Shown: piece after piece, positions 1-64,000 of the stretch
Numbering within the stretch: position 1 is the stretch's first letter
Layout: the number at the start of each line of letters is the position of its first letter
Assembly (NCBI GenBank): GCA_018396705.1
Contig: JAGTQZ010000004.1
Location: forward strand, 124,001 to 188,000
Reading direction: 5' to 3'
Origin: Candidatus Bathyarchaeota archaeon
GTDB lineage: Archaea; Thermoproteota; Bathyarchaeia; Bathyarchaeales; Bathycorpusculaceae
DNA: 64,000 nucleotides
Position numbers and translations under genes: made by a program
Notes under the pieces: generated by a model
What the model was told of the DNA's origin: nothing
Databases searched by the model: none
The model's input: only the letters and a program-made list of their open reading frames with translations

Positions 1-282
1 CGGATAGTGCTTTCTAACACAAATGTGAAAACACTTGTTGTGAATATTGTGGGCGGAATAACAAGATGCGACGAGGTTGCAGAAGGCATTATTCAAGCAA
101 AAGAAAAACTTAGAATAGAAAAACCAATGGTGGTTCGGCTGGTGGGTGCAAACGAAGAAGAGGGAAAGCGAATGCTAACAGAAGCTGGAATACATGTGTT
201 AGCTAGCATGGAAGAGGCAGCGCAACAAGTTGTAGAAATAGCCAAAAAATTTGAAAAGAATGGGAACACCTCATGGGGATAA
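1..282 (+). CDS. sucC: Succinyl-CoA synthetase beta subunit, C-terminal end (partial)
   Basis: The frame is open from the first base, so only the C-terminal ~93 residues are present. They match the CoA-ligase domain of the beta subunit: a [18 protein letters not shown] segment, then [20 protein letters not shown], both typical of ADP-forming SucC. The enzyme interconverts succinyl-CoA and succinate with NDP phosphorylation in the cytoplasm. The stop codon lies inside the start region of sucD (10-nt overlap), so the two subunits are translationally coupled. The ATP-grasp half is outside the window. Confidence 0.93.
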
Positions 283-1184
283 TAGTTGGAAGAGAAACAA
301 GGGCAATAGTACAAGGCATAACTGGAACACAAGGAAGGTTCCACACAAAACTAATGCTTGAATACGGAACAAAAATAGTAGCAGGTGTAACTCCTGGTAA
401 GGGAGGAGCAACTGTCCACGGAATCCCTGTTTACGACACCGTCGAAGAAGCTTTGGAAAGACATGAAGCGAACGCTTCAATAATTTTTGTTCCAGCTCCT
501 TTAGCATCTGATGCTGCCTTAGAAGCTTTGGAGAATGAAGTAAAAACAGTCGTTATAATAACGGAGCACATTCCGATTAAAGATACTATAAACATTATGG
601 CTTATGCCAGACGCGCAGGCGCTACAGTAATCGGTCCCAACACGCCGGGAATAATAACTCCTGGACAATGTAAGCTTGGAATAATGCCGGCTCACATTTT
701 CAAGCCCGGGAAGATAGGTATTATCTCAAGGAGCGGAACGTTAACTTACGAGATAGCTGCAGAGTTGACCAAAAGAGAGTCAGGGCAGTCTACATGTATC
801 GGTTTAGGCGGGGATCCCATAGTTGGTTTAAATTTTATTGACGTTCTAAAGCTTTTCGAAAAAGACACGCAAACAGAAGCTGTGATATTGATAGGTGAAA
901 TAGGAGGGAACTTAGAAGAAGCAACAGCTGAATACATAGTTAAAGAAAAATATCCTAAGCCAGTCGTAGCTTTCGTGACCGGACGCATGGCGCCGCCGGG
1001 AAAACGTATGGGTCATGCAGGAGCGATAGTAATGGGAAAAACCGGAACTGCTGAAAGTAAAATCGAAGCCTTCAAGAAGGCTGGTGTTGAGGTTGCTGAA
1101 AAACCAAGCGATGTCGTTTCCCTACTAAAAAACTACTTAAGCGTTAAACAAAGAAATTGGGACTACAGCAAAAAGTATATCTAG
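273..1184 (+). CDS. sucD: Succinyl-CoA synthetase alpha subunit
   Basis: 303 residues, the usual SucD length. An N-terminal CoA-binding Rossmann domain ([18 protein letters not shown]) is followed by the ligase domain. The phosphorylated histidine is H248 in the motif [11 protein letters not shown], and the central [13 protein letters not shown] segment is diagnostic. It pairs with the upstream beta subunit to make the TCA-cycle or fermentative succinyl-CoA ligase. The ATG at 273 lies inside the sucC end, so the pair forms one operon. A homologous ADP-forming acetyl-CoA synthetase is less likely because subunit sizes and motifs fit SucCD. Confidence 0.95.
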
Positions 1185-1222
1185 ATGGTGTTCCGTGTGT
1201 TGTAGCTGCAGAGGGCTAAACA

Positions 1223-1384
1223 ATGCCAATATTAGACCCGTTTAAAAAAACACTAGCCCAGCAGCGTAGGCTTTATGTAAAAATCTGTAGAGAATGTGGC
1301 GCAAGAAATGCCACAACAGCAGTTAAATGTAGAAGATGTCGTAGTAAAAACCTTCGCTGGAAGAAAAGAGAAATAATTAAGTAA
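1223..1384 (+). CDS. rpl40e: Ribosomal protein L40e
   Basis: 53 residues, basic, with a four-cysteine zinc ribbon (C22-x2-C25 and C36-x2-C39) and a lysine/arginine-rich tail. The N-terminus MPILDPFKKTLAQQR and the CRECGARN...CRRCRSKNLRWKKRE pattern match archaeal L40e, a large-subunit protein fused to ubiquitin in eukaryotes. It begins 39 nt after sucD on the same strand. A short GAGGG lies just upstream of the ATG. The zinc-binding residues are all present. Confidence 0.9.
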   Translation: MPILDPFKKTLAQQRRLYVKICRECGARNATTAVKCRRCRSKNLRWKKREIIK

Positions 1385-1500
1385 ACAGTTTCTTTAAAAT
1401 TTCACATATGCTTACACTTATATTTTACAAGAAAAATTCTAAAAAGCATATTAACTTACAGTTTACAACAAACCATTTACTTGTTTTGAGGTGTACTATA

Positions 1501-1560
1501 GTGTCTTGCAAGAAGAAAACAACCAAAAAGAAGACTAAGGAAGAAGAAAAAAAGAAGTGA
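1501..1560 (+). CDS. Possible 19-residue lysine-rich peptide
   Basis: GTG start, 19 codons, TGA stop. A strong Shine-Dalgarno (GAGGTG, 1488-1493) lies 7 nt upstream. More than half the residues are lysine, followed by a glutamate cluster, with a single cysteine near the N-terminus. I recognise no family. The ribosome-binding site argues for translation; the low-complexity content and tiny size argue for caution. It lies between L40e and the convergent DUF116 gene. Confidence 0.35.
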   Translation: MSCKKKTTKKKTKEEEKKK

Positions 1561-1597
1561 AGACCTAACTACAGTTCCTCAAAAACCCACGTTTTTC

Positions 1598-2356
1598 TCA
1601 CAAAATTTTCAACAGCGTTTCCATGTTAAAATATGTGTTAGCACATCCGTTCTTCAGAAGGGGTATAGCTTGACCCGCAATGTCCATCTGGCTTAACACT
1701 TCTCCGGCAAGCCTTAACTCTTCACCGCAAGCAACACCAATCACACCCTCATAACGTTTTATTTTCAAAATTTTTGAGATACAAGAGCCCCCGGGTAAAA
1801 TGTATACATCGTAACCCTTATTTTCCGCAACGGAAACAGCTTTGTTGACCAAACAATCTGAGGAACAGTGAGTGCAAACATATGTAGGTATTTCTTGTTC
1901 AAATATGGCTTTACATCGGTTATCCATGAACTTCCTTGAACAATGCGGCAAAAAGAGCGCCCTCTTTTTTGTGCTCTCAAATTTTTCCTTTTCAAGAAAA
2001 TTCTTTGTCTCTACATCAACTAAATCCTCTAGAAGACGAACAGCGTCAGATACGTTTAAACCCGTTAGCTCTTCGATTCTAAACTTCTTAATAATATCTT
2101 GTAAAGCGTCACTCATTTTCTTATGCATTCTCTTCTCATAACTTATCCTGGCTATTTCCATAAAAAAGAGACGCGGGATTCTTGAAAGATCAAATGTGAA
2201 CTTGTATGGCATAACCAAAAAATTAGCAAACAATCCTTTAAGATTAACTCTTCTTGAACATAGCTTAAAACTACACATTTGAATGTATGCTGGGCAAGTT
2301 ACAGGGAGTTGCCCCATGTCTTGAAGAACCGACAAGAAGATACCCTCAAGACTCAA
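1598..2356 (-). CDS. DUF116 family protein
   Basis: 252 residues from a TTG start; an internal ATG at 2317 is an alternative. Cysteine motifs typical of DUF116 are visible: LFLPHCSR near the middle, then a cluster (CKAIFEQEIPTYVCTHC, CLVNKA), YILPGGSCISKI, GVACGEEL and a final KNGCANTYFN. The many conserved cysteines suggest a metal or Fe-S site. The biochemical role of the family is not established to my knowledge. It is transcribed toward the L40e region. The N-terminal ~90 residues are hydrophobic/helical and less conserved. Confidence 0.8.
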   Translation of the reverse strand: MSLEGIFLSVLQDMGQLPVTCPAYIQMCSFKLCSRRVNLKGLFANFLVMPYKFTFDLSRIPRLFFMEIARISYEKRMHKKMSDALQDIIKKFRIEELTGLNVSDAVRLLEDLVDVETKNFLEKEKFESTKKRALFLPHCSRKFMDNRCKAIFEQEIPTYVCTHCSSDCLVNKAVSVAENKGYDVYILPGGSCISKILKIKRYEGVIGVACGEELRLAGEVLSQMDIAGQAIPLLKNGCANTYFNMETLLKIL

Positions 2357-2412
2357 GAGATCTGGAAACTCCTTAAATTATGGAGTGTGAGGAAAAATGG
2401 CGGTGGCATTTT

Positions 2413-2823
2413 TTAGTGTTTTTCTTCTGTGTAACCTAATAATTCCCTTAGGGATTTTACCTCTTCTCGCAGCATGTTTACTTCGCTTTCAAGAGCGCTT
2501 ACTCTCGATTCTGCCGCCTTCTTTAGCTTTTCAATTTCAATCATTAAATTTGCCCGTTCGGTTTCAAGGGTTTTTATTTTTTCTCGCAAATTTTTCAAGG
2601 TCTGCATGAGTTCTCCCTTTATCTCTTTTATTCTTTCAACCATGTTTTTAATGCTTACTGTTTCCTCAGCTTTTTCTACAGTTGTTCTGAATCTTGTTTT
2701 GCAGTTTAGGCATTCAAAAAGCCCCATCAACTTAGATGTACCCTCCGAATTTCCACGTAAAGTAATACCCCAAGTCTTAACGAGGGCAGCTGGTTCGCTT
2801 CCACATTTTGGGCATTTTACCAA
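2413..2823 (-). CDS. Zinc-ribbon plus coiled-coil protein
   Basis: 136 residues. The N-terminus has a zinc ribbon (C4-x2-C7 and C38-x2-C41) followed by TRFRTTVEK. Residues ~50-130 form a long heptad-rich coiled coil of Lys, Glu and Leu. This architecture recurs in TACK archaea. It might bind nucleic acid or act as a chromatin or transcription accessory factor, but no function can be assigned from sequence. It lies downstream of tfb on the same strand, separated by a 116-nt gap that holds a possible terminator. Confidence 0.75.
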   Translation of the reverse strand: MVKCPKCGSEPAALVKTWGITLRGNSEGTSKLMGLFECLNCKTRFRTTVEKAEETVSIKNMVERIKEIKGELMQTLKNLREKIKTLETERANLMIEIEKLKKAAESRVSALESEVNMLREEVKSLRELLGYTEEKH

Positions 2824-2884
2824 CCTACAACCCTACTAATAATTATACTCTCACGGGACTAAAATGTGTTTTGCCGCAGAACAC

Positions 2885-2923
2885 CCTCGCCAGGAAAGCG
2901 AGGTTTAACATTAAAATAAAAAA
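2885..2923 (-). terminator. Possible terminator after tfb
   Basis: Read on the minus strand, an 11-nt T-rich run (TTTTTTATTTT, 2913-2923) follows the tfb stop by about 16 nt. It is followed by a 6-bp hairpin (CCTCGC/GCGAGG, 2885-2903, 7-nt loop). Oligo-T tracts are the usual archaeal termination signal; whether the hairpin contributes is inference. Confidence 0.4.
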
Positions 2924-2939
2924 GAGGATTGCTTTTCAT

Positions 2940-3899
2940 TTATAGGCTTATATTAAACATCAGGCGTTCAACGAGTTCTTTGTAACGATTGCGAATAGTG
3001 ACTTCGGTCACCTGTGCTATTTCTGCAATCTCCCTCTGCGTTTTCCTTTCTCCAGTCAACACGGAGGCTATGTAGCTTGCAGCTGCGGCTATGCCTGTGG
3101 GCCCTCGGCCAGAGGTGAGCTTTAACTCTTTAGCTGCTGCTAATATTTTGTGGGCTATTTCTTCAACTTTGCCTTGCATTGTTAACTGGTTTGAGAATTT
3201 TGTTATGTATTGGCTTGGTCTCAATGGTGGAATAAAATAGTTTAACTCCTTTATCAAGAAGCGGTAACTGCGGCCTATCTCTTTCTTGCTAACGTTTGAA
3301 GCTTGAGCTATCTCCTCTAATGTTCTTGGTAAACCACACTGTCTGCACGCTAAGTATATAGCTGCAGATGTCACCCCTTGGATGGATCTTCCGCGTATAA
3401 GTCTCTCTTTCACGGCCTTTCTATAAATAAGAGAGGCTGTCTCCAGTATATTCTTTGGCAAATTCAAGGTGTTTGCAATTTTAGTGATTTCTGAGAGTGC
3501 GAAGGCCAAGTTGCGTTCAGTAGCATCAGAGACTCTAATGCGGCGTTGCCACTTTCTAAGCCGATAAACTTGAGCTTTTTGTCCGGGGGACAATCCTTTT
3601 CCGTAGATGTCTCTGTCATGCCAATCAATCATTGTGGATAAGCCCTTATCATGTATCGTATAGGTTAACGGTGCCCCAACACGGGTTCTTTTGGCCCTTT
3701 GCTCGTCATCGAAGGCTCTCCATTCTGGGCCTCTATCCGCTAACTTTGCGGCTATCACGAATCCACAGTTCATGCAGACAAGTTCCGCGCACTCGTAATC
3801 GCGCATTAGCTTTGTGCTGCCGCATTCTGGGCATACTTGTACTCTAGCTTGTTGAGCGTGTAGCGTAGGATTTAAATCATCAACTTCCATATCACTCAT
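2940..3899 (-). CDS. tfb: Transcription initiation factor IIB
   Basis: 319 residues, normal TFB length. An N-terminal zinc ribbon (C23-x2-C26 and C42-x2-C45) is followed by the B-reader region ([21 protein letters not shown]) and two cyclin-like repeats. The second repeat ends in a helix-turn-helix ([23 protein letters not shown]) that contacts the BRE. It recruits RNA polymerase to TBP-bound promoters. Its ATG abuts the gar1 stop without a gap, so the two are co-transcribed, an arrangement conserved in many archaea. Confidence 0.97.
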
Positions 3900-4142
3900 T
3901 TATTTTCCCTTCTTTTTCGAGGGGAACACATACAACGCTTTGTCCGCTATGATATTTAACCTAGGGTTTTGCGGTTTAACGGCCACGTATGGCCTGGAAA
4001 CTGGGCCGAAGATGTCAAAAACTTCTCCTATGAGTTTTAAGTTTTCATCCACCACTCTTTCGCCCAATTTTGGTATGTTTTCAACCTTTACAATGATGTT
4101 TTTGCTTGAACTTATGTGAAGCACACGGCCTAGTCTGATCAA
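3900..4142 (-). CDS. gar1: H/ACA RNP protein Gar1
   Basis: 80 residues forming the small Gar1 beta-barrel (LGRVLHISSSKNIIVKVE, GEVFDIFGPVSRPYVAVKP, ALYVFPSKKKGK). Gar1 works with Cbf5, Nop10 and L7Ae in RNA-guided pseudouridylation. Its location directly upstream of tfb is a classic archaeal synteny. It is divergent from the L7Ae operon, so two partners of the same RNP are transcribed from one shared intergenic region (4143-4298). Confidence 0.88.
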   Translation of the reverse strand: MIRLGRVLHISSSKNIIVKVENIPKLGERVVDENLKLIGEVFDIFGPVSRPYVAVKPQNPRLNIIADKALYVFPSKKKGK

Positions 4143-4298
4143 CTTTTTGATTTCCCCTCGAAAAACAAAAAGTTCAAACGAGGCATATTATTTAAATCTT
4201 TCTACATTACTTTGTGCAAAGAGTTTTCCGGGATTTTCGGTCGAAACATTGATAAATAGGTGTTGTTGATTAAGACAGTGCATTTGAGGGTGAGGCTT

Positions 4299-4679
4299 AT
4301 GTCCAAACCATTCTACGTAAAATTTGACGTTCCAAAAGAAGTTGCAGATGCAGCCTATGAAGCCCTGCAAATAGCTTCAAAAACTGGGACTGTAAAGAAA
4401 GGAACAAATGAAACGACCAAGGCTGTTGAGAGAGGGCAAGCAAAGCTTGTGGTCATCGCAGAGGATGTGGATCCACCAGAGGTTGTGGCTCATCTACCCA
4501 TCCTCTGTGAAGAGAGAAAAATTCCATATGTATATGTTCCAAGCAAAGAGAAACTTGGTGAAGCTGTTGGAATAGAGGTCTCAGCGGCTTCTGCATGTAT
4601 CATCAATGAAGGAGACGCCGTGGGGCTTATTAAAGAGATTGCCAAAAGAGTTGACCAGATAAGGAAAGGAGCGAAATGA
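4299..4679 (+). CDS. rpl7ae: Ribosomal protein L7Ae / K-turn binding protein
   Basis: 126 residues from the ATG at 4299, chosen because the protein then begins [12 protein letters not shown] as in other L7Ae proteins and a Shine-Dalgarno (GAGGGTGAGG, 4286-4295) lies just upstream. An upstream in-frame GTG at 4260 would add 13 unlikely residues. Core motifs: [37 protein letters not shown] and the C-terminal [11 protein letters not shown]. It binds kink-turns in 23S rRNA, box C/D and H/ACA RNAs and RNase P. It is the first gene of an operon with S28e and L24e. Confidence 0.95.
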
Positions 4680-4909
4680 GCAAAGAAAAAGAGACAGCCA
4701 CTACAGAGGAAGAATTGACACCTGCAGAGGTTATTCAAATCATTGGAAGAACTGGTGTAACAGGGGAAATCACACAGGTTAGGGTGCGAATTTTAGAAGG
4801 AAAAGACAAGGGACGAATAATAACTCGAAATGTCAAAGGGCCTGTACGTTTACAAGACATTCTTATGCTTAGAGAAACTGAGAGGGAAGCAAAGAAAATC
4901 ACAAGATGA
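4676..4909 (+). CDS. rps28e: Ribosomal protein S28e
   Basis: 77 residues, with an acidic N-terminal extension followed by the OB-fold core ([37 protein letters not shown], ending [13 protein letters not shown]), which is diagnostic of S28e. The ATG overlaps the rpl7ae stop by 4 nt, giving tight translational coupling. It is a small-subunit protein near the mRNA exit channel. Confidence 0.95.
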
Positions 4910-4942
4910 TTGTCAAAAGCATAGAAGCTAGGAGGCTGTTCT

Positions 4943-5140
4943 GTGCCGAAAACAAGGAAATGCTCATTTTGCGGTAATGAGTTTCCACATGGTACCGGTA
5001 TGATGTATGTCAAAAACGATGGGTCCATTTTTTGGTTCTGTTCAAGCAAATGCAGAAAAAACGCCCTAAAACTTCAAAGAGATGCACGTAAACTTAAATG
5101 GACAACATACTTCGGTAAGGAAGAAAAAGGAAAAGCCTAG
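4943..5140 (+). CDS. rpl24e: Ribosomal protein L24e
   Basis: 65 residues from a GTG start, third gene of the L7Ae-S28e-L24e cluster that is conserved across archaea. The treble-clef zinc site is visible as CSFCGNEFPHGTG and FWFCSSKCRKN. The stop codon overlaps the stop of the convergent radical SAM gene by 4 nt, leaving no intergenic space for a separate terminator. Confidence 0.95.
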   Translation: MPKTRKCSFCGNEFPHGTGMMYVKNDGSIFWFCSSKCRKNALKLQRDARKLKWTTYFGKEEKGKA

Positions 5141-6672
5141 TGTTTGCAGATTATCTCTTTTACCATTTTTTCCCATAAAGGCTTGTTGTGTATGCATCCG
5201 ATATCCGGTGCTTTAACGTTTCCGCTGAAATAGCCGTAGGCCCTTGCTCTGCATCCTCCACATATGTATTTGTCTGGGCAGTTCCCACAACCTACATTCT
5301 TGCCATTTATACTATACGTTTCAAGGTTTTCTCTAACCCGCAACTGCCACAATAGCGGATCTTTGTCCCAGACTTCTTCAAAGTTATCTCTTAACATGTT
5401 ACCTAATACTGTTTTATTGTTTGTTGGGAAGAAAACGCATGGTTTTATGTCACCGTTCGGTTCTATTGCACAATATAGACGCCCGGCACCACATCCGCCT
5501 AGGAAGTTTGCAACATTTTCTACACCCTTTTTCGCCGCGTAGTGGGCTTCAACCATAAATTTTTGACCAACCTGTTGGGACAATTTTTTTGTGACACTTG
5601 CATATTGGGGACACGTGCTGAAAAATCTATCCACTTTTATGTTTGATTTACCAGTTTTAAGTTCTTCCTCTTTAGCTTGTAGATATAAGCTGATTATTTC
5701 TTTGCCTATGGCCTGCAAGATGTATAGTCTTTGCTCTGGAGTTAAGTCAAGTTCCACATGCATTTTAGCCCGGCCAGTTGGAATGTAGTTGAAATGCATG
5801 AATCGAACACCCAATTCTTTGGCTAATTGTAGGATTTTCTCCGTTTCGGCAAAATTGTTCCTGTGCAAAACTGTGGCGATACATGTGTCTATGCCTTCTT
5901 CTACACAATTTTTCACGCCTTGCAAAGCTTTTTCAAAAGCGCCGGGTATGCCTCTGAACTCGTCGTGTACATTCGGCGATGCGCCATCGATGCTTATTTC
6001 TACATAATCTACTCCAGCATCCTTGATTTTCTTTGCTATGTCTTTGGTTATCAGAGTTCCATTGGAGGCTATGCTAATATATGGGATACGTTTCTTGGCG
6101 TAGGATGCCAACTCAAAAAAATCTTTTCTTGCAAGTGGTTCGCCTCCGCTGAAGGAAAGGGCTGGCAAACCTATCCCAGCAATTTTTGAGAGTATGTCAA
6201 TAACTTGTCTAGCCTCGTCTGTTGATAGCTCTAGGCGTTTCCCACTTCCAGCATCTTCATAGCAATGTTTACACTTCAAATTGCATTTGTAAGTAAAATT
6301 CCAAACAACCTCAAAAGGGCCAGCTGGTACAAAAGGTATACGTATACCGTATTTTTCTATACCTTTCATCATTAAACCAAAGCCTTTAAACCATGCTCCG
6401 CCATACTTGTCTTTAATAAACTGTTTCTTCATAAAGTTCCTGTCAGCCCTCAAGAGACGGCTTCCAACTTCATAGAATGGTCTGGCGATGTTTCGGCTTA
6501 TGCTTCTGCAGGCAGGGCAAAGGGTAACCGGTTCTCCGAGAAAGTCCTTTAAAGAATTTAAAAGAAGGCTCCCGTCTGTAGGGCATTCGATGTCGAAACG
6601 GCTTATTAGCCCCTTTAATAGCGGGTTCACGGTTACAGTAAACAAGGCGTTCTCTAAAGCGTCGGTCTGCAT
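5137..6672 (-). CDS. Radical SAM/SPASM domain protein
   Basis: 511 residues. The radical SAM core starts with the cluster motif C130-x3-C134-x2-C137 (CNLKCKHC), followed by SFSGGEP and SNGTL. The C-terminal SPASM region contains two further cysteine sets (CGAGRLYCAIEPNGDIKPC; CGNCPDKYICGGC), likely binding auxiliary Fe-S clusters. A ~120-residue N-terminal extension carries C30, C52 and C55. Related enzymes modify peptides or make cofactors (PqqE, AhbD, anSME-like). No precursor peptide is obvious nearby, so the substrate is unknown. Confidence 0.85.
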   Translation of the reverse strand: MQTDALENALFTVTVNPLLKGLISRFDIECPTDGSLLLNSLKDFLGEPVTLCPACRSISRNIARPFYEVGSRLLRADRNFMKKQFIKDKYGGAWFKGFGLMMKGIEKYGIRIPFVPAGPFEVVWNFTYKCNLKCKHCYEDAGSGKRLELSTDEARQVIDILSKIAGIGLPALSFSGGEPLARKDFFELASYAKKRIPYISIASNGTLITKDIAKKIKDAGVDYVEISIDGASPNVHDEFRGIPGAFEKALQGVKNCVEEGIDTCIATVLHRNNFAETEKILQLAKELGVRFMHFNYIPTGRAKMHVELDLTPEQRLYILQAIGKEIISLYLQAKEEELKTGKSNIKVDRFFSTCPQYASVTKKLSQQVGQKFMVEAHYAAKKGVENVANFLGGCGAGRLYCAIEPNGDIKPCVFFPTNNKTVLGNMLRDNFEEVWDKDPLLWQLRVRENLETYSINGKNVGCGNCPDKYICGGCRARAYGYFSGNVKAPDIGCIHNKPLWEKMVKEIICKH

Positions 6673-6801
6673 GAGTAATCACTTTGCAGAATAATGTATC
6701 AAAGGTTATGTCTCTTTAACTTTTTCTCCTGGCAGATGTTGGTTTATAGAATATGTCGTTTATTGAAATGTTTTCCGTATTGAAGGAACCAATTTATTAA
6801 G

Positions 6802-6808
6802 ATATAAT
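6802..6808 (+). promoter_or_regulatory. TATA box of the small gene at 6836
   Basis: ATATAAT within AAGATATAATAC. It lies about 30 nt before the ATG at 6836, the spacing expected for an archaeal promoter giving a very short leader. Confidence 0.45.
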
Positions 6809-6835
6809 ACAAAATACACAAACAAGGGAAACGAT

Positions 6836-7066
6836 ATGGCAGCAAAAAACAAGAAGGCGCAAAGAAAAGTAAACATCTTGGAGATGTCCAATGCTCAAAG
6901 AATAAAAGTTGTAGAAAAAATCAGGAAAAATCTACGGCAGTCCATTATCGAGGCAAAATTATTGAAAATTTTGCTTCAATATGAGACTATTACAATAAAT
7001 GGGCACGTAGTTTTTTCTGAAAGCAACTCCTTGAATGGGTTAACGTTGCGGACAGACTTTTTGTAG
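6836..7066 (+). CDS. Small basic hypothetical protein
   Basis: 76 residues. The N-terminal half is strongly basic and helical (KNKKAQRKVNILEMSNAQRIKVVEKIRKNLRQSI); the C-terminal half is mixed. I recognise no family. A TATA-like box and AAGGGA sit upstream of the ATG, supporting expression. It lies alone between the divergent radical SAM gene and the subtilase. A nucleic-acid-binding role is possible from charge alone, but that is speculation. Confidence 0.5.
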   Translation: MAAKNKKAQRKVNILEMSNAQRIKVVEKIRKNLRQSIIEAKLLKILLQYETITINGHVVFSESNSLNGLTLRTDFL

Positions 7067-7157
7067 ATGCTTGTAGAAGAATGTTCCACAATGTTCTTAT
7101 AGCAACCTTTAGCAACATACACTTCTGAGCAAGGGTAAGGAGAAAGGAGATTTTCAC

Positions 7158-9791
7158 ATGTTAAGCGTATGTTTCAACTTTAAGCATGCATTAACGTTGC
7201 AAGGAGTAATGCTCTCGATCGTCTTGGCTATGTCTATTTTTGCTGTGACGCCCGTGGCCTTCAACTCCCCTAACGAGGTTTCAGAGGGAGTTGTACAAAA
7301 AATAACGAAGGACGTTTTTCAAATGTTGCAAACTGCAAGCGACGCTGGACAAGTTAATGTTGTTATTCAAGTTACGGATAAAGCCGGGATAGCGAGGGTA
7401 ATTGAAGAGTTTGGTGGACAAGTATCGATAATGTATGAAAGTGCTGAGGTATTAGCGGCTTCCATCCCTGCCAGCTGTCTCTTGCAACTGGCTTCAGACG
7501 GTCGCGTAGTTCGCATCTATAAGGACTCGATTAGAGAATTATATTACCATGGCGCAATAACCGAGAACTTGAAATACAGTGTTCCACGAGATCCTGTTAC
7601 GGGTGAGCCTGTTCTTGCCTATGAACTTGAAGGTATAGAAGTTGAACCCATTGCTATCGAGTACATAACTTCCGTCGAGCCCGGGATATACACGAACACC
7701 AATCTAACAGGCGCTAGTACTGTTTGGAGCGAAACTGTCGGGCAAGGCAGTGTTGTTGTCATTATAGACACTGGTGTTTGGTCCGCTTCCCCTTTGCTTG
7801 TTGGAAATGTGATTGGCGGAATTGACATAAGTCCAGATGTGGGAACACCGTATGAAGGATGGAACGCCACAACAAACCACTACCACGGAACGGCATGCGC
7901 CCATCTGTTAGCAGCCCACGCCATTTTGATATTCCAACCTGGGCATCCATGGGGAGAAGCCATCTACAACTATGACCCGGTAGGGACATGGAAGAACAAC
8001 AGTGGATATATTTACACATACTGCTTTGGAATAGCTCCGGCTGCTTCAATATATGCTATAAAAGTGTTTCCGCACACTGGTGCTGGGGTCCCCTCTTCGA
8101 TTATAATGCAGGCAATTGATATAGCAATACAAATGAAGGTCAGCGGAACATTAGACGTAGACGTTATTAGTATGAGCCTTGGCGGTGGGATAGGTGCTGA
8201 CGGCGAAGACCCAGAAGACCTGCTTGTTGATGCTGCTGCCGAAGCGGGCATAACAGTGGTAGCGGCAGCTGGCAACGAGGGTCCAGCATTGTTAAGAGTA
8301 GCTTCGCCTGGAAGTGCAAAAACGGCGATAACGGTAGGTGCCGCAATGGACCCGATCCATGAATGGGTTTTTGGGGATATATACTTCTGGGCTTACTATG
8401 GAAAGCCTGCTGGAAATGGTTTAGGCGATGAGCTTTGGTATCCGCATGACTATCTGGCTATTGTTGATTTCAGCAGCAGAGGACCATCGGCAGATGGAAG
8501 ACTAAAGCCGGAAGTTGTTGCCACTGGCTCATGGTGCTTCCTTGGACCATTTCCAGATGGGCGCATAAGATTAGGTGGAGGCACATCCTTCTCAACACCT
8601 CAAGTTGCCGGAGTAGCTGCGCTACTCAACTCTTATATAGAGGCCAAGGGATTACCCTACGGGCCAAAAGAGATTAAACAAGCCATAATAGACGGCGCTG
8701 TTCCAATTCCAGGCTTTACAGCGGAAGAACAAGGCGCAGGCTATGTTAACGCTGCAAACGCACTAAACGTTATTAAATCAGGCACATTTGGAACCTTGCC
8801 AACAACGTGGCCACACCACATCGGCGACCTATGGTTCCCACCAATAGAAGTAACATGCCTATACAAAGGAAAAGCAACATTCAGTAACATAGTATTAGAA
8901 CCTACTAAATATCAATACTTCGCCTTCTGGGTCTCGAGCGAAGTTGACTCAATCAAAATCATATTGTCAGATGTAGTCCTAGCAGACCCAGCGCAGCAAA
9001 ACCCGTTCTGGGGCGACGCTGGAGTAATATACCTAAGCACAGCAGAGAGAGGAGGCTCTGACAGCTATTATGCTTGGGGCTTGTACTTCTATGGAGACGG
9101 CGAACTTCTCGTAACATTTGATGTCCCAATATCGGCAGGTATCATTAGGCTTGCACTTGTAGGTGACTTCTCAAGCTACAACCAAGTGATTGTTGGCGAG
9201 ATGACAATCGAAGTGACAGAAGTCCTGGTCACAAGCATAGACAAGAAAGTAATCCTCTACAACAATGGAATCCCAACAACCGCCCTCGTTGAAGTCTATC
9301 CGGGAAGGATCGAGAGATACTATGGAGCAGTCAAACAAGGTGAAACAGACGTATACACGTTCGAGATAAAGGACACCAACGGATTCGCTTTAGTATTCCT
9401 CTACTGGTACAGGGACTGGACAAAATGGGCGACAAGCGACCTAGACGTAATAATAATCAATCCAAACGGTTCATGGAATATAGACGGAGCAACACTAGCA
9501 TCACCAGAAGCAGCGATGCTAACAGCTGGACCTGGAGAATATACAATCCTTATAGGCGGATATCAAGTCTACTTTGACAAAACAGAATATTACCGACTAG
9601 AAATCGTATATCTAGCAGAAACGAAGCCTCTATGGTACTCGTCACTTATAAACTTAAAGCACATGGCTTCTGTTCAATCGCCAAAACATGGCGTAGCAGT
9701 CATCTGGCTGTATGATGCTGAGTTTGACGCATGGTATATTGGTGGATTTGCAAATATTGCCAAAACGCAAAGAGGATGTAAGAGATCTTAG
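7158..9791 (+). CDS. Secreted subtilisin-like serine protease (S8)
   Basis: 877 residues. An N-terminal signal peptide (hydrophobic stretch GVMLSIVLAMSIFAVTPVAF) precedes an I9-like propeptide of ~100 residues. The S8 catalytic domain shows D204 (IIDTG), H243 (HYHGTACAH), oxyanion N373 (AAAGNEGP) and S477 (GTSFSTPQVAG). After ~residue 545 come beta-rich domains resembling pre-peptidase C-terminal folds. There is no C-terminal membrane anchor; the end (AKTQRGCKRS) is short and basic, so the gene may be slightly truncated. A strong AAGGAGAAAGGAG precedes the ATG. It likely degrades extracellular protein. Confidence 0.93.
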   Translation: MLSVCFNFKHALTLQGVMLSIVLAMSIFAVTPVAFNSPNEVSEGVVQKITKDVFQMLQTASDAGQVNVVIQVTDKAGIARVIEEFGGQVSIMYESAEVLAASIPASCLLQLASDGRVVRIYKDSIRELYYHGAITENLKYSVPRDPVTGEPVLAYELEGIEVEPIAIEYITSVEPGIYTNTNLTGASTVWSETVGQGSVVVIIDTGVWSASPLLVGNVIGGIDISPDVGTPYEGWNATTNHYHGTACAHLLAAHAILIFQPGHPWGEAIYNYDPVGTWKNNSGYIYTYCFGIAPAASIYAIKVFPHTGAGVPSSIIMQAIDIAIQMKVSGTLDVDVISMSLGGGIGADGEDPEDLLVDAAAEAGITVVAAAGNEGPALLRVASPGSAKTAITVGAAMDPIHEWVFGDIYFWAYYGKPAGNGLGDELWYPHDYLAIVDFSSRGPSADGRLKPEVVATGSWCFLGPFPDGRIRLGGGTSFSTPQVAGVAALLNSYIEAKGLPYGPKEIKQAIIDGAVPIPGFTAEEQGAGYVNAANALNVIKSGTFGTLPTTWPHHIGDLWFPPIEVTCLYKGKATFSNIVLEPTKYQYFAFWVSSEVDSIKIILSDVVLADPAQQNPFWGDAGVIYLSTAERGGSDSYYAWGLYFYGDGELLVTFDVPISAGIIRLALVGDFSSYNQVIVGEMTIEVTEVLVTSIDKKVILYNNGIPTTALVEVYPGRIERYYGAVKQGETDVYTFEIKDTNGFALVFLYWYRDWTKWATSDLDVIIINPNGSWNIDGATLASPEAAMLTAGPGEYTILIGGYQVYFDKTEYYRLEIVYLAETKPLWYSSLINLKHMASVQSPKHGVAVIWLYDAEFDAWYIGGFANIAKTQRGCKRS

Positions 9792-9864
9792 AACTCTGGT
9801 TCATTTCACAGTTTTTATTCTTTGGTATAAATATGATAGAAGCCATAGTTATTGATTTTAAGGA

Positions 9865-9943
9865 TGGTAGCGGGGGGTCGATTTGAACGACCGATCTCTG
9901 GGTTATGAGCCCAGCGGGTTAATCCTGGCTACCCCACCCCGCT
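9865..9943 (-). tRNA. Initiator tRNA-Met (CAU)
   Basis: A full cloverleaf reads on the minus strand: acceptor AGCGGGG/CCCCGCT with the A1-U72 pair typical of archaeal initiators, an anticodon stem with three consecutive G-C pairs (CUGGG/CCCAG) around loop CUCAUAA, and T-stem GGUCG/CGACC with loop UUCAAAU. These are initiator, not elongator, features. The discriminator is A and the 3' CCA (9865-9867) is genome-encoded. No intron. Confidence 0.95.
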
Positions 9944-10041
9944 ACATGTATGCTGAAGCAAACTTTCTTAAATTCTTTTAGGAGGAGGACTGGAAACCTT
10001 TATTATCACAGTCTACTTTTTTGGATGTTGGAAGTAAGTCT

Positions 10042-10686
10042 ATGGACAGGCCCTATTTCCGCAAGATTTTCGCTCCAACCCTTGAAAGCCCAATTTTTGT
10101 TCAAGGGCTTCCTGGTTTCGGTAACGTTGGTAAGATTGCAGCTCATCTCTTGATAAAATTTTGTGGAGCTAAACCGTTTGCTGAAATGTATGCACCTTTT
10201 TTCCCAGACTATGTCTCTGTTGATTCTGATGGGATTTGTCGCTTACCTAGATATGAGTTTTATGCCGCTCCAATGGAGAAAAACGACTTTATAATAATGA
10301 CTGGTGACACACAACCTTCTTTTGAAGATGTTTTGGCCCATTACATACTTTGCAGCGAAGTATTAGATTTCATCAAAAAATACGGGTGCAGCCTCATAAT
10401 AACCATGGGTGGTGTTCCGTCTACAGAAACCACCGGGCAAGTGTATGTTGCCGCCACTTCGCCAAGACTGGCCATAGAGTTTATGGAAAAGGGTGCAGTC
10501 CTATATGCAAAGGGCAGGATAGTGGGTGCCACTGGATTAATGCTCGGACTAGCAAAGGAACACGGTTTAGACGGAATATGTCTCCTAGGGGCTACTACTG
10601 GTTTTAGAGCGGATCGTGGAGCTGGTTTTTCGGTTTTCAAATTTTTAATGAAAGCGTTGGGAAACGAAGTGAAGGAAGGGTTATAA
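10042..10686 (+). CDS. PAC2 family protein (proteasome assembly chaperone-like)
   Basis: 214 residues from ATG 10042, preferred over an in-frame TTG at 10021 because GGAAG lies 7 nt upstream. PAC2 features are SPIFVQGLPGFGNVGKIAAHLLI near the N-terminus, an IIMTGDTQPS strand, IITMGGVPSTE and the C-terminal GATGLMLGLAKEHGLDGICLLGATTGF. Archaeal members (PbaB/COG2047 type) are ATP-independent chaperones linked to proteasome assembly; this gene's exact role is unproven. Confidence 0.88.
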   Translation: MDRPYFRKIFAPTLESPIFVQGLPGFGNVGKIAAHLLIKFCGAKPFAEMYAPFFPDYVSVDSDGICRLPRYEFYAAPMEKNDFIIMTGDTQPSFEDVLAHYILCSEVLDFIKKYGCSLIITMGGVPSTETTGQVYVAATSPRLAIEFMEKGAVLYAKGRIVGATGLMLGLAKEHGLDGICLLGATTGFRADRGAGFSVFKFLMKALGNEVKEGL

Positions 10687-10735
10687 ATGGAAACGTCAAC
10701 TTGTTTGAATTATTGACAATTGAAGGGATGCAGAC

Positions 10736-10963
10736 TTGAACGAGAAGGAAAAACAAACTTCTCGCCTAAGTTCAAAGTTTTGGAGAACCATTCTCACCTT
10801 GTTTTCAACAGCACTAATTTTCATAGGACCCACTTACGCTGTTCTAGTCTTGTGGAGAGGATTAGACATAGATTATGCATTGTCAATGGCTTCTGGCTTC
10901 ATTTTATTCCTAATAGGGTTTAGTCTACTCATTTTTCTGATTAAAAAGAAAATTGTTTCCTGA
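10736..10963 (+). CDS. Small two-helix membrane protein
   Basis: 75 residues from a TTG start preceded by AAGGGA. Two hydrophobic segments (about residues 18-40 and 48-69) are separated by a short loop (RGLDIDY) and flanked by lysines, predicting an inner-membrane hairpin. No family recognised. It follows the PAC2 gene by 49 nt on the same strand and may be co-transcribed. Confidence 0.55.
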   Translation: MNEKEKQTSRLSSKFWRTILTLFSTALIFIGPTYAVLVLWRGLDIDYALSMASGFILFLIGFSLLIFLIKKKIVS

Positions 10964-11092
10964 ATTGCTGTGCGCCTCAGATACCCCAGGGCGCATCATT
11001 ATTTTCAGCAGTTAGGTTCTTCATCGGCAATATTACATTTGTGTTGAGATTTAAAAATGTTCAGTTATGCTTTTGGTTTTCGAAACAAAACA

Positions 11093-11098
11093 TATAAA
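11093..11098 (+). promoter_or_regulatory. TATA box implying a leaderless start at 11122
   Basis: TATAAA sits only 3 nt before an in-frame ATG at 11101, too close for that ATG to be transcribed. Transcription about 25 nt downstream would begin near 11120, right at the in-frame ATG 11122. The upstream sequence AAACAAAACA could serve as BRE. Confidence 0.55.
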
Positions 11099-11121
11099 GT
11101 ATGCTGAAAGATGTACTAGGT

Positions 11122-11697
11122 ATGCAGGAAAAAAATAAAGAAGCTAAAAAAGTCCTCAGCGAAGGAAAGGGTTCAGCGAAAAGGACGACAATAATTCTGG
11201 AAGAAGAGGAACGGGAGTTTATAGACAAACTGATCCGAGAGGGGAAAGAACCTGGTATAAAGCCGTTAATTTCTAAAATGTTGGATGTTTACCGCAGTAT
11301 GATGATTTATGATTGGCGATTTCCAGGCGAGTATTATTGTGGAATAAGCCGCATAGCCTTTGTTAACGTAGAACTCTTAAACATTTTAATTCAGAACATT
11401 CCCAAGGAAAAGTGGCGGGAAGTTGGTCGAAGGATGGGTGACGCAGCAAGAGTCTCTATGGAGGCAACTTTAGGTATTCAAACAGCAGATCGGGAGAAGT
11501 GGCAAGATGTTTTCAAACGCTTGAGAATTCAAGGTTTCGGAGATTTCTATGTTAAAGATAAATATATACTGATCAAGACTCCATTTATAAGTGAACCCGA
11601 AATATGGGCTGGTTTCTTGGAAGGTTTGCTTGGCGTGGAATTGGACATTAAAACATTCACAGCTCCCTTCGTTTTGGAAGTTAAATCGCATGGGTAG
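11122..11697 (+). CDS. Ribbon-helix-helix domain protein
   Basis: 191 residues from ATG 11122. Residues ~20-58 (KRTTIILEEEEREFIDKLI followed by PLISKMLDVYRSM) look like a ribbon-helix-helix DNA-binding unit with its basic beta strand. The remaining ~130 residues (from ~YDWRFPGEYYCGISRIAFVN) form an alpha/beta domain I do not recognise, possibly a ligand-sensing domain. The TATA position argues for the leaderless start. It lies upstream of the radical SAM pair, so it might regulate that cluster; this is inference. Confidence 0.7.
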   Translation: MQEKNKEAKKVLSEGKGSAKRTTIILEEEEREFIDKLIREGKEPGIKPLISKMLDVYRSMMIYDWRFPGEYYCGISRIAFVNVELLNILIQNIPKEKWREVGRRMGDAARVSMEATLGIQTADREKWQDVFKRLRIQGFGDFYVKDKYILIKTPFISEPEIWAGFLEGLLGVELDIKTFTAPFVLEVKSHG

Positions 11698-11812
11698 AAG
11701 AATAAGCCACGCTTTAAGCTTAATAGGAACAGTTAAATTAGTTAGTATTCCGTTTATGAATTTGATGGACAAATGCTGCGGAAACAATCGGCAGGCGCAG
11801 AAGGACTCTTAA
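11690..11812 (+). CDS. Possible 40-residue small protein overlapping the RHH gene end
   Basis: The ATG lies in the overlap ATGGGTAG with the stop of the preceding gene, and GGAAG is 9 nt upstream. The 40-residue product has a hydrophobic centre and ends in KCCGNNRQAQKDS. No family recognised. Support is limited to position and ribosome-binding potential; it otherwise fills a 140-nt gap. Confidence 0.25.
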   Translation: MGRRISHALSLIGTVKLVSIPFMNLMDKCCGNNRQAQKDS

Positions 11813-11839
11813 TAATCTATTGTAAGGCGGTGAAATGAT

Positions 11840-12889
11840 ATGCGAGAGGCTATGCTCTATGAACGTTTAGAAGGAAAAAAGGTTAAGTGTATTTTGTGCG
11901 GTAGGAGATGCACGATAAAGAATGGTGGAATAGGCTTCTGTCTTGTTAGAAAGAATGAGGAAGGCATTCTCTATACACTTGTTTATGGGAAAGCCATATC
12001 TGCCTGTGTAGATCCAATAGGTAAAAAACCCCTTCTACACTTTAATCCCGGCGCCTCTGTTATGTCCATCGCCACTGTTGGATGCAATTTTCGCTGTCAA
12101 TTCTGTGACAACTGGATGATCAGCCAAGAAAAGCAAATTGCTGGTAGAGATTTTCCTCCAGAAGAAGTTGTAAAAGCAACAAGAGATAACGATTGCCAAG
12201 GGATAAGCTACACATACACAGAACCCACAATATTTTTTGAATATGCGTACGAAACGGCGAAGCTTGCACATCATCTTGGCTTCTTCAACACTTTTGTAAC
12301 AAACGGATACATGACGCCTGAAGCTATTAAAACTATTGCACCTTACCTCGACGCGGCCACTGTGGACTTTAAAGGCGGCGGAGACCCGGATTTCTACAAA
12401 ACTTTTTCATCTGTTCCATCGGTTGAGCCCATTTTTGAATGCTTAAAGGAAATGAAGCGCCAGGGCATTCACATAGAGATCACAAACCTAGTGATACCGA
12501 AAATAGGTGACTCAATAGATCAGATTATGAAACTTGCGGTATGGGTTAAAGAAGCTTTGGGTGCGGACACTCCTTTTCACCTACTCCGTTTCCATCCTGA
12601 CTATAAACTTACTGATATTCCCTCGACACCAATTCAAACGTTAGAGAAAGCTTATGCAGCCGCCAAAAGTGCCGGGTTAAACTTCGTTTACATTGGAAAT
12701 GTACCTGGACACCCGGCTGAAAACACCTATTGTCCAAACTGTAACGAGCTTTTGATTAAACGTTTCAGTTTCGAGATTACCAAATGGAACCTTACAAAGG
12801 ACATGCGCTGTCCCGTTTGCGGGCGTGAGATCCCAATAAAGGGAAAACTTCACCCAAGCGGCTACGCCTATCCATACGCATTATTTTAA
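11840..12889 (+). CDS. amrS: AmmeMemoRadiSam system radical SAM enzyme
   Basis: 349 residues, the usual length. An N-terminal zinc/Fe-S-like motif (CILCGRRCTIKNGGIGFCLVR) precedes the radical SAM cluster motif C82-x3-C86-x2-C89 (CNFRCQFC). SYTYTEPTIFFEY and LLRFHPDYKLTD are family signatures, and the C-terminus has a further zinc ribbon (CPNC...CPVCGREI). In other genomes this enzyme travels with Memo and AMMECR1 proteins; neither is in this window. The pathway is unknown. AAGGCGGTG precedes the ATG. Confidence 0.88.
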   Translation: MREAMLYERLEGKKVKCILCGRRCTIKNGGIGFCLVRKNEEGILYTLVYGKAISACVDPIGKKPLLHFNPGASVMSIATVGCNFRCQFCDNWMISQEKQIAGRDFPPEEVVKATRDNDCQGISYTYTEPTIFFEYAYETAKLAHHLGFFNTFVTNGYMTPEAIKTIAPYLDAATVDFKGGGDPDFYKTFSSVPSVEPIFECLKEMKRQGIHIEITNLVIPKIGDSIDQIMKLAVWVKEALGADTPFHLLRFHPDYKLTDIPSTPIQTLEKAYAAAKSAGLNFVYIGNVPGHPAENTYCPNCNELLIKRFSFEITKWNLTKDMRCPVCGREIPIKGKLHPSGYAYPYALF

Positions 12890-12920
12890 AAGATTATTAA
12901 AAAATTGTGGTTGAGTCTTT

Positions 12921-14012
12921 ATGTGGAAGTTTTTGCGTCCAGATGCCGTGGCTGTGTTAAATAATAAAGCTGCGAGAAGGAGTTTAGCTAGGTATTTTGC
13001 TGTGATGCAAGATGAAAAACCAGCCAAATTTCAAATAGCCAAGAAACTTCCAGCGGATTTCAAGAAAGAGGACTCTATGGAGGAATTATGGCAAAAACAT
13101 GAGGCACTTACACGGGAATTTTATCAACTTGAAAAAGATGTAAATGCGAAACTGGAAAACTTTGAAAGTTTACCCATCCCAGAGAGCTCTTATCTGGACC
13201 TTAAGATTGAAATTGCGAGGCGCATGCTCGAGAAATGCCGCTTTTGCGCTAGAAAATGCGGAGTTAACAGGCTTAAGGGCAAGTTGGGCTTCTGTAAATG
13301 CGGGCTAGCCATCACCGTTTCAAGCATCTTCGAACACATTGGTGAGGAGCCGGAGCTCGTTCCCTCAGGTACAATTTTCACGATGGGTTGTACAATGAAG
13401 TGTAAGCACTGTCAAAATTGGACAATATCTCAGTGGATAGAAAAGGGGGAAGTCTATGAGCCGGAGAGACTTGCGTGTGAGGTTGAGGCTTTGCGTAGGA
13501 GTGGTTGTCGAAATGCAAATCTTGTGGGCGGAGAACCAACTCCATGGCTTGAACAGTGGCTTAAAACATTCAAACACGTAAAAGTGAACATACCAGTGAT
13601 TTGGAATTCTAACACGTATTACAGTGCGGAAACAGCCGAACTCCTCGCTGGTTTTGTCGATGTATATCTTTTAGACTTCAAATATGGGCCGGGAGAATGT
13701 GCTGAGAAAATTTCAGAAGCTCCCAACTATTGGACAGTCTGCACTCAGAACCATTTAACAGCCAACAAATATGGCGAACTTATAATACGAGTCCTAGTTC
13801 TACCGGGGCACCTTGAATGTTGCACAAAACCTATACTTGCTTGGATAGCTGAAAACCTTGGCAGAGAAACTCGGGTAAACGTAATGTTTCAGTATAGGCC
13901 AGAATGGCGAGCCTATGAGGTTCCAGAGCTTAGGAGAAGGTTGACAAAGGGCGAAATGGATAAGGCAATTGAGCTGGCAAAAGAAGCGGGGTTAACCAAC
14001 TTCATAACTTAG
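12921..14012 (+). CDS. Radical SAM protein, PflX/AmrS-like
   Basis: 363 residues. An N-terminal ~100-residue helical region leads to CRFCARKCGVNRLKGKLGFC, equivalent to the N-terminal motif of the upstream gene, then the cluster motif C157-x3-C161-x2-C164 (CTMKCKHC), VGGEPTPW and a TIM-barrel remainder. It belongs to the COG1313/COG1180 group annotated as pyruvate-formate-lyase-activating homologues. No glycyl-radical enzyme is visible in the window. It starts 31 nt after amrS, so the pair likely form one transcript. Confidence 0.82.
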   Translation: MWKFLRPDAVAVLNNKAARRSLARYFAVMQDEKPAKFQIAKKLPADFKKEDSMEELWQKHEALTREFYQLEKDVNAKLENFESLPIPESSYLDLKIEIARRMLEKCRFCARKCGVNRLKGKLGFCKCGLAITVSSIFEHIGEEPELVPSGTIFTMGCTMKCKHCQNWTISQWIEKGEVYEPERLACEVEALRRSGCRNANLVGGEPTPWLEQWLKTFKHVKVNIPVIWNSNTYYSAETAELLAGFVDVYLLDFKYGPGECAEKISEAPNYWTVCTQNHLTANKYGELIIRVLVLPGHLECCTKPILAWIAENLGRETRVNVMFQYRPEWRAYEVPELRRRLTKGEMDKAIELAKEAGLTNFIT

Positions 14013-14068
14013 GACTCAAGTTCAATCGAAAGCTATTTCTTATGCCGTTTCCATTCTAAAGGCGGACA

Positions 14069-14287
14069 GTGTCTGAAATGCCATATTGTCCAGAATGTGG
14101 TGGAGAAATGCGCTACATCGCAGCCACCAAACATTACGTCTGTCAAAGCTGCGGCCTGTCTGTCACTCAACAAGAGCTTATCGAGTTAAGAGAAAAGCTG
14201 AGGACTCCGACTGAAGGCGATGAAGAAGAAAGAGAGAAACGAAGAAAAGAGTACTTAAAATGGTGGCTAAGTAGTAAGAAAAAGTAA
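14069..14287 (+). CDS. Zinc-ribbon protein
   Basis: 72 residues from GTG 14069, preceded by AAAGGCGG. Two CxxC knuckles (YCPECGGEM and YVCQSCG) form a TFIIS-like zinc ribbon; the C-terminal half is highly charged (EEEREKRRKEYLKWWLSSKKK). Such proteins in TACK archaea are short and uncharacterised; RNA or transcription-complex binding is plausible. It sits between the radical SAM pair and the CinA-like gene, on the same strand. Confidence 0.7.
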   Translation: MSEMPYCPECGGEMRYIAATKHYVCQSCGLSVTQQELIELREKLRTPTEGDEEEREKRRKEYLKWWLSSKKK

Positions 14288-14375
14288 ACTGCTGGAAAGA
14301 GTTTCGAGGCATCAGCTTGGCATAAAGCATAAAAGTTTAGCTTTGCTCGTTGTGTTTGCATTAAAGGCGGTGTAG

Positions 14376-15236
14376 ATGAGTACACAAATTGAAATAGTTT
14401 GCATCGGCAATGAACTTTTGATTGGAAAAACCTTAAACACAAATGCTCAATGGCTCGCTAGGCGAGCTACATCGCTTGGACTAACTGTCCACAGAATAAC
14501 AGTTGTAGGAGATGATGTTGATGAAATTGCTAAGGCAATACGTGAAGCTCTGGAGCGGAAACCTCGCTTCATAGTGACCACTGGCGGATTGGGGCCAACT
14601 TTTGATGACAAAACGTTGGAAGGTATAGCAAAGGCTCTAAATCGTCGTTTAGAGATTAACAATAAAGCTTTGCAAATGGTTAAAGAGAAGTATGAGGCAT
14701 ATGCAAAAGCTGGTAAACTGGACTCTGCAGAGTTGACTCCGCATCGAATTAAGATGACAAAACTTCCAGAAGGCGCGGAGCCTTTACCTAACCCCGTAGG
14801 CACAGCGCCGGGTGTACGGCTAACTGTCAACGGAACAGATATAATCGCGTTGCCTGGCGTTCCAGCCGAGATGGAGGCAATCTTTGAGAGTTGTCTTGTT
14901 ACTATGTTTAAAAAAGAAGCTGAAGGCTTAATGTTTTTTGAAGCTAGCATATATGCCGACAAAATTATGGAGTCAACGCTGGCTCCTTTAATAGACTTAA
15001 CCATGCATGACAATCCTTATGTTTACATTAAATCTCATCCAAAGGGCGAAGAAAAGAAACCTCACATTGAAATTCACTTTTCAACGACAGCTAAGGATTC
15101 TAAAACTGCGAAAGACCGTTTAGGAAAAGCCATAATACAACTCTCTGAACTTATCAAAAAGAAAGGCGGAAAAGTTAAAACTTTTAAAGGTTCTAACGCA
15201 GACTTTATTCTTGGTTGCAATGAGGGGGCAGGCTAG
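14376..15236 (+). CDS. CinA-like molybdopterin-binding (MoCF) domain protein
   Basis: 286 residues. The N-terminal ~170 residues carry the MoaB/CinA fold: EIVCIGNELLIGKTLNTNAQWLA, VTTGGLGPTFDDKT, NPVGTAPGV and ALPGVPAEMEAIF. The C-terminal ~100 residues are the CinA KH-like region. The bacterial C-terminal nicotinamide-nucleotide deamidase domain is missing, as in archaeal homologues. Proposed family roles are ADP-ribose pyrophosphatase or nucleotide repair; the archaeal function is unclear. AAAGGCGGTG precedes the ATG. Confidence 0.85.
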   Translation: MSTQIEIVCIGNELLIGKTLNTNAQWLARRATSLGLTVHRITVVGDDVDEIAKAIREALERKPRFIVTTGGLGPTFDDKTLEGIAKALNRRLEINNKALQMVKEKYEAYAKAGKLDSAELTPHRIKMTKLPEGAEPLPNPVGTAPGVRLTVNGTDIIALPGVPAEMEAIFESCLVTMFKKEAEGLMFFEASIYADKIMESTLAPLIDLTMHDNPYVYIKSHPKGEEKKPHIEIHFSTTAKDSKTAKDRLGKAIIQLSELIKKKGGKVKTFKGSNADFILGCNEGAG

Positions 15237-15360
15237 ACTCTGAAGTCTTGATGATTGAAAATCCGGGTACCCGAAGCAACCAGCCAAAACTTGTCTCAAC
15301 TAATGATTATACGTTCACAAGAACCATAAATTTGTGATGTCTAAAAATATCTTGAGAAAA

Positions 15361-16494
15361 ATGATGGGGAAAAGTTTCACAACCTTTCTAGTGATAATTG
15401 TTTTAATTGCGTTTTTTCATATACCTTCATGTTACTCTTCTGACTTTTACACCGTGTCATACAATCTTTTGAAAAGTTTCACTAGTTCAGAACAGTATAA
15501 ATTGAACGTTGCTGTTTCACAATCACTCTACGAATACTATCGTGGAAGGGATCATAAGCAAGTTTCTGTTACAGACTTCGCTAAATTTGTCACCCCTCAC
15601 CCCTTGAAACCTATCGCTGACAAACTTTGGGAAATATACGGTGACCTTGAAGACTTTGCAAATGGTGTTTTAATGATAGTGCATCAAATGAGATACGAAC
15701 TTACAGTGCCAGCCAAATATCCCGTTGAAACTATTGTGGAAAATGTTGGAGACTGCGACTTATTCAGTTATGTTGCGGCTTCCATAATGAAAGCTGGAGG
15801 TTTGAATGTCGTGCTTTTATACTACCCGAGTGAGGCTCACATGAACGTTGGTGTTCACCTTCCTAGTGCTCCTCAACATGCAAGATTCCCAGTCCGTTAT
15901 GTAACTTACAATGATGTCCGCTATTACATAGCTGAATGCACTGGCGGCAATTGGGCGATGGGATGGAGAGTTGGCGAATGTCCAGAGGAGCTATGGCGTG
16001 CAGAATGTCAAGTAATCTCACTTGAAAACTGCGAAGAGTGGGCTCCGGGACAAGTGTCTGCGAGCTATAAAACTCTGCAATTCTCAGCCATATCGCTATT
16101 CCCTTCGTCGTATTTTGGTATACAAGGAAGCACCGTAATACTTCGCGGGCAAATTTCTCCTAAACTCTCAGGCAAATCAATAACAATTTATTTCAAAGTC
16201 GGCGACTCCACATGGAATGTTATGGCCGTTACGGAGACAGATTCTGAAGGAAGATTTTCTTTGACATGGGTTGCAGAAGAAGCCGGTGTGTATCAGTTTC
16301 GGGCAAGCTGGTCCGGAGATGACAACTATGCGGGGGCAGACAGCCAGACAATAAATATAATTATCATATCAACGTTCTTCCTGATTCTCTTTTTGGGGAT
16401 AGTCATCCTAATTTGCTTAGGTGTCATTATCTTTCTCAAGTCAACTCAAAAACATCGCGGGACTCAAGAACTTGAACTACCAAGAATTCCATAG
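15361..16494 (+). CDS. Secreted, membrane-anchored transglutaminase-like protein
   Basis: 377 residues from ATG 15361. An upstream GTG at 15334 is nearly on top of a TATA-like CATAAAT, so is unlikely. A signal peptide (TTFLVIIVLIAFFHIPSCYS) precedes a transglutaminase/protease-like core with the cysteine in VGDCDLFSYVAA and histidine in SEAHMNVGV. A ~90-residue Ig-like repeat (VILRGQISPKLSGKSITIYF, ENTD-type strands, SWSGDDNYAGADS) and a C-terminal transmembrane helix (STFFLILFLGIVILICLG) follow. The domain is therefore extracytoplasmic. Likely a peptide hydrolase or crosslinker at the cell surface; substrate unknown. Confidence 0.75.
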   Translation: MMGKSFTTFLVIIVLIAFFHIPSCYSSDFYTVSYNLLKSFTSSEQYKLNVAVSQSLYEYYRGRDHKQVSVTDFAKFVTPHPLKPIADKLWEIYGDLEDFANGVLMIVHQMRYELTVPAKYPVETIVENVGDCDLFSYVAASIMKAGGLNVVLLYYPSEAHMNVGVHLPSAPQHARFPVRYVTYNDVRYYIAECTGGNWAMGWRVGECPEELWRAECQVISLENCEEWAPGQVSASYKTLQFSAISLFPSSYFGIQGSTVILRGQISPKLSGKSITIYFKVGDSTWNVMAVTETDSEGRFSLTWVAEEAGVYQFRASWSGDDNYAGADSQTINIIIISTFFLILFLGIVILICLGVIIFLKSTQKHRGTQELELPRIP

Positions 16495-16566
16495 CAAAGA
16501 AAAGCTTTTTACCGTCCAGTTTGTTTGCAGTTATAACATCAATCCTTGTCCTCTTAAGGTGGTGAA

Positions 16567-17328
16567 ATGTTTTTAGTGTTTATCATTGGAACCGCAGGGT
16601 CCGGGAAGTCCATGCTTACGGCAGCATTTAGCGAATGGTTGAGAATGTCAAAACAGGATGTTGCCATTGTGAATTTGGACCCCGGTGCTTTAACCTTGCC
16701 GTATACACCTGATATTGATGCCCGTGACTATGTCGATGTAGTAAATCTCATGGAAGAATATGGTTTAGGACCGAATGGAGCACTGATAATGGCTGCGGAT
16801 TTGTTGGCAGAAGAAGTTGAAAATCTTTCAAAAGAAATTGAGGATTTAAAATCTGACGTAGTTTTAGTTGACACCTCAGGCCAAATGGAACTTTTTGCCT
16901 TCAGAGCCAGCGGAACCTACTTAGCCCATGAACTTACAAGAGCCCCGAAAGCCATTGTATACCTTTTTGACGCTGTTTTCTCGCTTAATCCCTTAAATTA
17001 TGTGTCAAATCTTTTCCTTTCAGCAGCAGTTTACAACCGCTTTTTTCTGCCTCAGGTACATGTACTTTCCAAATGTGATCTACTTTCAGAAGAGGACGTT
17101 AACAAAATCGTGGATTGGTCTGCAAACCCAAAAGCATTAGAACAAGCTATAGAACAAAAACTTGAAGGAACAAAACGCCTGTTAAGCCGAAACATGATGA
17201 GGGCAATTTACCAGCTTGGTCTGAGATTTCTACTTATACCCGTTTCAGCGAAAACAAATGATGGGATGGTTAACTTTAACATGGCGTTAGAAAGGGTTCT
17301 CACAGGTGGAGACAAGTATACATATTAA
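16567..17328 (+). CDS. GPN-loop GTPase
   Basis: 253 residues. P-loop GTAGSGKS (8-15), the G1-adjacent NLDPG, the diagnostic Gly-Pro-Asn insertion at 68-70 (GLGPNGAL), the DTSGQMELF switch and SKCDLL base-recognition motif are all present. This is the archaeal orthologue of eukaryotic Gpn1-3, homodimeric GTPases linked to RNA polymerase assembly. AAGGTGGTG lies directly upstream of the ATG. Confidence 0.93.
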   Translation: MFLVFIIGTAGSGKSMLTAAFSEWLRMSKQDVAIVNLDPGALTLPYTPDIDARDYVDVVNLMEEYGLGPNGALIMAADLLAEEVENLSKEIEDLKSDVVLVDTSGQMELFAFRASGTYLAHELTRAPKAIVYLFDAVFSLNPLNYVSNLFLSAAVYNRFFLPQVHVLSKCDLLSEEDVNKIVDWSANPKALEQAIEQKLEGTKRLLSRNMMRAIYQLGLRFLLIPVSAKTNDGMVNFNMALERVLTGGDKYTY

Positions 17329-17331
17329 GCT

Positions 17332-17970
17332 TTAACAGTCATCGATAAGGGTCCAAGCCGCTGCAGCAGCGCTATATTCGGCTAAATCCGATGCGTCAGC
17401 ACCACTTATGACTATCACATCATTCTCTTCTGGTTGTAACGACTTAATTATTTGATCTGCAACCTTTGGGAAATCACGTGCAAAATCCATATTTACTGAA
17501 GGTATTGTAAGGCGACCATCTTTGAAAACTATTGTTACGGCGCCTTTTGCACCTGCTCTGACCGCAGCGTCACGTTGCTCCATTCCTGATTTAATTTTAT
17601 GCCCGCAATTTTTTGCTAACATCATAAAATTGTAGGTAGCGTCAACAAGCTTGCATCTTTCAATTTCCATTTTTTTCTGGAAGATCTCCTTATATTCGTT
17701 CCAAAGCTTCCAACCTTTTTCTGTAAGAGTGCACCCCATTTTTGATGTAGAAATTAGGTCCGCCTCCTTCAAACGATTTATTATTGTTCGTGCAGCCCCT
17801 TGACCTATTTTAAGCTTCATAGCAAGTTTTGTACGTCCTATAGGCCTTTCAGCGATAAGCTCTAATGTTTTTAGTATATGTAAAACTGAGAAAGTCGGAA
17901 CTGGGCCAGGCGCTTTTTCTTTTGCGATTTCCTCCAGAAGCTTTTTAAAGTTAGGAGGCATATGCGCCAC
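17332..17970 (-). CDS. DUF4443 winged-helix regulator
   Basis: 212 residues. Residues ~28-85 form a winged helix (VLHILKTLELIAERPIGRTKLA, then GQGAARTIINRLKEADLI). The C-terminal half carries the DUF4443 domain, with KSGMEQRDAAVRAGAKGAVT and VISGADASDLAEYSAAAAAW. A possible ligand-responsive transcription regulator; the effector is unknown. Convergent with the GPN GTPase, with 3 nt between the stops. Confidence 0.8.
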   Translation of the reverse strand: MAHMPPNFKKLLEEIAKEKAPGPVPTFSVLHILKTLELIAERPIGRTKLAMKLKIGQGAARTIINRLKEADLISTSKMGCTLTEKGWKLWNEYKEIFQKKMEIERCKLVDATYNFMMLAKNCGHKIKSGMEQRDAAVRAGAKGAVTIVFKDGRLTIPSVNMDFARDFPKVADQIIKSLQPEENDVIVISGADASDLAEYSAAAAAWTLIDDC

Positions 17971-18040
17971 AATTAGTAATTATTGACCACCCTTCGATTA
18001 TAAGAATTATCCATGTAGATACGAGTTAGATGGTCACGCT

Positions 18041-18424
18041 TTATTTTCCAGCATAGTACTCTCTTACAATGCCCGCTGTCAGTGCGATTAGTCCCACTGC
18101 CAAGAGGTACAGTAGTGGGTAAATGAAAATTGAAAGCAAGGATTCATAGGTCATTGTCGGCGGCAACATCGGAGCGAAGAATACTGTTATCCACATCATA
18201 ATGAAGGTTGCGATGCATCCCATGCCTAATCCCACGGACAACCCGTGTATGAAACTGCTTCTATCCTTTTCACGATCTGATCCCGCTTCTTCATCTTGCT
18301 TTTCAGCACTAACATCAACTTTTTCTTCGTCCGTACATACCTCAACTTGTTTTTCAATTTCTTGTACCGATTCTTCTAGTTCACTTAATTGCGTTTCTTC
18401 AAATGCGGCTTGTTCACTTTCCAT
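18041..18424 (-). CDS. Acidic membrane protein with two predicted helices
   Basis: 127 residues from ATG 18424, preferred because AAGGGCG lies upstream; an upstream TTG at 18478 overlaps an AT-rich promoter-like stretch. The N-terminal ~65 residues are very acidic (many Glu/Asp) and probably disordered, followed by two hydrophobic helices (GLGMGCIATFIMMWITVFFAP and SIFIYPLLYLLAVGLIALTAG). No family recognised. Possibly a membrane-tethered interaction tail. Confidence 0.55.
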   Translation of the reverse strand: MESEQAAFEETQLSELEESVQEIEKQVEVCTDEEKVDVSAEKQDEEAGSDREKDRSSFIHGLSVGLGMGCIATFIMMWITVFFAPMLPPTMTYESLLSIFIYPLLYLLAVGLIALTAGIVREYYAGK

Positions 18425-18525
18425 GGTTAATGCGCCCTTCTCTGGATTTTCAGCACATGAATTAATAAAATTATTCAATTTTAGATTATTATTCAGAATA
18501 CGAATTCAAGTTTCACAACAAAACT

Positions 18526-18783
18526 TTATTTCAGTGCCAGTTGTGGTGCTAATTTTTCTACGGCATTTTTAAGTTTATTCCATTCGTCAAAGTTTCTAAT
18601 GTTAAACTTATGTTTTCTCTTCCATTTTCCATTTCTCTTTTGCCAAAGGTACATTCCTATTGAACGTCTTCCAAAAGATTCGAACACTACGATCGCTTCC
18701 CACCACTTTTCACTTTTAAAAATTGTAACGTAATCTATCACCTTATAGAATTCCGATACAGGTAATTTTTCGTCTGTTTTCAT
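18526..18783 (-). CDS. Small conserved-looking hypothetical protein
   Basis: 85 residues, ATG start, rich in Lys and aromatic residues (EKWWEAIVVFESFGRRSIGMYL and KRKHKFNIRNFDEWN). Predicted mostly beta with a C-terminal helix. No recognised domain, no membrane segment. It lies 29 nt downstream of the methionine adenosyltransferase stop on the same strand and may be its operon partner. Confidence 0.55.
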   Translation of the reverse strand: MKTDEKLPVSEFYKVIDYVTIFKSEKWWEAIVVFESFGRRSIGMYLWQKRNGKWKRKHKFNIRNFDEWNKLKNAVEKLAPQLALK

Positions 18784-18812
18784 ATAGTTTCAACCAGTTA
18801 AAATTGGTGCAA

Positions 18813-20021
18813 TCAGCATATTGATATTTTGCCTTGGGCTAGTTCTAAGCAGAATTTGTCGATGTTTTCTAGCTCGTAGTCCAGCACTGCTGCTATTTTG
18901 TTTCTAACTTTATCTATAGAGCTGTTATCTTTCATAACCACTTGTGCTGCAGCTATTGCTGGCTGATCTATAGGTCTTCCGATTTCGCTTAAAAGCCAAA
19001 TATAAACTTCCTCTAACTCGGGGACTTCCTCATATACATGTTGAGCAACTCTGAAGGTTAAGACGTTATAAATCTTTCCAACATGGCTTACTGGGTTTTT
19101 ACCCGCTGCGGCCTCGGAACAAAACGGCCGATTCAACGAAATTAAACCGTTCACACGGTTTCCTCTACCTACTTGCCCAGAGTCACCACTGTCTGCGCTT
19201 GTTCCTAAAACTGTTAAGTAAACTCCATCGATTCCGCGGCCACGGACATCAAGAGTATTCAGCTGAACGTTTATATTTTCGAAGTCCGTGTTGGAATGGA
19301 CAAATTTTTTGATTTCCTCTAATATTTTCGCTTTTTTCTCGAAATAATCTTCCTCGCTGTTTATGTATCTGTCTATAAAAGCCATCGAAATGGTCAAGTT
19401 TAGATTGCTGTTATGCCGACACCCCATAACTTTTATGTCTTCACCTGATTCTGGAAAGCGTTGCTTAAACTCTTTAGAATTTAAAAACTGTTCAGTTTTC
19501 AAGACGATTTTCTCCGTTCTGGTCATGGGTGCATAACCCACAGCTGCAGAGGTGTCGTTGGCGCCTAGAACCTTGCCTTTACGTTTAAATATGTCAACAA
19601 GGCCTGCTGAGCCTGGTTTTAGTTCAACTTGATATTTTATATGTTTCTCAGGATCTACAAAACGCATGTTTTTCCTAAACCATTCTTTCGCTACGCCTAT
19701 AGCGATTTCTTCAACATCTATTTTTGTGCTGTCAAATTCTGTTGTTGCTCTGTCACCGAAAACGAAAAGCATGGGTTGTCTGACAAAGCCACCGCCGAAT
19801 CTAACTTCAGACTGCCCAGCAACCAGTAGTGATTTGTCTACATTATGGTGTAATATTGCACCTGTCCTCTCCAAGTATTCCCTGCTCAGGCGGAGGGAAA
19901 TTTGCTCCATAACTGCATCGCAGATAGAGTCCGGATGGCCCAAGCCTTTTCTTTCCACGATTTCAAGTCTCTGCTTTTCAAGGGGGGTTTGTTTTAACCT
20001 TTCGACTATTATGTTTCTCAA
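18813..20021 (-). CDS. mat: Archaeal S-adenosylmethionine synthetase
   Basis: 402 residues, standard length for the archaeal-type MAT (COG1812). Signatures: VERKGLGHPDSICDAVMEQ, HHNVDKSLLVAGQSEVRFGGG, VMGCRHNSNLNLTISMAFIDRY and TSADSGDSGQVGRGNRVNGLI. It makes SAM from methionine and ATP, the cofactor for the radical SAM enzymes, Trm5 and Pcm of this window. A GAGGAG ribosome-binding site precedes the ATG, and a TATATA box lies ~50 nt upstream (20069-20075). Confidence 0.97.
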   Translation of the reverse strand: MRNIIVERLKQTPLEKQRLEIVERKGLGHPDSICDAVMEQISLRLSREYLERTGAILHHNVDKSLLVAGQSEVRFGGGFVRQPMLFVFGDRATTEFDSTKIDVEEIAIGVAKEWFRKNMRFVDPEKHIKYQVELKPGSAGLVDIFKRKGKVLGANDTSAAVGYAPMTRTEKIVLKTEQFLNSKEFKQRFPESGEDIKVMGCRHNSNLNLTISMAFIDRYINSEEDYFEKKAKILEEIKKFVHSNTDFENINVQLNTLDVRGRGIDGVYLTVLGTSADSGDSGQVGRGNRVNGLISLNRPFCSEAAAGKNPVSHVGKIYNVLTFRVAQHVYEEVPELEEVYIWLLSEIGRPIDQPAIAAAQVVMKDNSSIDKVRNKIAAVLDYELENIDKFCLELAQGKISIC

Positions 20022-20068
20022 TTTAAGCTCCTCGCTATAAATGAATTTTTGGTGTGTGTGGAAATTAG

Positions 20069-20075
20069 ATATATA
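20069..20075 (-). promoter_or_regulatory. TATA box of mat
   Basis: ATATATC-type box inside GTATATATC on the minus strand, 48 nt upstream of the mat ATG. This leaves a leader of ~25 nt that contains the GAGGAG ribosome-binding site. Confidence 0.45.
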
Positions 20076-20196
20076 CTTTGCTGAATTATATCAGTAGTAA
20101 CTGGTGGTTATATTTTAATCGTAACAATTTTATGCTGAAGAAGATAAAAACTTGTCGAGTTTCACAAGTACCTATAGCAAAAGGGTGGGAAAAGTT

Positions 20197-20212
20197 AAAA
20201 GCTTAAGCTTTT
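20197..20212. repeat. 16-nt perfect palindrome
   Basis: AAAAGCTTAAGCTTTT, self-complementary over 16 nt, extended by GTT/AAC arms with one unpaired C. It could be a protein binding site between the two divergent genes, or chance in AT-rich DNA. Confidence 0.5.
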
Positions 20213-20412
20213 CAACGGTTAAACAAAATTTTGGAAGTCTCTCAGACGAAAACAAAATAAATGAATATGCCATTAATCTTTCATTTTGAATGTAAATGAA
20301 ATAGTGGTTCGCAATACTATATCGCAACCACCAGTGCCGAACAACTCTTAAAATAGTTAGTCATAAAAATTCATTGTAGAATCCCTTAAAACAATGTGTT
20401 AAGGTGTGGTCC

Positions 20413-21606
20413 ATGTCTTTACAAGATTTTAGACAGAAAGCAAAACATGTTATGATGCAGCTCAAAAGAGAGTCTGCAAGGAGAGCGATTATAGTGCATC
20501 ATGACGACGCCGATGGTTTGTGTTCTGCAGCGATAATTAAAAGGATGTTGGAACGTGAAGGACTAAACGTTGAAACCTTCTGTTTAGAAAAAGTTTACAC
20601 AGAAGTTATAGCCGATTTACATTCAAAAATGGGTGTGATCTTTTTCTATGCTGATATAGGCTCATCTCATGCAGATTTGATATCTGAGCTAAACTGTGGT
20701 AGAAATCTAACTATAATACTTGACCATCATGATCCTAAACCGTCGAAGGATCCTATGGTTTTTGATTTAAACTTGGAACATTTCGGCTTTAAAGGTGAAA
20801 CTCATTTTTCTGGTGCCACTTGTTGCTATCTTTTTGCCAAAGAACTTAGCGAGGACAACATCGACTTGAGCTACCTAGCTGTCGTTGGAAGCAGCGAAAT
20901 CCCTGAAGGTTTCAAATCCATAAACGAAGCGGTGCTACAAGAAGCCTTAAACAAGGCAATTATCCGAAAAAAGGGCAAAAGTTTAGAAATACCTCATTTA
21001 GGCGTTAAAGTCGACACTTTGTTTTCGAAACTTCAGATTCTTGGAGCGGTTGGATATTACGAAAATGGTCCAGAAATAGGAGTAAGTGCATGTCTGGAAG
21101 GGATAAGCGAAGCTGTCGAAGCGAAAATAAATGTTTTAGAAGAGAGACGAAAGGAGGCTAACCGAAAACTTCTTGGAAGACTTTATCGTGAGGGACTTCA
21201 AGAAACAGAGCATATTCAATGGTTCGACGCCGAAGATATGTACAAAGGTATGGGAACAAAGGTGATTGGACAGTTCTGTTCGTTCCTTTCATACCAGACG
21301 CGTCTAATAAAGCCCCACAAATACCTATTAGGTTTCATTAATGTACCGCGAGAAATTCCGAAATGGGGGCAGCTAAAAGAGAAATTTGTAAAGGCTTCGG
21401 TTAGAGTTCCCAAACCGATGCAGAAACTGATAGATGATGGAAAAATGCTTGGTGCTGTGAATTTTCTGGAAAAAGCATCTGAACCATTTGGAATTGCGGA
21501 TGGACACCAATACGCTGCGAACGTAGTTCTGCCCGAAGACAAAAAATTGGCACTCTTGGAAAACGCTGAGCAGATTCTACAACAAAGGTTTAAAAGCCCG
21601 CTTTGA
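20413..21606 (+). CDS. DHH-family phosphoesterase (RecJ-like)
   Basis: 397 residues from ATG 20413, chosen over GTG 20404 because AAGGTG sits 6-7 nt before it. DHH motifs: HHDDADGLCSA (29-39), ADIGSSH, ILDHHDP and the C-terminal DHHA1-type region with GIADGHQYAANV. Archaeal RecJ-like proteins of this group include GAN, the exonuclease associated with GINS and CMG, and nanoRNA or oligonucleotide phosphoesterases. Which this is cannot be settled here. It converges on truD with a 17-nt overlap. Confidence 0.85.
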   Translation: MSLQDFRQKAKHVMMQLKRESARRAIIVHHDDADGLCSAAIIKRMLEREGLNVETFCLEKVYTEVIADLHSKMGVIFFYADIGSSHADLISELNCGRNLTIILDHHDPKPSKDPMVFDLNLEHFGFKGETHFSGATCCYLFAKELSEDNIDLSYLAVVGSSEIPEGFKSINEAVLQEALNKAIIRKKGKSLEIPHLGVKVDTLFSKLQILGAVGYYENGPEIGVSACLEGISEAVEAKINVLEERRKEANRKLLGRLYREGLQETEHIQWFDAEDMYKGMGTKVIGQFCSFLSYQTRLIKPHKYLLGFINVPREIPKWGQLKEKFVKASVRVPKPMQKLIDDGKMLGAVNFLEKASEPFGIADGHQYAANVVLPEDKKLALLENAEQILQQRFKSPL

Positions 21607-22960
21607 CCAGATTTCGGGGCTTCATAATCTCTCTGAGTACTATAGTAGCATAGGATCCCCTATAAAGCATAAAACTCATAACCGCCCGGTTTTTGTGATG
21701 ACTTGTTTCATCCTTTGATATTTCATGCAACATAAAGTCTTTTATACGTGCTAGAGCTGCGCGTAATTCTCCTTTTAAGCTTATTTCTGGTAGTTTTTTT
21801 ATCTTGAAATCTTGTAGTGAGATACCTTCTTCTTCTAGAACCGTTCTTTCAATTTCGCCTTGGATTCCTTGGGATAAAGTTTGTCTAAAACCAGCTAATG
21901 GAACCGCTAAAGCCATTCTTCCATTCGCTATCGCCTTGTTAATCTCTGAGATGTTTTCCGAGCTCACCATCTTGTATTTTAGAGTGTTCGGGTTTCCAGA
22001 AGGTTCAACTTCTATGACGTAATCTCCAATTTCAGCTTTATTAATTAGGAGTCCTTGACTCATTCTTCTGCTTAAGATTTTGTTAAAAAGGTAAGCCTGA
22101 TAAGCCTGTGGAAAAAGCACTTGGAGTTTTGTTGGCAACCGTTTAAGGGCACCGATGTAGTCTTTCGGCCTTTTCACCAAGTGTCTTAACACAAAGTGCT
22201 CATAATGAAGACTTTTCGGGAATGATTTCAAAGCACTCTTAAAATCCTGCGTCTTCCACAGTTCTTCTCGCACTTTCCTTGATTGTGGATGTTCGTTTGG
22301 GCTTGGCTTCGCAAGAAAAAGCATCACAGCTCTATGAAAATCCCCTTTAACAAGAGCTTTCCCAACTAAATGCGTTATTGGACGTGTCGTTCCAAATCTT
22401 TGATGCCCAAAAAAATTTGGTACACCGCCGAGCGCTTGGATTTCTTTAATAATTCTTGAAATTCGATTCCTTGTGACTTTTTCACTATAGTTTATAGCAC
22501 GAATGGTAATCTTGAAATGGTTGCCACGAAGATAGTGTGGTGAAAGTTTCACATTAAAGTAGCGTATTGGGTGAATTTCCAGATCCTTAACATGGATTTT
22601 CTGGAGATCCTCCTTTGTAACGCTTTCGACTGTGATATGTTGTGCTGTAACCGCGTTTGCATCTTTTATTCCGGCGATGCTTATTTGTCGCGTTTTGATC
22701 CCCAAATTTCTTGCAATAACTCTTATGGCTTGCAGATTATCCCAACTGCGCTTAACCAAGACGCATAAGAGGTATCGCTGTATGGGCGACTCTTCTATTT
22801 GTGTGATCGTTTTCGGGTGGATTTCAGCTCTTGTACCGTCTACCAGAATCTCTTCCACTAAGAAGTCTTCCGGAAAACGTTTAATGACTCCCCCAATGCC
22901 TAAGGAACGAGTTGCGTAGACTTCGATTCCTAGGCTTTTCTCCAGTCTTGAAACAAGCAA
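21590..22960 (-). CDS. truD: tRNA pseudouridine(13) synthase
   Basis: 456 residues, normal for archaeal TruD. The catalytic aspartate is D100 in AGIKDANAVTAQ. Other family marks are RFPEDFLVEEI near the N-terminus, NFFGHQRFGTTRPITHLVGKAL, and the TruD insertion domain in the middle. It isomerises U13 (or U35 in some archaea) of tRNA. Same strand as pth2 with a 21-nt gap, suggesting a tRNA-related operon. Confidence 0.95.
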   Translation of the reverse strand: MLVSRLEKSLGIEVYATRSLGIGGVIKRFPEDFLVEEILVDGTRAEIHPKTITQIEESPIQRYLLCVLVKRSWDNLQAIRVIARNLGIKTRQISIAGIKDANAVTAQHITVESVTKEDLQKIHVKDLEIHPIRYFNVKLSPHYLRGNHFKITIRAINYSEKVTRNRISRIIKEIQALGGVPNFFGHQRFGTTRPITHLVGKALVKGDFHRAVMLFLAKPSPNEHPQSRKVREELWKTQDFKSALKSFPKSLHYEHFVLRHLVKRPKDYIGALKRLPTKLQVLFPQAYQAYLFNKILSRRMSQGLLINKAEIGDYVIEVEPSGNPNTLKYKMVSSENISEINKAIANGRMALAVPLAGFRQTLSQGIQGEIERTVLEEEGISLQDFKIKKLPEISLKGELRAALARIKDFMLHEISKDETSHHKNRAVMSFMLYRGSYATIVLREIMKPRNLVKAGF

Positions 22961-22981
22961 GGCGAACCCTCAATCCTCAGA

Positions 22982-23359
22982 CTATAAAAGTGGAAGTTTA
23001 CCCGTTATCTTGTCCACTTGGTCGGTCGGGGCTGGTCCTATCCCCAGACATGTTATCGTTCCATGGGGGATTTCCGTGAGCCCCCGGTCAATTATTAACG
23101 CACAAGGGAGTCCTATTTCTTTTGCTTTTCTTTCCAAATCTAAAAGCTCTTTTTCGCTTTTGACTTTGACAACTATTTTGCATTGTCCTTCTTCCATCCA
23201 TGCTCTGAACCATTCTTTGCTGTGCTTTCTTGCTTCCTCTGCTGCTGAAACCGCCGCATGGCTAGCTTGGGCTGCCATTTTGCCTTTGCTCATTTTCAAG
23301 TCAGCCCGGAACACTATTACTTGCTTGTAATGAAAATTGTCCGGCAATCTCCCAGCCAC
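22982..23359 (-). CDS. pth2: Peptidyl-tRNA hydrolase, archaeal/eukaryotic type
   Basis: 125 residues from a GTG. Pth2 signatures: QVIVFRADLKMSKGKMAAQASHAAV, KIVVKVKSEKELLDLERKAKEIGLP, IIDRGLTEIPHGTITCLGIGPAP. It recycles tRNA from prematurely released peptidyl-tRNA. It precedes truD in the same direction, a linkage seen in other archaea. Confidence 0.95.
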   Translation of the reverse strand: MAGRLPDNFHYKQVIVFRADLKMSKGKMAAQASHAAVSAAEEARKHSKEWFRAWMEEGQCKIVVKVKSEKELLDLERKAKEIGLPCALIIDRGLTEIPHGTITCLGIGPAPTDQVDKITGKLPLL

Positions 23360-23404
23360 GCTTATGATGGTTTGAATTTGGGCTTATTTTGTTGTATTAA
23401 TCAA

Positions 23405-24625
23405 TTACTTAAATGCTTCTAGACTGAGCAAAGCGAAATACGCAATTGCAACTGCAATCTTGGGTTTCCGAAGCGCTTTAACGAACATGCGCCCTTGAAA
23501 GTCAATGTCGCAAAAATCTTGAAAATCTTCTTCATCAAAAAATTTCCTGCACGTTTTTATAAGGTCATTCAGTTTTTCATCGGAAATTCTGTTTAACATT
23601 TTTCTTGCTGTTGACATTATCTTCATATCAAAACCTAAAAGCTTTATAAGACGCCTTTGATACTTGCTCAAGAATTTTGATGAAAAGTTTCTTAGGTTCA
23701 CGGCTTCTACTGCGACTTCCGCTGCAATCTTTGCACAGTTTAACCCTAGTATAACACCTCCTCCGGTCGTAGGTTTAACTTGTGATGCAGCATCACCGAC
23801 TGCGAGGAAGCGGTTACAATAAGCTCTTTTTATTGGACCGCTTAAGGGTATTGAATGAAAAATTTCTCGCAGAATCTTTGCATTTTTAAGTTTTTCGGAT
23901 GCGGCTGGATGCTTTTGCATAAGTTTTCGGAGGGCATTTTTTGGATTACCGATTTTAACGCCAAGTCCAACCTTTGCTTTGCCTTCTTCTTTAGGAATCA
24001 GCCAAGCATAAAAGCCCGGCGCGTAATCGTTTCCAAGAAAAACTTCAACCATATCAAGTTCAATGTTTTTAACATTTTCAATTTCAGCATTAACACAGTA
24101 TACAAAATCGTTTTTGGGCGGGTTCAAGCCAGCTTGTTTTAGAATGCGATAGTTTACTCCTTCAGCATCCACGACTATTTTACCAGAAAAATTGAACCTT
24201 TCGCCACTGATTTTCGATACAGATGTCTCTATGCAGTTTTCCCTAAACGTTAAAGAGTTAACCCTTGAACCCAAGAAATATCTGGCGCCAGCTTTCTCAG
24301 CTAATCGCGAAATATGCTTGTCAAATGATGCGCGGTCAACGGTGCAAGTGATCGGTGAAGGAAAATGAACGGAAAATTCTGAGCCTCTAGGCGAGTAAAT
24401 TTTAGCTCCATGAAAAGTATTCTCGACAATTCCTTTAGGTAGCGGATAAAGCCCAAGGTTTTTTAGGCCTATAATGCTCAAGTGTCCAGCGCAGTGGCAT
24501 GGGGTTCCGATCTCATTATGTTCCTCAAAAACCGTTACTTTAATGCCTTCCTTGGCAATGTTCAAAGCGCAAAAAGAACCGCTTGGGCCAGCCCCAACAA
24601 CAATTATGTCTGAAAAGTTTTCCAT
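23405..24625 (-). CDS. Geranylgeranyl reductase family flavoprotein
   Basis: 406 residues. The FAD-binding GAGPSGSFCALNIA (12-25), EEHNEIGTPCHCAGHLS with the family-typical cysteines, and AVGDAASQVKPTTGGGVILGL fit the GGR/digeranylgeranyl-glycerophospholipid reductase family. Members saturate isoprenoid chains of archaeal lipids or reduce quinone tails, and the substrate cannot be read from sequence. An amphipathic C-terminus suggests membrane contact. It is downstream of a small winged-helix gene on the same strand. Confidence 0.88.
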   Translation of the reverse strand: MENFSDIIVVGAGPSGSFCALNIAKEGIKVTVFEEHNEIGTPCHCAGHLSIIGLKNLGLYPLPKGIVENTFHGAKIYSPRGSEFSVHFPSPITCTVDRASFDKHISRLAEKAGARYFLGSRVNSLTFRENCIETSVSKISGERFNFSGKIVVDAEGVNYRILKQAGLNPPKNDFVYCVNAEIENVKNIELDMVEVFLGNDYAPGFYAWLIPKEEGKAKVGLGVKIGNPKNALRKLMQKHPAASEKLKNAKILREIFHSIPLSGPIKRAYCNRFLAVGDAASQVKPTTGGGVILGLNCAKIAAEVAVEAVNLRNFSSKFLSKYQRRLIKLLGFDMKIMSTARKMLNRISDEKLNDLIKTCRKFFDEEDFQDFCDIDFQGRMFVKALRKPKIAVAIAYFALLSLEAFK

Positions 24626-24656
24626 TTCATTGGCACGTTAGCTTGTTTAGTGCCCC

Positions 24657-24884
24657 TTATGATATAAGTTCAACTCTTCTTTTCCCGCGGGCAAGTGATG
24701 TTGTACGTATTTTTCCAGCGATTTCAAGGCGCATTAAAAGTTCATTAAACTCTTTGAAGCCCATGTCCTTATATTCCTCTGACACGTATTCGAAAAGTTC
24801 TACATCTGTCAAAGCACCCTTTTTTCTTAAAATCTCTAGGATCACGTAGTACGTTGGATATGTTTTCCATATTTTCATCGGCAT
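24657..24884 (-). CDS. Small winged-helix-like protein
   Basis: 75 residues with a predicted helix-turn-helix (YVILEILRKKGALTDVELFEYV) and a wing (GKIRTTSLARGKRRVELI). It may bind DNA or RNA. It begins 10 nt after the cdc48 stop, which places it in a cdc48 transcript. Conserved small proteins of this kind are common in Bathyarchaeia-like genomes; no function assigned. Confidence 0.65.
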   Translation of the reverse strand: MPMKIWKTYPTYYVILEILRKKGALTDVELFEYVSEEYKDMGFKEFNELLMRLEIAGKIRTTSLARGKRRVELIS

Positions 24885-24893
24885 AATATTTCC

Positions 24894-27077
24894 CTACGCT
24901 ACTGGTGTAGCCGGTTTCTGTACTTGTCTAACTTGCTGCATAAAACTCTTGTACCACTTTTCCATATCCGGCGTTATTGATGGGCCAATTCTCTTCAATG
25001 CTTCTTCAAAATCTCTCATTGTAACTTCCTTAGCATTTATATCTCTTCTTAACGCTTGCATGGCAGCTTCTCTGCAGACAGCCTCTATATCTGCACCTGA
25101 ATAATACTTTGTGATAGCTGCTAAGGCTTCTAGATTCACGTCCTTAGCCAGCGGCATATTTTTTGTGTAGATTTTGAATATTTGAAGACGACCTCTTTCG
25201 TCCGGCTCCGGCACATATATAAGTCTGTCAAATCTTCCCGGACGAAGCACTGCCGGGTCAACCATGTCTGGCCTGTTCGTTGCCGCTATGACAACAACAT
25301 CTTCTAATGTCACTATGCCGTCCATTTCTGTGAGCAGTTGGCTTATCACCCGTTCCGTCACACCACTATCAGCAAATCCCAAACCCCTACGCGGTACTAA
25401 AGAGTCTATTTCATCAAAGAATATCACGGCTGGAGCTGCCATTCTCGCCTTCCTGAAAACTTCTCTAATTGCTTTCTCAGATTCTCCCACCCACTTTGAG
25501 AAAACTTCTGGGCCTTTAACCGTTATGAAGTTGGCTTCGCTTTCCGTTGCAACTGCCCTAGCTAAAAGAGTCTTACCACAACCTGGAGGACCATACAACA
25601 ATATACCTTTAGGCGGCTTTACCCCCATTCTTTTGAAAATTTCCGGATTCTTCAATGGCCATTCAACAGCCTCCTTAAGCTCTTGTTTTACTTCCTCTAG
25701 CCCTCCTATGTCATCCCAGTGAACTGTTGGCACTTCAATGTACACTTCACGCATTGCAGTAGGCGTTACTTCTTTGTAAGCGTTCAAAAAGTCCTCCATT
25801 TTAACCTCCATTTTTTCTAGAACTTCTGGCGGTATACGTTCTTCTTCAAGGTTTATCTGCGGGAGATATCGCCTCAACGCTTTCATAGCTGTTTCTCTGC
25901 AGAGTGCCGCTAAGTCAGCACCAGTGTATCCATGTGTCATTTCAGCAAGCTTTTTAAGGTCTACATCCTCAGCAAGTGGCATTCCTCTCGTGTGAATCTG
26001 GAGAATTTCATATCTTCCCTGCTTGTCCGGCACACCAATTTCAATTTCTCTGTCAAACCGTCCAGGTCTTCGAAGCGCAGGATCCAATGCACCAGGCCTA
26101 TTTGTCGCCCCAATAACTATAACGTTTCCTCTTCCGGACAAACCATCCATCAAGGCGAGGAGTTGTGCAACGACACGTCTTTCGACTTCACCTGTTACCT
26201 CCTCTCTTTTTGGCGCAATAGCGTCCAACTCATCGATAAAAATTATGCTCGGCGCATTTTGTTGGGCTTGTTGGAAGATTTCTCTGAGTCTAGCTTCTGA
26301 TTCACCGTAGAACTTACTCATTATTTCTGGCCCGTTTATTGAGAAGAAGTTGGCTTCCGACTCGTTTGCTACAGCTCGGGCTAGTAAGGTTTTACCGCAT
26401 CCAGGCGGTCCATGCAGTAGCACTCCCTTTGGCGGTTCTATGCCTAATCTCTGGAAGAGCTCTGGATGTCGCAGGGGCAGTTCCACCATTTCTCTTACTC
26501 TTTGGATTTCTTCGTGTAACCCTCCAATATCTTCGTAGGTGGTTCTTGGGACCCCCTTTCCTTCTGGTGCTGGCTCACTTAAAATCGTGAGTTTTGTATC
26601 CGCTGTAACCTTGACTATACCATGAGGACGGGTTTTCGCTACTATAAATGGTATAGCATGACCAAGCATCATGACAAGGGTTGTATCTCCCTCGACTAGG
26701 GTTCTTTCCATAAGACGGTTTTTAACAAAATTAGTGAAATCTTCGTCCACATTTAGGCGCATGTCAACGGGTGCAAGCGTCACATTTAAGGCTTCTTTAA
26801 CTTTTGCCGGCCTCACAATGACATACTCGTTTATGGCTACTCCTGCGTTTTTTCGTGTGAAACCATCTATGCGTATTATGTCGCGGTTTTGATCTTCACT
26901 GTAGGCTGGCCAAGCTATGGCTGAAGTGGTTCGCTTACCCACTATTTCTATGACGTCACCGGCGCTTATACCTAATTTTTGCATTGTCCTCTGATCTATA
27001 CGGGCTATGCCCCGTCCTACGTCTCTTTGTCTAGCATCTCCAACGCGTAGCTGAACCTCACTTACTTTTTCGTTCAC
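24894..27077 (-). CDS. cdc48: CDC48/p97 AAA+ ATPase
   Basis: 727 residues from a GTG. An N-terminal double-psi barrel and 4-stranded N domain (1-180) precede two AAA modules. Walker A motifs are [18 protein letters not shown] (223-240) and [18 protein letters not shown] (~500); Walker [13 protein letters not shown] and [12 protein letters not shown] follow, with arginine-finger regions GRFDRE and GRFDRL. It is a hexameric unfoldase feeding the proteasome. The lack of an HbYX ending (ends KPATPVA) is notable, as many archaeal Cdc48 carry one. Confidence 0.97.
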
Positions 27078-27147
27078 CTAGAACCCATCCATAAACAAGC
27101 GTACTCTGTTTCGAAACACATATACTTCTCATATAAAGGTTTAACCC

Positions 27148-27423
27148 TTATCTACTTATCCTCCTAACCATTACCGTTTGCACTTGGCTTATTTCGGTTA
27201 TCTGTTCAAATTTCTTTTCAAGCTCCTCCAAAACACCTGTTTTGTCCTCCGGAATTTGGACAGCGCAGAGTAGGGCTTTCAAACCAAACGCTATGGGTTC
27301 TTCGCCGTAACCATACACTGCGGCAAACTCCGGTAAAGAAGCTTCAATTTTCTTCTTTAACTCTTCAAAGTTCACATTTATATCAGTCGGAAATATTTTA
27401 TATGTAATTACAACGCTTCCCAT
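27148..27423 (-). CDS. ef1b: Elongation factor 1-beta (aEF1B)
   Basis: 91 residues from ATG 27423, chosen because the family begins MGSVVITYKIFPTD and GGAGGTG lies 7 nt upstream. Ferredoxin-like fold: EELKKKIEASLP, PIAFGLKALLCAVQIPED, VQTVMVRRISR. It exchanges GDP for GTP on EF-1A. It is co-transcribed with the upstream zinc-ribbon protein, a pairing conserved in archaea. Confidence 0.95.
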   Translation of the reverse strand: MGSVVITYKIFPTDINVNFEELKKKIEASLPEFAAVYGYGEEPIAFGLKALLCAVQIPEDKTGVLEELEKKFEQITEISQVQTVMVRRISR

Positions 27424-27442
27424 GTTTTGCACCTCCACTTTG

Positions 27443-27631
27443 TCATGGGCCCGTAAAACTACATTTTGGACATTTATACGGTCGCCCAAATTTTCTGCAT
27501 TTTTTGCAGCGTCTTATCAGTATCTCCCCACAATTTGGACAAAGGAACTTTGTGGATTCAGCTCCCGGTGGAATAGGCTTACCGCAGCTTGTACATGTTA
27601 CTAACGTTATTGTGACTGCTTTTTCAGTCAT
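27443..27631 (-). CDS. Zinc-ribbon protein linked to aEF1B
   Basis: 62 residues with four CxxC knuckles (C13/16, C31/34, C42/45, C54/57), enough for two zinc sites, and a basic [15 protein letters not shown] stretch. This is the small archaeal HVO_2753/DUF1610-type protein that regularly precedes the EF-1 beta gene. Translation or RNA binding is likely but unproven. The gap to ef1b is 19 nt. Confidence 0.8.
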
Positions 27632-27786
27632 CTTAAACTCCTCGTGATGTGATGTTTTGTAATTGTTAAGCTTCCTTATATCTTATGTGGTTTAAATCTC
27701 AAAACAGTGTACAGATTTAACCATTAAGCTTAAATAAGCAACAACGAGTCTAAAACCGGTTAGGGAGAGTAGGGAGAGCAATTAAT

Positions 27787-28617
27787 TTGAGATATGTAAC
27801 CGCCATTGGAATGACTATAGCATTGATCATAGCATTTATCGCAGGATTATACTTGAGCCCACATATATTCCCACAAGTTTTAGGTCCGGAAGATCCGGTG
27901 TGGGACAGGATTACGAAAGCTGGCAAGATCAAGGTCGGCACAGAACCCGGATGGCCACCGTATGAGTTTTTGGCTGAAAATGGAAGTATTATTGGATTTG
28001 AAATTGAGCTTATGGAAATGATTGCAAAGGAGTTAAACTTGGAAGTGGAGTGGGTGAACATGGCTTTTGACGCTATAATTCCAGCTGTACAAGCTATGGA
28101 TATAGATCTTGGCGTTAGTGGTTTTTCAGTAACCCCTGAGAGGCTTGAAGAGGTTCAGTTCACGATGCCTCACAGCATTACAGAAGGACAAGTTATAATG
28201 TTGGAAACCAGAGCCAAAGAGTTGGGGATAACTGGTCTATCTTCTCTCTCAATGTTGAACACCTTAGGCCTGAAATGTGGAACGCAGTCTGGAACAACCC
28301 AGGAGCAAGAATTGAAAGAAGTGGCTCCTAACGCTTTGCGGACTTACAGAGACTTTCTTTTAGCGCTTGAAGAAATGAAGAGGGGCGTTATTGATTGTGT
28401 TTACGCAGAGACCCCGATAACCTCCAACTGGATACTTGAGGCTGAACAGAAGGGCGAGGAGCCTATAGTGGTTGTCTATAGAAGACCTTACTATCCGGTA
28501 GCTTTCGTCGCCCACAAGGACGCAGATGTGCTTGTAGCAAAAATTAACGGTGTACTTGCTGAACTTATTGCATCTGCAAAAGTTGACGAGTTAAAACAAA
28601 AATGGAAGTGCGATTAA
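27787..28617 (+). CDS. Polar amino-acid ABC transporter substrate-binding protein
   Basis: 276 residues from a TTG preceded by GGGAGAG repeats. An N-terminal signal anchor (GMTIALIIAFIAGLYLSP) is followed by a SBP_bac_3 domain: IKVGTEPGWPPYEF, IGFEIELMEMIAKELNLEVEW, GVSGFSVTPER. It captures polar amino acids outside the membrane for the permeases encoded downstream. A divergent TATA region (GCTTAAATAA near 27726) probably serves this operon. Confidence 0.9.
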   Translation: MRYVTAIGMTIALIIAFIAGLYLSPHIFPQVLGPEDPVWDRITKAGKIKVGTEPGWPPYEFLAENGSIIGFEIELMEMIAKELNLEVEWVNMAFDAIIPAVQAMDIDLGVSGFSVTPERLEEVQFTMPHSITEGQVIMLETRAKELGITGLSSLSMLNTLGLKCGTQSGTTQEQELKEVAPNALRTYRDFLLALEEMKRGVIDCVYAETPITSNWILEAEQKGEEPIVVVYRRPYYPVAFVAHKDADVLVAKINGVLAELIASAKVDELKQKWKCD

Positions 28618-28635
28618 AGTTTAATGTGATAAACG

Positions 28636-29298
28636 TTGGATGCTCTTCAACAACTGATGCTCATACTAAATGGGGTAGCCTCAACCATAACTATTTCCAT
28701 AGCCTCTTTTTTCATAGGGGTTGTTGTCGGCCTTCCTCTTTCGTTTTTACGTGTTTATGGAACGAGAGGCATTCAATTTCTGATAGACGGCTTTGAAAAA
28801 TTTTTTAGGGGAATCCCAGAGTTAGTGCTTATGTTCTTATTCTATTTTGGTGTTGGCTTGTATTTTCCTTTCACTTTCAAGAACGTTTTCTTTACCGCGA
28901 ATTTTGTTTTGGGGTTAAGAAGCGCTGCAAACCAGTCCCAGATTTTCAGGGGAGCAATAAGAGGCATAGGAGACGAGCAATTAGTGGCCGCTTTGTCTCT
29001 TGGACTTTCAAAAGTGAAATCTATACTTTTTGTGATGTTGCCCCAAGTAATTATCTATTCCACACCTGGGCTTGGAAGCGAATACGCCCTCCTCGTTAAG
29101 GATTCGGCGTATGCTTATCTAATTGGTGCGGTTGATATAATGGCCCGCACTGATTGGCTTAGAAAAGCAACAGGAGATACGGTTACCCCCTATATTACTG
29201 CGGCATTTCTGTATATTTTGTTAACATTCCCGATCGCAACATATCTGGATAAGTGGGGAAGTCGGAAAAAGAGACAACTCGGGTTGGAGCGGAAATGA
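28636..29298 (+). CDS. Polar amino-acid ABC transporter permease (first)
   Basis: 220 residues from a TTG. Hydrophobic segments and the conserved permease loop (LRSAANQSQIFRGAIRGIGDEQLVAALSLGLSK) of the His/Glu/Gln family are visible. It forms a heterodimeric channel with the permease at 30048. Its TGA overlaps the ATG of the ATPase gene (ATGA), indicating translational coupling. Confidence 0.92.
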   Translation: MDALQQLMLILNGVASTITISIASFFIGVVVGLPLSFLRVYGTRGIQFLIDGFEKFFRGIPELVLMFLFYFGVGLYFPFTFKNVFFTANFVLGLRSAANQSQIFRGAIRGIGDEQLVAALSLGLSKVKSILFVMLPQVIIYSTPGLGSEYALLVKDSAYAYLIGAVDIMARTDWLRKATGDTVTPYITAAFLYILLTFPIATYLDKWGSRKKRQLGLERK

Positions 29299-30047
29299 CA
29301 GAAATAGTAATGGAATGTAAAAATCTTTGGAAGCTCTACAAGAATGTTGTTGCAGTGAGGGATGTTTCCCTTCAAATTAGAGAAGGTGAAATAAAGCTAA
29401 TCTTTGGGCCAAGCGGCTCCGGAAAAAGTACTCTTCTAAGGTGCTTAGCCATGTTGACACCTCCAACGAAGGGCGATGTTTTCCTTAGAGGTGAATGTTT
29501 AACGAGACCTGGTGTTGACTTAAACAAAGCGAGAGCGAGGATAGGGTTTGTTTTCCAACATATCTATCTTTTTCATCATTTAACTGCTCTTGGGAATGTT
29601 GAATTAGCGCTGAGGCATGTGCTAAAGATGCCGAGGGAGGAAGCTCGCAGGAGAGCTATGGAGGCTCTTAAAGAGGTTAAAATGGAGAAATGGGCAAATT
29701 ATTATCCTTCGCAACTTTCCGGTGGACAGCAACAACGCGTTGGAATAGCAAGAGCGTTAGCGAGAAACCCGGATATCATATTGCTCGATGAGCCTACATC
29801 AGCGTTAGATCCAGAGTTAACAGGGGAGGTAATAGACACCTTAAGGGACTTGGCGAAAAAGGGAACAACAATGCTCATAGTTAGCCACGAAATGCCTTTC
29901 GCTCGGGAAGTTGCTGATGAAATGATATTTTTCGATGAAGGAACAATAGTTGAAACTGGAACACCGAAACATTTCTTCACTAACCCTTCAAGTGAAAGAG
30001 CCAAAAAGTTTATGATGCGACTTATTAAGCGTACGAGAAGGGAGTAA
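29295..30047 (+). CDS. Polar amino-acid ABC transporter ATP-binding protein
   Basis: 250 residues from ATG 29295 (ATGA overlap with the previous gene). Walker A GPSGSGKST, Q-loop FVFQHIYLFHHLTALGNV, signature LSGGQQQRVGIARAL, Walker B ILLDEPTSALD and switch histidine SHEM are intact. It powers import by the two permeases on either side. Confidence 0.95.
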   Translation: MTEIVMECKNLWKLYKNVVAVRDVSLQIREGEIKLIFGPSGSGKSTLLRCLAMLTPPTKGDVFLRGECLTRPGVDLNKARARIGFVFQHIYLFHHLTALGNVELALRHVLKMPREEARRRAMEALKEVKMEKWANYYPSQLSGGQQQRVGIARALARNPDIILLDEPTSALDPELTGEVIDTLRDLAKKGTTMLIVSHEMPFAREVADEMIFFDEGTIVETGTPKHFFTNPSSERAKKFMMRLIKRTRRE

Positions 30048-30710
30048 ATGGAGTTTCTACTAAAATATCTGGGAGATATTCTACAAGGGTTTACTGTTAC
30101 AGTCGAGATTACATTATTCGGCGTGTTTGCTGGTCTTGTACTTGGCATTTTCCTGGCTATCGGCGACTTATATGGGGGAAGACTTGTCTCCACAATTATC
30201 GGAGTCTACACAGAGTTTTTTAGGGGAAGCCCAATTATAGTTCAGTTGTTTTTCTTTTATTTCACAATACCTTCCTTGCTTAAAACCACATTTGACGCCT
30301 TTATAGTTGGGCTTGTTGTTTTTGCTTTAAACAGCGCAGCCTACCAGAAAGGGTATATTAAAGGAGCCATAGCTGTTATTTCAGAAGATCAAATGATGGC
30401 AGCCTTATCATTGGGTCTTTCAAAAGTCAAAGCAATATTTTACGTCATTCTTCCTCAAGCTTTAAGGTTGGTTATACCCGCGTGGAGCAACGAGTTTTGC
30501 TCTTTAACCAAGAGCACTGCGGCATTGCTCGTCATTGGAGTTTCGGACTTAACTTCTGTTGGCCTTATGATCGCAACTCATTATTTCCGTTATGTTGAAA
30601 CGTTTCTAGTTATTGCGGTCATTTACCTTATCTGGGTTACGGTTGTTACGAAAATAGCTGACAAAGTTTATGAACGAGTGAAGATTCCGGGAATCGAAAT
30701 ATCTGCCTAA
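30048..30710 (+). CDS. Polar amino-acid ABC transporter permease (second)
   Basis: 220 residues. The ATG follows the ATPase stop with no gap. EAA-like loop AAYQKGYIKGAIAVISEDQMMAALSLGLSK, TM helices at both ends and the ILPQALRLVIPAWSNEF segment match HisM/GlnP-type permeases. It is the fourth and last gene of the transporter operon. Confidence 0.92.
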   Translation: MEFLLKYLGDILQGFTVTVEITLFGVFAGLVLGIFLAIGDLYGGRLVSTIIGVYTEFFRGSPIIVQLFFFYFTIPSLLKTTFDAFIVGLVVFALNSAAYQKGYIKGAIAVISEDQMMAALSLGLSKVKAIFYVILPQALRLVIPAWSNEFCSLTKSTAALLVIGVSDLTSVGLMIATHYFRYVETFLVIAVIYLIWVTVVTKIADKVYERVKIPGIEISA

Positions 30711-30762
30711 TGCAAAGCTTTTATTGTTAATTTTGCTTTTAGAAAATTGGGCGCGTTAAAGT

Positions 30763-31797
30763 TTGGGTGTTAACCTTCGCGACTTGGTTCCCAAAACGGT
30801 AATTAAGCTTGAGGATTTGAGTGGTAAATCCATTGCAATAGACGCTTATAATGCGCTTTACCAGTTCTTAGCTATAATTCGGCAGCCAGATGGCACACCA
30901 TTAAAGGATAGTAGCGGCCGTATCACCAGCCATCTGAGTGGCTTGCTTTACCGGACAAGCAACCTTGTGGAATTGGGAATTAAACCTATCTATGTTTTTG
31001 ATGGTACTCCACCAGCCTTAAAAGAGGCTGAGATTAAGAGACGTATGAAAGCCAAAGAAGAAGCCTTAGTCAAGTATGAACAGGCTTTGAAAGAGGGAAG
31101 AATTGAAGAGGCAAGAATGTATGCTCAAGCCACTGCAAGCCTTAAAGATTACATGGCTGAAGACAGCAAACACCTCTTAGACCTCTTGGGAATCCCATGG
31201 ATTCAAGCTCCCAGCGAGGGTGAAGCCCAAGCAGCTCATATCGTAAAACGTGGAGATGCAGACTATTGCGCAAGCCAAGACTATGATAGTTTACTTTTTG
31301 GCGCTCCAAGACTTGTCAGAAACGTCACAATTTCCGGACGGAGAAAGCTTCCGGGTAAAAATGTCTACGTGGAAGTCGAACCCGAAATTGTGGAACTCGA
31401 TCGTGTTTTAAAAGAATGCGGCATAACTCATGAACAGCTGATTGATGTAGGAATACTTGTCGGGACAGACTTCAACCCTGAAGGCATAAAGGGACTTGGA
31501 CCTAAAACTGCTTTGAAACTCATAAAGGAGTATGGAAGTCTGGAAAACGCTTTGCCCCATATTAAGGACGCTGACTTTCCGGTCGATCCACATCAAATCA
31601 AGGAGATTTTCTTGCATCCGAAGGTAACCAACAACTACAAGATAGATTGGAGAGAGCCTGATGTGAAAGGTGTAATAGATTTTATTTGCCACGAAAGGGA
31701 TTTTTCAGAAGACCGTGTAAGAAAAGCCCTTGAGAAAATGCAGAAAGGTTTCACCAAACTTAAGGGTAAAACAACATTAGAGAGATGGTTTGGATAA
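30763..31797 (+). CDS. fen: Flap endonuclease 1
   Basis: 344 residues from a TTG, giving the usual MGVNLRDLVP N-terminus. N domain: IAIDAYNALYQFL, VFDGTPPALK. I domain: IQAPSEGEAQAAHIVK and ASQDYDSLLFG acidic metal ligands. H3TH: LVGTDFNPEGIKGLGPKTALKLI. C-terminus TTLERWFG is a PIP box for PCNA. It removes 5' flaps in Okazaki fragment maturation and repair. Confidence 0.97.
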   Translation: MGVNLRDLVPKTVIKLEDLSGKSIAIDAYNALYQFLAIIRQPDGTPLKDSSGRITSHLSGLLYRTSNLVELGIKPIYVFDGTPPALKEAEIKRRMKAKEEALVKYEQALKEGRIEEARMYAQATASLKDYMAEDSKHLLDLLGIPWIQAPSEGEAQAAHIVKRGDADYCASQDYDSLLFGAPRLVRNVTISGRRKLPGKNVYVEVEPEIVELDRVLKECGITHEQLIDVGILVGTDFNPEGIKGLGPKTALKLIKEYGSLENALPHIKDADFPVDPHQIKEIFLHPKVTNNYKIDWREPDVKGVIDFICHERDFSEDRVRKALEKMQKGFTKLKGKTTLERWFG

Positions 31798-31987
31798 TAC
31801 ACGCTATATTTGATAATTCTAGCCCGCGGCCACTTTCATCGAGGATGGAACAATGATAATAAAATATGTTTAAGCAGTTTTTATGTTGGCCCCACCTCCA
31901 AATGTTAACTATGGTTAACCGACTACTACCGTATGCACGGAAAGGCTAAAATCGAGATTTCAAAGATGATAAATGTGTTCAGAATAA

Positions 31988-32770
31988 TTGGTGAAAGACG
32001 TGTGTGAACTTGCTGTCAATGTTGAAGGTTTGTGTGTAATGTATGGTTCTATTAGAGCGGTGGATGGTCTGTGTTTTAAAGTTAAATGCGGAGAAATCTA
32101 CGGATTGCTTGGTCCAAACGGTGCCGGGAAAAGCAGCACGCTGAAGGTTTTGGCTGGATTATTAGAACCTACTTACGGCACTATTGAAATTTTTGGCAAA
32201 CCAATTTCCGAAGAAGTTGAAGTTAAAAGGCTTATTGGTTATGTTCCTGAAGAAACCGTGCTTTTGGAATCTCTCACTCCTAGGGAATTCTTTGAATTCG
32301 TTGCCTCCGTAAGGAAGTTAGGCAAAGAAGTTAACTCTCGACTTTATAAGCTAGTATCAGCTTTTGAACTCGCCGAATATTTCGACACTCCTATTGCAAC
32401 ATTATCTATGGGAACCAAACGCAAAGTATCGGTCATCGCTGCCCTTCTGCATGAACCATCTCTTCTAATATTAGATGAACCATTGATAGGACTGGATGCC
32501 CGAGCATCTAAAATCTTGAAGGAACTCATAGTCCACCATGCAAGTAGGGGCGGGGCGGTCATTTTTTCGACCCACATTATGGAAGTTGCTGAGAAAATCT
32601 GCCACAGAGTTGGAATAATTAACAAGGGTAAACTTGTAGGTGAGGGAACGGTTAATGAGCTTAGACAGCTTATTCGAAGTGCAGAAGGCTCTTTGGAGGA
32701 TATATTTCTCAAGGTTACCCAGCAAGAGAATGGAATAAGAGATTTAATCGCAGCCTTAGAGGAAAGATAA
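31988..32770 (+). CDS. ABC transporter ATP-binding protein (exporter type)
   Basis: 260 residues; start TTG 31988 or GTG 31991, neither with a clear ribosome-binding site. Walker A GPNGAGKSS, signature LSMGTKRKVSVIAALL (atypical but found in COG1131 exporters), Walker B LLILDEPLIGLD, and H-loop STHIMEV. It partners the membrane protein that starts 1 nt downstream. Substrate unknown. Confidence 0.88.
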   Translation: MVKDVCELAVNVEGLCVMYGSIRAVDGLCFKVKCGEIYGLLGPNGAGKSSTLKVLAGLLEPTYGTIEIFGKPISEEVEVKRLIGYVPEETVLLESLTPREFFEFVASVRKLGKEVNSRLYKLVSAFELAEYFDTPIATLSMGTKRKVSVIAALLHEPSLLILDEPLIGLDARASKILKELIVHHASRGGAVIFSTHIMEVAEKICHRVGIINKGKLVGEGTVNELRQLIRSAEGSLEDIFLKVTQQENGIRDLIAALEER

Positions 32771-32771
32771 A

Positions 32772-34424
32772 GTGGCGGAAAAATTTTCTGAAGTATGGAA
32801 AATTTCCGGCGTTGTCTACAGGGAAGTGTGCTTTCAATCTATTTTTTCCCTCCGTTTAGGTGCTGCTCTTCCACAAATGGATAGCCAGAAAATCAACAGA
32901 ATAGCAAAACAGGCAGAAATAAACATGTTAATCAGCAAAATTCTAATTACAATTTTTGTGGTTGTTCTAGCTGTTTTGCCCTTAGGTTTCTGGTCATATT
33001 TCATTATGGAACTAAAACTGGCAGAGGAGTTGGCTGTCGTTAGTTGTGTTTCAGTTTTTCTAGCCTCCCTATTTTTCCTTCTGGTAATGCTTGGGCTTCA
33101 AGCTACTACCTCGCTGATATCGACGAAAGCTTTTGAAATCCTCGGAAACCTTCCAATATCACGAAAAGATATCTCTAGAATCGCGCTGGTATCTTTCCTA
33201 AGAATTTTTGATATTCCGTTAACAGCTGTCCTTGTAATTTTTCCCCTGGTCTTTTCCATTGTTGTCCGCTCATTTTTTGGAGGATTGGTTGCTCTGTTTG
33301 CTGCTGTTCTCACAGAAATTTTCGCTTTGGCTTTAACGATTGGTTTAGCAAAATTTTTTTATTCAAGGATTGTCGGCGGAGGGGGAGGCTCAAAGTATAA
33401 GACAATCATACGGTTTATCTACATGCTTGTATGGATTCTTCCATCTTTCGGTATTTACTTGATTATGAACTTTGCAACACGAATTTTACAAATCTTCGCC
33501 TATTCTTTAACACAGTTATCCTTCGTTCACATTCTCGTGTTTGCTTTTGTGTATCCATTTTCGTTGGGTTTTGCTGTGGCTTTTGCGACGTTTCCGCAAA
33601 AAATCAGCTTAGCCTTCGTTACTGTTTTGATTGTTTCCATCATCTTATATGTAGCGTTGGGGTATTTTGGACTAAACTACATAAAGTCAACTATTAAACG
33701 TGTCGGTTCAAGTGGACTAATAGCCGTTTCAAAGGCTTTTGTTAAGGATCTAATCATTCAACCTAAATCTGCCATCTTAGGAATAATTATTAAAGACATT
33801 AGAATTGCGTCCAGATCTCCTTCCTATGCAAGCATTTTGATGCTGCCAGCATTACAGACTTTAATTGTTGTTGTGTCGATTCTGGGAATAACTGGCATAA
33901 ACTTGGTGACGGTTCTTGGTTTTCTAACTGGGGTTTCATTGTTATCGCTTATGGTAACTCCTACGTTGTTTTCGGCTGAAACATTAGCGTCGGCTTACAC
34001 GCGAAGTCTACCGTTAAAAAGAAGCACGGTCATAGCTGCAAAAACATTCTTGTCAACTGTGACGTACCTATGTTGTGTGGTTGTGCTGACAATAATCGCA
34101 CTATATTTAAGGAAAGAGCCTATTATTCTCACCGCTTTCGGACTGGGGCAAACTATTTCTGTGTCTGCCGGTTGCTTAGCGGAATTGCTTCTGCTTGTGA
34201 AAAAGTTTTGGGACGTGAAACTTGCGCCTGGTGGCATCTATACTAATTTGGGTGCTTTTATAATTGTGCTTATCCCCGGAATTATTTTGTGCTTGACACC
34301 TATCACCATATGCTTCATTGTCGGTTTTACAAATATCTTGCATACTTTAGCAATTTTTGTTGCAAGCGCTGTCGTGGAATTTGTAACTGTGGCATTCCTC
34401 ATTAGAATATTAATCAAAGACTAA
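32772..34424 (+). CDS. ABC exporter membrane protein
   Basis: 550 residues from a GTG with GAGGAAAG upstream. About 12 hydrophobic segments, in two halves separated by a soluble loop around residues 310-345 (RVGSSGLIAVSKAFVKDLIIQPK). Resembles ABC-2-type permeases of archaeal two-gene exporters. It is coupled to the ATPase before it. The transported molecule cannot be inferred. Confidence 0.8.
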   Translation: MAEKFSEVWKISGVVYREVCFQSIFSLRLGAALPQMDSQKINRIAKQAEINMLISKILITIFVVVLAVLPLGFWSYFIMELKLAEELAVVSCVSVFLASLFFLLVMLGLQATTSLISTKAFEILGNLPISRKDISRIALVSFLRIFDIPLTAVLVIFPLVFSIVVRSFFGGLVALFAAVLTEIFALALTIGLAKFFYSRIVGGGGGSKYKTIIRFIYMLVWILPSFGIYLIMNFATRILQIFAYSLTQLSFVHILVFAFVYPFSLGFAVAFATFPQKISLAFVTVLIVSIILYVALGYFGLNYIKSTIKRVGSSGLIAVSKAFVKDLIIQPKSAILGIIIKDIRIASRSPSYASILMLPALQTLIVVVSILGITGINLVTVLGFLTGVSLLSLMVTPTLFSAETLASAYTRSLPLKRSTVIAAKTFLSTVTYLCCVVVLTIIALYLRKEPIILTAFGLGQTISVSAGCLAELLLLVKKFWDVKLAPGGIYTNLGAFIIVLIPGIILCLTPITICFIVGFTNILHTLAIFVASAVVEFVTVAFLIRILIKD

Positions 34425-34470
34425 AAACTAGTAGTCAAGCTGATTAAAGTGCCCGTGAAGCTCTTCATTT

Positions 34471-35216
34471 TTAAATTTTATGTCCATGGCGTCCAGTCAA
34501 GGGTACAAAAGCAACTCCGCCAAGGTTTTCTCGGCTAATTTTTCCGTTAACGCTTTTCGTCACTTTTATCAAGCTTTGGAAAAAATGCATACTTCCGACG
34601 GGGATAAGCATTATTCCACCAGTTTTTAGCTGCTCTATTAGTGGTGAAGGGATATCTGGCGCAGCGGCTGTTACAAGAATTCTGTCGTACGGCGCCTTTT
34701 CTAGGTAGCCCATTGATCCGTCAGCGCATATTATTGTTACTCGATCTCCATAGCCAGCCCGTAGGATGTTCCTTCTGGCGAATTCAGCTAACCCTTCAAT
34801 TATTTCTATAGTGTAAACGTGTCCCCATTCGCTTCTTGGAGCATCGCTAGGCGCCACTATTTCCGCTATTGTAGCAGCATGCCACCCTGATCCTGCCCCT
34901 ACCTCTAGGACTTTATGGCCTACTTCCAATTGGAGGGCTTCATTCATGATGGCTACCATGTTTCGCCTAGTCTCAGCTGAATATGGCTGAGACCATGTGG
35001 CGCTGAAACTGTTTGCCCAAAACCAATTGGAAGCGGCGTGTCCACGGCACTATATTGCCTCATATTTTCAGGCAGAAACTTTGCCCGAGGCACAGAGCGT
35101 AAAGCTCTGATTACCTTGGGGGTTCTCAGAACCCCTTCTTTTATTAGGTTCTCAATGAGTTTTTCCCATTCTCTTTCCAAACAACACACCACACTAGAGT
35201 ATTGTGGAAATGGCAT
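34471..35216 (-). CDS. pcm: Protein-L-isoaspartate O-methyltransferase, interrupted by a 35-nt putative intron
   Basis: Two exons on the minus strand: 35216-34997 (220 nt) and 34961-34471 (491 nt). Without the 34996-34962 segment they total 711 nt, in frame, 236 residues, normal for Pcm. Exon 1 gives the N-terminal helices and PLPIGFGQTVSAP (61-73). His74 is split by the junction. Exon 2 continues MVAIMNEALQL, then the SAM motif VLEVGAGSGWHAA and VTAAAPDIPSPLIEQLKTGGIMLIPVG. It repairs isoaspartyl residues in aged proteins. Unspliced mRNA would end at TAG 34955 after 87 residues. Alternatives are a disrupted gene, or re-initiation at ATG 34959, which overlaps the stop region. See the intron entry. 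Confidence 0.88.
34962..34996 (-). other. Putative bulge-helix-bulge pre-mRNA intron in pcm
   Basis: On the minus strand, exon CGCC, bulge ACA, 10-nt stem TGGTCTCAGC, loop CATATTCA, stem GCTGAGACTA, then GGCG and bulge AAA. CGCC pairs with GGCG as the 4-bp central helix; the 10-bp stem has one G-U. The 3-nt bulges lie on opposite strands, as tRNA-splicing endonuclease requires. Cutting between the second and third bulge bases (AC^A, AA^A) removes exactly 35 nt, joins C|AC as His74, and restores the archaeal Pcm motif GQTVSAPHMVAIM. The outer exon-exon helix is only one G-C pair, so this is a relaxed BHB. The geometry and the frame are two independent lines of evidence. Confidence 0.8.
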
Positions 35217-35255
35217 TTAACACATTTGTATGCATCTATTTGAAGCTAAAATTCT

Positions 35256-37085
35256 CTATTTTACTGTTACAGATTTCGCTAGATTTCTTGGTTTATCTGG
35301 ATCGTATCCTTTTTCTAAGGCCATGTAATATGCCAACAGTTGCAATGGAACCACATATGGGATAGGCGATAGAACATCAGGAATCCCTTTTGGTATTTCT
35401 ACGTAGTCGTCAGCTAGTCGCTTCACTTCCTCATCGCCCTCTTCCATTATGGCGATTATGGAGGCTCCTCTTGCTTTCATTTCCATTATATTTCCAAGAG
35501 AAGTCTTATAGGTATCGTCTTTAGGACATATGAAAACCACTGGGAAACCATCTTCCACTAGGCTTATTGGGCCGTGTTTACTTTCACCTGCGGGGAATGC
35601 TATCGACGGAATGTATGCTATTTCCATTAATTTGAGTCTGCCTTCATAAGCTGTGGCTGTGCTTATTCCCCTTCCAAGGAAAAAGAAGACCTTGGCATCT
35701 CTATACTTTCTCGCGATAGTTTTAACTTTTTCTTCCTGCGTTGCAATTACCGTCTGTACAATATCTGGAATTTTTTTTAGCTTAGCCTCTATAAAGTCCA
35801 TTTCATCTTGAGATATTTTCCCTCTTTTCTTGGCGAGTCTTAAAGCCAACTGCGCTAGAACCGAAAGCTGAGAAGTAAAAGTTTTCGTAGCCGCGACACC
35901 TATTTCAGGCCCGGACTGCTGGCTTATGTATACCCGTGAAATTCTTGTAAGCGTTGAGCCTATCACATTTGTCAAGCCTAGAATGGTGGCGGCTCGCTGG
36001 CGGGCAACGTTTACCGCTGCAATAGTGTCCGCTGTTTCACCAGATTGACTTACAGCCAAAATCGTGCTTTCAATGTTCACAGACTTACCATGTTGTTCGA
36101 TGAACTCTGAGGCTATCACGGGGTATGTAGCTAGATAAGCAAGTTTGGAGAACATGTAAGACGCTGCCAGACAAGCGTGGTATGATGTCCCACAAGCCAC
36201 CAAAAAGACTTCGCGAGCCCTGTCGAGAAACGTTGCCATTAAATCTAGATAATGTTCTTGCAGCCTCAAAGTATTCCGTAAACATGCTGGTTGTTCGTGG
36301 ATTTCTTTCAACATGAAATGAGGATAGCCTTTCTTAACAGCCATTTCAGGGGTCCATTCAATAATTTTGGGTTCACGTACGACGAGGGTTGAGTCTGCAA
36401 TATTTCTGATTTCGAACCCCTCTTGGGATAGAATTACAAGCTCACCATCTTCTATAAACACTGCTTTGTTGGTTAGTGGTAAAAAGGCTGGGATGTCTGA
36501 GGCGCAATAAAGTGCGTTTTCACCTATTCCCAGTACTAGTGGACTTTCTTTTCTAGCGCATATTATTTTGCCCGGCTCTTTTGGGGAAATTATTGCAATG
36601 GCATAAGAGCCTTCAACCTTACGCACGGCTTCAAGAACTGCATCTGCAAGGCTTAAAAAGGGGTTGTTTTTTAAAGCTTCCTCGATTAGATGGGCGATGA
36701 CTTCGGTATCTGTTTTTGAAACGAAAACATGTCCCTTGTTTTCCAGTTCAAGCTTTAACTCGGAGAAGTTTTCGATGATTCCATTGTGAACTACTGCTAT
36801 TTGTCCATTACAGTCTACATGAGGGTGAGCGTTAACTTGTAACGGTGCGCCATGAGTTGCCCATCTTGTGTGGCCTATACCTATGTTTCCAGGTAAATCG
36901 TCGAGATTGTGGGTTCTGTGAACTTCATCTATTTTGCCACTATCCTTTTTTATGTAGAGTTTACTGTCGCAGATGGTTGCTTCACCGACCGAATCATAGC
37001 CCCTATACTCCAACCTTTTTAAGGCTTGATGTATTACTGGTGCAGCATTCCCTTCCTTCAGAATACATCCAAATATTCCACACAT
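35256..37085 (-). CDS. glmS: Glutamine-fructose-6-phosphate aminotransferase
   Basis: 609 residues. N-terminal nucleophile Cys2 in MCGIFGCI, glutaminase motifs GHTRWATHG and HPHVDCNGQIAVVHNGIIEN; two SIS domains with CGTSYHACLAA, SQSGETADTIAA and the C-terminal LAKSVTVK. It makes glucosamine-6-phosphate for UDP-GlcNAc and glycan synthesis. No ribozyme or riboswitch is visible in the 196-nt leader, which has a minus-strand TATA-like stretch near 37145. Confidence 0.96.
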   Translation of the reverse strand: MCGIFGCILKEGNAAPVIHQALKRLEYRGYDSVGEATICDSKLYIKKDSGKIDEVHRTHNLDDLPGNIGIGHTRWATHGAPLQVNAHPHVDCNGQIAVVHNGIIENFSELKLELENKGHVFVSKTDTEVIAHLIEEALKNNPFLSLADAVLEAVRKVEGSYAIAIISPKEPGKIICARKESPLVLGIGENALYCASDIPAFLPLTNKAVFIEDGELVILSQEGFEIRNIADSTLVVREPKIIEWTPEMAVKKGYPHFMLKEIHEQPACLRNTLRLQEHYLDLMATFLDRAREVFLVACGTSYHACLAASYMFSKLAYLATYPVIASEFIEQHGKSVNIESTILAVSQSGETADTIAAVNVARQRAATILGLTNVIGSTLTRISRVYISQQSGPEIGVAATKTFTSQLSVLAQLALRLAKKRGKISQDEMDFIEAKLKKIPDIVQTVIATQEEKVKTIARKYRDAKVFFFLGRGISTATAYEGRLKLMEIAYIPSIAFPAGESKHGPISLVEDGFPVVFICPKDDTYKTSLGNIMEMKARGASIIAIMEEGDEEVKRLADDYVEIPKGIPDVLSPIPYVVPLQLLAYYMALEKGYDPDKPRNLAKSVTVK

Positions 37086-37281
37086 TGATTGGGCCTCTGA
37101 AGCCTTATGCTCTATTGCACGCTTTTTAACGTTGTTTCCGTTTAATAAGTATTTTTAAGAAAGAAATTTTTCATTTCTAAGATTTTTGTGGATATTTTTA
37201 CCGCTTTAACCAAGATTTTTCTCTTTTTGTTGTTGTTTTTTTAACATTATTTGGAACATTTTCATAATGGTTGCATCTCTA

Positions 37282-38448
37282 TTACAGCATTTTCCTTGCA
37301 ATCTCAGCTCCTATAACCATATTCCTTAACTTTCGGAAGCTAACTTCCCATGTTCGTGTTCTTAATCCACAATCCGTGCTGACATATATCCTACTCGGGT
37401 CGCCTACGATCTTTAAGGCGTAAAGGATTCTATCCCTCACAAGCTCTGGTGGTTCAATGAGGTCTGTGTGAACGTCTATTACTCCTAGGCCGTAGTTCCC
37501 GTTATATCCGTAATCTTCAAAAATTTTCAGTTCTCTGTATCCCACTCTTACTTCTTCTGTCGTTCCTAATTGTAGGCTGTCTCGGTTAGCAAATTCGAGG
37601 GCTAGCTGTCTGCAATTTTGTAGTTGACATGCGTATTTGGCTAACACTTTATAGTTACTGTAACAGTTGTGGAGGCTGAAAGTGCAGTTGAACCCTTTAA
37701 CGGTTTCATTGAAGGCTTCTATGAAAAGTTGCATCTCTTCGTCTGATGGATTCGTAGTTACTGCTGGCTCATCTATCTGTATCCATGAGGCTCCAGCCTC
37801 TATTAACCTTTTTATTTCTGGCCTCAAAATCTCCCTTATTAAGTCGAAGATAAATTCTCTCTTCGCCTCAGTTTTCCTTTTCTTTAAATCCTTTGTCCGT
37901 TTCCACGTTTTTTGCTCGTAATACTCGTTAAAGGTCCAGTCGACGATCGTGTAGGGTCCTGTGAACGGCACTTTCACAACTTTTTTTGTGTTTTCTTTTG
38001 TAAAAAGGAATTCGTCCACGTAAATTGGTTTAAGATATTTCGGTTTATCTATGCATGCTGCCTTGTTAAAGTAACGGTAGTCAAAGGATTTAACATAGCC
38101 TAGAAACTTGAAACCTTCAACGTTGCGTATAACATGTTCATACATTTCTGAGCGCCATTGTTCTCCATCAAAAACTATATCAAGACCCGTTGCTTCAAAA
38201 AGACGTATGGCGTATTTTGCCGACCATTGGAGTAATGCTTTTTTATCTTCTGCTGTGCGTTCGCGGCGAGTTAAAAGATTTATAAGTTCCTCCGTGTTTT
38301 CTATACTTAGTCTTCGTCCCCACTCGACGGCTTCCATGATTTCATCTTTTGAGAGCACCTCGCCTCTGTAAGCTTTGATTCTCCAAACTGGTTTGGCTAA
38401 GCTTCCTATTTCCTGTGTTGGGAAAAGCTTGTTCATGCTCATTTCCAT
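37282..38448 (-). CDS. Methionine synthase, catalytic MetE-like half
   Basis: 388 residues corresponding to the C-terminal catalytic domain of cobalamin-independent methionine synthase. Zinc/homocysteine ligands are H260 and C262 (SLHNCYSNY), E285 (LEFANRD) and C360 (STDCGLRTR); WIQIDEPAV is also conserved. It transfers a methyl group to homocysteine, in archaeal core enzymes often from a corrinoid rather than methyl-folate. Starts inside the upstream partner gene (10-nt overlap). Confidence 0.85.
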   Translation of the reverse strand: MEMSMNKLFPTQEIGSLAKPVWRIKAYRGEVLSKDEIMEAVEWGRRLSIENTEELINLLTRRERTAEDKKALLQWSAKYAIRLFEATGLDIVFDGEQWRSEMYEHVIRNVEGFKFLGYVKSFDYRYFNKAACIDKPKYLKPIYVDEFLFTKENTKKVVKVPFTGPYTIVDWTFNEYYEQKTWKRTKDLKKRKTEAKREFIFDLIREILRPEIKRLIEAGASWIQIDEPAVTTNPSDEEMQLFIEAFNETVKGFNCTFSLHNCYSNYKVLAKYACQLQNCRQLALEFANRDSLQLGTTEEVRVGYRELKIFEDYGYNGNYGLGVIDVHTDLIEPPELVRDRILYALKIVGDPSRIYVSTDCGLRTRTWEVSFRKLRNMVIGAEIARKML

Positions 38449-39419
38449 TTGTCTTTGAGGCGTCTAGCCACACTACTTATGACTTTTAACTTTTCCTCCG
38501 CTCTTTCCCACGGTAGATACTCTAAATCGCAGTTGGGGCATACGAAGATGTCATAACTTTTTGAGGGATAGATTGCGTCAATCATTTTCTCTGCTACTTG
38601 GACAAGTTCATTTTCATCTTCAATTGAAGAATTACGTGCATCCACGAGCCCTAGGGCAATGCCTTTGTCAAATTTGCAGTCCTTTAGTTTTTCCAAGCTT
38701 GTCTCGTATAGGTCGATTCCAAGGTCGTCGACGGGAAAGTCTAGTGCTTCCGGCAATAGTTGCGAGAAGTCTCCAAAAAACGTTTGGAGGCTTGTCTTGG
38801 CTTCCACGCCTTTTAAAGCCGTTCTCAAGGCTTCATGAACATCTGCAAAAACATCTTTTGAAATAGTTTCTTTTTGGGGGTTGTAAACAAGTGCTGGCTC
38901 GCTTAGTTGGATATATTTGAAGCCTATTGCGGTTAAGCTTTCAATTTCCTCATTTAATGCTTCTGAGTATGCAAACATAACCTCCCTTAGATTCTTGTAA
39001 AATCTATTGTCTGCAAGCTTAGCAAAAGTGTATGGTGCTGGCAAGATAGCCTTCCATGGGAGTTCTTTAGGCAAAAATTTTGTAAACATTGTTGGTATCA
39101 CGTTCTTTGTTCGACGGATTTCATTTAAAACTATTGGTTTTCTATAGAATGTGTTGTTATTGAACCATCTGGCGAGCCCTCCAACTTCTATGCCCTGCAA
39201 ATTTTCTGTGAAAGGTCTTAAAAGGTCTTGCCATTTAAGCATTCCATCGGTAATGTAGCTAAGTCCTGCAGAAGTTTGGGCATTTACAACTTTAATGGTA
39301 GCTTCTTGGAAAGCCTTTTCCAATGTATCTTCACATATTTTTTTTCTATCGTAGGCCCTGGTAACCTCCACGAGCTCTTTTGGTCTCGGAAGAGTTCCGG
39401 TAACATAGCATCCAATCAT
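38439..39419 (-). CDS. MetE N-terminal-half homologue
   Basis: 326 residues with the same TIM-barrel family: YITDGMLKWQDLLRPF, ILPAPYTFAKLADN, YIQLSEPALVYN. The HxC zinc motif is replaced by QTFFGDF, and GIALGLVDARNSSIED resembles the inactive N-terminal barrel of long bacterial MetE. A single late cysteine pair (VCPNCDLEYLPW) remains. Together with the downstream gene it looks like a two-gene MetE; a regulatory or methyl-donor-binding role is inferred. Confidence 0.78.
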   Translation of the reverse strand: MIGCYVTGTLPRPKELVEVTRAYDRKKICEDTLEKAFQEATIKVVNAQTSAGLSYITDGMLKWQDLLRPFTENLQGIEVGGLARWFNNNTFYRKPIVLNEIRRTKNVIPTMFTKFLPKELPWKAILPAPYTFAKLADNRFYKNLREVMFAYSEALNEEIESLTAIGFKYIQLSEPALVYNPQKETISKDVFADVHEALRTALKGVEAKTSLQTFFGDFSQLLPEALDFPVDDLGIDLYETSLEKLKDCKFDKGIALGLVDARNSSIEDENELVQVAEKMIDAIYPSKSYDIFVCPNCDLEYLPWERAEEKLKVISSVARRLKDKWK

Positions 39420-39539
39420 TTTGTAACCAGCTTAATCTTCCATAGTTTGTGTGATATCGTAAATTAAGGTTGTTTTCATTTTAAGCTTCTGCTCAAGCGT
39501 CTTTATTGTAATGAAAATTTTAATAGTGGAATAACTTTT

Positions 39540-40520
39540 ATGCTATTGATTATTATGGAAAAGAAACTGTTACTTTATGATGATGGCAAGACCCGTATGG
39601 TTAAGGAAATCGTGGTTTTTGATGATCCTCAAAGGCTTAAGCTAGTTCTAAATAGACTTAGCTGGAAAATTTTGGTCATGCTTTTTGAGAGGGAGATGTA
39701 TCCCCTTCAAATAGCCAAACAGTTGGGAGTACATGAGCAGAAGGTATACTATCACGTTAGAAAACTTGCTAAAGCCGGAGCCATAACAGTTGTGCGGCAG
39801 GAAGGAAAGAAAGGCGCCATAGCTAAATATTATAGGGCGACTTCGCCGGCTTTTGGGATAGAGCTACCAAATGGATATAAAACAGTGGGTATGGTTTTGC
39901 CATCGTGGCTTGAAGAGCCTGTTCAAAAGTTTTTTGGAGAGTTTCTACGAGAAGACGGAGTCTTTAATGGAAAAATTGTCGTGGGTAGTCCCTTACCGCA
40001 TGGACCTTTTAGGACAAGCGCGAGGGATGGGCATTATGCTTCTCATCTGGCTCTCTTTCTCGGACAGTTCGCCCGTGTGCCCGAGGATTTCACAGTTAAG
40101 CTTGATGTGGATGTTAAAGCGGAAAAAGAAGAGAAAAATAATCTCATTCTTGTGGGCGGACCTGGAACAAACTTGTTGACGCAGGAACTTAACGAGTACC
40201 TACCCATAAAATTTAACATGCAACCGTCTGAGCAAGGTTTCCTGTTTGGTGGACTTGTTTCTGCTAAAACTGGGCGGGTTTACACAGCTGACAGCGTTGG
40301 GCTTATAGCGAAAATTATTAATCCATGGGATTCCAGCAAGTGGGTTATTGTTTTAGCCGGAAACAAAGCGGTTGGCACAAAAGCATGTGTGTTGGCGTTA
40401 ACAAACTTTTGGAAGAAAACTCTGGAAAAGTATAGAGATGGCGAGCCCTTCGCGGCTGTTATACAAGGCCTTGACTTGGATGGAGACGGTAAAGTGGATT
40501 CGGTGGAAGTTTTGGAGTAA
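39540..40520 (+). CDS. Winged-helix protein with S-layer-like C-terminal domain
   Basis: 326 residues; a second ATG at 39555 is possible. A TATA-like stretch ~23 nt upstream suggests a leaderless start. Residues ~35-105 form an ArsR-like winged helix (LSWKILVMLFEREMYPLQIAKQL, QKVYYHVRKLAKAGAI). The second half matches the S-layer family C-terminal region (NLILVGGPGTNLLTQELNEY, WVIVLAGNKAVGTKACVLAL), ending in an EF-hand-like DLDGDGKVDSVEVLE. There is no signal peptide, so it is cytoplasmic, an odd location for that fold. Confidence 0.72.
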   Translation: MLLIIMEKKLLLYDDGKTRMVKEIVVFDDPQRLKLVLNRLSWKILVMLFEREMYPLQIAKQLGVHEQKVYYHVRKLAKAGAITVVRQEGKKGAIAKYYRATSPAFGIELPNGYKTVGMVLPSWLEEPVQKFFGEFLREDGVFNGKIVVGSPLPHGPFRTSARDGHYASHLALFLGQFARVPEDFTVKLDVDVKAEKEEKNNLILVGGPGTNLLTQELNEYLPIKFNMQPSEQGFLFGGLVSAKTGRVYTADSVGLIAKIINPWDSSKWVIVLAGNKAVGTKACVLALTNFWKKTLEKYRDGEPFAAVIQGLDLDGDGKVDSVEVLE

Positions 40521-40593
40521 AATTGTGAAGGTTAAAGAAGCTGGAATGAAGAATTTGTGACTACAATCACAGCCCTACTGTTAGAGGTATTCT

Positions 40594-41019
40594 ATGAAGG
40601 TTGTAGAGGTTATTAACGCCTTCGGGCATGAAAATATTAGAGCTACCCATAGATCAACATTTGAAATAACAAAGGAGAAGAAACTTTCGGTTAGAGGGGA
40701 CTGCATCGTCGCAGTTTCAGCCGATAAAAGTTTTCAAGATTTTAAGTCCGAGTTTAAGGAGTTTTTGCGTAAGGACAGTGCAAGAGTGATTATCAATATT
40801 GATGCGGGAAGGATGGCTGAAACCATATACGCCTTTGGATGTTCAAAGCTTGTTCTGGCACATCCCACGGATTTAGTGGTTAGAAAAAGCGATTATGTAT
40901 GTGACAGGACGTTGGCGATAAAGGCAGATAAGGCCGCATGCGACTTTTCAAGGGAGCTTGTGGCGGTGCTGCAGAATCCATCACAAAAAGTGAGAATAAC
41001 CATAACTGTTGAAGTTTAA
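40594..41019 (+). CDS. DUF371 family protein
   Basis: 141 residues, ATG with GAGGT upstream. Family marks: EVINAFGHENIRATHRSTFEI at the N-terminus and DCIVAVSADKSFQDFK. DUF371 is widespread in archaea and its function is unknown to me. The fold is probably beta-rich. The stop overlaps the convergent trm5 stop by 4 nt. Confidence 0.85.
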   Translation: MKVVEVINAFGHENIRATHRSTFEITKEKKLSVRGDCIVAVSADKSFQDFKSEFKEFLRKDSARVIINIDAGRMAETIYAFGCSKLVLAHPTDLVVRKSDYVCDRTLAIKADKAACDFSRELVAVLQNPSQKVRITITVEV

Positions 41020-42086
41020 CATATTTCGGCGTCTATGACAGCTTGCCACTCATAGGGGGCTGTTTCGCGAACAAGTCTTGAAAAGAGGATTGTCCTAACA
41101 CTTAGTCCATGTTTCTCTACCTCTGCTATGAACTTGGCTTTTAAGTCTTCTAACCCGTTTAAGCCTTTCACGAAACTGTAGAAGTGGATGACTCCACCTT
41201 CCGGTTTTAGCGCTTCGCATGCAGCGTCTACAAATGCTATGGCCTTTTCTGGTAGATTCATTATCACACGGTTTGCTATTCCGCAGAGTTGCTGTTTAAT
41301 GATTTGTCTTGCGTCGCCAAGTGTTGGATAGACTTTTCCGTTGACACGGTTTAGTCTAACATTCCTTTTTAGTAGTTGTATTGCATCTGGGTTTATGTCT
41401 ATAGCGTAAACCTTGACGTTTACATGTGTTTTTGCGATAAGTATTGCGAATGGTCCAACTCCGGTGAACATGTCTATGACTGTTTCGCCCTCTTTGACTG
41501 CGGATGCCACTCGCATGTGTTCGTGTGACAAACGTGGCGAAAAGTAAGCTTTAGCTAGATCTATGTAGAATTGGCATCCATGTTCTTTATGGATGGTTTC
41601 GGTTTTGGCTTTCCCAGCGATCACATGGAACTCTCTTAGGCGATATTCCCCTTTAACAGCTCCAGCCTTCGCCAAAACTGTCTGTACGTTTTTGTGCACC
41701 TGAAGTACGGCGTTTCCTATCTCAGTCTTGTAAGCTTCAAGTTCCGGTGGAATTTCGATTATAGCTATGTCCCCTACAAAGTCTATGGCGCGTGGAAGAC
41801 AAGCCAATAAGTGTGGAGGCATTTTATCCTCCAAAGCTTCATGAATTGTTTTAGGCTTTTTTCGCTGTTCTGGAAAAGTATACGTCAAAACTTCGATTGT
41901 TGGACTGTATTCTCTAAGTTTTTCAAATTCATCTGATTGCGGGCTTCTAACTAATGGCACATAAATGTAGTTGTTGTCCCTTTGAATTTTCAATTCCTTG
42001 TCAATTATTCCAAGTTTATGAGCAGAGATTATTACCTTCTCTCCGTAAAACTTGGGTAATTTTAGGCAAGGCGCAGTTTTGGGCAA
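41016..42086 (-). CDS. trm5: tRNA (guanine(37)-N1)-methyltransferase Trm5
   Basis: 356 residues from a TTG. An N-terminal D1-like segment precedes the D2/D3 class I methyltransferase: FYIDLAKAYFSPRLSHEH, VIDMFTGVGPFAILIA (SAM motif), VYAIDINPDAIQLLKRN, VIMNLPEKAIAFVD (NLPE/NPPY-like catalytic motif). It makes m1G37 (or wyosine precursor) in tRNA. Confidence 0.93.
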   Translation of the reverse strand: MPKTAPCLKLPKFYGEKVIISAHKLGIIDKELKIQRDNNYIYVPLVRSPQSDEFEKLREYSPTIEVLTYTFPEQRKKPKTIHEALEDKMPPHLLACLPRAIDFVGDIAIIEIPPELEAYKTEIGNAVLQVHKNVQTVLAKAGAVKGEYRLREFHVIAGKAKTETIHKEHGCQFYIDLAKAYFSPRLSHEHMRVASAVKEGETVIDMFTGVGPFAILIAKTHVNVKVYAIDINPDAIQLLKRNVRLNRVNGKVYPTLGDARQIIKQQLCGIANRVIMNLPEKAIAFVDAACEALKPEGGVIHFYSFVKGLNGLEDLKAKFIAEVEKHGLSVRTILFSRLVRETAPYEWQAVIDAEIC

Positions 42087-42106
42087 CTGTTAAACGCCTT
42101 AGCTGG

Positions 42107-43015
42107 CTACTCTATTATTTTGAAGAAATCTCTCTCGGTTATTATGCCCAAAAGCTTTCCGTTTTTGACAACTGGTAGAGCGCCGAGGTTTCTCTCTCTC
42201 ATTATTTTTGCTGCTTGTCCAGCATCCGCCTCTGGATCAATCGTTGAAACCTCTGTTGTAGCTACTTTTAGGGCTGGAGTGTTTAGCACCTGCGTTATTG
42301 TTCCAGATTGTAAATGTTTGAAGACTTCGCCAGTGCCGAAAAAGCGGATTATATCCATGGTTGTTATTATGCCTAGGACTTTGTCGTCTGAAATTATTGG
42401 AAGCCTTCTAAAGCCTTGAGTGATCATGGTTTTTTCTGCTTCGAAAATGGTTGTTTGAGGAAGCGCCGTCACTACACGGTCTGTCATAAGCTGGGCGACT
42501 TTTACTCCGCTCATGCGGTCTGCAAACATGTGCGCTATGTCTCTCTCTGTAATTATTGCCCTAACACGGTTTTCTTCATCAACAACTGGTAAGCCGCCAA
42601 CGTTTTTCTCTTTCATTAATTGTATTGCTTCGCTTATCTCCGCGGTAGTTTTAACAGCGAAAACGTTTTGGGTCATTATCAACTTTATCGGCTCATTTAT
42701 GGCTTTGAAGATGTTTCCAGAAAACTTTTGCTGAATAATTTCGAATTTTCTACCTCCGCCAAGATAATCAACGAGGTCTGTGGCTGTCACTATTCCTGTG
42801 AGGGTTTTTGCTCCCGGGTCAGCTATGGGGATTCTTCGGAACCCTTCTTTCGCCATTATTTTGACGGCATCGTAGATGGGTGTTGTAGGCGCCGTTGTTA
42901 TGACTGGGCTTTTGGCTATATGAAATATTTCGCCTTCCCGTTTTTTCGCTGCAGGGCTTTTAAGAGAAACTGGACCTTTTCCTCTTAATGTCCGCCTGAA
43001 AGTTTCTTTACTCAA
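42107..43015 (-). CDS. Four-CBS-domain protein (first of three)
   Basis: 302 residues from a TTG. Four CBS repeats are recognisable by TTAPTTPIYDAVKIMAKEGF, NVGGLPVVDEENRVRAIITERDI, RRLPIISDDKVLGIITTMDI and NLGALPVVKNGKLLGIITERDF. CBS pairs bind adenine nucleotides or SAM and act as sensors. No enzyme domain is attached. Downstream of two similar genes on the same strand with short gaps, so probably one transcript. Confidence 0.9.
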   Translation of the reverse strand: MSKETFRRTLRGKGPVSLKSPAAKKREGEIFHIAKSPVITTAPTTPIYDAVKIMAKEGFRRIPIADPGAKTLTGIVTATDLVDYLGGGRKFEIIQQKFSGNIFKAINEPIKLIMTQNVFAVKTTAEISEAIQLMKEKNVGGLPVVDEENRVRAIITERDIAHMFADRMSGVKVAQLMTDRVVTALPQTTIFEAEKTMITQGFRRLPIISDDKVLGIITTMDIIRFFGTGEVFKHLQSGTITQVLNTPALKVATTEVSTIDPEADAGQAAKIMRERNLGALPVVKNGKLLGIITERDFFKIIE

Positions 43016-43031
43016 TTTTACAACCTTAAAT

Positions 43032-43817
43032 CTACTTTACAATAGGTTTGGTTATATCCTCGCGGTCCACTATGCCTATTAGTCTTCCGTCCTTATCAAT
43101 AACTGGAACTCGTCCGATATCTTTTGAAACCATTATTTTTGCGACGCGTATCGCCTTTATCGAGGGCTGAACCGCTATCACGTTTGTCTTCATAACCGCG
43201 GAAATCTTTGTTGGGGATCTATGTCTACCCTTGTGGGATTCGAATGTTGGAAGCAGTGCTCCGCTTTCAAGGAGATCCTTTTGTGTGACTATCCCTACAA
43301 GCTTGTCTTTAGCGACGACTGGAAGCCCGGCTAAAGCCTTTTCCTGCATTAGACGCCAGACATTATCCACTTCATCTTCTGGACTGCATGTTAAAACTTT
43401 TGTCGACATTATTTCGGAAACTGGTTTGGCTAGTTTTTCCGGACTTGTTTTTATAATGTTTTCTATAAAGTTTTCCAAGCCTAAAACTCCTTTCAAAAGT
43501 TTCTCTGTCGGAGCATTTACAACTGGTATATTCCATTCGTCTAGGCGTATCATTTCTCTGACTGTTTGATATGCGTCGTCGTCCATGGTGGCTATATGCT
43601 TTGGGTTCGTCATTATACCTTTCACTTTTATTGGTGAAATCGATGAAGATATGGTCATCACTGAGCTTCGGGAGACCACTCCTACGAGTCTTTTTTCAGC
43701 GTTTATTACCGGAAGAATTCTCAGAGAGAAGTCGCGGATAATGGCGCGAGCTTTTGTGGCAAGTTCATCCTCATAAATGGACGGGTGTTTTTGGTTGGCT
43801 ATTTCTTCTACACGCAA
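43032..43817 (-). CDS. Four-CBS-domain protein (second of three)
   Basis: 261 residues if started at TTG 43817, chosen because GGGGAG lies 5 nt upstream and this avoids overlap with the preceding gene (an ATG at 43889 would overlap by 59 nt). CBS repeats: RILPVINAEKRLVGVVSRSSV, EWNIPVVNAPTEKLLKGVLGLE, ALAGLPVVAKDKLVGIVTQKDL, IGRVPVIDKDGRLIGIVDRED. Likely a nucleotide sensor working with its neighbours. Confidence 0.87.
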   Translation of the reverse strand: MRVEEIANQKHPSIYEDELATKARAIIRDFSLRILPVINAEKRLVGVVSRSSVMTISSSISPIKVKGIMTNPKHIATMDDDAYQTVREMIRLDEWNIPVVNAPTEKLLKGVLGLENFIENIIKTSPEKLAKPVSEIMSTKVLTCSPEDEVDNVWRLMQEKALAGLPVVAKDKLVGIVTQKDLLESGALLPTFESHKGRHRSPTKISAVMKTNVIAVQPSIKAIRVAKIMVSKDIGRVPVIDKDGRLIGIVDREDITKPIVK

Positions 43818-43830
43818 GCAATCTCCCCTT

Positions 43831-44433
43831 TTACTCTTCTTCAATCTCCATTTCGGCTCGGCAGTCTTCGCATAGGTAAGCACCATCAACGTCTTTTAGG
43901 TTGTCCGACCATCCTCCGCAACGATCGCAGTATCCGCTTAGGGATGCTTCCTCCTCGCTTGTTTCTTCTTCAGGTATGGTTTGCGCCATGTTTTCGCCTT
44001 CTATTAGGGCTTTCTCCTGCATGGTTTCTATTAGTTCCGGCATAACTGCCAAAATGTCCTTGCTTGAAATAAGCCCGACTAATTCGCCCTTGTAGACTAC
44101 ACCGAGTCTTCTGATGTTTAGTCTACTCATTTTTCTGGCAGCCTCATTTATTGTTTCGCCTGGCTCTATAGTTATTAGCGGCGACGTCATCACGTCTTTG
44201 GCCTTAACCTTATCTGGTTTGAGGTTTTTTGCTAGCACTCTTGTGACTAGGTCTCTTTCAGTTATTATCCCTATGGGTTTCCCCTCTTTGTTTGTTACTA
44301 CAATGCAGCCTAATTCATGCTTGTCCATGAGCTCTGCAACGTGGTTTGCAGGGGCTTCCTCATCGATTGTTATAACCGGGCTGCTCATCACATCCCTGAC
44401 AAGCATTTTCGACCTTAAACCTATTTCAGCCAT
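43831..44433 (-). CDS. CBS-pair protein with C-terminal zinc ribbon (third of three)
   Basis: 200 residues. A tandem CBS pair (VRDVMSSPVITIDEEAP, VTNKEGKPIGIITERDLVTR, LNIRRLGVVYKGELVGLISSKDI) is followed by a linker and a zinc ribbon (CDRCGGWSDNLKDVDGAYLC then CEDC). CBS-zinc ribbon proteins are known in archaea and may couple nucleotide sensing to nucleic-acid or protein binding. It is the first gene of the CBS operon. Confidence 0.88.
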   Translation of the reverse strand: MAEIGLRSKMLVRDVMSSPVITIDEEAPANHVAELMDKHELGCIVVTNKEGKPIGIITERDLVTRVLAKNLKPDKVKAKDVMTSPLITIEPGETINEAARKMSRLNIRRLGVVYKGELVGLISSKDILAVMPELIETMQEKALIEGENMAQTIPEEETSEEEASLSGYCDRCGGWSDNLKDVDGAYLCEDCRAEMEIEEE

Positions 44434-44602
44434 TTTCCTCCAACCGTCGACTCCTTGTTGGCTGTTTGTAATGCTTCACTCAACTCAAAACTAGAAAGTG
44501 ACATTTAAAACTTGTCATATTCCATGTGCCCCACGGTTTTACTCTGGGAAACTTATTATTTTAGCTGTCCTTGTCTTTATGCAAGGTTGAGGGAAAGGAT
44601 GT

Positions 44603-45493
44603 ATGCTTAGAACAAATGTTGATAAGCTTGTTAAAATTTCGGTTGTAGGTGAAGTGGCCAGTCCGGTTTATGGAAGAGGCGTGTACAACATTTCAGCTGA
44701 AGGGGTTCCTATGGTTTTGCCTGGTGTGGGCGGTATAACATACAACGTGCGTGTTGGTGATCCTGCATGCGGTTGGGAAGCAGATCATGTTGAGCCGGGC
44801 GTAAGCATAGAAAACAAGGAGAATGACCCGAGTTTTGGACGTGGCGCCAACACGGCTTTGAATGTGCTTTCATGTATTGGAAATGAGGCTGTCGTTGTTT
44901 CAGGCGACGCGAAAGGCGCGAGGGGAGTTGTTACTGGCAAACATGGTGGGATTGAGCATGTGCTTGTAGATTTTCAGCCTGAGATTCTTGAAAAGCTCAT
45001 GTTGGGCGACAAGGTTCTGGTGAAGGCTTTCGGCGTAGGCTTAAAACTTCTGGATTTTCCAGACATAAAAGTCATGAATATGGACCCTCGTTTTTTGGAG
45101 GCTTTAAATCCAAAGCCTGTGGGCGACAAGCTTGAGGTTCCAGTGACCCATGTGATTCCGGCGGCGATTATGGGTTCTGGTTTAGGCGCAAACCAGACTT
45201 ATTCCGGCGATTATGATATTCAACTTTTTGATGAAGCGACACGCCGCGAATATGGGCTTGAGGATTTGCGACTTGGCGATTTGGTGGCTATTTTGGATGC
45301 GGATCACTCCTTTGGTAGGATTTACCGTAAAGGCGCTGTTTCAGTGGGCATTGTGGTTCACACGAACTGTGTAACCTCCGGACACGGTCCGGGCGTCACC
45401 ACGCTTTTCACATCCTCGAAGGGCAAAATAGTCCCCAAGATAGATTCGAAGGCTAACATTGCTTATCTGCTTAAGCTAAGGACAGATATATAA
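44603..45493 (+). CDS. DUF4438 domain protein
   Basis: 296 residues. Long glycine-rich segments (VLPGVGGITYNVRVGDPACGW, GRGANTALNVLSCIGNEA, HVIPAAIMGSGLGANQTYSG, GHGPGVTTLF) match DUF4438, a conserved archaeal/thermophile family. The middle (DYDIQLFD) is acidic. No biochemical function is known to me. It precedes S26e on the same strand. Confidence 0.8.
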   Translation: MLRTNVDKLVKISVVGEVASPVYGRGVYNISAEGVPMVLPGVGGITYNVRVGDPACGWEADHVEPGVSIENKENDPSFGRGANTALNVLSCIGNEAVVVSGDAKGARGVVTGKHGGIEHVLVDFQPEILEKLMLGDKVLVKAFGVGLKLLDFPDIKVMNMDPRFLEALNPKPVGDKLEVPVTHVIPAAIMGSGLGANQTYSGDYDIQLFDEATRREYGLEDLRLGDLVAILDADHSFGRIYRKGAVSVGIVVHTNCVTSGHGPGVTTLFTSSKGKIVPKIDSKANIAYLLKLRTDI

Positions 45494-45542
45494 GCAAGAA
45501 CAGTACTTTCATTGCTAGAAGACTACTGTGGGATGTTTGGTT

Positions 45543-45833
45543 ATGCCGTACAAGCGGAAGAGCCGTGGAAGGTCGAAGGGTGCAAAGGGCAGAAGTGGTT
45601 TCGTACAGTGCGCAAACTGTGGTGAGCTTGTGCCTAGAGACAAGGCGAAAAAGGTTACACGTCGGCTTTCTTTGGTGGATCCCGCTTTGGCTAGGGAACT
45701 CCGCCAGAAAGGCGCCTATATTTCTGCGCCAGTGGACACTAAGTATTATTGTGTTTCCTGTGCTGTGCATTATGGTATTGTGAAGGTTCGCGCTAGAGAG
45801 GAACGTAAACTTCGAATGAGCAGAAGGTTTTAG
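45543..45833 (+). CDS. rps26e: Ribosomal protein S26e
   Basis: 96 residues from ATG 45543, which gives the canonical MPYKRKSRGRSKGAKG start; an in-frame ATG upstream at 45528 would add MGCLV. Zinc site CANCGELVPRDKA and YYCVSCAVHYGIVKVR. S26e is restricted to eukaryotes and TACK/Asgard archaea, so it supports the lineage call. Its stop overlaps the convergent AIP synthase stop by 4 nt. Confidence 0.95.
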   Translation: MPYKRKSRGRSKGAKGRSGFVQCANCGELVPRDKAKKVTRRLSLVDPALARELRQKGAYISAPVDTKYYCVSCAVHYGIVKVRAREERKLRMSRRF

Positions 45834-46432
45834 GATTCGTTTTTCTCCCTTTTCTTTAAGGCTTTATAGGCGTGATAGCCCCTTTGGATCACTGTTAGGT
45901 TTGTGAGTACAGCCAACACTGCTACGCCGGCTTCTAAGAAACCCTTCCAGAAAATTTCAATCAGACTTGCCGTTGCGATTATTATCAAGCGTTCGGCTCG
46001 TTCAACTAAGCCCACGCCCTCCATTTTTACGTCGGCGGATTCGACTCTGGCGCGAGCATAGCTTACAAGCAATGAGCCCACAAGCGCCGTCAGTCCCCAG
46101 TGGAGCGTGCATAGTCCGCTGAGCATTATGCCAGCGTAAATGGAAGCGTCTGCATATCTGTCCAACAGCGAGTCTAGGAAGCCGCCGAAGAGTGTGGTTT
46201 TTTGGCATAGCCTTGCCAGGGCACCGTCTAGCATGTCGCAGTATCCTGAAAGCAACAGTAGGACAACAGCCAAAGAGAGGTTTTGCCGTCCGCTCGCATA
46301 TGCCAGTGCAGATAGGAATGCAAAAATTATGCCAAGTGTGCTTATAGCGTTTGGCGTTAACCCTATTTTGTTGGCGGCTTCCGCTTGGGCTTTTATGGCT
46401 GACTGCACTTTCGCCTTAAGTTTTGTCAGCAT
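45830..46432 (-). CDS. Archaetidylinositol phosphate synthase (CDP-alcohol phosphatidyltransferase)
   Basis: 200 residues with several membrane helices. The catalytic CDP-alcohol motif D-x2-D-G-x2-A-R-x8-G-x3-D-x3-D is complete in CDMLDGALARLCQKTTLFGG and FLDSLLDRYAD. It joins CDP-archaeol to inositol phosphate, making an ether-lipid headgroup. A minus-strand TATA-like TTTAAATA near 46460 gives a very short leader. Confidence 0.88.
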   Translation of the reverse strand: MLTKLKAKVQSAIKAQAEAANKIGLTPNAISTLGIIFAFLSALAYASGRQNLSLAVVLLLLSGYCDMLDGALARLCQKTTLFGGFLDSLLDRYADASIYAGIMLSGLCTLHWGLTALVGSLLVSYARARVESADVKMEGVGLVERAERLIIIATASLIEIFWKGFLEAGVAVLAVLTNLTVIQRGYHAYKALKKREKNES

Positions 46433-46747
46433 CTTGTTCCGCTTTTTGTATCAATCCTTATTTAAAAATTACAATGTCTGCTTATTGGTGTAACCTTGAT
46501 TAACGTAGCTTCAGTTAAGGTTGAACTTCAGAGTCGCCTCCGCTAGTGTTAATCGCTGCGAAAAGGGCTTCATATGCGCAGCGCTTTAAACATTAATTTT
46601 GTTGCGTAGCAAACTGCAAAATTGATACCATTCTCTAGATTTTGGCTGTCGAAGATGGTTGTGCTAAAGTGTTGATATCATGTCGGCAAGCAGCTGGATA
46701 GTGAAAATAATATTTTCGTTGCTGAAAAAATGAGAGTGGGAAATGTA
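46433..46747. other. 315-nt intergenic region
   Basis: Between the divergent AIP synthase gene and the epimerase pseudogene. It contains a minus-strand TATA-like element near 46460. I see no credible open frame, no tRNA and no strong hairpin. Confidence 0.4.
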
Positions 46748-47394
46748 ATGAAGGCGCTTGTTGCCGGTGGAGGAGGTTTTATTGGGTCTAGGCTTGTACG
46801 TGCCTTGCTGAATAATGGTTGGGTTGTCAGAGTTCTTGACATTCGATACGGAGAACTAGTGGATTGCAAGGATAGGCTGAAGTTTTTCGGTGTTGGAAGC
46901 AATGATTTACGTGGTGGTACGGTTAACAGAAATATTGTGAGGCAAGCTGTTAAAGGTGTGGATGTAGTTTATCATTTAGCTTTGAATTGGGACGGAGCTA
47001 CGTGGAAACATAGAGTTCCCTTAGCAGACTTATTCGATGTCAACATTAAGGGAACCCTAAACCTCCTAGAGGAGGCGAAGTCGGAAGGTGTTAAACACTT
47101 CTTGTTTGCAAGTAGCACTGCAGTTTATGGAGATGGAAACGCTGAAGTTGTAGATGAAGAAAGCGCTGTAAAACTAGAGCTTTTCAACGGAGCCCCGGAC
47201 CAGCATACGCAATAATGAAACTTGCAACAGAGCGGCTATGCCTCCTATATTTCATCGAATATGGGTTGCCAGTAACAGTCCTAAGAATAGGATATGTTTT
47301 TGAACCGCCCAGTGAAGGCGAAATCCACGTAGATGACGTCGTCCAAGCGACATTAAATAGAGCTTTAGCCAAACTGAATAGCTTTACATTTTGA
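46748..47394 (+). pseudogene. Decayed NAD-dependent epimerase/dehydratase
   Basis: The start (MKALVAGGGGFIGSRLVRAL) carries the Rossmann GxxGxxG and the frame runs to SSTAVYGDGNAE. It then shifts near 47196: after FNGAP the zero frame ends at TAA 47213, whereas the -1/+1-compensated frame reads GPAYAIMKLATERL with the catalytic YxxxK. A single missing G in the CCCCGGA run explains it. Beyond GYVFEPPSEG about 50 residues are missing before EIHVDDVVQA, and the C-terminus is absent. Remnants therefore show both frameshift and deletion. No bulge-helix-bulge fits here. A sequencing error could explain the frameshift but not the deletion. Confidence 0.75.
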
Positions 47395-47480
47395 TTTTTC
47401 TCTGTAATCGACGATTTCTCTTTCCATTTTCAAAATTCTAATAAGCGGCTTCAATATACCGCTAAAACTGGCTGAAAAGT

Positions 47481-48080
47481 ATGAGCTCTTCAAGGGAGGC
47501 TTTTTTAGAGGCTGTTGCTTCGGAGGTTAAAGCCTGTAAAAAGTGTAGTCTTTGGAGAAACCGTAAAAACGCTGTTCCCGGTGAGGGAAATTCGAATGCC
47601 AAGGTTATGTTCGTGGGTGAGGCGCCGGGTTTCTGGGAAGATGTTAAGGGCAGGCCTTTTGTTGGAGCTGCCGGGAAATTTTTGGACGTGTTGCTGGCTG
47701 AGGCTGGTCTACTACGTAGTCAAGTCTTCATTGGGAATGTTTTGAAGTGTCGTCCACCGAGGGACCGTGAACCATCTTCTGCCGAAATTGAGGCTTGCAC
47801 GCCCTTTTTGGATAGGCAGATAGAAGCTATCCAGCCAAAACTGATTGTCACGCTTGGAAATTATTCGACGGCTTACATTTTCTCTAAGGCTGGGTTGCCC
47901 TTTAAGGGCATAACGGAAGCCAGAGGAAAATTTCACCGAGCAAACGTTTTAGGTTTGGCTGTTGTGGTTTTTCCAACTTTGCATCCGGCTGCGGGGCTTT
48001 ACAGCGCCAAGTATAAGCAACTGCTTATCGAAGACTTTAGGCTGTTGAAGGGTAAAATTCACGAGTTATGCTTGGCTTAG
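47481..48080 (+). CDS. Type-4 uracil-DNA glycosylase
   Basis: 199 residues. Four Fe-S cysteines (C19, C22 in VKACKKCSLW; the pair in LKCRPPRDREPSSAEIEAC), GEAPGFWEDVKGRPFVGAAG active region and the FPTLHPAA motif. It excises uracil from DNA, important in hot or deaminating environments. ATG start, same strand as the pseudogene, 86-nt gap. Confidence 0.95.
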   Translation: MSSSREAFLEAVASEVKACKKCSLWRNRKNAVPGEGNSNAKVMFVGEAPGFWEDVKGRPFVGAAGKFLDVLLAEAGLLRSQVFIGNVLKCRPPRDREPSSAEIEACTPFLDRQIEAIQPKLIVTLGNYSTAYIFSKAGLPFKGITEARGKFHRANVLGLAVVVFPTLHPAAGLYSAKYKQLLIEDFRLLKGKIHELCLA

Positions 48081-48083
48081 CAC

Positions 48084-48998
48084 TTAGTCCAACTTTTTGG
48101 CAGCCCTTAACTCTTTTAGAACTTCGTCTGCGCTTTTATAGGTTTTCGATGGCAGTTCTGCCAGCAACTCCTCAAGCCTAACCTGTTTGCCTTCCTCCAT
48201 TTCCACAAGCCTCCAGCCAACTTTCTTGACAAGCATGCTTTTGGCCGCTGGATAACGCATCTTCTCTATTACATTTTTCACGGATTCCAGCCCCACAGAA
48301 CCCGTTATTTTTGGGAATGTTCCAGCTGAAAGGTATTGCATGAAGCGTAGGCCATCCTCGAACATGGAGAGGTTATTAAAGAGCACATAAACAGTTTTGT
48401 CTTCCGCCTCAAACTTCTTGACTGTTTCGCCAAGCCACAGCAGTTCCTCATCCGTGTACTGGTAATAGTAGAGTTCCTTGCCTAAACCATGCAGTCGGAA
48501 ATAAACGGTTTGGCTTGTGTAGGCTGGCAGAATTCGGAAGGGGTCAGTTACGTGCACCACGTTTAGGCGGCTTAGGACTTGGCTAAGTCTCTTCATGATT
48601 TCTGGCTTTTCCCACTCTTGCCCGCGAGTTTCCCAGACAATGGTTAAGTCTTCTCGGTTTATGTTTTCGAAGAATTTTTCAGCTTCGTTGAGTTTGTCTG
48701 GATTGAATGAGCCGGGTGTCTGTACCAGCAGTATTTTTGCGTTTAATGTTTTGCATATTTGTTTCATGGTTTCGAAGGCTTGTCTGCTTGTTTCATCAAG
48801 CCGCATTTTGGCTTTGTGGCTTATGTCTCGATGAGCTTTAACCGTGAACTCAAAGTTTTCCGGGGCTTTTTCTCGCCATCCATGAACAGTTTCCAGCTTC
48901 GGATACTCATAGAAGGTGCTGTTCAATTCGACGAGACTATAGTTTTCGAAGTAACGCTTCATCGAAGTTGGAAACCCGCAACATCCCACTTTAATCAA
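48084..48998 (-). CDS. DUF72 family protein
   Basis: 304 residues from a TTG. A TIM-barrel with typical motifs: VGCCGFPTSMKRYFENYSLVELNSTFYEYP, VKAHRDISHKAKM, VQTPGSFNPD, YFRLHGLGKELYYYQYTDEEL. Members of DUF72 (YecE-like) are widespread and uncharacterised. Convergent with the glycosylase with 3 nt between stops. The C-terminal ~60-residue extension (KSMLVKKVGWRLVEMEEGKQ) is lysine-rich. Confidence 0.88.
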   Translation of the reverse strand: MIKVGCCGFPTSMKRYFENYSLVELNSTFYEYPKLETVHGWREKAPENFEFTVKAHRDISHKAKMRLDETSRQAFETMKQICKTLNAKILLVQTPGSFNPDKLNEAEKFFENINREDLTIVWETRGQEWEKPEIMKRLSQVLSRLNVVHVTDPFRILPAYTSQTVYFRLHGLGKELYYYQYTDEELLWLGETVKKFEAEDKTVYVLFNNLSMFEDGLRFMQYLSAGTFPKITGSVGLESVKNVIEKMRYPAAKSMLVKKVGWRLVEMEEGKQVRLEELLAELPSKTYKSADEVLKELRAAKKLD

Positions 48999-49027
48999 GG
49001 CTAAATCAGCCTTCCATTTACCTTAAT

Positions 49028-49795
49028 TTACGTGCTTACCTTTGGGGGCGGGCGGACTGCCTTGCCAAGCTTTATTCGTAATGCTATACGGTACAGTTTC
49101 CGCAGCGACTTCACAAGCTGCTCAACAGTCGGCAGTGCCGAATAAATTAAGGGTATATGATCGTACTCTGCCAATCTAATCGAGTAATCGTCCGGTCTCA
49201 TGCCATGGAAGACGACAACTCGCGGTTTTAGGCTGCTCATGCGCACAAGCATCATAGGTGAATTTTCGTTACTAATATTTGTAAAAATAAGCGCCCGTTC
49301 AGTTGTAGCGCCAAACAACTGGGCGTACTCAAAGCCAGAAAGTGTTTCTATGGTTTTACGGCTGTCCACAATAGTGTAGCCCAAGATCTCCTTAACTTTT
49401 AGGTTAGAGCAAGCCACAATTTCGCCCTTAATGGCTTTGCACAAATATTCAACCCGCACTGAAATTGGGAACTCCCGCAAGTCCACAACTGCCATGCTTG
49501 GCGAACTTGTAAGCTTGGCGAATTCGCGAATGAAACGGCTTCCCCTCTCCTCGTCAATCTGCAATAAAGCCCAAACAAAACGTCGCACAAACTTTGTACC
49601 TGGGCTTTTCCGCCGTCCACTTTCATAATCACTTATAACAGAAGGCGAAAGCATCATCTTATCAGAAAGTGTGGTCTGCGAAACACCGAAAAGCTCCCGC
49701 CACTTCCGCATGGCGGCGCCCGGCTTATTGGAGAGGATGATCTCGCCAGCGATTCGCCTTGCGAGAACCTCGCGAACGTTAGGGGACACAGACAT
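49028..49795 (-). CDS. HTH-domain transcription regulator (COG1709 type)
   Basis: 255 residues from ATG 49795, chosen because GGGAAAGGCG precedes it and a TATA-like TTTATAT (49849-49856) is too near the upstream ATG at 49840. N-terminal XRE helix-turn-helix: WRELFGVSQTTLSDKMMLSPSVISDYESGRRKSPG. The C-terminal ~150 residues are an alpha/beta sensor domain (EILGYTIVDSRKTIETLSGFEYAQLFG). Many archaea carry such a regulator; the target is unknown. Divergent from the cyclase island, so a candidate regulator of it. Confidence 0.82.
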   Translation of the reverse strand: MSVSPNVREVLARRIAGEIILSNKPGAAMRKWRELFGVSQTTLSDKMMLSPSVISDYESGRRKSPGTKFVRRFVWALLQIDEERGSRFIREFAKLTSSPSMAVVDLREFPISVRVEYLCKAIKGEIVACSNLKVKEILGYTIVDSRKTIETLSGFEYAQLFGATTERALIFTNISNENSPMMLVRMSSLKPRVVVFHGMRPDDYSIRLAEYDHIPLIYSALPTVEQLVKSLRKLYRIALRIKLGKAVRPPPKVST

Positions 49796-50091
49796 GTAAA
49801 CGCCTTTCCCTTTCAGTCCGCCATCTTCACCCATAAACATGCCAAATATAAAACTGTACCGCTCCTATGCAAACAACATTGGAGAAGGAAGAGACAAATC
49901 GTCACAGTGCATGTGTGCTGCGCCTGCATAGAAAATCTTGTAACTAGAAACTAGATGAGCCTAAACACCATGAAAAACTTGCATTAAACATCAATGTGGA
50001 TCCAACAACGTAATAAATGTTAACGCATCAAAAGGTTCTTGTTGATAGCAAAACTTATTTTGTAGGCGATGGAAATCTTTCAAGGTGAACG

Positions 50092-50976
50092 GTGGTTAAG
50101 ATGAAAAAGTTTGAAGTTGATTCTAAATACCTGCATGGCATGCTAGATCCAAAATACATTGGCAAACCAGAAGATGTTCTAAAAAAGGTCAGCGTCGAAA
50201 TATTGGGCAAGGAAGTTGAAGTATACGATCTATCGCAGCCGTTTGGACCAGGTGTACCGCTTTGGCCATACTTCGAGGATATTAAAATTGAAAGGATGCA
50301 TTATCATGCAAAGTCCCGTGTGTTATCGCAAGTGCTTACACATACGATGCATGTCTCCACCCATGCTGACTCTCCAATACATGTTGAAGAAGGCTTCCCA
50401 TCCACTGAGCAAATACCAATAGAAAGGTACATGGGAAAAGGCGTCGTCGTGTCCATACCAAAGGGCAAATGGGAAATAATCACTCCTGAAGATCTTGAAA
50501 AAGCTGATCCGCCGATAGAAAAGGGTGACATAGTAATAGTTAACACTGGCTGGCACCGTTATTGGGGCGACACCGTCAAATACTTCTGTTATGCACCAGG
50601 CTTCTACAAAGAGGCAGGAGAATGGTTCGTGAAAAAACAGGTCAAGGCTGTGGGCACAGACACACAGGCGCTTGATCATCCTCTTGCAACTAGGGAGGTG
50701 TGGTGTCAGCCTGGAGGTGACGAGCGAAACCGTGTTTTACCATGGCTTGCAGACGAATATAAAAAGGAGACGGGAAGAGATGTAACTGAGGACTTCCCAT
50801 ATTGGGAGCCATGCCACAGGCTTTTACTGACGCATGGCATAATGGGCTATGAAAACGTTGGAGGCGACATAGACAAAGTCACAGGCAAAAGATGCACAAT
50901 CATAGGCCTACCATTAAGGTGGGTAGGCGGAGACGGATCAATAGTAAGGCTAATAGCAATCGTCGAAAAAAGATAG
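50092..50976 (+). CDS. Cyclase-family metal-dependent hydrolase
   Basis: 294 residues from GTG 50092 (AAGGTG 5 nt upstream; ATG 50101 is possible). The family motif HxGTHxDxPxH appears as H87-V-S-T-H91-A-D93-S-P-I-H97, with Ser in place of Gly. Relatives include kynurenine formamidase, isatin hydrolase and ring-opening cyclohydrolases. Four further His/Glu pairs are typical metal ligands. First gene of the island holding the RidA-like protein and molybdenum transhydroxylase; ring opening of a reduced polyphenol would be consistent, but this is inference. Confidence 0.82.
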   Translation: MVKMKKFEVDSKYLHGMLDPKYIGKPEDVLKKVSVEILGKEVEVYDLSQPFGPGVPLWPYFEDIKIERMHYHAKSRVLSQVLTHTMHVSTHADSPIHVEEGFPSTEQIPIERYMGKGVVVSIPKGKWEIITPEDLEKADPPIEKGDIVIVNTGWHRYWGDTVKYFCYAPGFYKEAGEWFVKKQVKAVGTDTQALDHPLATREVWCQPGGDERNRVLPWLADEYKKETGRDVTEDFPYWEPCHRLLLTHGIMGYENVGGDIDKVTGKRCTIIGLPLRWVGGDGSIVRLIAIVEKR

Positions 50977-51003
50977 CAACCCAAACAACCGATTCAGCAA
51001 CAT

Positions 51004-51020
51004 TCTCAATTTTTGTTTTT
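51004..51020 (+). terminator. Possible terminator after the cyclase gene
   Basis: TTTTTGTTTTT (51010-51020) about 33 nt after the stop, flanked by a short CTCAA/TTGAG dyad. Oligo-T tracts are typical archaeal terminators. Confidence 0.4.
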
Positions 51021-51191
51021 GAGGCGCTAGGTGCTTGTCGCTTCAAGTAAACGTAAATTCCTCCCCGTCAAAATCGTTTTTCTCTGTTTGTGATGGAATA
51101 CCCTAGAGGTTCGGAGTAGTATAGCTTCGCGGAGTAATATTTCTATTTAGTTATCTCTGACAGTTTTCTTCCAGATATTAAGCAGAGTTGG

Positions 51192-51659
51192 TCAAGGGAT
51201 GTATCCAATAGCATCTATTTCTATGAGAAACTCTGGCCTTGCTAAACTTGCTACAACCGCCACCGTGCTTGCCGGTGGGTTCTCAACTAGGAAAGGAGCG
51301 TATTTTTGGTAATATTCTAGTTCTGTTTTTCGCATGCGAGGGTAATCCTCCAAATTCTTAAGAAGTATCAAAGTTTTGACAATGTTGTTCATAGAACTGC
51401 CCACCTCCTCCATGGCTTTTCTTACCTTGTCAAGCGCGTTGATCATTTGTTCTTCAAATGTTGAAGGTATTTCTAGAGTCTCATCATTCTGGCCTTGGCA
51501 TCCAGAGATGAATATTAGGTTGCCAACGACCACTGATCTGGAAAATTTAGGATGCTGTGGAGGTACATGGGGATAAGCCAACTTCTTGCCAGCCCAATAC
51601 TCAGGATAATACCTTACTTCATCCCTTGCTTTGATTTTTATACGTGCATCCTTCACCAT
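51192..51659 (-). CDS. RidA-family protein with altered active site
   Basis: 155 residues, slightly long because of an N-terminal ~35-residue extension (DEVRYYPEYWAGKKLAYPHV). RidA core: VGNLIFISGCQGQND, NALDKVRKAMEEVGSSMNNIVKTLILLKNLEDYPRMRKTE, and PASTVAVVASLARPEFLIEIDAI. The catalytic arginine of 2-aminoacrylate deaminases is replaced by Ser in PAST, so it is probably not a canonical RidA. Divergent from the molybdenum enzyme across a 147-nt promoter region. Confidence 0.88.
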   Translation of the reverse strand: MVKDARIKIKARDEVRYYPEYWAGKKLAYPHVPPQHPKFSRSVVVGNLIFISGCQGQNDETLEIPSTFEEQMINALDKVRKAMEEVGSSMNNIVKTLILLKNLEDYPRMRKTELEYYQKYAPFLVENPPASTVAVVASLARPEFLIEIDAIGYIP

Positions 51660-51806
51660 ACTTTGCCTCCGAATTATTAAGATTAAAAGGCTTTTTACAT
51701 TAAAAATTTTTAATTAGATAATCTGGCATTTGTTTCGCACAAATTTTTTGTATTTTTAAATTTTATATCGTAAACAACAAACTTTAAGAAAGAGGTGGTG
51801 GGGAAA

Positions 51807-54419
51807 GTGCACGAGTTTGAGGCTGGTTTTGGGCGAACACTCGAAGACGGCACCAAGATCTTCACTAATTGCACTGTTGGCGGGCCTGTCTTTGTATACG
51901 TCAAAGATAGAAAAATTATACGGGTAACCCCAATCGAGTTTGGACCTGATGATGCGGAGTCTTGGGTCATTGAAGCTAGAGGAAAGTGTTTCAAACCTCC
52001 AAGAAAGTCGCTACTTGCGCCCTACGTAATTGCTGCTAGATCTAGGGTTTATTCGCCGGAAAGAGCTCTTTACCCGCTTAAAAGAGTTGATTTTAACCCT
52101 GATGGTGATAGGCACCCAGAGAACAGGGGTAAGTCAGGATACGAGCGAATAAGCTGGGAGGAAGCTTTTGATATAATTACAAAGGAGATCGAACGTGTAA
52201 AAAGACAGTACGGTCCAGCGGCCATAGCTGCAACTGCATCTTCTCATCATGAATGGGGAAACATAGGATACCGCCATAGTGCATTCTTTAGATTCTTCAA
52301 CCTTTTAGGTTTCACATATATCGACCACAACCCGGACAGCTGGGAAGGATGGCATTGGGGGGCAATGCACATGTGGGGTTTCTATTGGAGGCTAGGCGTT
52401 CCAGAACAATACGACCTGCTTGAAGACGCTTTAAAGCACTGTGAAATGATAGTTTTCTGGTCGTCGGATCCCGACTCAACTCGTGCTATAGGCTATCAGG
52501 GATACGAATCTGCTCCTTGGAGGCAATGGTTGAAGGACCTTGGAGTGAAAATGATTTTCATAGACCCTCACTATAACTCTACTGCTGTCCTTTTTGCGGA
52601 TAAATGGCTTGCGCCTAGACCTGGAACGGATACCGCGTTGGCCTTAGCTATTGCTAATGTGTGGATAACTGAAAATAGGTATGACAAAGAGTACGTGGCA
52701 ACGCATACGTATGGATTCGATGAATTTAAAAAGTATGTGCTCGGAGAAGAAGACAAAACGCCGAAGACTCCTGAATGGGCTGAAGAGCTTACTGGAGTTT
52801 CTGCTAGGGAAATAAGAGCTCTGGCGAGGGAATGGGCGTCCAAAAGAACAATGTTGGCTGCTGGAGGACTTGGCGGATGGGGAGGCGCTTGCAGAGCAGC
52901 ATATGCAACTGAATGGGCTAGGATGATGGTTGCGCTTGTCGCTATGCAAGGTCTAGGCAAACCAGGAGTGAACATTTGGAGCACCACCCAAGGCGCGCCT
53001 TTCAACGCAGACTTCTATTTCCCGGGATATGCAGAAGGCGGGATATCAGGCGACCCGCAAAAGACTGCAGCCTCTTTTGAACTTTTAGGCAGGGGAATGA
53101 CCAAAAAGCCTACGACTTGCCCAGTCCATGATAATCATCACATACCTAGGCTATTGTTGCCGGAATGCATATTGAACCCACCCGTTGAATGGAGAGGAAG
53201 AGGTTTCTGTGGCGAGTCAATAGAGCATCAACTTAGACTATATAGGTATCCAGCAACAGGGTACAGTGAAGCTAAAATACTGTACAGGATTGGCGGGGCA
53301 TACATTGGCACGATGACTGAAACCAACAGGTGGGCTAAAATGTACCGGAGTCCAAAACTGGACTTGATCGTAAGTCAGACTTTATTCGTTAAGGAACCGG
53401 ATACAAAATTTGCTGACATAATTCTTCCCGCGTGTACAAACTTTGAACGCTGGGATATAAGCGAATGGGCTAGCTGCTCCGGTTACGTCCCGCATTCCTC
53501 TTGTGGAACCAACCATCGGGTTATAGTACTTCAGATGAAATGTATAGAACCTTTAGGAGAGTCTAAAAGTGACTACGCAATATTCGCTGAGCTAGCTAAA
53601 AGACTTGGCTTTTACGATGAATTCACCGAGGGCGGAATGACTGAACTGGATTGGGTTAGAAGAATGTTCAATGTAACCGACATATCAAAGTATATATCCT
53701 GGGAGGAATTCAAGAGGAAGGGATACTTTGTTGTACCTCTTCCAAAACCATATAGGTCAACACCAGCCTTACGTTGGTTCTACGAAAACCGACCCCGTGA
53801 CACTCCTGATTGGGGTCCGGCTCCACGGGATGCTCCAGTTAACAAGGTGGGCTTGGCGACGCCCACTGGGAAAATAGAGTTTGTCTCTCAATCACTTATG
53901 CGTTTTGACCCCGGAGATAAAGAGAGGCCCCCAGTACCACATTTCATCCCTTCATGGGAAGGCCATTTGTGCGAAAAAGCAAAGACGTACCCGCTTCAGC
54001 TAATTTCAACACATCCTCGATTCTCCTATCATACACACTATGATGGCAAGGGAACGTGGATAAATGAAATTCCTGAACATAGAGTCCTTAAAGAGGATGG
54101 GCACTATTACTGGGTTATAAGGATAAACCCGAAGGACGCTGAACCACGAGGAATTAAAGACGGAGACATAGTTAGAGTTTATAATGACAGGGGTTCTGTA
54201 TTATGTGTTGCAAGAGTCACTGAAAGAATTCGGCCTGGTGTTGTGCATGGTTGGGAATCGTGCAACGTCTATGAACCCATAGGTGAACCGGGAGATCCAA
54301 AATCAATTGATAAAGGAGGCTGCCTTAACCTGTTAACCCCCTCAAGGTTTATATCTAAAAATGCTTGCGGTATGGCGCCTAACTCCTGTTTGGTTGAGGT
54401 TGAGAAATGGAGGGGTTGA
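51807..54419 (+). CDS. Pyrogallol transhydroxylase-like molybdopterin oxidoreductase, large subunit
   Basis: 870 residues from GTG 51807 with AGAGGTG 9 nt upstream (GTG 51795 or 51798 possible). DMSO-reductase fold with bis-MGD binding regions (FWSSDPDSTRAIGY, GGLGGWGGACRA, GVNIWSTTQGAPFN). It lacks the N-terminal four-cysteine Fe-S motif; only TNCTVGGPVFVYV is present, as in transhydroxylase. Candidate Mo ligand and substrate residues are H147, D177, S178 and Y408. By memory of the Pelobacter acidigallici enzyme (875 residues; His144, Asp174, Ser175, Tyr404) these align with a constant offset. The likely reaction is hydroxyl transfer on trihydroxybenzenes. Other substrates are possible. Confidence 0.8.
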   Translation: MHEFEAGFGRTLEDGTKIFTNCTVGGPVFVYVKDRKIIRVTPIEFGPDDAESWVIEARGKCFKPPRKSLLAPYVIAARSRVYSPERALYPLKRVDFNPDGDRHPENRGKSGYERISWEEAFDIITKEIERVKRQYGPAAIAATASSHHEWGNIGYRHSAFFRFFNLLGFTYIDHNPDSWEGWHWGAMHMWGFYWRLGVPEQYDLLEDALKHCEMIVFWSSDPDSTRAIGYQGYESAPWRQWLKDLGVKMIFIDPHYNSTAVLFADKWLAPRPGTDTALALAIANVWITENRYDKEYVATHTYGFDEFKKYVLGEEDKTPKTPEWAEELTGVSAREIRALAREWASKRTMLAAGGLGGWGGACRAAYATEWARMMVALVAMQGLGKPGVNIWSTTQGAPFNADFYFPGYAEGGISGDPQKTAASFELLGRGMTKKPTTCPVHDNHHIPRLLLPECILNPPVEWRGRGFCGESIEHQLRLYRYPATGYSEAKILYRIGGAYIGTMTETNRWAKMYRSPKLDLIVSQTLFVKEPDTKFADIILPACTNFERWDISEWASCSGYVPHSSCGTNHRVIVLQMKCIEPLGESKSDYAIFAELAKRLGFYDEFTEGGMTELDWVRRMFNVTDISKYISWEEFKRKGYFVVPLPKPYRSTPALRWFYENRPRDTPDWGPAPRDAPVNKVGLATPTGKIEFVSQSLMRFDPGDKERPPVPHFIPSWEGHLCEKAKTYPLQLISTHPRFSYHTHYDGKGTWINEIPEHRVLKEDGHYYWVIRINPKDAEPRGIKDGDIVRVYNDRGSVLCVARVTERIRPGVVHGWESCNVYEPIGEPGDPKSIDKGGCLNLLTPSRFISKNACGMAPNSCLVEVEKWRG

Positions 54420-54421
54420 AA

Positions 54422-55270
54422 ATGGTTAAATGGGGTTTGGTTGTAGACATAACGAAATGCAATGGGTGCTACAATTGTTTCTTAGCTTGTAAGGATGAAC
54501 ACTGGGACAATGACAATTTGCCCTACTCTGCGCCACAACCTAGGCATGGACATTTCTGGATGCAAGTTTTCACAAGGGAGAGAGGCCAATTCCCCCATGT
54601 GCGCGTGGCATATATGCCCGTACCCTGCATGCACTGCGACAACGCGCCATGTATTAAGGCAGCTAAAGATAACGCGATCTACAAAAGACCAGACGGGATA
54701 GTGATAATTGATCCACAAAAGACAATCGGCCAGAAAAATCTAGTCAATTCGTGTCCCTATGGCGTTATTTTCTGGAATGAGGAGAGAAGAATTCCGCAGA
54801 AATGTACTTTTTGCGCCCACCTCCTTGACAAAGGCTGGAAAGAGCCGAGATGTGTGCAGGCATGTCCAACTGGAGCACTGATATTCGGAGACCTAGACGA
54901 CCCTAACAGTGAAGTATTCAAGCTGGTTGCGACTGGAAAAGCCGAACCGTTTAAACCGGAACTTGGCACAAATCCAAGGGTATATTATATCGGGTTGTAC
55001 AGATTTACTAAAGAATTCATCGCAGGAAGCGTGGCCTTCAAAGACACCGACGAATGCGCAGAAAACGTCAAAATAACTCTTATTAACAAAGAAGACGGCG
55101 AAACTAGAACGACCTTTACGAACGCGTTTGGAGACTTCGAGTTTGACGGATTAAATCCAGGCGAATACTCGATAAGCTTTGAGTATTCAAACTACCAAGC
55201 GAAGAGTATAGAAGTTAAATTAGATAAAAGTACATACATCGGCTACGTTTTTCTTGAAAGGACTAAATAG
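54422..55270 (+). CDS. Transhydroxylase-like Fe-S subunit with beta-sandwich C-terminal domain
   Basis: 282 residues from ATG 54422, with GGAGGGG before it; an ATG at 54407 lies inside the large subunit. Twelve cysteines (CNGCYNCFLAC, CMHCDNAPC, NSCPYG, CTFCAHLL...CVQAC) suit three [4Fe-4S] clusters, as in transhydroxylase beta subunits and fewer than the usual four. From ~residue 200 a transthyretin/Cna-B-like domain follows (AENVKITLINKEDGETRTTF, NAFGDFEFDGLNPGEYSI), a feature known from Pelobacter transhydroxylase. The gap to the large subunit is 2 nt, so they are co-translated. Confidence 0.83.
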   Translation: MVKWGLVVDITKCNGCYNCFLACKDEHWDNDNLPYSAPQPRHGHFWMQVFTRERGQFPHVRVAYMPVPCMHCDNAPCIKAAKDNAIYKRPDGIVIIDPQKTIGQKNLVNSCPYGVIFWNEERRIPQKCTFCAHLLDKGWKEPRCVQACPTGALIFGDLDDPNSEVFKLVATGKAEPFKPELGTNPRVYYIGLYRFTKEFIAGSVAFKDTDECAENVKITLINKEDGETRTTFTNAFGDFEFDGLNPGEYSISFEYSNYQAKSIEVKLDKSTYIGYVFLERTK

Positions 55271-55343
55271 CCCCTTTTTCTTTTGTTGACTAATAGTTGA
55301 TTTTAACTGTTCTGTGGATTTTATGTCTCCAACTTTAGGTGGG

Positions 55344-56276
55344 TCAACCCACAAATACCATGAATAACCCAACAACAATTATAGATCCGGTTGCGACTTT
55401 GGCTGTCACTTTTTCATGGAGAAAAACTGCTCCAGTTAATGTTGAAAATAGTGGTGTTGTCGAGGAGATGGGAACAGCTTGTGATTCTGGTATTAGAGTA
55501 AAGCTGAACGTTAGAAGGAACCACCCTAAACCTATTGCTATCAAGCCGCCGAACACGAGCATAGCCGCGTTTTTCCATCCAACTTTTAAGGAGTTAATTC
55601 TCTTTCCATTAGTTAGCGAATAAGCAAGTAGCAAAACTGTAACGGCAAAAAGTCTCGTTGTGTTCACGGCGTAGGCTTGTTCGAGGCTTTTTGCACTTTT
55701 TATGGCTATGTTGATTAGAGAAATGCTTATGGACCATGCTATGGCTGTTGAAAGGGCGTAAACTAAACCCTTTAGATGAGGCTTCTTCACGAACTTTTCG
55801 TTATTCGCCTCTGTTTTTTCATTTGTTAAAAGCCACATACCCACGACTATCGTTGTAGCTCCCATGATCACTTGAGGAGTTATGGTTTCGCCAGCGAAAA
55901 AAGCCCAAATAAGGTTAAAAAGCGGGTAGGTGCATGTTATCGGAACAGCCCTTGAAACACCCAATGTTTTTAGGCTTAACATGTAGAGTGTGTCGCCAAG
56001 CCCTAAACCGATGGCTCCGCTGACGCTTGCTAAAAAGATATCTCGAGTTTGCAGTTCAGTAAGAATCATATTTTTTCTGGTAATTACTAAAAACAAAATG
56101 AGAGTGAGACTTGTTCCTAAACAACGCACGGTGTTCGCTTGAATGGATGAAGTCGAGGACAAAACCCGCCTATAAAGGATGGCTGAAAACGTCCAGCAGA
56201 GGGCTGCTCCGAGAGCTGCAAACTCGCCTATCATGGAGGGAAAAACGTAAAGCCCTAGATATTTAACAATTTTCAA
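55344..56276 (-). CDS. EamA/DMT-family transporter
   Basis: 310 residues from a TTG; ATG 56234 (MIGEFAALGAALCWTF) is an alternative. About ten transmembrane helices in two EamA repeats (GAIGLGLGDTLYMLSLKTLG and AIGLGWFLLTFSFTLIPESQ carry the repeat motif). A drug/metabolite transporter; substrate unknown. Convergent with the transhydroxylase beta gene and divergent from the B3/B4 gene. Confidence 0.9.
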   Translation of the reverse strand: MKIVKYLGLYVFPSMIGEFAALGAALCWTFSAILYRRVLSSTSSIQANTVRCLGTSLTLILFLVITRKNMILTELQTRDIFLASVSGAIGLGLGDTLYMLSLKTLGVSRAVPITCTYPLFNLIWAFFAGETITPQVIMGATTIVVGMWLLTNEKTEANNEKFVKKPHLKGLVYALSTAIAWSISISLINIAIKSAKSLEQAYAVNTTRLFAVTVLLLAYSLTNGKRINSLKVGWKNAAMLVFGGLIAIGLGWFLLTFSFTLIPESQAVPISSTTPLFSTLTGAVFLHEKVTAKVATGSIIVVGLFMVFVG

Positions 56277-56302
56277 TAACCTTGTGAAAAGGACGTGTTA
56301 AA

Positions 56303-57004
56303 ATGTGCTTCAAAGTATACTGGTGCGCTGAAGTATCAACCAAATTTCCACAACTGGCCATATGCATTGGCATAATAAACAATATTTTAGTGGAGAGAGA
56401 AAACGAGAGAATCAGAGAACTTAAAAGGGCTTTATGCGTCGAAGTTAGAGCAAAACATGATGTTGAAAAGCTGAAGGATGATCCTGTCGTTCGTGCGTAT
56501 AGAGACTTCTACTGGAAACTTGGCATAGATCCGACGAAAACAAGACCTTCCGGCGAGGCTCTGTTGCGACGCGTTTTACATGGCGGAGAATTACCAACTA
56601 TTTCAACGGCTGTTGACGCCTACAACTTGGCTTCAATGATGACAATAATTCCAATAAGCGGCTTTGATCGGGACATGCTTCATCCACCTTTCAACATTCG
56701 CTTCGCCGGGGAAGGTGAACTCTTCATCGGGATCGGTATGGACAAGCCTTTAGTCTTGAAAAGTAACATGCTTGTCTTAGCTGATGCAAAACAAGTTTTG
56801 TGTATTTATCCGCATAGAGATGCAGACCAAACAAAAATAACTGAGAAAACGAGAAATGTTCTGCTGGTGGGTTATGGTGCACCTGGCATAACTGAACAAC
56901 AGCTTGAAAAAGCTGTAAAAACAGCCTTAGATTATATTAAGTTGGCTTGCGGTGGTGAAATAGAGACGGTAAAAGTTTTTAGCTCCACGCTCAAACAAGT
57001 TTAG
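56303..57004 (+). CDS. B3/B4 domain protein
   Basis: 233 residues, ATG with AAGGACG upstream. Central B3/B4 fold, as in the PheRS beta subunit: DDPVVRAYRDFYWKLGIDPTKTRPSGEALLRRVLHG, TISTAVDAYNLASMMTIIPISGFD. Stand-alone members may hydrolyse misacylated tRNAs. Followed 12 nt later by pyrF. Confidence 0.87.
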   Translation: MCFKVYWCAEVSTKFPQLAICIGIINNILVERENERIRELKRALCVEVRAKHDVEKLKDDPVVRAYRDFYWKLGIDPTKTRPSGEALLRRVLHGGELPTISTAVDAYNLASMMTIIPISGFDRDMLHPPFNIRFAGEGELFIGIGMDKPLVLKSNMLVLADAKQVLCIYPHRDADQTKITEKTRNVLLVGYGAPGITEQQLEKAVKTALDYIKLACGGEIETVKVFSSTLKQV

Positions 57005-57015
57005 GGTGTCCTGGT

Positions 57016-57813
57016 GTGGCTTTTCGTGAGAAAATCAGAGGAACTGCCCAAAATAAGCAGACAAACGTTGTTTTAGCTCTAGATTTTCCTTTTGAAAAAC
57101 TAGAAAATCGCCAAACCCTTTACAAGAGAGCAGAAAAGATCATCAACACTATTAGTCCCCACGTTTGCGCTGTCAAATTTAACCATCACTTGGTTTTGCC
57201 GCTTGGTGTTTTCAACGGCATTCAAAAACTTTTAGAAAGAGCACATGAGCTAGAGCTTCCTACAATAATGGACTGCAAGGCAAACGATATAGGCGATACA
57301 AACCGCGTTATAGCGGAATACTATTTTGAAGCAGGTTTTGACGCTTTAATAGCAAATCCCTTTGTGGGATGGGAGGAGGGTCTAAAGCCAATTTTTGAAA
57401 TTGCAAAAAATCAGGGCAGAGGCGTCATTTTACTCGTTTACATGAGTCATAAAGGGGCTTGTGAAGGCTATGGGCAGAGGGTGATAGACGCTGAAAGCGG
57501 ACTGGAAACAACTCAATACATGGTTTTCGCCAGAAAAGCCCTAAAGTGGTGTGCAGACGGTGTTGTGGTCGGCGCTACCTACCCAGAAAAAATAAAAGAG
57601 GTGCACGCTGTTCTCCAAGGAAAAATCCCAATTTATTCACCCGGCATTGGCGTGCAAGGAGGTGAAATAGAATCCACTTTAAGGGCTGGAGCGTTTTACC
57701 TAATTGTGGGTCGAGCAATAACCCTCGCGGAAAACCCAGCTGAAGTCGCGGAAAAAGTTAAGCGTCTTGCGTGGCGGTGTCTAACCACGTCATGTCATAG
57801 AGCCGAGGTTTAG
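57016..57813 (+). CDS. pyrF: Orotidine 5'-phosphate decarboxylase
   Basis: 265 residues from a GTG. Catalytic set D86-x-K88-x2-D91 (IMDCKANDIGDTN), substrate lysine region AVKFNHHLV, and phosphate-binding SPGIGVQGG with IVGRAI. It is the longer (PyrF, group III/mycobacterial-type) form rather than the ~210-residue archaeal one. Makes UMP. The stop is 3 nt from the convergent RHH gene's stop. Confidence 0.92.
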   Translation: MAFREKIRGTAQNKQTNVVLALDFPFEKLENRQTLYKRAEKIINTISPHVCAVKFNHHLVLPLGVFNGIQKLLERAHELELPTIMDCKANDIGDTNRVIAEYYFEAGFDALIANPFVGWEEGLKPIFEIAKNQGRGVILLVYMSHKGACEGYGQRVIDAESGLETTQYMVFARKALKWCADGVVVGATYPEKIKEVHAVLQGKIPIYSPGIGVQGGEIESTLRAGAFYLIVGRAITLAENPAEVAEKVKRLAWRCLTTSCHRAEV

Positions 57814-57815
57814 TC

Positions 57816-57968
57816 TTATCTCTCTCTTCTTTCCCAAAGTTCCTTTTTAAGAAGGTCCCTGACTGCTGACCTTATGGCAGCGCTTCTGCTTGGATACATG
57901 TTCGCCCTAACAAGCTCATCCAAACCCTCCAAGTAGGCTTCAGGTAACAAGACTGTTACAAGCTTCAC
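57816..57968 (-). CDS. Ribbon-helix-helix (CopG/Arc-type) repressor, 50 residues
   Basis: GTG start, 50 codons plus TAA, with GGAGGGGAG 5 nt upstream. The protein begins with the basic RHH beta strand (MKLVTVLLPEAYLEGLDELV) followed by RANMYPSRSAAIRSAVRDLL and a charged tail KKELWERRER, the full RHH fold with SRSAAIR as the conserved turn. Its upstream region holds a 28-nt imperfect palindrome, a likely autoregulatory operator. It may control the gene at 58022 or pyrF expression; the target is otherwise unknown. Confidence 0.85.
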   Translation of the reverse strand: MKLVTVLLPEAYLEGLDELVRANMYPSRSAAIRSAVRDLLKKELWERRER

Positions 57969-57989
57969 GTTATCTCCCCTCCAAACATA

Positions 57990-58017
57990 TTATGTTTATA
58001 ACATGTTGTAAATATAA
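57990..58017. promoter_or_regulatory. Imperfect 28-nt palindrome upstream of the RHH gene
   Basis: Twelve of fourteen symmetric positions pair, with core TTATAACATGTTGTAA (57996-58011). It lies 22-49 nt upstream of the RHH start and includes TATA-like sequence, so a dimer bound here would block transcription initiation. RHH proteins bind such dyads as dimers. Confidence 0.6.
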
Positions 58018-58021
58018 GAGT

Positions 58022-58375
58022 TTAACCAAGCTTTCCATAAAGGTTAACGCTTTCCTGCATTGCCTGAAGCTCTTTAAACATGCTCTTAAAGGTTTTTGGG
58101 ATATCCTCCACGTAGAGGGCACGGCGACGAATGCCCTCTTGGACAGATCCAGCTGCTATCAGAAGGGCGCCTAGAACGTCGCTTATAGTGGGGTCTGGAA
58201 AAACGAGTAGAGCCAATCCCAGCTTTATAAGCCAAGGCTTTTGGCCATTATGCCAGAGTTTCTTCGCGTTTTTTACCTCCTGCACAGTGTCCTTCATAGA
58301 GCATAGGAAGTCACTGTAACTTTTATTTAATTCTTTTAATGCATCTGAAACGGCTTTCAACTGTTTAGTTTCCAT
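58022..58375 (-). CDS. Hypothetical protein with hydrophobic centre
   Basis: 117 residues. An N-terminal coiled region (KQLKAVSDALKELNKSYSDF) leads to a hydrophobic centre (LIKLGLALLVFP and SDVLGALLIAAGSVQ) and an amphipathic C-terminal helix (FKSMFKELQAMQESVNLYG). Possibly membrane-associated. No family recognised. Upstream of the RHH gene on the same strand, separated by the palindrome. Confidence 0.65.
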   Translation of the reverse strand: METKQLKAVSDALKELNKSYSDFLCSMKDTVQEVKNAKKLWHNGQKPWLIKLGLALLVFPDPTISDVLGALLIAAGSVQEGIRRRALYVEDIPKTFKSMFKELQAMQESVNLYGKLG

Positions 58376-58656
58376 TTTGGAGCCCCCACGAAGGGGTTCT
58401 GCCTTCTTGGGTGATGGTAATAATAGGATGAATTGCAGAAAAACTTTGACCAGCCACAGCGGTCATATACGGGGTTTTTCGTTTTTTTAAGGTTGCTGTT
58501 TTTTAAAGTCTCATCCAAATTTCAGCAGGGCCTTTTCCCTAAAATTTGTATTTTACCCGTTAAAATTTGAGAAAATCCACAAGCATCTTCTAACCGAAAG
58601 CGTTATTTTTCGAGCAAAACAACTCAAAAAGAATGTCACGCCTTGGCGGTATCGCT

Positions 58657-59118
58657 ATGTCAACGGAAGAACATTATGGCTTTATTTTGATTTCTGATGC
58701 GAATTGGTGGGAAAAGCTTTGCCAAAGAACAAAAAGCAACCAAAGTTTTCACACTTTTGTGCGTCGAAGCCTTGTGGGTCCAGTTTACACTGAAAAGCTG
58801 CTTTTTTATGTTAAGCGGCCTTTCATGCAAATTAGAGGCATTGCTGACTTTGTGGAGCGTGCAGCCGGCAACGCTGACGAGCTTTGGAAGAAGTACGGCG
58901 GCGAGACATGTTTGGGCTCTTTTGAGGATTATATCCAATTTTTGAAAGGCCGAAAGAACGCCACATTCATAAGGTTTACAAATTTTCAAGAGCTTAAGGT
59001 TCCAATTTCGACGGAGGCGATGAAAAAGGTTTTAAGTATCTCGAGGATACCAAGAGGCGGTAAATACATAAGCCACAAGGCGCTAAAACAGCTATTAGTT
59101 AAAAATGGAGCGGTTTAA
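58657..59118 (+). CDS. EVE/ASCH-like (PUA-fold, DUF365-type) protein
   Basis: 153 residues from ATG 58657 (GGCGGT 6 nt upstream; ATG 58633 is possible). The pattern HYGFILISDANWWEKLC, LVGPVYTEKLLFYVKRPFMQIRGIADF and ATFIRFTNFQELKVP with ISRIPRGGKYIS resembles PUA-like EVE/ASCH folds. These bind modified bases or RNA. Followed 3 nt later by the GMP-synthase-like gene, so co-transcribed. Confidence 0.6.
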   Translation: MSTEEHYGFILISDANWWEKLCQRTKSNQSFHTFVRRSLVGPVYTEKLLFYVKRPFMQIRGIADFVERAAGNADELWKKYGGETCLGSFEDYIQFLKGRKNATFIRFTNFQELKVPISTEAMKKVLSISRIPRGGKYISHKALKQLLVKNGAV

Positions 59119-59121
59119 TAC

Positions 59122-60321
59122 ATGAATAGTTTTAACCCCCAAAAATTTGTTGAAATACAGGTTGAAGCCTTACGCAAGGCTATAGGCGATCAAAAAGCGC
59201 TTGTGGCAGTTTCTGGCGGTGTGGACAGTACCACATGCGCTGTTTTAACGCGTAAGGCTATAGGTGAAAACTTGGTTTGCGTGATATTAGATGACGCCTT
59301 CATGCGAGAAGGCGAGCCCGAAAAAGTGGCGGATATTCTTTCAAAAGAACCCTTCAACGTGCCGGTGAAAATCGTAAATGTCCGCGAACGCTTTTTAAAC
59401 GCCATGAAAGGTTTAAGGGACGCGGAGGAGAAACGGAAAAAATTTCGTGAAACTTTCTACAATGTCTTAAGCGAGACAGCTAGGAAAGAGGGCTGCACAG
59501 TTCTGGTGCAGGGGACAATCCGCGCTGACGTTGTGGAAACTGTTGGCGGAGTAAAAACCCAGCATAATGTTCTCGAACAGATTGGCATAAATCCCGTGGA
59601 AAAATTCGGCTTCAAAGTTGTGGAGCCGTTGCTCACGCTTTACAAGGAACAAGTGCGCATGGTTGCGAGATATCTAGGCTTGCCGCCAGAAGTCTCTGAA
59701 AGGCAACCGTTTCCAGGTCCAGGTTTATCAGTGCGTATTGTAGGCGAAATCCGCCGAGACAAGCTTGAAACCCTCAAAAAAGCGACGTCAATTGTTGAAG
59801 GCTTGCTTGCCGAGCATAAGCCAAGCCAGTTTTTCGCCGTCATAATTGATAACGAAGAAATCCGAGAACCTTCCATGACTCATATTCAGGAATCGATGGC
59901 AAGACTACTAAATGTTCCCTCTAGAAATGTTCACGTGAAAGTCTTCAAGGATATGGCTACTGGCGTGGAAGGCGGCAAACGGCGCTATGGCAAAATTGTA
60001 GGGATAAAAGTTGAAACAGTCAATGGAAAAGTCTTTGAAACACCCGTTTCAAAGCTTGTTTCCTTACAGGCGAAGATAACCAGCGAGAATCCAGCCGTTA
60101 CAAGAGTGTTGTATGCTGTCGGCGATGTTGCAGAGAAGAAGCCCTACGTTATAGGTGTAAGAGCTGTTCAAACGAAAGACTTCCTAACAGCAGAAGTTTC
60201 AGAACTACCATGGAAAACCTTGAAAAAAATAGCTGAAGAAGTTCTTACAGAATGTCCAAACGTTTCAACACTTTATTATGATGTTACGCCTAAGCCGCCG
60301 GCTACTATAGAAATGGAATAA
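59122..60321 (+). CDS. GMP synthase-like PP-loop ATP pyrophosphatase
   Basis: 399 residues, longer than the usual ~310 of archaeal GuaAb. PP-loop ALVAVSGGVDST, QGTIRADVVETVGGVKTQHNV, RQPFPGPGLSVRIVGE and the C-terminal YYDVTPKPPATIEME fit the family. The usual VDHG(L/F)LRKGE is DDAFMREGE, and roughly 80 extra residues lie after ~240 (MTHIQESMARLLNVPSRNVH, VKVFKDMATGVEGGKRRYGK). No glutaminase partner is adjacent. Likely role is amination of XMP to GMP, but a diverged paralogue is possible. Confidence 0.7.
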   Translation: MNSFNPQKFVEIQVEALRKAIGDQKALVAVSGGVDSTTCAVLTRKAIGENLVCVILDDAFMREGEPEKVADILSKEPFNVPVKIVNVRERFLNAMKGLRDAEEKRKKFRETFYNVLSETARKEGCTVLVQGTIRADVVETVGGVKTQHNVLEQIGINPVEKFGFKVVEPLLTLYKEQVRMVARYLGLPPEVSERQPFPGPGLSVRIVGEIRRDKLETLKKATSIVEGLLAEHKPSQFFAVIIDNEEIREPSMTHIQESMARLLNVPSRNVHVKVFKDMATGVEGGKRRYGKIVGIKVETVNGKVFETPVSKLVSLQAKITSENPAVTRVLYAVGDVAEKKPYVIGVRAVQTKDFLTAEVSELPWKTLKKIAEEVLTECPNVSTLYYDVTPKPPATIEME

Positions 60322-60356
60322 ACCTAAATAGTAGCAACCTATTCTTTCTTCCGTGA

Positions 60357-60689
60357 ATGCTTATGTTCCAGGTTAGAGTGAACAAGATTGAGTCAATACG
60401 CGACCTTGACGGAAACCTTGGAAAACGCATAGAACTTGTTGAAGAACGGCCTATTCCACAGTTTGCCATTAGACCTCAAACTGAAGAAGCTAGGGTTGTC
60501 CAAGAGGTATTCCAGGCTCTGCAACAGCAATTGCCCATTTTTCCGGCAAGGGCGCAGTTTAGTGTCCCGAAGATAATATTATTTTTGACTGAACAAGAGT
60601 ATGAAAGTCTAGGTATAGACTTTGACGTTAACCAGGTTTATGAGATAACCCTTGAAAATCAGTCCATAAAGTTTAGGAAAACTTCATGA
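60357..60689 (+). CDS. Small beta-rich protein, possibly arcadin-1-like
   Basis: 110 residues. Beta-strand-rich: FQVRVNKIESIRDLDG, KRIELVEERPIP, KIILFLTEQEYESLGI, VYEITLENQSIKF. I tentatively recall similarity to arcadin-1 of the crenactin cluster, but no actin gene is in view and this is weak. The last 17 nt overlap the convergent gene. Confidence 0.45.
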   Translation: MLMFQVRVNKIESIRDLDGNLGKRIELVEERPIPQFAIRPQTEEARVVQEVFQALQQQLPIFPARAQFSVPKIILFLTEQEYESLGIDFDVNQVYEITLENQSIKFRKTS

Positions 60690-61002
60690 GAGCCCTTCTA
60701 ATCTTTTTGAGGGTGGAGTATTTCGGGTGGAAGGATAGGACAAACATCATGCTCCGCAGCGCACTGCACACTTGCTCTAAGGTTTGCTCTTCGTCTTTGT
60801 CACAGTAAAGCGGCACAGGTTCCTTAATTCCGTCTTTATAGTACACGTATACCGGCGTGTTGCCATTAACCGCTACGACTTCGAAGTTTAGGTTTAATCT
60901 TCTGGCGGTTTTCTCAACAGCAGCTCTCACAACTTTCAGTCTTTTCCTACGTGATGCTAAATTCGGAGCGTAAACCAGAAATTTTCCATAGCTGGCTTCC
61001 AA
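60673..61002 (-). CDS. Hypothetical protein, basic
   Basis: 109 residues. N-terminal FLVYAPNLASRRKRLKVVRAAVEKTARRL is strongly basic; the middle (VYVYYKDGIKEPVPLYCDKDEEQ) is acidic with one Cys. A predicted alpha/beta fold. No family recognised. Overlaps the 3' end of the previous gene by 17 nt. Confidence 0.55.
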   Translation of the reverse strand: MEASYGKFLVYAPNLASRRKRLKVVRAAVEKTARRLNLNFEVVAVNGNTPVYVYYKDGIKEPVPLYCDKDEEQTLEQVCSALRSMMFVLSFHPKYSTLKKIRRALMKFS

Positions 61003-61115
61003 GCCTTAAGCCTCCGAAATTTGGGTTTTGATGTTTTGCTTTTAAAGCCAGTGGTGAATTGTCAGAAACCCTATGAGGAGAGAGTTAAGTTAAAGTGAGA
61101 GGCTTTAACGACTAA

Positions 61116-61136
61116 AATTTAACGTGCTGTTAAATT
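61116..61136. repeat. Inverted repeat upstream of acylphosphatase
   Basis: AATTTAAC, 5-nt spacer GTGCT, GTTAAATT: a perfect 8-bp dyad 24 nt before the ATG. Could be an operator or part of the promoter (ATTTAA). Confidence 0.5.
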
Positions 61137-61159
61137 AGGATGGATAAGGGTGCTGGTTT

Positions 61160-61435
61160 ATGAAGGTTAGGGCACATGTGTTTGTAAGCGGAAGAGTACA
61201 AGGTGTATTTTTTCGGCATGAAACTAGGCATGAAGCTCAGCTGCGCGGGGTGAAGGGCTGGGTTCGCAACCTCCCTGACGGCAGAGTTGAAGCGGTCTTT
61301 GAAGGCGAAGAAGAAGCCGTTAAACAACTCATAGAGTTTTGCAAACATGGACCGCCGGGTGCAAGGGTAACAGGCGTAGATGTCAAATGGGAGAATTATA
61401 CTGGCGAGTTTAAGGATTTTGAAATAAAATACTAA
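61160..61435 (+). CDS. acyP: Acylphosphatase
   Basis: 91 residues, standard size. Catalytic R19 (GVFFRHETR) and N37 ([13 protein letters not shown]), plus [12 protein letters not shown] signature and FEIKY ending. Hydrolyses carboxyl-phosphate bonds of acyl phosphates. ATG; AAGGG upstream. Confidence 0.95.
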
Positions 61436-61447
61436 AGCTAAACAGTG

Positions 61448-61855
61448 CTATGACTTGATTTTTGGTATGCGGAAGTGGCTGTCTCTTCCAGCGCTGACAT
61501 AGTCGCCGCCCGCGCCACGCACTATTTGGGCTATCTTCGCGAAGTTTTCAGCGCCCAAATACTGGCGGGGTGTAATCTTGATGTATTCACCTTTGTCCTC
61601 AAAGTTTAAAAGCCCCTCCAAATCTTCTGGAAACATCATTTTAACGTCCTCTATACCTAAAGGCTTCTCGAGTGGCGGTTGCTCAGGAGTTGTTATCTGT
61701 GTTGGTGGGGGTTTTTGTTGGCCAAGCTGCGAAACGGCTATGGACTTCAGCGATGCTGCAACTATTCTTAGGTCCTCGGCGATGTTATTTAAAACAACAA
61801 GCAGCTCGTCTACTTTTTCGGCGAGCTTTTCAATGCGCTCTTTTTCTTCACTCAT
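61448..61855 (-). CDS. Coiled-coil protein with proline-rich linker
   Basis: 135 residues if the start is ATG 61855 (MSEEKERIEKL); upstream in-frame starts at 61891 and 61921 would add basic residues. Residues 1-50 form a coiled coil, followed by a Pro/Gln linker (QQKPPPTQITTPEQPPLEKP) and an alpha/beta C-terminus (IEDVKMMFPEDLEGLLNFED). No family recognised. Convergent with acyP. Confidence 0.6.
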   Translation of the reverse strand: MSEEKERIEKLAEKVDELLVVLNNIAEDLRIVAASLKSIAVSQLGQQKPPPTQITTPEQPPLEKPLGIEDVKMMFPEDLEGLLNFEDKGEYIKITPRQYLGAENFAKIAQIVRGAGGDYVSAGRDSHFRIPKIKS

Positions 61856-61951
61856 GTTTGAGTTCACGCCCTTTAAACCCTTAATACCCATAGCCCTATT
61901 TATTAATTGTTTGTAAAACAATAGGTCTAGACAAAAGGGGTTTAGCCACGC

Positions 61952-62989
61952 TTGATTGAAATTGATGGAAGCCAGAAAAGCGGAAGCGGCACAATACTGA
62001 GGCTTTCGGTAGCCCTAGCCTCCATAATCGGTGAGTCCATCCACATTTACAATATTAGGCAGAACAGGCCGCAGCCAGGCTTAAGACCCCAACATTTAGA
62101 AGCTGTCTTAACTGCAGCGAAACTCTGCGACGCAGAAGTGAAAGGAGCTGTCTTAAATTCTCGAGAACTTTGGTTCATGCCTAGAAGCATTAAGGGCGGA
62201 AGGTTTGAGGCTGAAATTGGCACAGCTGGAAGCATTCCTATGTTGATAATGACAGTTTTGCCCATATGTATCTTTGCTGAAAACACTGTTCGTTTGCACG
62301 TTTCGAAGGGCGGAACTGATGTTTCCAACTCACCGACGATAAATTACATGCGAAACGTTTTCCTTCCAGTGTTGAGGCGTATGGGCATAAATGCAGCCAT
62401 AACTGTTCGTAAGTACGGCTACTATCCGAAAGGTATGGGTGAAGCTATATTAACCGTCGAGCCATGCAAGGAGCTTAAACCTCTTTCCATAGAAGAGTTC
62501 GGCATACTAAAAACTATTAAAGGTGTTTCTGTATGTACTTTTCTAGCTGACAGAAGAGTTGCTGAACGACAGGCGGAAGCCGCTAACAACTATCTTCGCG
62601 GCAAAGGCTTAACCGCGGACATCCAAATAATAAATGATCACTCTAATCCATTACAGAAGGGCAGCTCGCTTGTCCTTTGGGCTGAAACCGACAAAGGCGC
62701 TGTCCTAGGCGCAGACGCTATAGGTGAACTGCGGAAAACCAGTGAAGCGGTGGGTGTGGAGGCAGCTGAAAAACTATATATGGAGGTTAATTCGAGAGCC
62801 ACTGTTGATGTGCATTTAGCTGATATGCTGATTCCATACATAACCCTAGCAAGGGGGAGATCCGTCTACTACACGAGGGAGCTTTCTGACCATTTAGAGA
62901 CAAACATTTGGCTGGCCGAACTCCTTTTAGGTGTTAGGTTTAAGGTAGAGAAGGTCAACGGCCTTTACAGAGTTGAAAAGGTTGGCTAG
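61952..62989 (+). CDS. rtcA: RNA 3'-terminal phosphate cyclase
   Basis: 345 residues from a TTG. N-terminal GSQKSGSGTILRLSVALA, QNRPQPGLRPQHL, HVSKGGTDVSNSPTINY, YYPKGMGEA and catalytic His314 in SDHLETN. It converts RNA 3' phosphate to 2',3'-cyclic phosphate using ATP, an RNA repair or processing step. Followed 3 nt later by FAU-1. Confidence 0.94.
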   Translation: MIEIDGSQKSGSGTILRLSVALASIIGESIHIYNIRQNRPQPGLRPQHLEAVLTAAKLCDAEVKGAVLNSRELWFMPRSIKGGRFEAEIGTAGSIPMLIMTVLPICIFAENTVRLHVSKGGTDVSNSPTINYMRNVFLPVLRRMGINAAITVRKYGYYPKGMGEAILTVEPCKELKPLSIEEFGILKTIKGVSVCTFLADRRVAERQAEAANNYLRGKGLTADIQIINDHSNPLQKGSSLVLWAETDKGAVLGADAIGELRKTSEAVGVEAAEKLYMEVNSRATVDVHLADMLIPYITLARGRSVYYTRELSDHLETNIWLAELLLGVRFKVEKVNGLYRVEKVG

Positions 62990-62992
62990 GCC

Positions 62993-64000
62993 TTGAAGGC
63001 GAGAGTTAGAGGCATATACGCCACAGCCCTAACAAAGTTGTTGTTGGAAAACGGCTTTAAAGTTGTCCAGCCATCCCAAGCTATAAAGTTGCGTTTCGGC
63101 ATGGCTGACAACAGTGAGCCTCCAGACATTAAAATTGAAGATAGACATGACCTCCAAGGAGTTGTGGTGCTAGGCAAGAGGGAAGCCGTAAAAGCCTTCA
63201 AGACCATCCTACAAGCAATCCTTGAAGATGCTATAACAAGAGAATGGGGCGTAAGTGTGGATGGCATATACAAAGGCTGCATCATTGGCGAAGACGAGAT
63301 GGGCCTTTATGTGAAAATTGGAAACGAAGCCGTGGGGGTTCTCCCAAAAAACGAAGCCTCAATCCAAAATCAGAATGAAATCCTTGTGCAAGTTGAACGG
63401 AAACGTATTGGCGGAAAAACTCCAATCCTGACGACGCAACTGAAAATTGTCGGAGACTGTGCCATTCTCATCCAAAATGGCCGCGTAGGCGTAAGCCTAA
63501 AAATCCGAGACGTCGCCAAACGGGCGGAGCTTTACGCTTTGGGGAAGCAGCTGGCGCCTGAAGGCTGGGGTATAATCTGGCGGAAGCCAGCAGCCCATAA
63601 ACCAAGAGAAGTCTTAGAAAACGAGGTGAAGATGCTTGTGGAAAAAGCCAAGGTTTTAGCTGAGAAGGCTTCCTCAGCCACAGCGCCATCCCTCCTGGTT
63701 GAAGGCTTACATTTCATGAGCGTTGAGTTTCCAAGCATTTCAAAAAGAAAGTTGGATGCTTTGAGGACTTTGGTCACGCCAACCTTAGATGGGCATCACT
63801 TCTATAAGAGTTGTGGCGGCAGAGTTTCCGCCGCGTTAGAGATGGCTGAAAAACTTTTAGAGAAAGGGCAAAGCCTAGATGAAGTGAAAAAGCTTTTCGT
63901 GGAGCAGACAGCCGCTGAGTTTCCAGAAGAAGGCGTGACTGTGAGTGTGGAGCATGTAAAGCTTAGCGGTGCGGTCTTTAACCTTGGACAGGCAATCCTT
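62993..64000 (+). CDS. FAU-1/AU-1-type RNA-binding protein, N-terminal part (partial)
   Basis: TTG start, open to the window end (336 codons). Begins KARVRGIYATALTKLLLENGF and VVQPS; middle has GVSVDGIYKGCIIGEDEMGLYVKIG (S1-like) and GWGIIWRKPAA. Later HFMSVEFPSISKRKLDALR leads toward the DUF402 domain. FAU-1 of Pyrococcus binds AU-rich RNA and is related to RNase E/G. Same operon as rtcA (3-nt gap), so both act on RNA ends. Confidence 0.8.
   Translation, partial: MKARVRGIYATALTKLLLENGFKVVQPSQAIKLRFGMADNSEPPDIKIEDRHDLQGVVVLGKREAVKAFKTILQAILEDAITREWGVSVDGIYKGCIIGEDEMGLYVKIGNEAVGVLPKNEASIQNQNEILVQVERKRIGGKTPILTTQLKIVGDCAILIQNGRVGVSLKIRDVAKRAELYALGKQLAPEGWGIIWRKPAAHKPREVLENEVKMLVEKAKVLAEKASSATAPSLLVEGLHFMSVEFPSISKRKLDALRTLVTPTLDGHHFYKSCGGRVSAALEMAEKLLEKGQSLDEVKKLFVEQTAAEFPEEGVTVSVEHVKLSGAVFNLGQAIL

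Follow-up and report, generated by a model that had tools for sequence, protein, structure and literature searches.

Within a 64,000-nucleotide stretch of a Bathyarchaeota draft genome (the window; contig C4, 124001-188000), genes for a cyclase-family metal hydrolase, a RidA-like protein and both subunits of a molybdopterin enzyme lie next to one another, raising the question of what such a group does for its host and whether its members serve one pathway. The original prediction read the group as a candidate polyphenol-degradation island. We find this reading supported in substance and extended: the window supplies two steps of the proposed pathway, whose genes are spread over at least three loci, and is one module of a dispersed route. 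Judging from sequence, we consider it quite likely that the two steps belong to anaerobic pyrogallol/phloroglucinol degradation. The features of the locus are listed here.

49028..49840, minus strand: HTH_3 regulator (PF01381), divergent, flank of the island
~49866..55342, ~5.5 kb: accessory island between the HTH_3 gene and the EamA-transporter gene, delimited by DNA alignment
50092..50976, plus strand: cyclase-family (PF04199) metal hydrolase, proposed dihydrophloroglucinol cyclohydrolase (DPGC); start at GTG 50,092 or ATG 50,101
51192..51659, minus strand: RidA/YjgF-family protein, 155 aa (PF01042, 73.5 bits against a cut-off of 27.3)
51795..54419, plus strand: AthL, molybdopterin large subunit, assigned to pyrogallol-phloroglucinol transhydroxylase (PF21423, PF00384, PF01568)
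54407..55270, plus strand: AthS, iron-sulfur small subunit (PF13247, PF13620), with a C-terminal CarboxypepD_reg (Ig-like) domain
55344..56276, minus strand: EamA-family transporter (PF00892), right flank of the island

An accessory island between conserved flanks

The borders of the island come from DNA alignments with two genomes of the same genus, G321 and G348, which are collinear with the window on both sides, break off at ~49,865 and restart at ~55,343/55,398 (window coordinates). The cyclase, RidA and transhydroxylase genes named in the original prediction do lie together here, as their Pfam and 4v4c matches confirm; the predicted extent (50092-55270) holds for the genes, and the alignment widens the extra block to ~49,866-55,342. 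At the same site G321 carries carB and carA (by Pfam) and G348 carries two ORFs that match them in size and start. Three further family genomes (L168, L169, L171) have neither carAB nor the island in the corresponding interval, and a fourth (L170) is not collinear with the window there. A search for a carAB remnant within the window found none; the host has a different carB (51% identical) on contig C3. Neither an AthL match nor a gene of the BKACE family, to which we return below, was found in G321 or G348, and in a phylum sample in which mostly two candidates were scored per genome, four of 398 genomes (the host included) match the window AthL at 67% identity or more over at least 600 residues. 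The island is an accessory locus. We considered a recent arrival judged by composition and set it aside, since the island's GC (44.3%) does not stand out from that of its flanks (44.8% and 44.3%) and GC is uninformative here.

The flanks are shared with genomes of the same genus. EamA-family genes 65-68% identical to that of the host stand at the corresponding site in G321 and G348. The HTH gene, predicted to lie divergently at one edge, does so, but it also occurs apart from the island: it is present in 27 of 40 family genomes (the host's own counted), and also in both island-free genomes of the same genus, which argues against its being the island's own regulator. It is probably a conserved flank, not part of the island.

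The proposed transhydroxylase pair

Among solved chains, the large subunit scores highest with that of the Pelobacter transhydroxylase (PDB 4v4c_A), at 1147.6 bits across residues 23-874, and the runner-up is a DMSO reductase with 280.6 bits. AthS matches 4v4c_B with 250.3 bits over query residues 8-281, C-terminal domain included (next-best chain 148.6), and by alignment 12 of its 13 cysteines make up three [4Fe-4S] cluster motifs. The two reading frames overlap by 13 bases, suggesting coupled translation. The pair is thus like Pelobacter acidigallici AthLS (4v4c) in its two subunits and their domains, its three Fe-S motifs and the C-terminal domain of its small subunit; it differs in being archaeal, in lying beside a cyclase and a RidA gene, and in having several paralogues in one genome. 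As a bis-MGD molybdenum enzyme, AthLS would convert pyrogallol, which derives from plant tannins, to phloroglucinol by hydroxyl transfer.

We take the pocket of Pelobacter AthL to be formed by H144, Y152, R153, D174, S175, W176, W354, Y404, F468, C557 and Y560. In an alignment of 100 AthL-type proteins, compared at 30 positions of which these residues make up 11, the window AthL (H151 ... Y564) is identical to Pelobacter at all 11, and so is a second AthL on C5, another contig of the same draft genome. Most other clades are altered at R153, W354, F468 or C557: R153 is replaced by Y, W or Q in every one of the 21 proteobacterial rows; the host's third AthL and its partner in another genome, JZ_bin_36.1, carry W354M and C557S; the AthL pair of the relatives G121 and G127 carries W354F, F468P and C557I; and distant paralogues (~40% identical) deviate at most of the variable pocket positions. 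Within the 15 rows of the Pelobacter group itself, R153 varies in two, W354 in two, F468 in one and C557 in three.

In a quick maximum-likelihood tree of the 100 rows, the window and C5 AthLs are sisters (SH-aLRT 100) within the AthL-type half. Both fall outside a bacterial clade of 64 rows (97), which contains Pelobacter and its group along with Dehalococcoidia and proteobacterial groups; so do two further archaeal AthL pairs. Descent from one bacterial donor was rejected, as the archaeal sequences form deep branches in a tree that does not show the direction of transfer. We assign the function of the window AthL from pocket and neighbourhood and not from strict orthology.

The same tree position counts towards a different assignment, in which AthLS would be a relative of the transhydroxylase that hydroxylates or dehydroxylates some other phenol, in the manner of resorcinol hydroxylase (RhL) or catechol dehydroxylase, and the cyclase would belong to a different ring-opening route. 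Passages of a superfamily survey group RhL and PgtL as one family (PMC10100899). The host also has five AthL-type genes (PF21423 matches), and these may differ in substrate. We nevertheless think another phenol unlikely, given that the pocket residues listed above are all Pelobacter-like where most other clades differ, and that the accompanying set of SDR, cyclase, 3HCDH, BKACE and acetoacetate-CoA ligase genes, described below, suits phloroglucinol. Pyrogallol-phloroglucinol transhydroxylation is the function we carry forward. MoeA, MobB and MobA-like genes share a 20-kb stretch with the host's third AthL.

The cyclase as a candidate ring-opening enzyme

In a scan that starts at 50,098, the window cyclase scores 120 bits for PF04199, whose cut-off is 23, and it contains the metal motif HxxxHxD (HVSTHAD) together with a Trp-Pro-Tyr. 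According to passages of PMC10470551, DPGC has Trp20 and Tyr22 in place of Ile32 and Leu34 of isatin hydrolase, the relative named there for DPGC. The W-P-Y of the window cyclase aligns with W20-P-Y22 of the clostridial-type cyclase from the bacterial AthL locus L064, to which it is 36% identical, in an alignment from which CsDPGC and isatin hydrolase themselves are absent. The same three residues occur in the host's second cyclase on C4 and in the cyclases of bacterial loci L049, L053 (its gene broken into two ORFs), L055 and L064. In ten further AthL-linked cyclase ORFs the residues are W-P-S (four) or Y-P-G (six). We propose the window cyclase as a candidate DPGC, which would open dihydrophloroglucinol hydrolytically to 3-hydroxy-5-oxohexanoate.

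Could the cyclase instead be an arylformamidase, an isatin hydrolase or some other amide or ester hydrolase that neighbours AthL by accident and has no role in phenol degradation? Its nearest solved relatives are indeed isatin hydrolase and kynurenine formamidase; isatin hydrolases are the nearest solved folds to its predicted structure (mean pLDDT 81.7), and the only NCBIfam model it matches is the arylformamidase TIGR03035, at 58.1 bits and well below the cut-off of 223. The W-P-Y common to four AthL-linked bacterial cyclases speaks against this reading, and so does the host's own second cyclase. The genome has two PF04199 cyclases and each lies beside an AthL-type gene: the second one, 62% identical to the window cyclase and ~80 kb upstream of it on C4, adjoins an AthL-type paralogue pair and is directly followed by an SDR. 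By a rough estimate that assumes random, independent placement and a 9.5 kb neighbourhood around each of the five AthL-type genes, the chance of both PF04199 genes falling near such genes is ~8e-4. An orthologue 90% identical to the window cyclase moreover stands directly before the pathway run of JZ_bin_36.1, as shown below. We regard an unrelated hydrolase as very unlikely and keep the DPGC assignment for what follows.

Candidate genes for the remaining steps on a second contig

If the window supplies two steps, which genes supply the rest? Contig C5 carries a run of genes, all on one strand, that would complete the route (coordinates on stretch L047).

L047:18838-19821: 3HCDH, first of the run
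L047:17725-18756: BKACE, second
L047:17318-17674: cupin, third
L047:16479-17351: SDR, fourth, beside pathway genes
L047:14422-16401: acetoacetate-CoA ligase, fifth
L047:13248-14288 and 12458-13294: CoA-transferase, two subunits, end of the run

In the scheme we propose, phloroglucinol would be reduced to dihydrophloroglucinol by the SDR of C5 or that of C4, the window cyclase would act next, the 3HCDH-family dehydrogenase of C5 would oxidise 3-hydroxy-5-oxohexanoate to triacetate, and the BKACE would turn triacetate into acetoacetate and acetoacetyl-CoA; the acetoacetate-CoA ligase or the CoA-transferase, then a thiolase, would lead to acetyl-CoA. We infer each of these reactions from the genes present, homology, pocket residues and conserved clustering. 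The ligase exceeds its equivalog cut-off (824.8 against 520.9 bits), and the CoA-transferase subunits score above the Pfam cut-off and above no NCBIfam cut-off. With the ligase in the run, acetoacetate is the predicted product, in agreement with the pathway described in passages of PMC10470551.

The same passages (PMC10470551) describe a Clostridium scatologenes cluster in which PGR is an SDR, DPGC belongs to the cyclase family, TfD to the 3HCDH family and TAL to the BKACE family. All four families occur in the host, where the cyclase has the Trp-x-Tyr and acetoacetate-CoA ligase and CoA-transferase genes lie alongside the others; in contrast to C. scatologenes, the host has its genes on two contigs, C4 and C5, with the cyclase separate from the rest, and the BKACE and the 3HCDH each differ at one signature residue. 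TfD is described as a 3HCDH that lacks two CoA-contact residues, Lys56 and Asn221, and retains Ser, His and Asn (PMC10470551, in part); counted on 6aa8, the C5 3HCDH has lost both CoA-contact residues and kept Ser and His, with Val in place of the Asn. This Val is found in all three archaeal 3HCDHs aligned, and the Asn is kept in all 12 bacterial copies. For TAL, the passages give a Trp (CsTAL Trp16) at the position of Kce Glu14 (PMC10470551). The host BKACE, the only one in the genome, has Val there and is for this reason called only a BKACE that may work like TAL; the BKACE of L064 has the Trp.

The original prediction had suggested searching the genome for a phloroglucinol reductase-type SDR. 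SDRs of the right type were found on C5 and C4 (the host has three adh_short_C2 matches); a match to a characterised phloroglucinol reductase was not. The best PDB match of the C5 SDR is 'gluconate 5-dehydrogenase', no chain named phloroglucinol reductase appears among the best 60 of its 683 matches, and the best 60 matches of the C4 SDR likewise give no such identification. PGR is reported to carry a TR(S/N) NADPH motif (PMC10470551, in part). At its presumed place, which may be wrong, the C5 SDR reads ARD, the C4 SDR SRN, and those of L055 and L064 GRT; TR(S/N) was seen there in none of the seven aligned SDRs, and since these include the SDRs of the bacterial clusters, the place itself may be misjudged.

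Further along C5 lie a Liv-type ABC transporter, an aldehyde ferredoxin oxidoreductase, decarboxylase-like and DAPG_hydrolase genes, and the second AthL, whose AthS gene is interrupted by the contig end. The decarboxylase-like amidohydrolase is a homologue of 5-carboxyvanillate and gamma-resorcylate decarboxylases (216 bits to the former) and may feed gallate-type acids into the route. The DAPG_hydrolase protein (209 aa; Pfam 160.7 bits) is a homologue of phloretin hydrolase/PhlG (PDB 5xe5, 3hwp) that sits outside the window, and may likewise bring in phloretin-type chalcones; it reaches 68.6 bits to phloretin hydrolase, and with the PhlG equivalog model of NCBIfam it scores 54 bits, below the cut-off of 600.

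Gene neighbourhoods in relatives and bacteria

The two halves of the proposed host route meet in Candidatus Bathyarchaeota JZ_bin_36.1. On one strand of its contig C69, the cyclase (90% identical to that of the window) stands directly before 3HCDH (80%), BKACE (85%), cupin (82%), SDR (86%), acetoacetate-CoA ligase (78%) and the two CoA-transferase genes (83% and 79%), an order that joins the window cyclase to the C5 run. DPGC-type clustering with PGR-, TfD- and TAL-like genes is therefore found in JZ_bin_36.1, while the host has these genes on separate contigs. A second JZ_bin_36.1 locus corresponds to the cyclase-SDR locus of C4 (74% and 80%). JZ_bin_36.1 also has a piece of an AthL (77% over 62 residues), next to a Liv transporter where a contig breaks off. 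A CDC48-type protein of the host is 83% identical to that of JZ_bin_36.1; the figure is 84% for two genomes of the host's order, 85-98% for three from its family or genus, and 74-75% for two from its class. This suggests that the host belongs to Bathyarchaeia and probably to the order of JZ_bin_36.1.

These comparisons bear on a more mundane explanation, that faulty binning or assembly brought in the island, or C5, from a contaminant. The host genome is a draft (1.71 Mb, nine contigs, 96.7% complete, 2.07% estimated contamination), and both same-genus genomes examined lack the island at its site. But the island shares one contig with flanks that are collinear with those genomes and of like GC, an ATP-dependent DNA ligase is encoded on C5, the nearest AthL found in bacteria reaches 69% identity, and JZ_bin_36.1, a separate, named archaeal MAG, has the C5 run at 78-86% as well as the cyclase. 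We judge an artefact extremely unlikely and treat island and C5 as parts of the host genome.

The association between AthL and the cyclase is looser in other relatives. A search for the window cyclase in eight genomes gave close copies only in JZ_bin_36.1 (90% and 63%); in G100, G121 and G127, whose AthLs are at least 67% identical to that of the window, cyclase matches are at best partial (28-38%). AthL can therefore occur without a window-type cyclase, which also counts towards another phenol as AthLS substrate, and the result in these eight genomes leads us to hold the pyrogallol/phloroglucinol reading slightly less firmly. For BKACE, G100 gives no match, G121 one at 44% and G127 one at 67%, the last with an in-frame TGA and adjoining a 59% 3HCDH. 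In G100, of the same order as the host, genes for an incomplete AthL (84%) and a RidA (90%) stand 4 kb apart on an 8.2-kb contig that also encodes a Liv transporter. The conserved neighbourhood on which the original prediction was to stand or fall is thus borne out in JZ_bin_36.1, in some bacteria and for the RidA of G100, and fails for the cyclase in G100, G121 and G127.

In some bacteria most of these genes are found in one place. We kept 80 AthL loci, many of them incomplete and two archaeal by title, and with fixed score cut-offs found a cyclase in 10, BKACE in 10, 3HCDH in 12, a C5-like SDR in six, a C4-like SDR in eight, a cupin in four and PhlG in none. Genes for SDR, cyclase, 3HCDH and BKACE all occur in each of the bacterial loci L049, L055 and L064, and in L049 (a Dehalococcoidia MAG) and L064 (Desulfosporosinus fructosivorans) SDR, cyclase, cupin, 3HCDH, BKACE and AthL lie within ~8 kb. 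Unlike the host arrangement, these are bacterial and hold all of these genes in one cluster. Chance adjacency of the island genes was rejected on the ground that the associations are kept in relatives, though not in all. Together, the C5 run, the C69 order, the bacterial AthL clusters and the Trp-x-Tyr of the cyclase back the polyphenol-degradation reading.

A likely dispersed route in Bathyarchaeia

How much of this is new? The pathway itself is already known, and the novelty lies in a likely ring-cleavage route in Bathyarchaeia. Passages of PMC10470551 report a phloroglucinol cluster in Archaeoglobus, so that on this account the core pathway is not new to Archaea. Transhydroxylases are reported from sediment Chloroflexi (PMC3971608, in passages), and the molybdenum-enzyme survey gives, in its passages, 285 RhL/PgtL hits with apparently none archaeal (PMC10100899). 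For other Bathyarchaeia, benzoyl-CoA reductase and 4-carboxymuconolactone decarboxylase genes are reported (PMC12694404, in passages). Among the open-licence papers that our searches listed, none, by title, abstract or passages, links the breakdown of pyrogallol or phloroglucinol to Bathyarchaeia as such; passages of PMC5264521 speak of both at community level.

We lean slightly towards the broader view that some Bathyarchaeia ferment gallate-, pyrogallol- or phloretin-type polyphenols fully to acetyl-CoA via phloroglucinol, using modular loci that come and go at chromosomal sites, with entry modules (AthLS, PhlG, decarboxylase) and a core ring-opening module. If true, this would give these lignin-associated archaea an oxygen-independent ring-cleavage route that we found undescribed for them. 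The apparently near-complete host route, whose core run is common to JZ_bin_36.1, offers a concrete gene set for testing archaeal polyphenol ring opening, and its genes can serve as markers for sediment and peat metagenomes.

The RidA protein

The one island gene without a place in the scheme above is RidA. We take deaminating RidAs to carry a catalytic Arg where the window protein has PPAST, and on this ground rejected a standard imine deaminase; in the alignment, PPAST recurs in the three AthL-linked proteins nearest to it. AthL loci do not regularly include a RidA gene. At the cut-off used it occurs in two of the 80 loci, and the stretches of L049 (which ends just past AthL) and L064 gave no match. 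As a guess, it may bind or tautomerise an enol/keto intermediate. Its relatives in AthL loci are 90% identical in L035 and 59% in L058.

Island site and carBA

The site that the island occupies in the window (49866-55342) holds carBA in both of the same-genus genomes that we examined, and a 51%-identical carB lies elsewhere in our own genome:

L166:9971-14355, carBA of G321, counterpart of window 49866-55342
C3:142155-145385, carB of our own genome, away from the island

Because carBA stands in the island's place in these relatives while the own-genome carB lies on another contig, the exchange at this site seems to have taken in a core biosynthetic operon as well.

Other AthL-type genes

Three further loci of our own genome bear on AthL, the molybdopterin-containing large subunit:

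L028:8945-9574 (C5), PhlG/phloretin-hydrolase-like protein
L031:8426-10945 (C8), distant AthL-type paralogue
L030:8258-10957 (C4), distant AthL-type paralogue

The PhlG-like protein adjoins an archaeal AthL, which suggests a chalcone or acylphloroglucinol entry point; at fixed score cut-offs such a neighbour was found at 0 of 80 AthL-bearing loci, many of them truncated. The two paralogues are about 40% identical to the window AthL, lack several pocket residues and probably form a separate Mo-enzyme subfamily. The L030 paralogue, common to other archaeal genomes (identity up to 81%), is adjoined by the second cyclase and an SDR.

Variants were also seen in other genomes:

L032:9848-13108, minus strand, apparent AthL-AthS fusion in the phylum relative G127
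L039:1-19999, AthL-type gene array in G122

In G127, AthL and AthS appear to share a single 1086-aa frame, which may reflect genuine fusion of the two genes or an error in the sequence. The AthL-type genes at the G122 locus encode a leader-like N terminus and are interspersed with repeated membrane-anchored proteins and three similar large proteins, the latter at a guess B12-dependent radical-SAM enzymes. An AthL/AthS pair on a 4.3 kb contig titled Candidatus Methanoperedens (L072) nests among bacterial sequences and may reflect transfer or mis-binning.

Follow-up and report, generated by a model that had tools for sequence, protein, structure and literature searches.

The window analysed here is a stretch of 64,000 nucleotides from the genome of a Candidatus Bathyarchaeota archaeon. 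At positions 51,807 to 55,270 it carries two adjacent genes which a first-pass annotation, made without database searches, had proposed to encode a molybdenum enzyme like the pyrogallol transhydroxylase (TH) of Pelobacter acidigallici. The question raised by this locus is whether the encoded protein, here called AthLS, is indeed a TH-type enzyme and, if so, what it could be used for in an archaeon.

The two subunits of AthLS

The full open reading frames, both on the + strand, extend from 51795 to 54419 (874 aa when counted from its first GTG) and from 54407 to 55270 (287 aa, open from an ATG). Since the Shine-Dalgarno-like sequences GAGGTGGTG and GGAGGGG are found upstream of GTG 51807 and ATG 54422, respectively, these starts are favoured. 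AthL, the large Mo-bisPGD subunit (51807-54419), would then have 870 aa and the small subunit AthS (54422-55270) 282 aa, the sizes given in the first-pass annotation. In phmmer searches, AthL scored 1147 bits against the TH large subunit of P. acidigallici (4v4c_A) and AthS 250 bits against the small one (4v4c_B), values far beyond chance, and the next PDB family for AthL was DMSO reductase with 281 bits. Direct alignment gave 60% identity over the full length of the large subunit, and AthS is 43% identical to its counterpart. AthL matched the Pfam families PF21423 (pyrogallol hydroxytransferase domain 1), PF00384 and PF01568. The Fe-S motif described as absent from the large subunit was indeed missing: Cys26 and Cys65 are the only cysteines in the first 200 residues, and the Fe4S4 domain of molybdenum enzymes gave no Pfam match in AthL.

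Ten TH positions were checked in the alignment (H144, H145, Y152, R153, D174, S175, W176, W354, Y404 and Y560), nine of which we take to be the TH active site, the neighbouring H145 having been added. AthL is identical to TH at all ten, the Ser ligand included. H147, D177, S178 and Y408 of AthL align with H144, D174, S175 and Y404 of TH, so the active-site His, Asp and Ser noticed at first reading recur at an offset of +3 and the Tyr at +4. When about 100 family sequences were checked, this signature was present in most TH-type members. A proteobacterial group had Y or W at R153 and F at W354, and a second archaeal/Chloroflexi group had kept H144 and the D-S-W stretch and lost the second His, Y152 and R153.

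An AlphaFold model of AthL, built with 31 family sequences, reached a mean pLDDT of 84.9 and a pTM of 0.88, with lower confidence in parts, some active-site stretches among them. Its best PDB match was TH (TM 0.95, Z 48.8, rmsd 1.7 over 851 residues), ahead of TorA as the next family (Z 42.0, TM 0.77-0.78). Acetylene hydratase and the arsenate and polysulfide reductases followed at Z of about 30; 2e7z, 2vpw and 6cz7 scored 68-95 bits against AthL, far under TH. These values, together with the missing N-terminal Fe-S motif, rule out an identity as one of those three enzymes, and other clades of DMSO reductases are ruled out by the scores and fold ranks.

AthS matched Fer4_11 and, at its C-terminus, CarboxypepD_reg (PF13620), which has the transthyretin-like fold predicted at first reading. 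Twelve of its 13 cysteines lie in the Fe-S domain, in the same columns as in Pelobacter TH. Compared with a relative that has the full set of 16, the small-subunit partner of a further paralogue in the same genome (C4:90k), the four cysteines missing from AthS are the same four missing from TH, and the count of twelve rather than sixteen given earlier is therefore borne out. One [4Fe-4S] site has been lost, the same one as in TH, and by homology AthS would carry three [4Fe-4S] clusters.

Phylogenetic position and paralogues

Two trees were calculated, one with 82 rows under LG+G4 with DMSO reductase as the outgroup and one with 42 rows under the C20 mixture; in both, support was measured by SH-aLRT alone and long branches were flagged. 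In both trees AthL grouped with a paralogue on contig C5 of its own genome and with the homologue of another archaeal genome, G056 (SH-aLRT 99-100), and this archaeal trio was sister to the rest of the TH-containing group, including Pelobacter TH and Eubacterium oxidoreducens. The TH-containing group with AthL at its base comprised 55 of the 82 rows in the first tree (SH-aLRT 99) and 31 of the 42 in the second (SH-aLRT 96). In neither tree was AthL nested beside Pelobacter TH. AthL thus grouped with TH rather than with another clade of DMSO reductases, and retained the Ser ligand, as the first-pass annotation would lead one to expect. Because AthL branches off deeply, as a sister lineage inside the family, we infer, rather than observe, that it shares strictly the substrate of the Pelobacter enzyme. 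Its closest non-archaeal relatives are found in Dehalococcoidia (67-70% identity), and a second archaeal pair, formed by the own-genome paralogue C4:73k and a protein of genome G182, fell with Dehalococcoidia.

Within its 1.7-Mb genome the archaeon has three TH-type paralogues with 67-85% identity, which are alike at the checked positions except for W354, replaced by M in C4:73k. Further AthL-type paralogues of the same genome (L012:12426-14945 and L010:9163-12605) lie near genes for ABC transporters of the branched-chain-amino-acid type, which might import aromatics. On plasmids of Burkholderia, Salipiger and Ensifer (L148-L150), TH-family enzymes about 50% identical, with Y or W at R153 and F at W354, adjoin VOC and fumarylacetoacetate-hydrolase genes; these enzymes are probably hydroxylases of aerobic ring cleavage.

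Archaeal residence and candidate phloroglucinol pathway genes

In the host genome (1.71 Mb, 97% complete), the locus belongs to a contig of 455 kb and is flanked on either side by archaeal housekeeping genes. AthL-type proteins (E <= 1e-150) were found in 4 of the 257 genomes of the class, and no such protein turned up in the remaining three genomes from the host's genus; the cyclase described below (E <= 1e-40) was also found in 4 of the 257. This patchy spread and the bacterial nearest relatives suggest that AthL and the cyclase were gained laterally. The rarity of AthL in the class and its nearest non-archaeal relatives in Dehalococcoidia could also be explained by bacterial DNA binned with an archaeal genome. 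Against this speak the archaeal genes flanking the locus and the recurrence of homologues in other genomes of the same taxonomic order, with AthL 84% identical in G056 and the cyclase 90-96% identical in G182 and G025. Because archaeal contigs carry these genes and other members of the class have them too, contamination is highly improbable and was rejected.

A cyclase-family metal hydrolase (50092-50976, + strand, PF04199) is encoded 0.8 kb upstream of AthL. It belongs to the family of dihydrophloroglucinol cyclohydrolase (DPGC), biochemically shown in Clostridium scatologenes (PMC10470551), and is a candidate for this function. Its sequence is 90% identical to the first gene product of a phloroglucinol operon in G182, a second Bathyarchaeia genome, 59-66% identical to the cyclases of four bacterial TH/phloroglucinol loci (L025, L027, L037 and L096), and 36-41% identical to the cyclase of the E. 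oxidoreducens cluster, with the HxxTHxD motif conserved. A PDB search with it returned distant formamidase and isatin-hydrolase relatives only. Between the cyclase and AthL, a divergent gene (51192-51659, - strand, PF01042) encodes a RidA-family protein, likely an accessory. RidA genes beside AthL recur in bacteria and archaea, with homologues close to AthL in three bacterial loci (77% identity in L028, 74% in L084 and 70% in L056) and near AthL in the archaeal genome G056 (90%). Judged from its position, the HTH_3 DNA-binding protein encoded at 49028-49840 (- strand, PF01381) is a possible local regulator.

In PMC10470551, PGR, DPGC, TfD and TAL are characterised from C. scatologenes, and E. 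oxidoreducens is named as having the cluster too. The archaeal genome encodes a homologue of each of the four, three of them linked and the cyclase apart. The sole BKACE (TAL family) is encoded at 27.7 kb of contig C5, adjoined by a 3-hydroxyacyl-CoA dehydrogenase (HADH; TfD family) and accompanied by a cupin, an SDR as the PGR candidate, an acetoacetate-CoA ligase and two CoA-transferase subunits. The ligase scored above its NCBIfam equivalog cut-off and BKACE below every one; the function of an SDR is not readable from its sequence. Since 53 of the 257 genomes of the class carry a BKACE, this gene alone is not diagnostic. About 9-12 kb further along C5 there is a DAPG hydrolase gene (PF18089) and, close by, AthL and AthS genes, the AthL being 85% identical, into which the contig end cuts. 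The two cyclases of the genome both lie less than 3 kb from AthL-type genes, the second beside another paralogue. The pathway genes are therefore spread over separate loci, the cyclase with AthL and the other three enzymes with the TH paralogue on C5. In G182 they are contiguous, in the order cyclase-HADH-BKACE-cupin-SDR-AACS-CoAT-CoAT, and 78-90% identical to the own-genome proteins. BKACE, cyclase, HADH, SDR and cupin also occur together in E. oxidoreducens DSM 3217, and among 80 TH loci scanned in other genomes, many of them on short contigs, at least three of these five genes were found in 13 and all five in 7.

As to the source of trihydroxybenzenes, the first-pass annotation had pointed to the breakdown of lignin or tannin, and this link stood in part. 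Candidate sources, judged by sequence family, are the DAPG/phloretin-hydrolase-type gene, amidohydrolases of a family with decarboxylases among its members, and one UbiD decarboxylase, which is away from the pathway cluster and not specific. The URO-D type O-demethylase that would provide a link to methoxylated lignin units was not found in the genome. The DAPG hydrolase family gene (L009:7945-8574) lies beside the 85% AthL paralogue and could act on acylated precursors, phloretin for instance, to free phloroglucinol.

A second type of cluster was observed in two Bathyarchaeia genomes (L011:6258-15641 and L140:1040-13905). It combines a TH-like large subunit with an altered active site, a small subunit in which all 16 Fe-S cysteines are present, another cyclase of a second kind, an SDR, a thiolase, DUF35, an enoyl-CoA hydratase and a CoA transferase III. 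Leaving AthLS aside, the genes of the two genomes share 73-81% identity. Possibly, these clusters represent a different ring-degradation route.

Proposed function and comparison with known systems

Sequence, fold, active-site residues, Fe-S count and genome context agree with the TH-like identity first proposed, and that AthLS belongs to the TH family is near certain. Combining sequence, model and analogy, we propose with a probability of roughly 0.7 that AthLS is a pyrogallol-phloroglucinol TH feeding the opening of the phloroglucinol ring, with acetyl-CoA as the end point. AthLS would shift a hydroxyl group between trihydroxybenzenes, converting pyrogallol to phloroglucinol with no net redox change and, by analogy, with tetrahydroxybenzene as co-substrate. 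The SDR would reduce phloroglucinol to dihydrophloroglucinol, whose ring would be hydrolysed by the neighbouring cyclase, and the 3-hydroxyacyl-CoA-dehydrogenase-like enzyme would oxidise the product of ring opening. BKACE would then split the diketo acid into acetoacetate and acetate-level products, and the acetoacetate-CoA ligase would activate acetoacetate for acetyl-CoA metabolism. Pyrogallol as the substrate, the direction of the reaction and the joint working of the separate loci are what we infer from these data.

Two other functions within the family were weighed. AthLS could be a hydroxylase of the resorcinol or 3,5-dihydroxybenzoate type, placing water-derived oxygen onto a phenol and passing electrons out via the small subunit. 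RehL and TH belong to one Ser-ligated family (PMC10100899), AthL is a deep branch in it, and the plasmid-borne proteobacterial relatives, next to genes of ring-cleavage type, are plausible hydroxylases. However, precisely that proteobacterial group departs from TH at R153 and W354, where AthL keeps the TH residues as at the other checked positions, and the surrounding phloroglucinol pathway needs no extra ring oxidation, so that we consider a hydroxylase unlikely. Somewhat less likely still is a transhydroxylase acting on another isomer, for instance in the interconversion of hydroxyhydroquinone or tetrahydroxybenzene, with the three paralogues dividing the substrates among them. The presence of three such enzymes in one small genome would fit, as would the sequential transhydroxylations of hydroxyhydroquinone described for Pelobacter massiliensis in a work cited by PMC3971608, but, apart from the single W354 replacement, the paralogues do not differ at the checked positions. 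A TH of the pyrogallol-phloroglucinol type remains our preferred reading.

If this is true, TH and the phloroglucinol route would offer one explanation of how Bathyarchaeia cleave aromatic rings anaerobically, a step so far unexplained, and for the lineages having it the gene set offers a concrete, testable ring-opening route. It suggests one way for these sediment-type archaea to use plant phenols without oxygen. More broadly, we give even odds to the view that some Bathyarchaeia mineralise plant trihydroxybenzenes via a laterally acquired TH and phloroglucinol route and carry, in addition, a second, undescribed ring-degradation cluster with a TH-like enzyme and four Fe-S sites. Our literature search found no paper linking Bathyarchaeia with phloroglucinol, and in the accessible text of papers joining Bathyarchaeia and pyrogallol the enzyme was not assigned to archaea. 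Since PMC10470551 already notes phloroglucinol clusters in Archaeoglobus, an archaeal genus, the pathway is not wholly new in archaea; what is new is a known kind of enzyme in an unexpected host, together with candidates for a downstream pathway that is nearly complete and extends beyond the window.

AthLS resembles AthLS of P. acidigallici (4v4c) in the layout and sizes of its subunits, in sequence (60% and 43% identity), in the Ser ligand of Mo and the checked active-site residues, in the three-cluster small subunit with its transthyretin-like tail, and in fold (Z 48.8). Unlike the Pelobacter enzyme, the bathyarchaeal AthLS is known from sequence, forms a separate deep branch in an archaeal host, has cyclase and RidA genes as neighbours and occurs with several paralogues in one genome. 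With RehLS of Azoarcus anaerobius it shares the Ser-ligated DMSO reductase subfamily (PMC10100899); RehLS catalyses a net oxidation, in contrast to the reaction proposed here for AthLS. The SDR, cyclase, HADH-like enzyme and BKACE of the genome correspond to the PGR-DPGC-TfD-TAL cluster of C. scatologenes and E. oxidoreducens (PMC10470551), and in the relative G182 they form one operon. In the own genome, unlike in those clusters, the genes are dispersed and an acetoacetate-CoA ligase and CoA transferases are added; a cupin accompanies the pathway genes both here and in E. oxidoreducens, to whose pathway sequences the archaeal ones are 36-37% identical. Closest among non-archaeal systems are the TH loci of Dehalococcoidia (Chloroflexota; for example L025, L027 and L028), with AthL at 67-70% identity, the same pathway neighbours and, in L028, RidA, although in these bacterial hosts TH and the pathway genes stand side by side in one locus.
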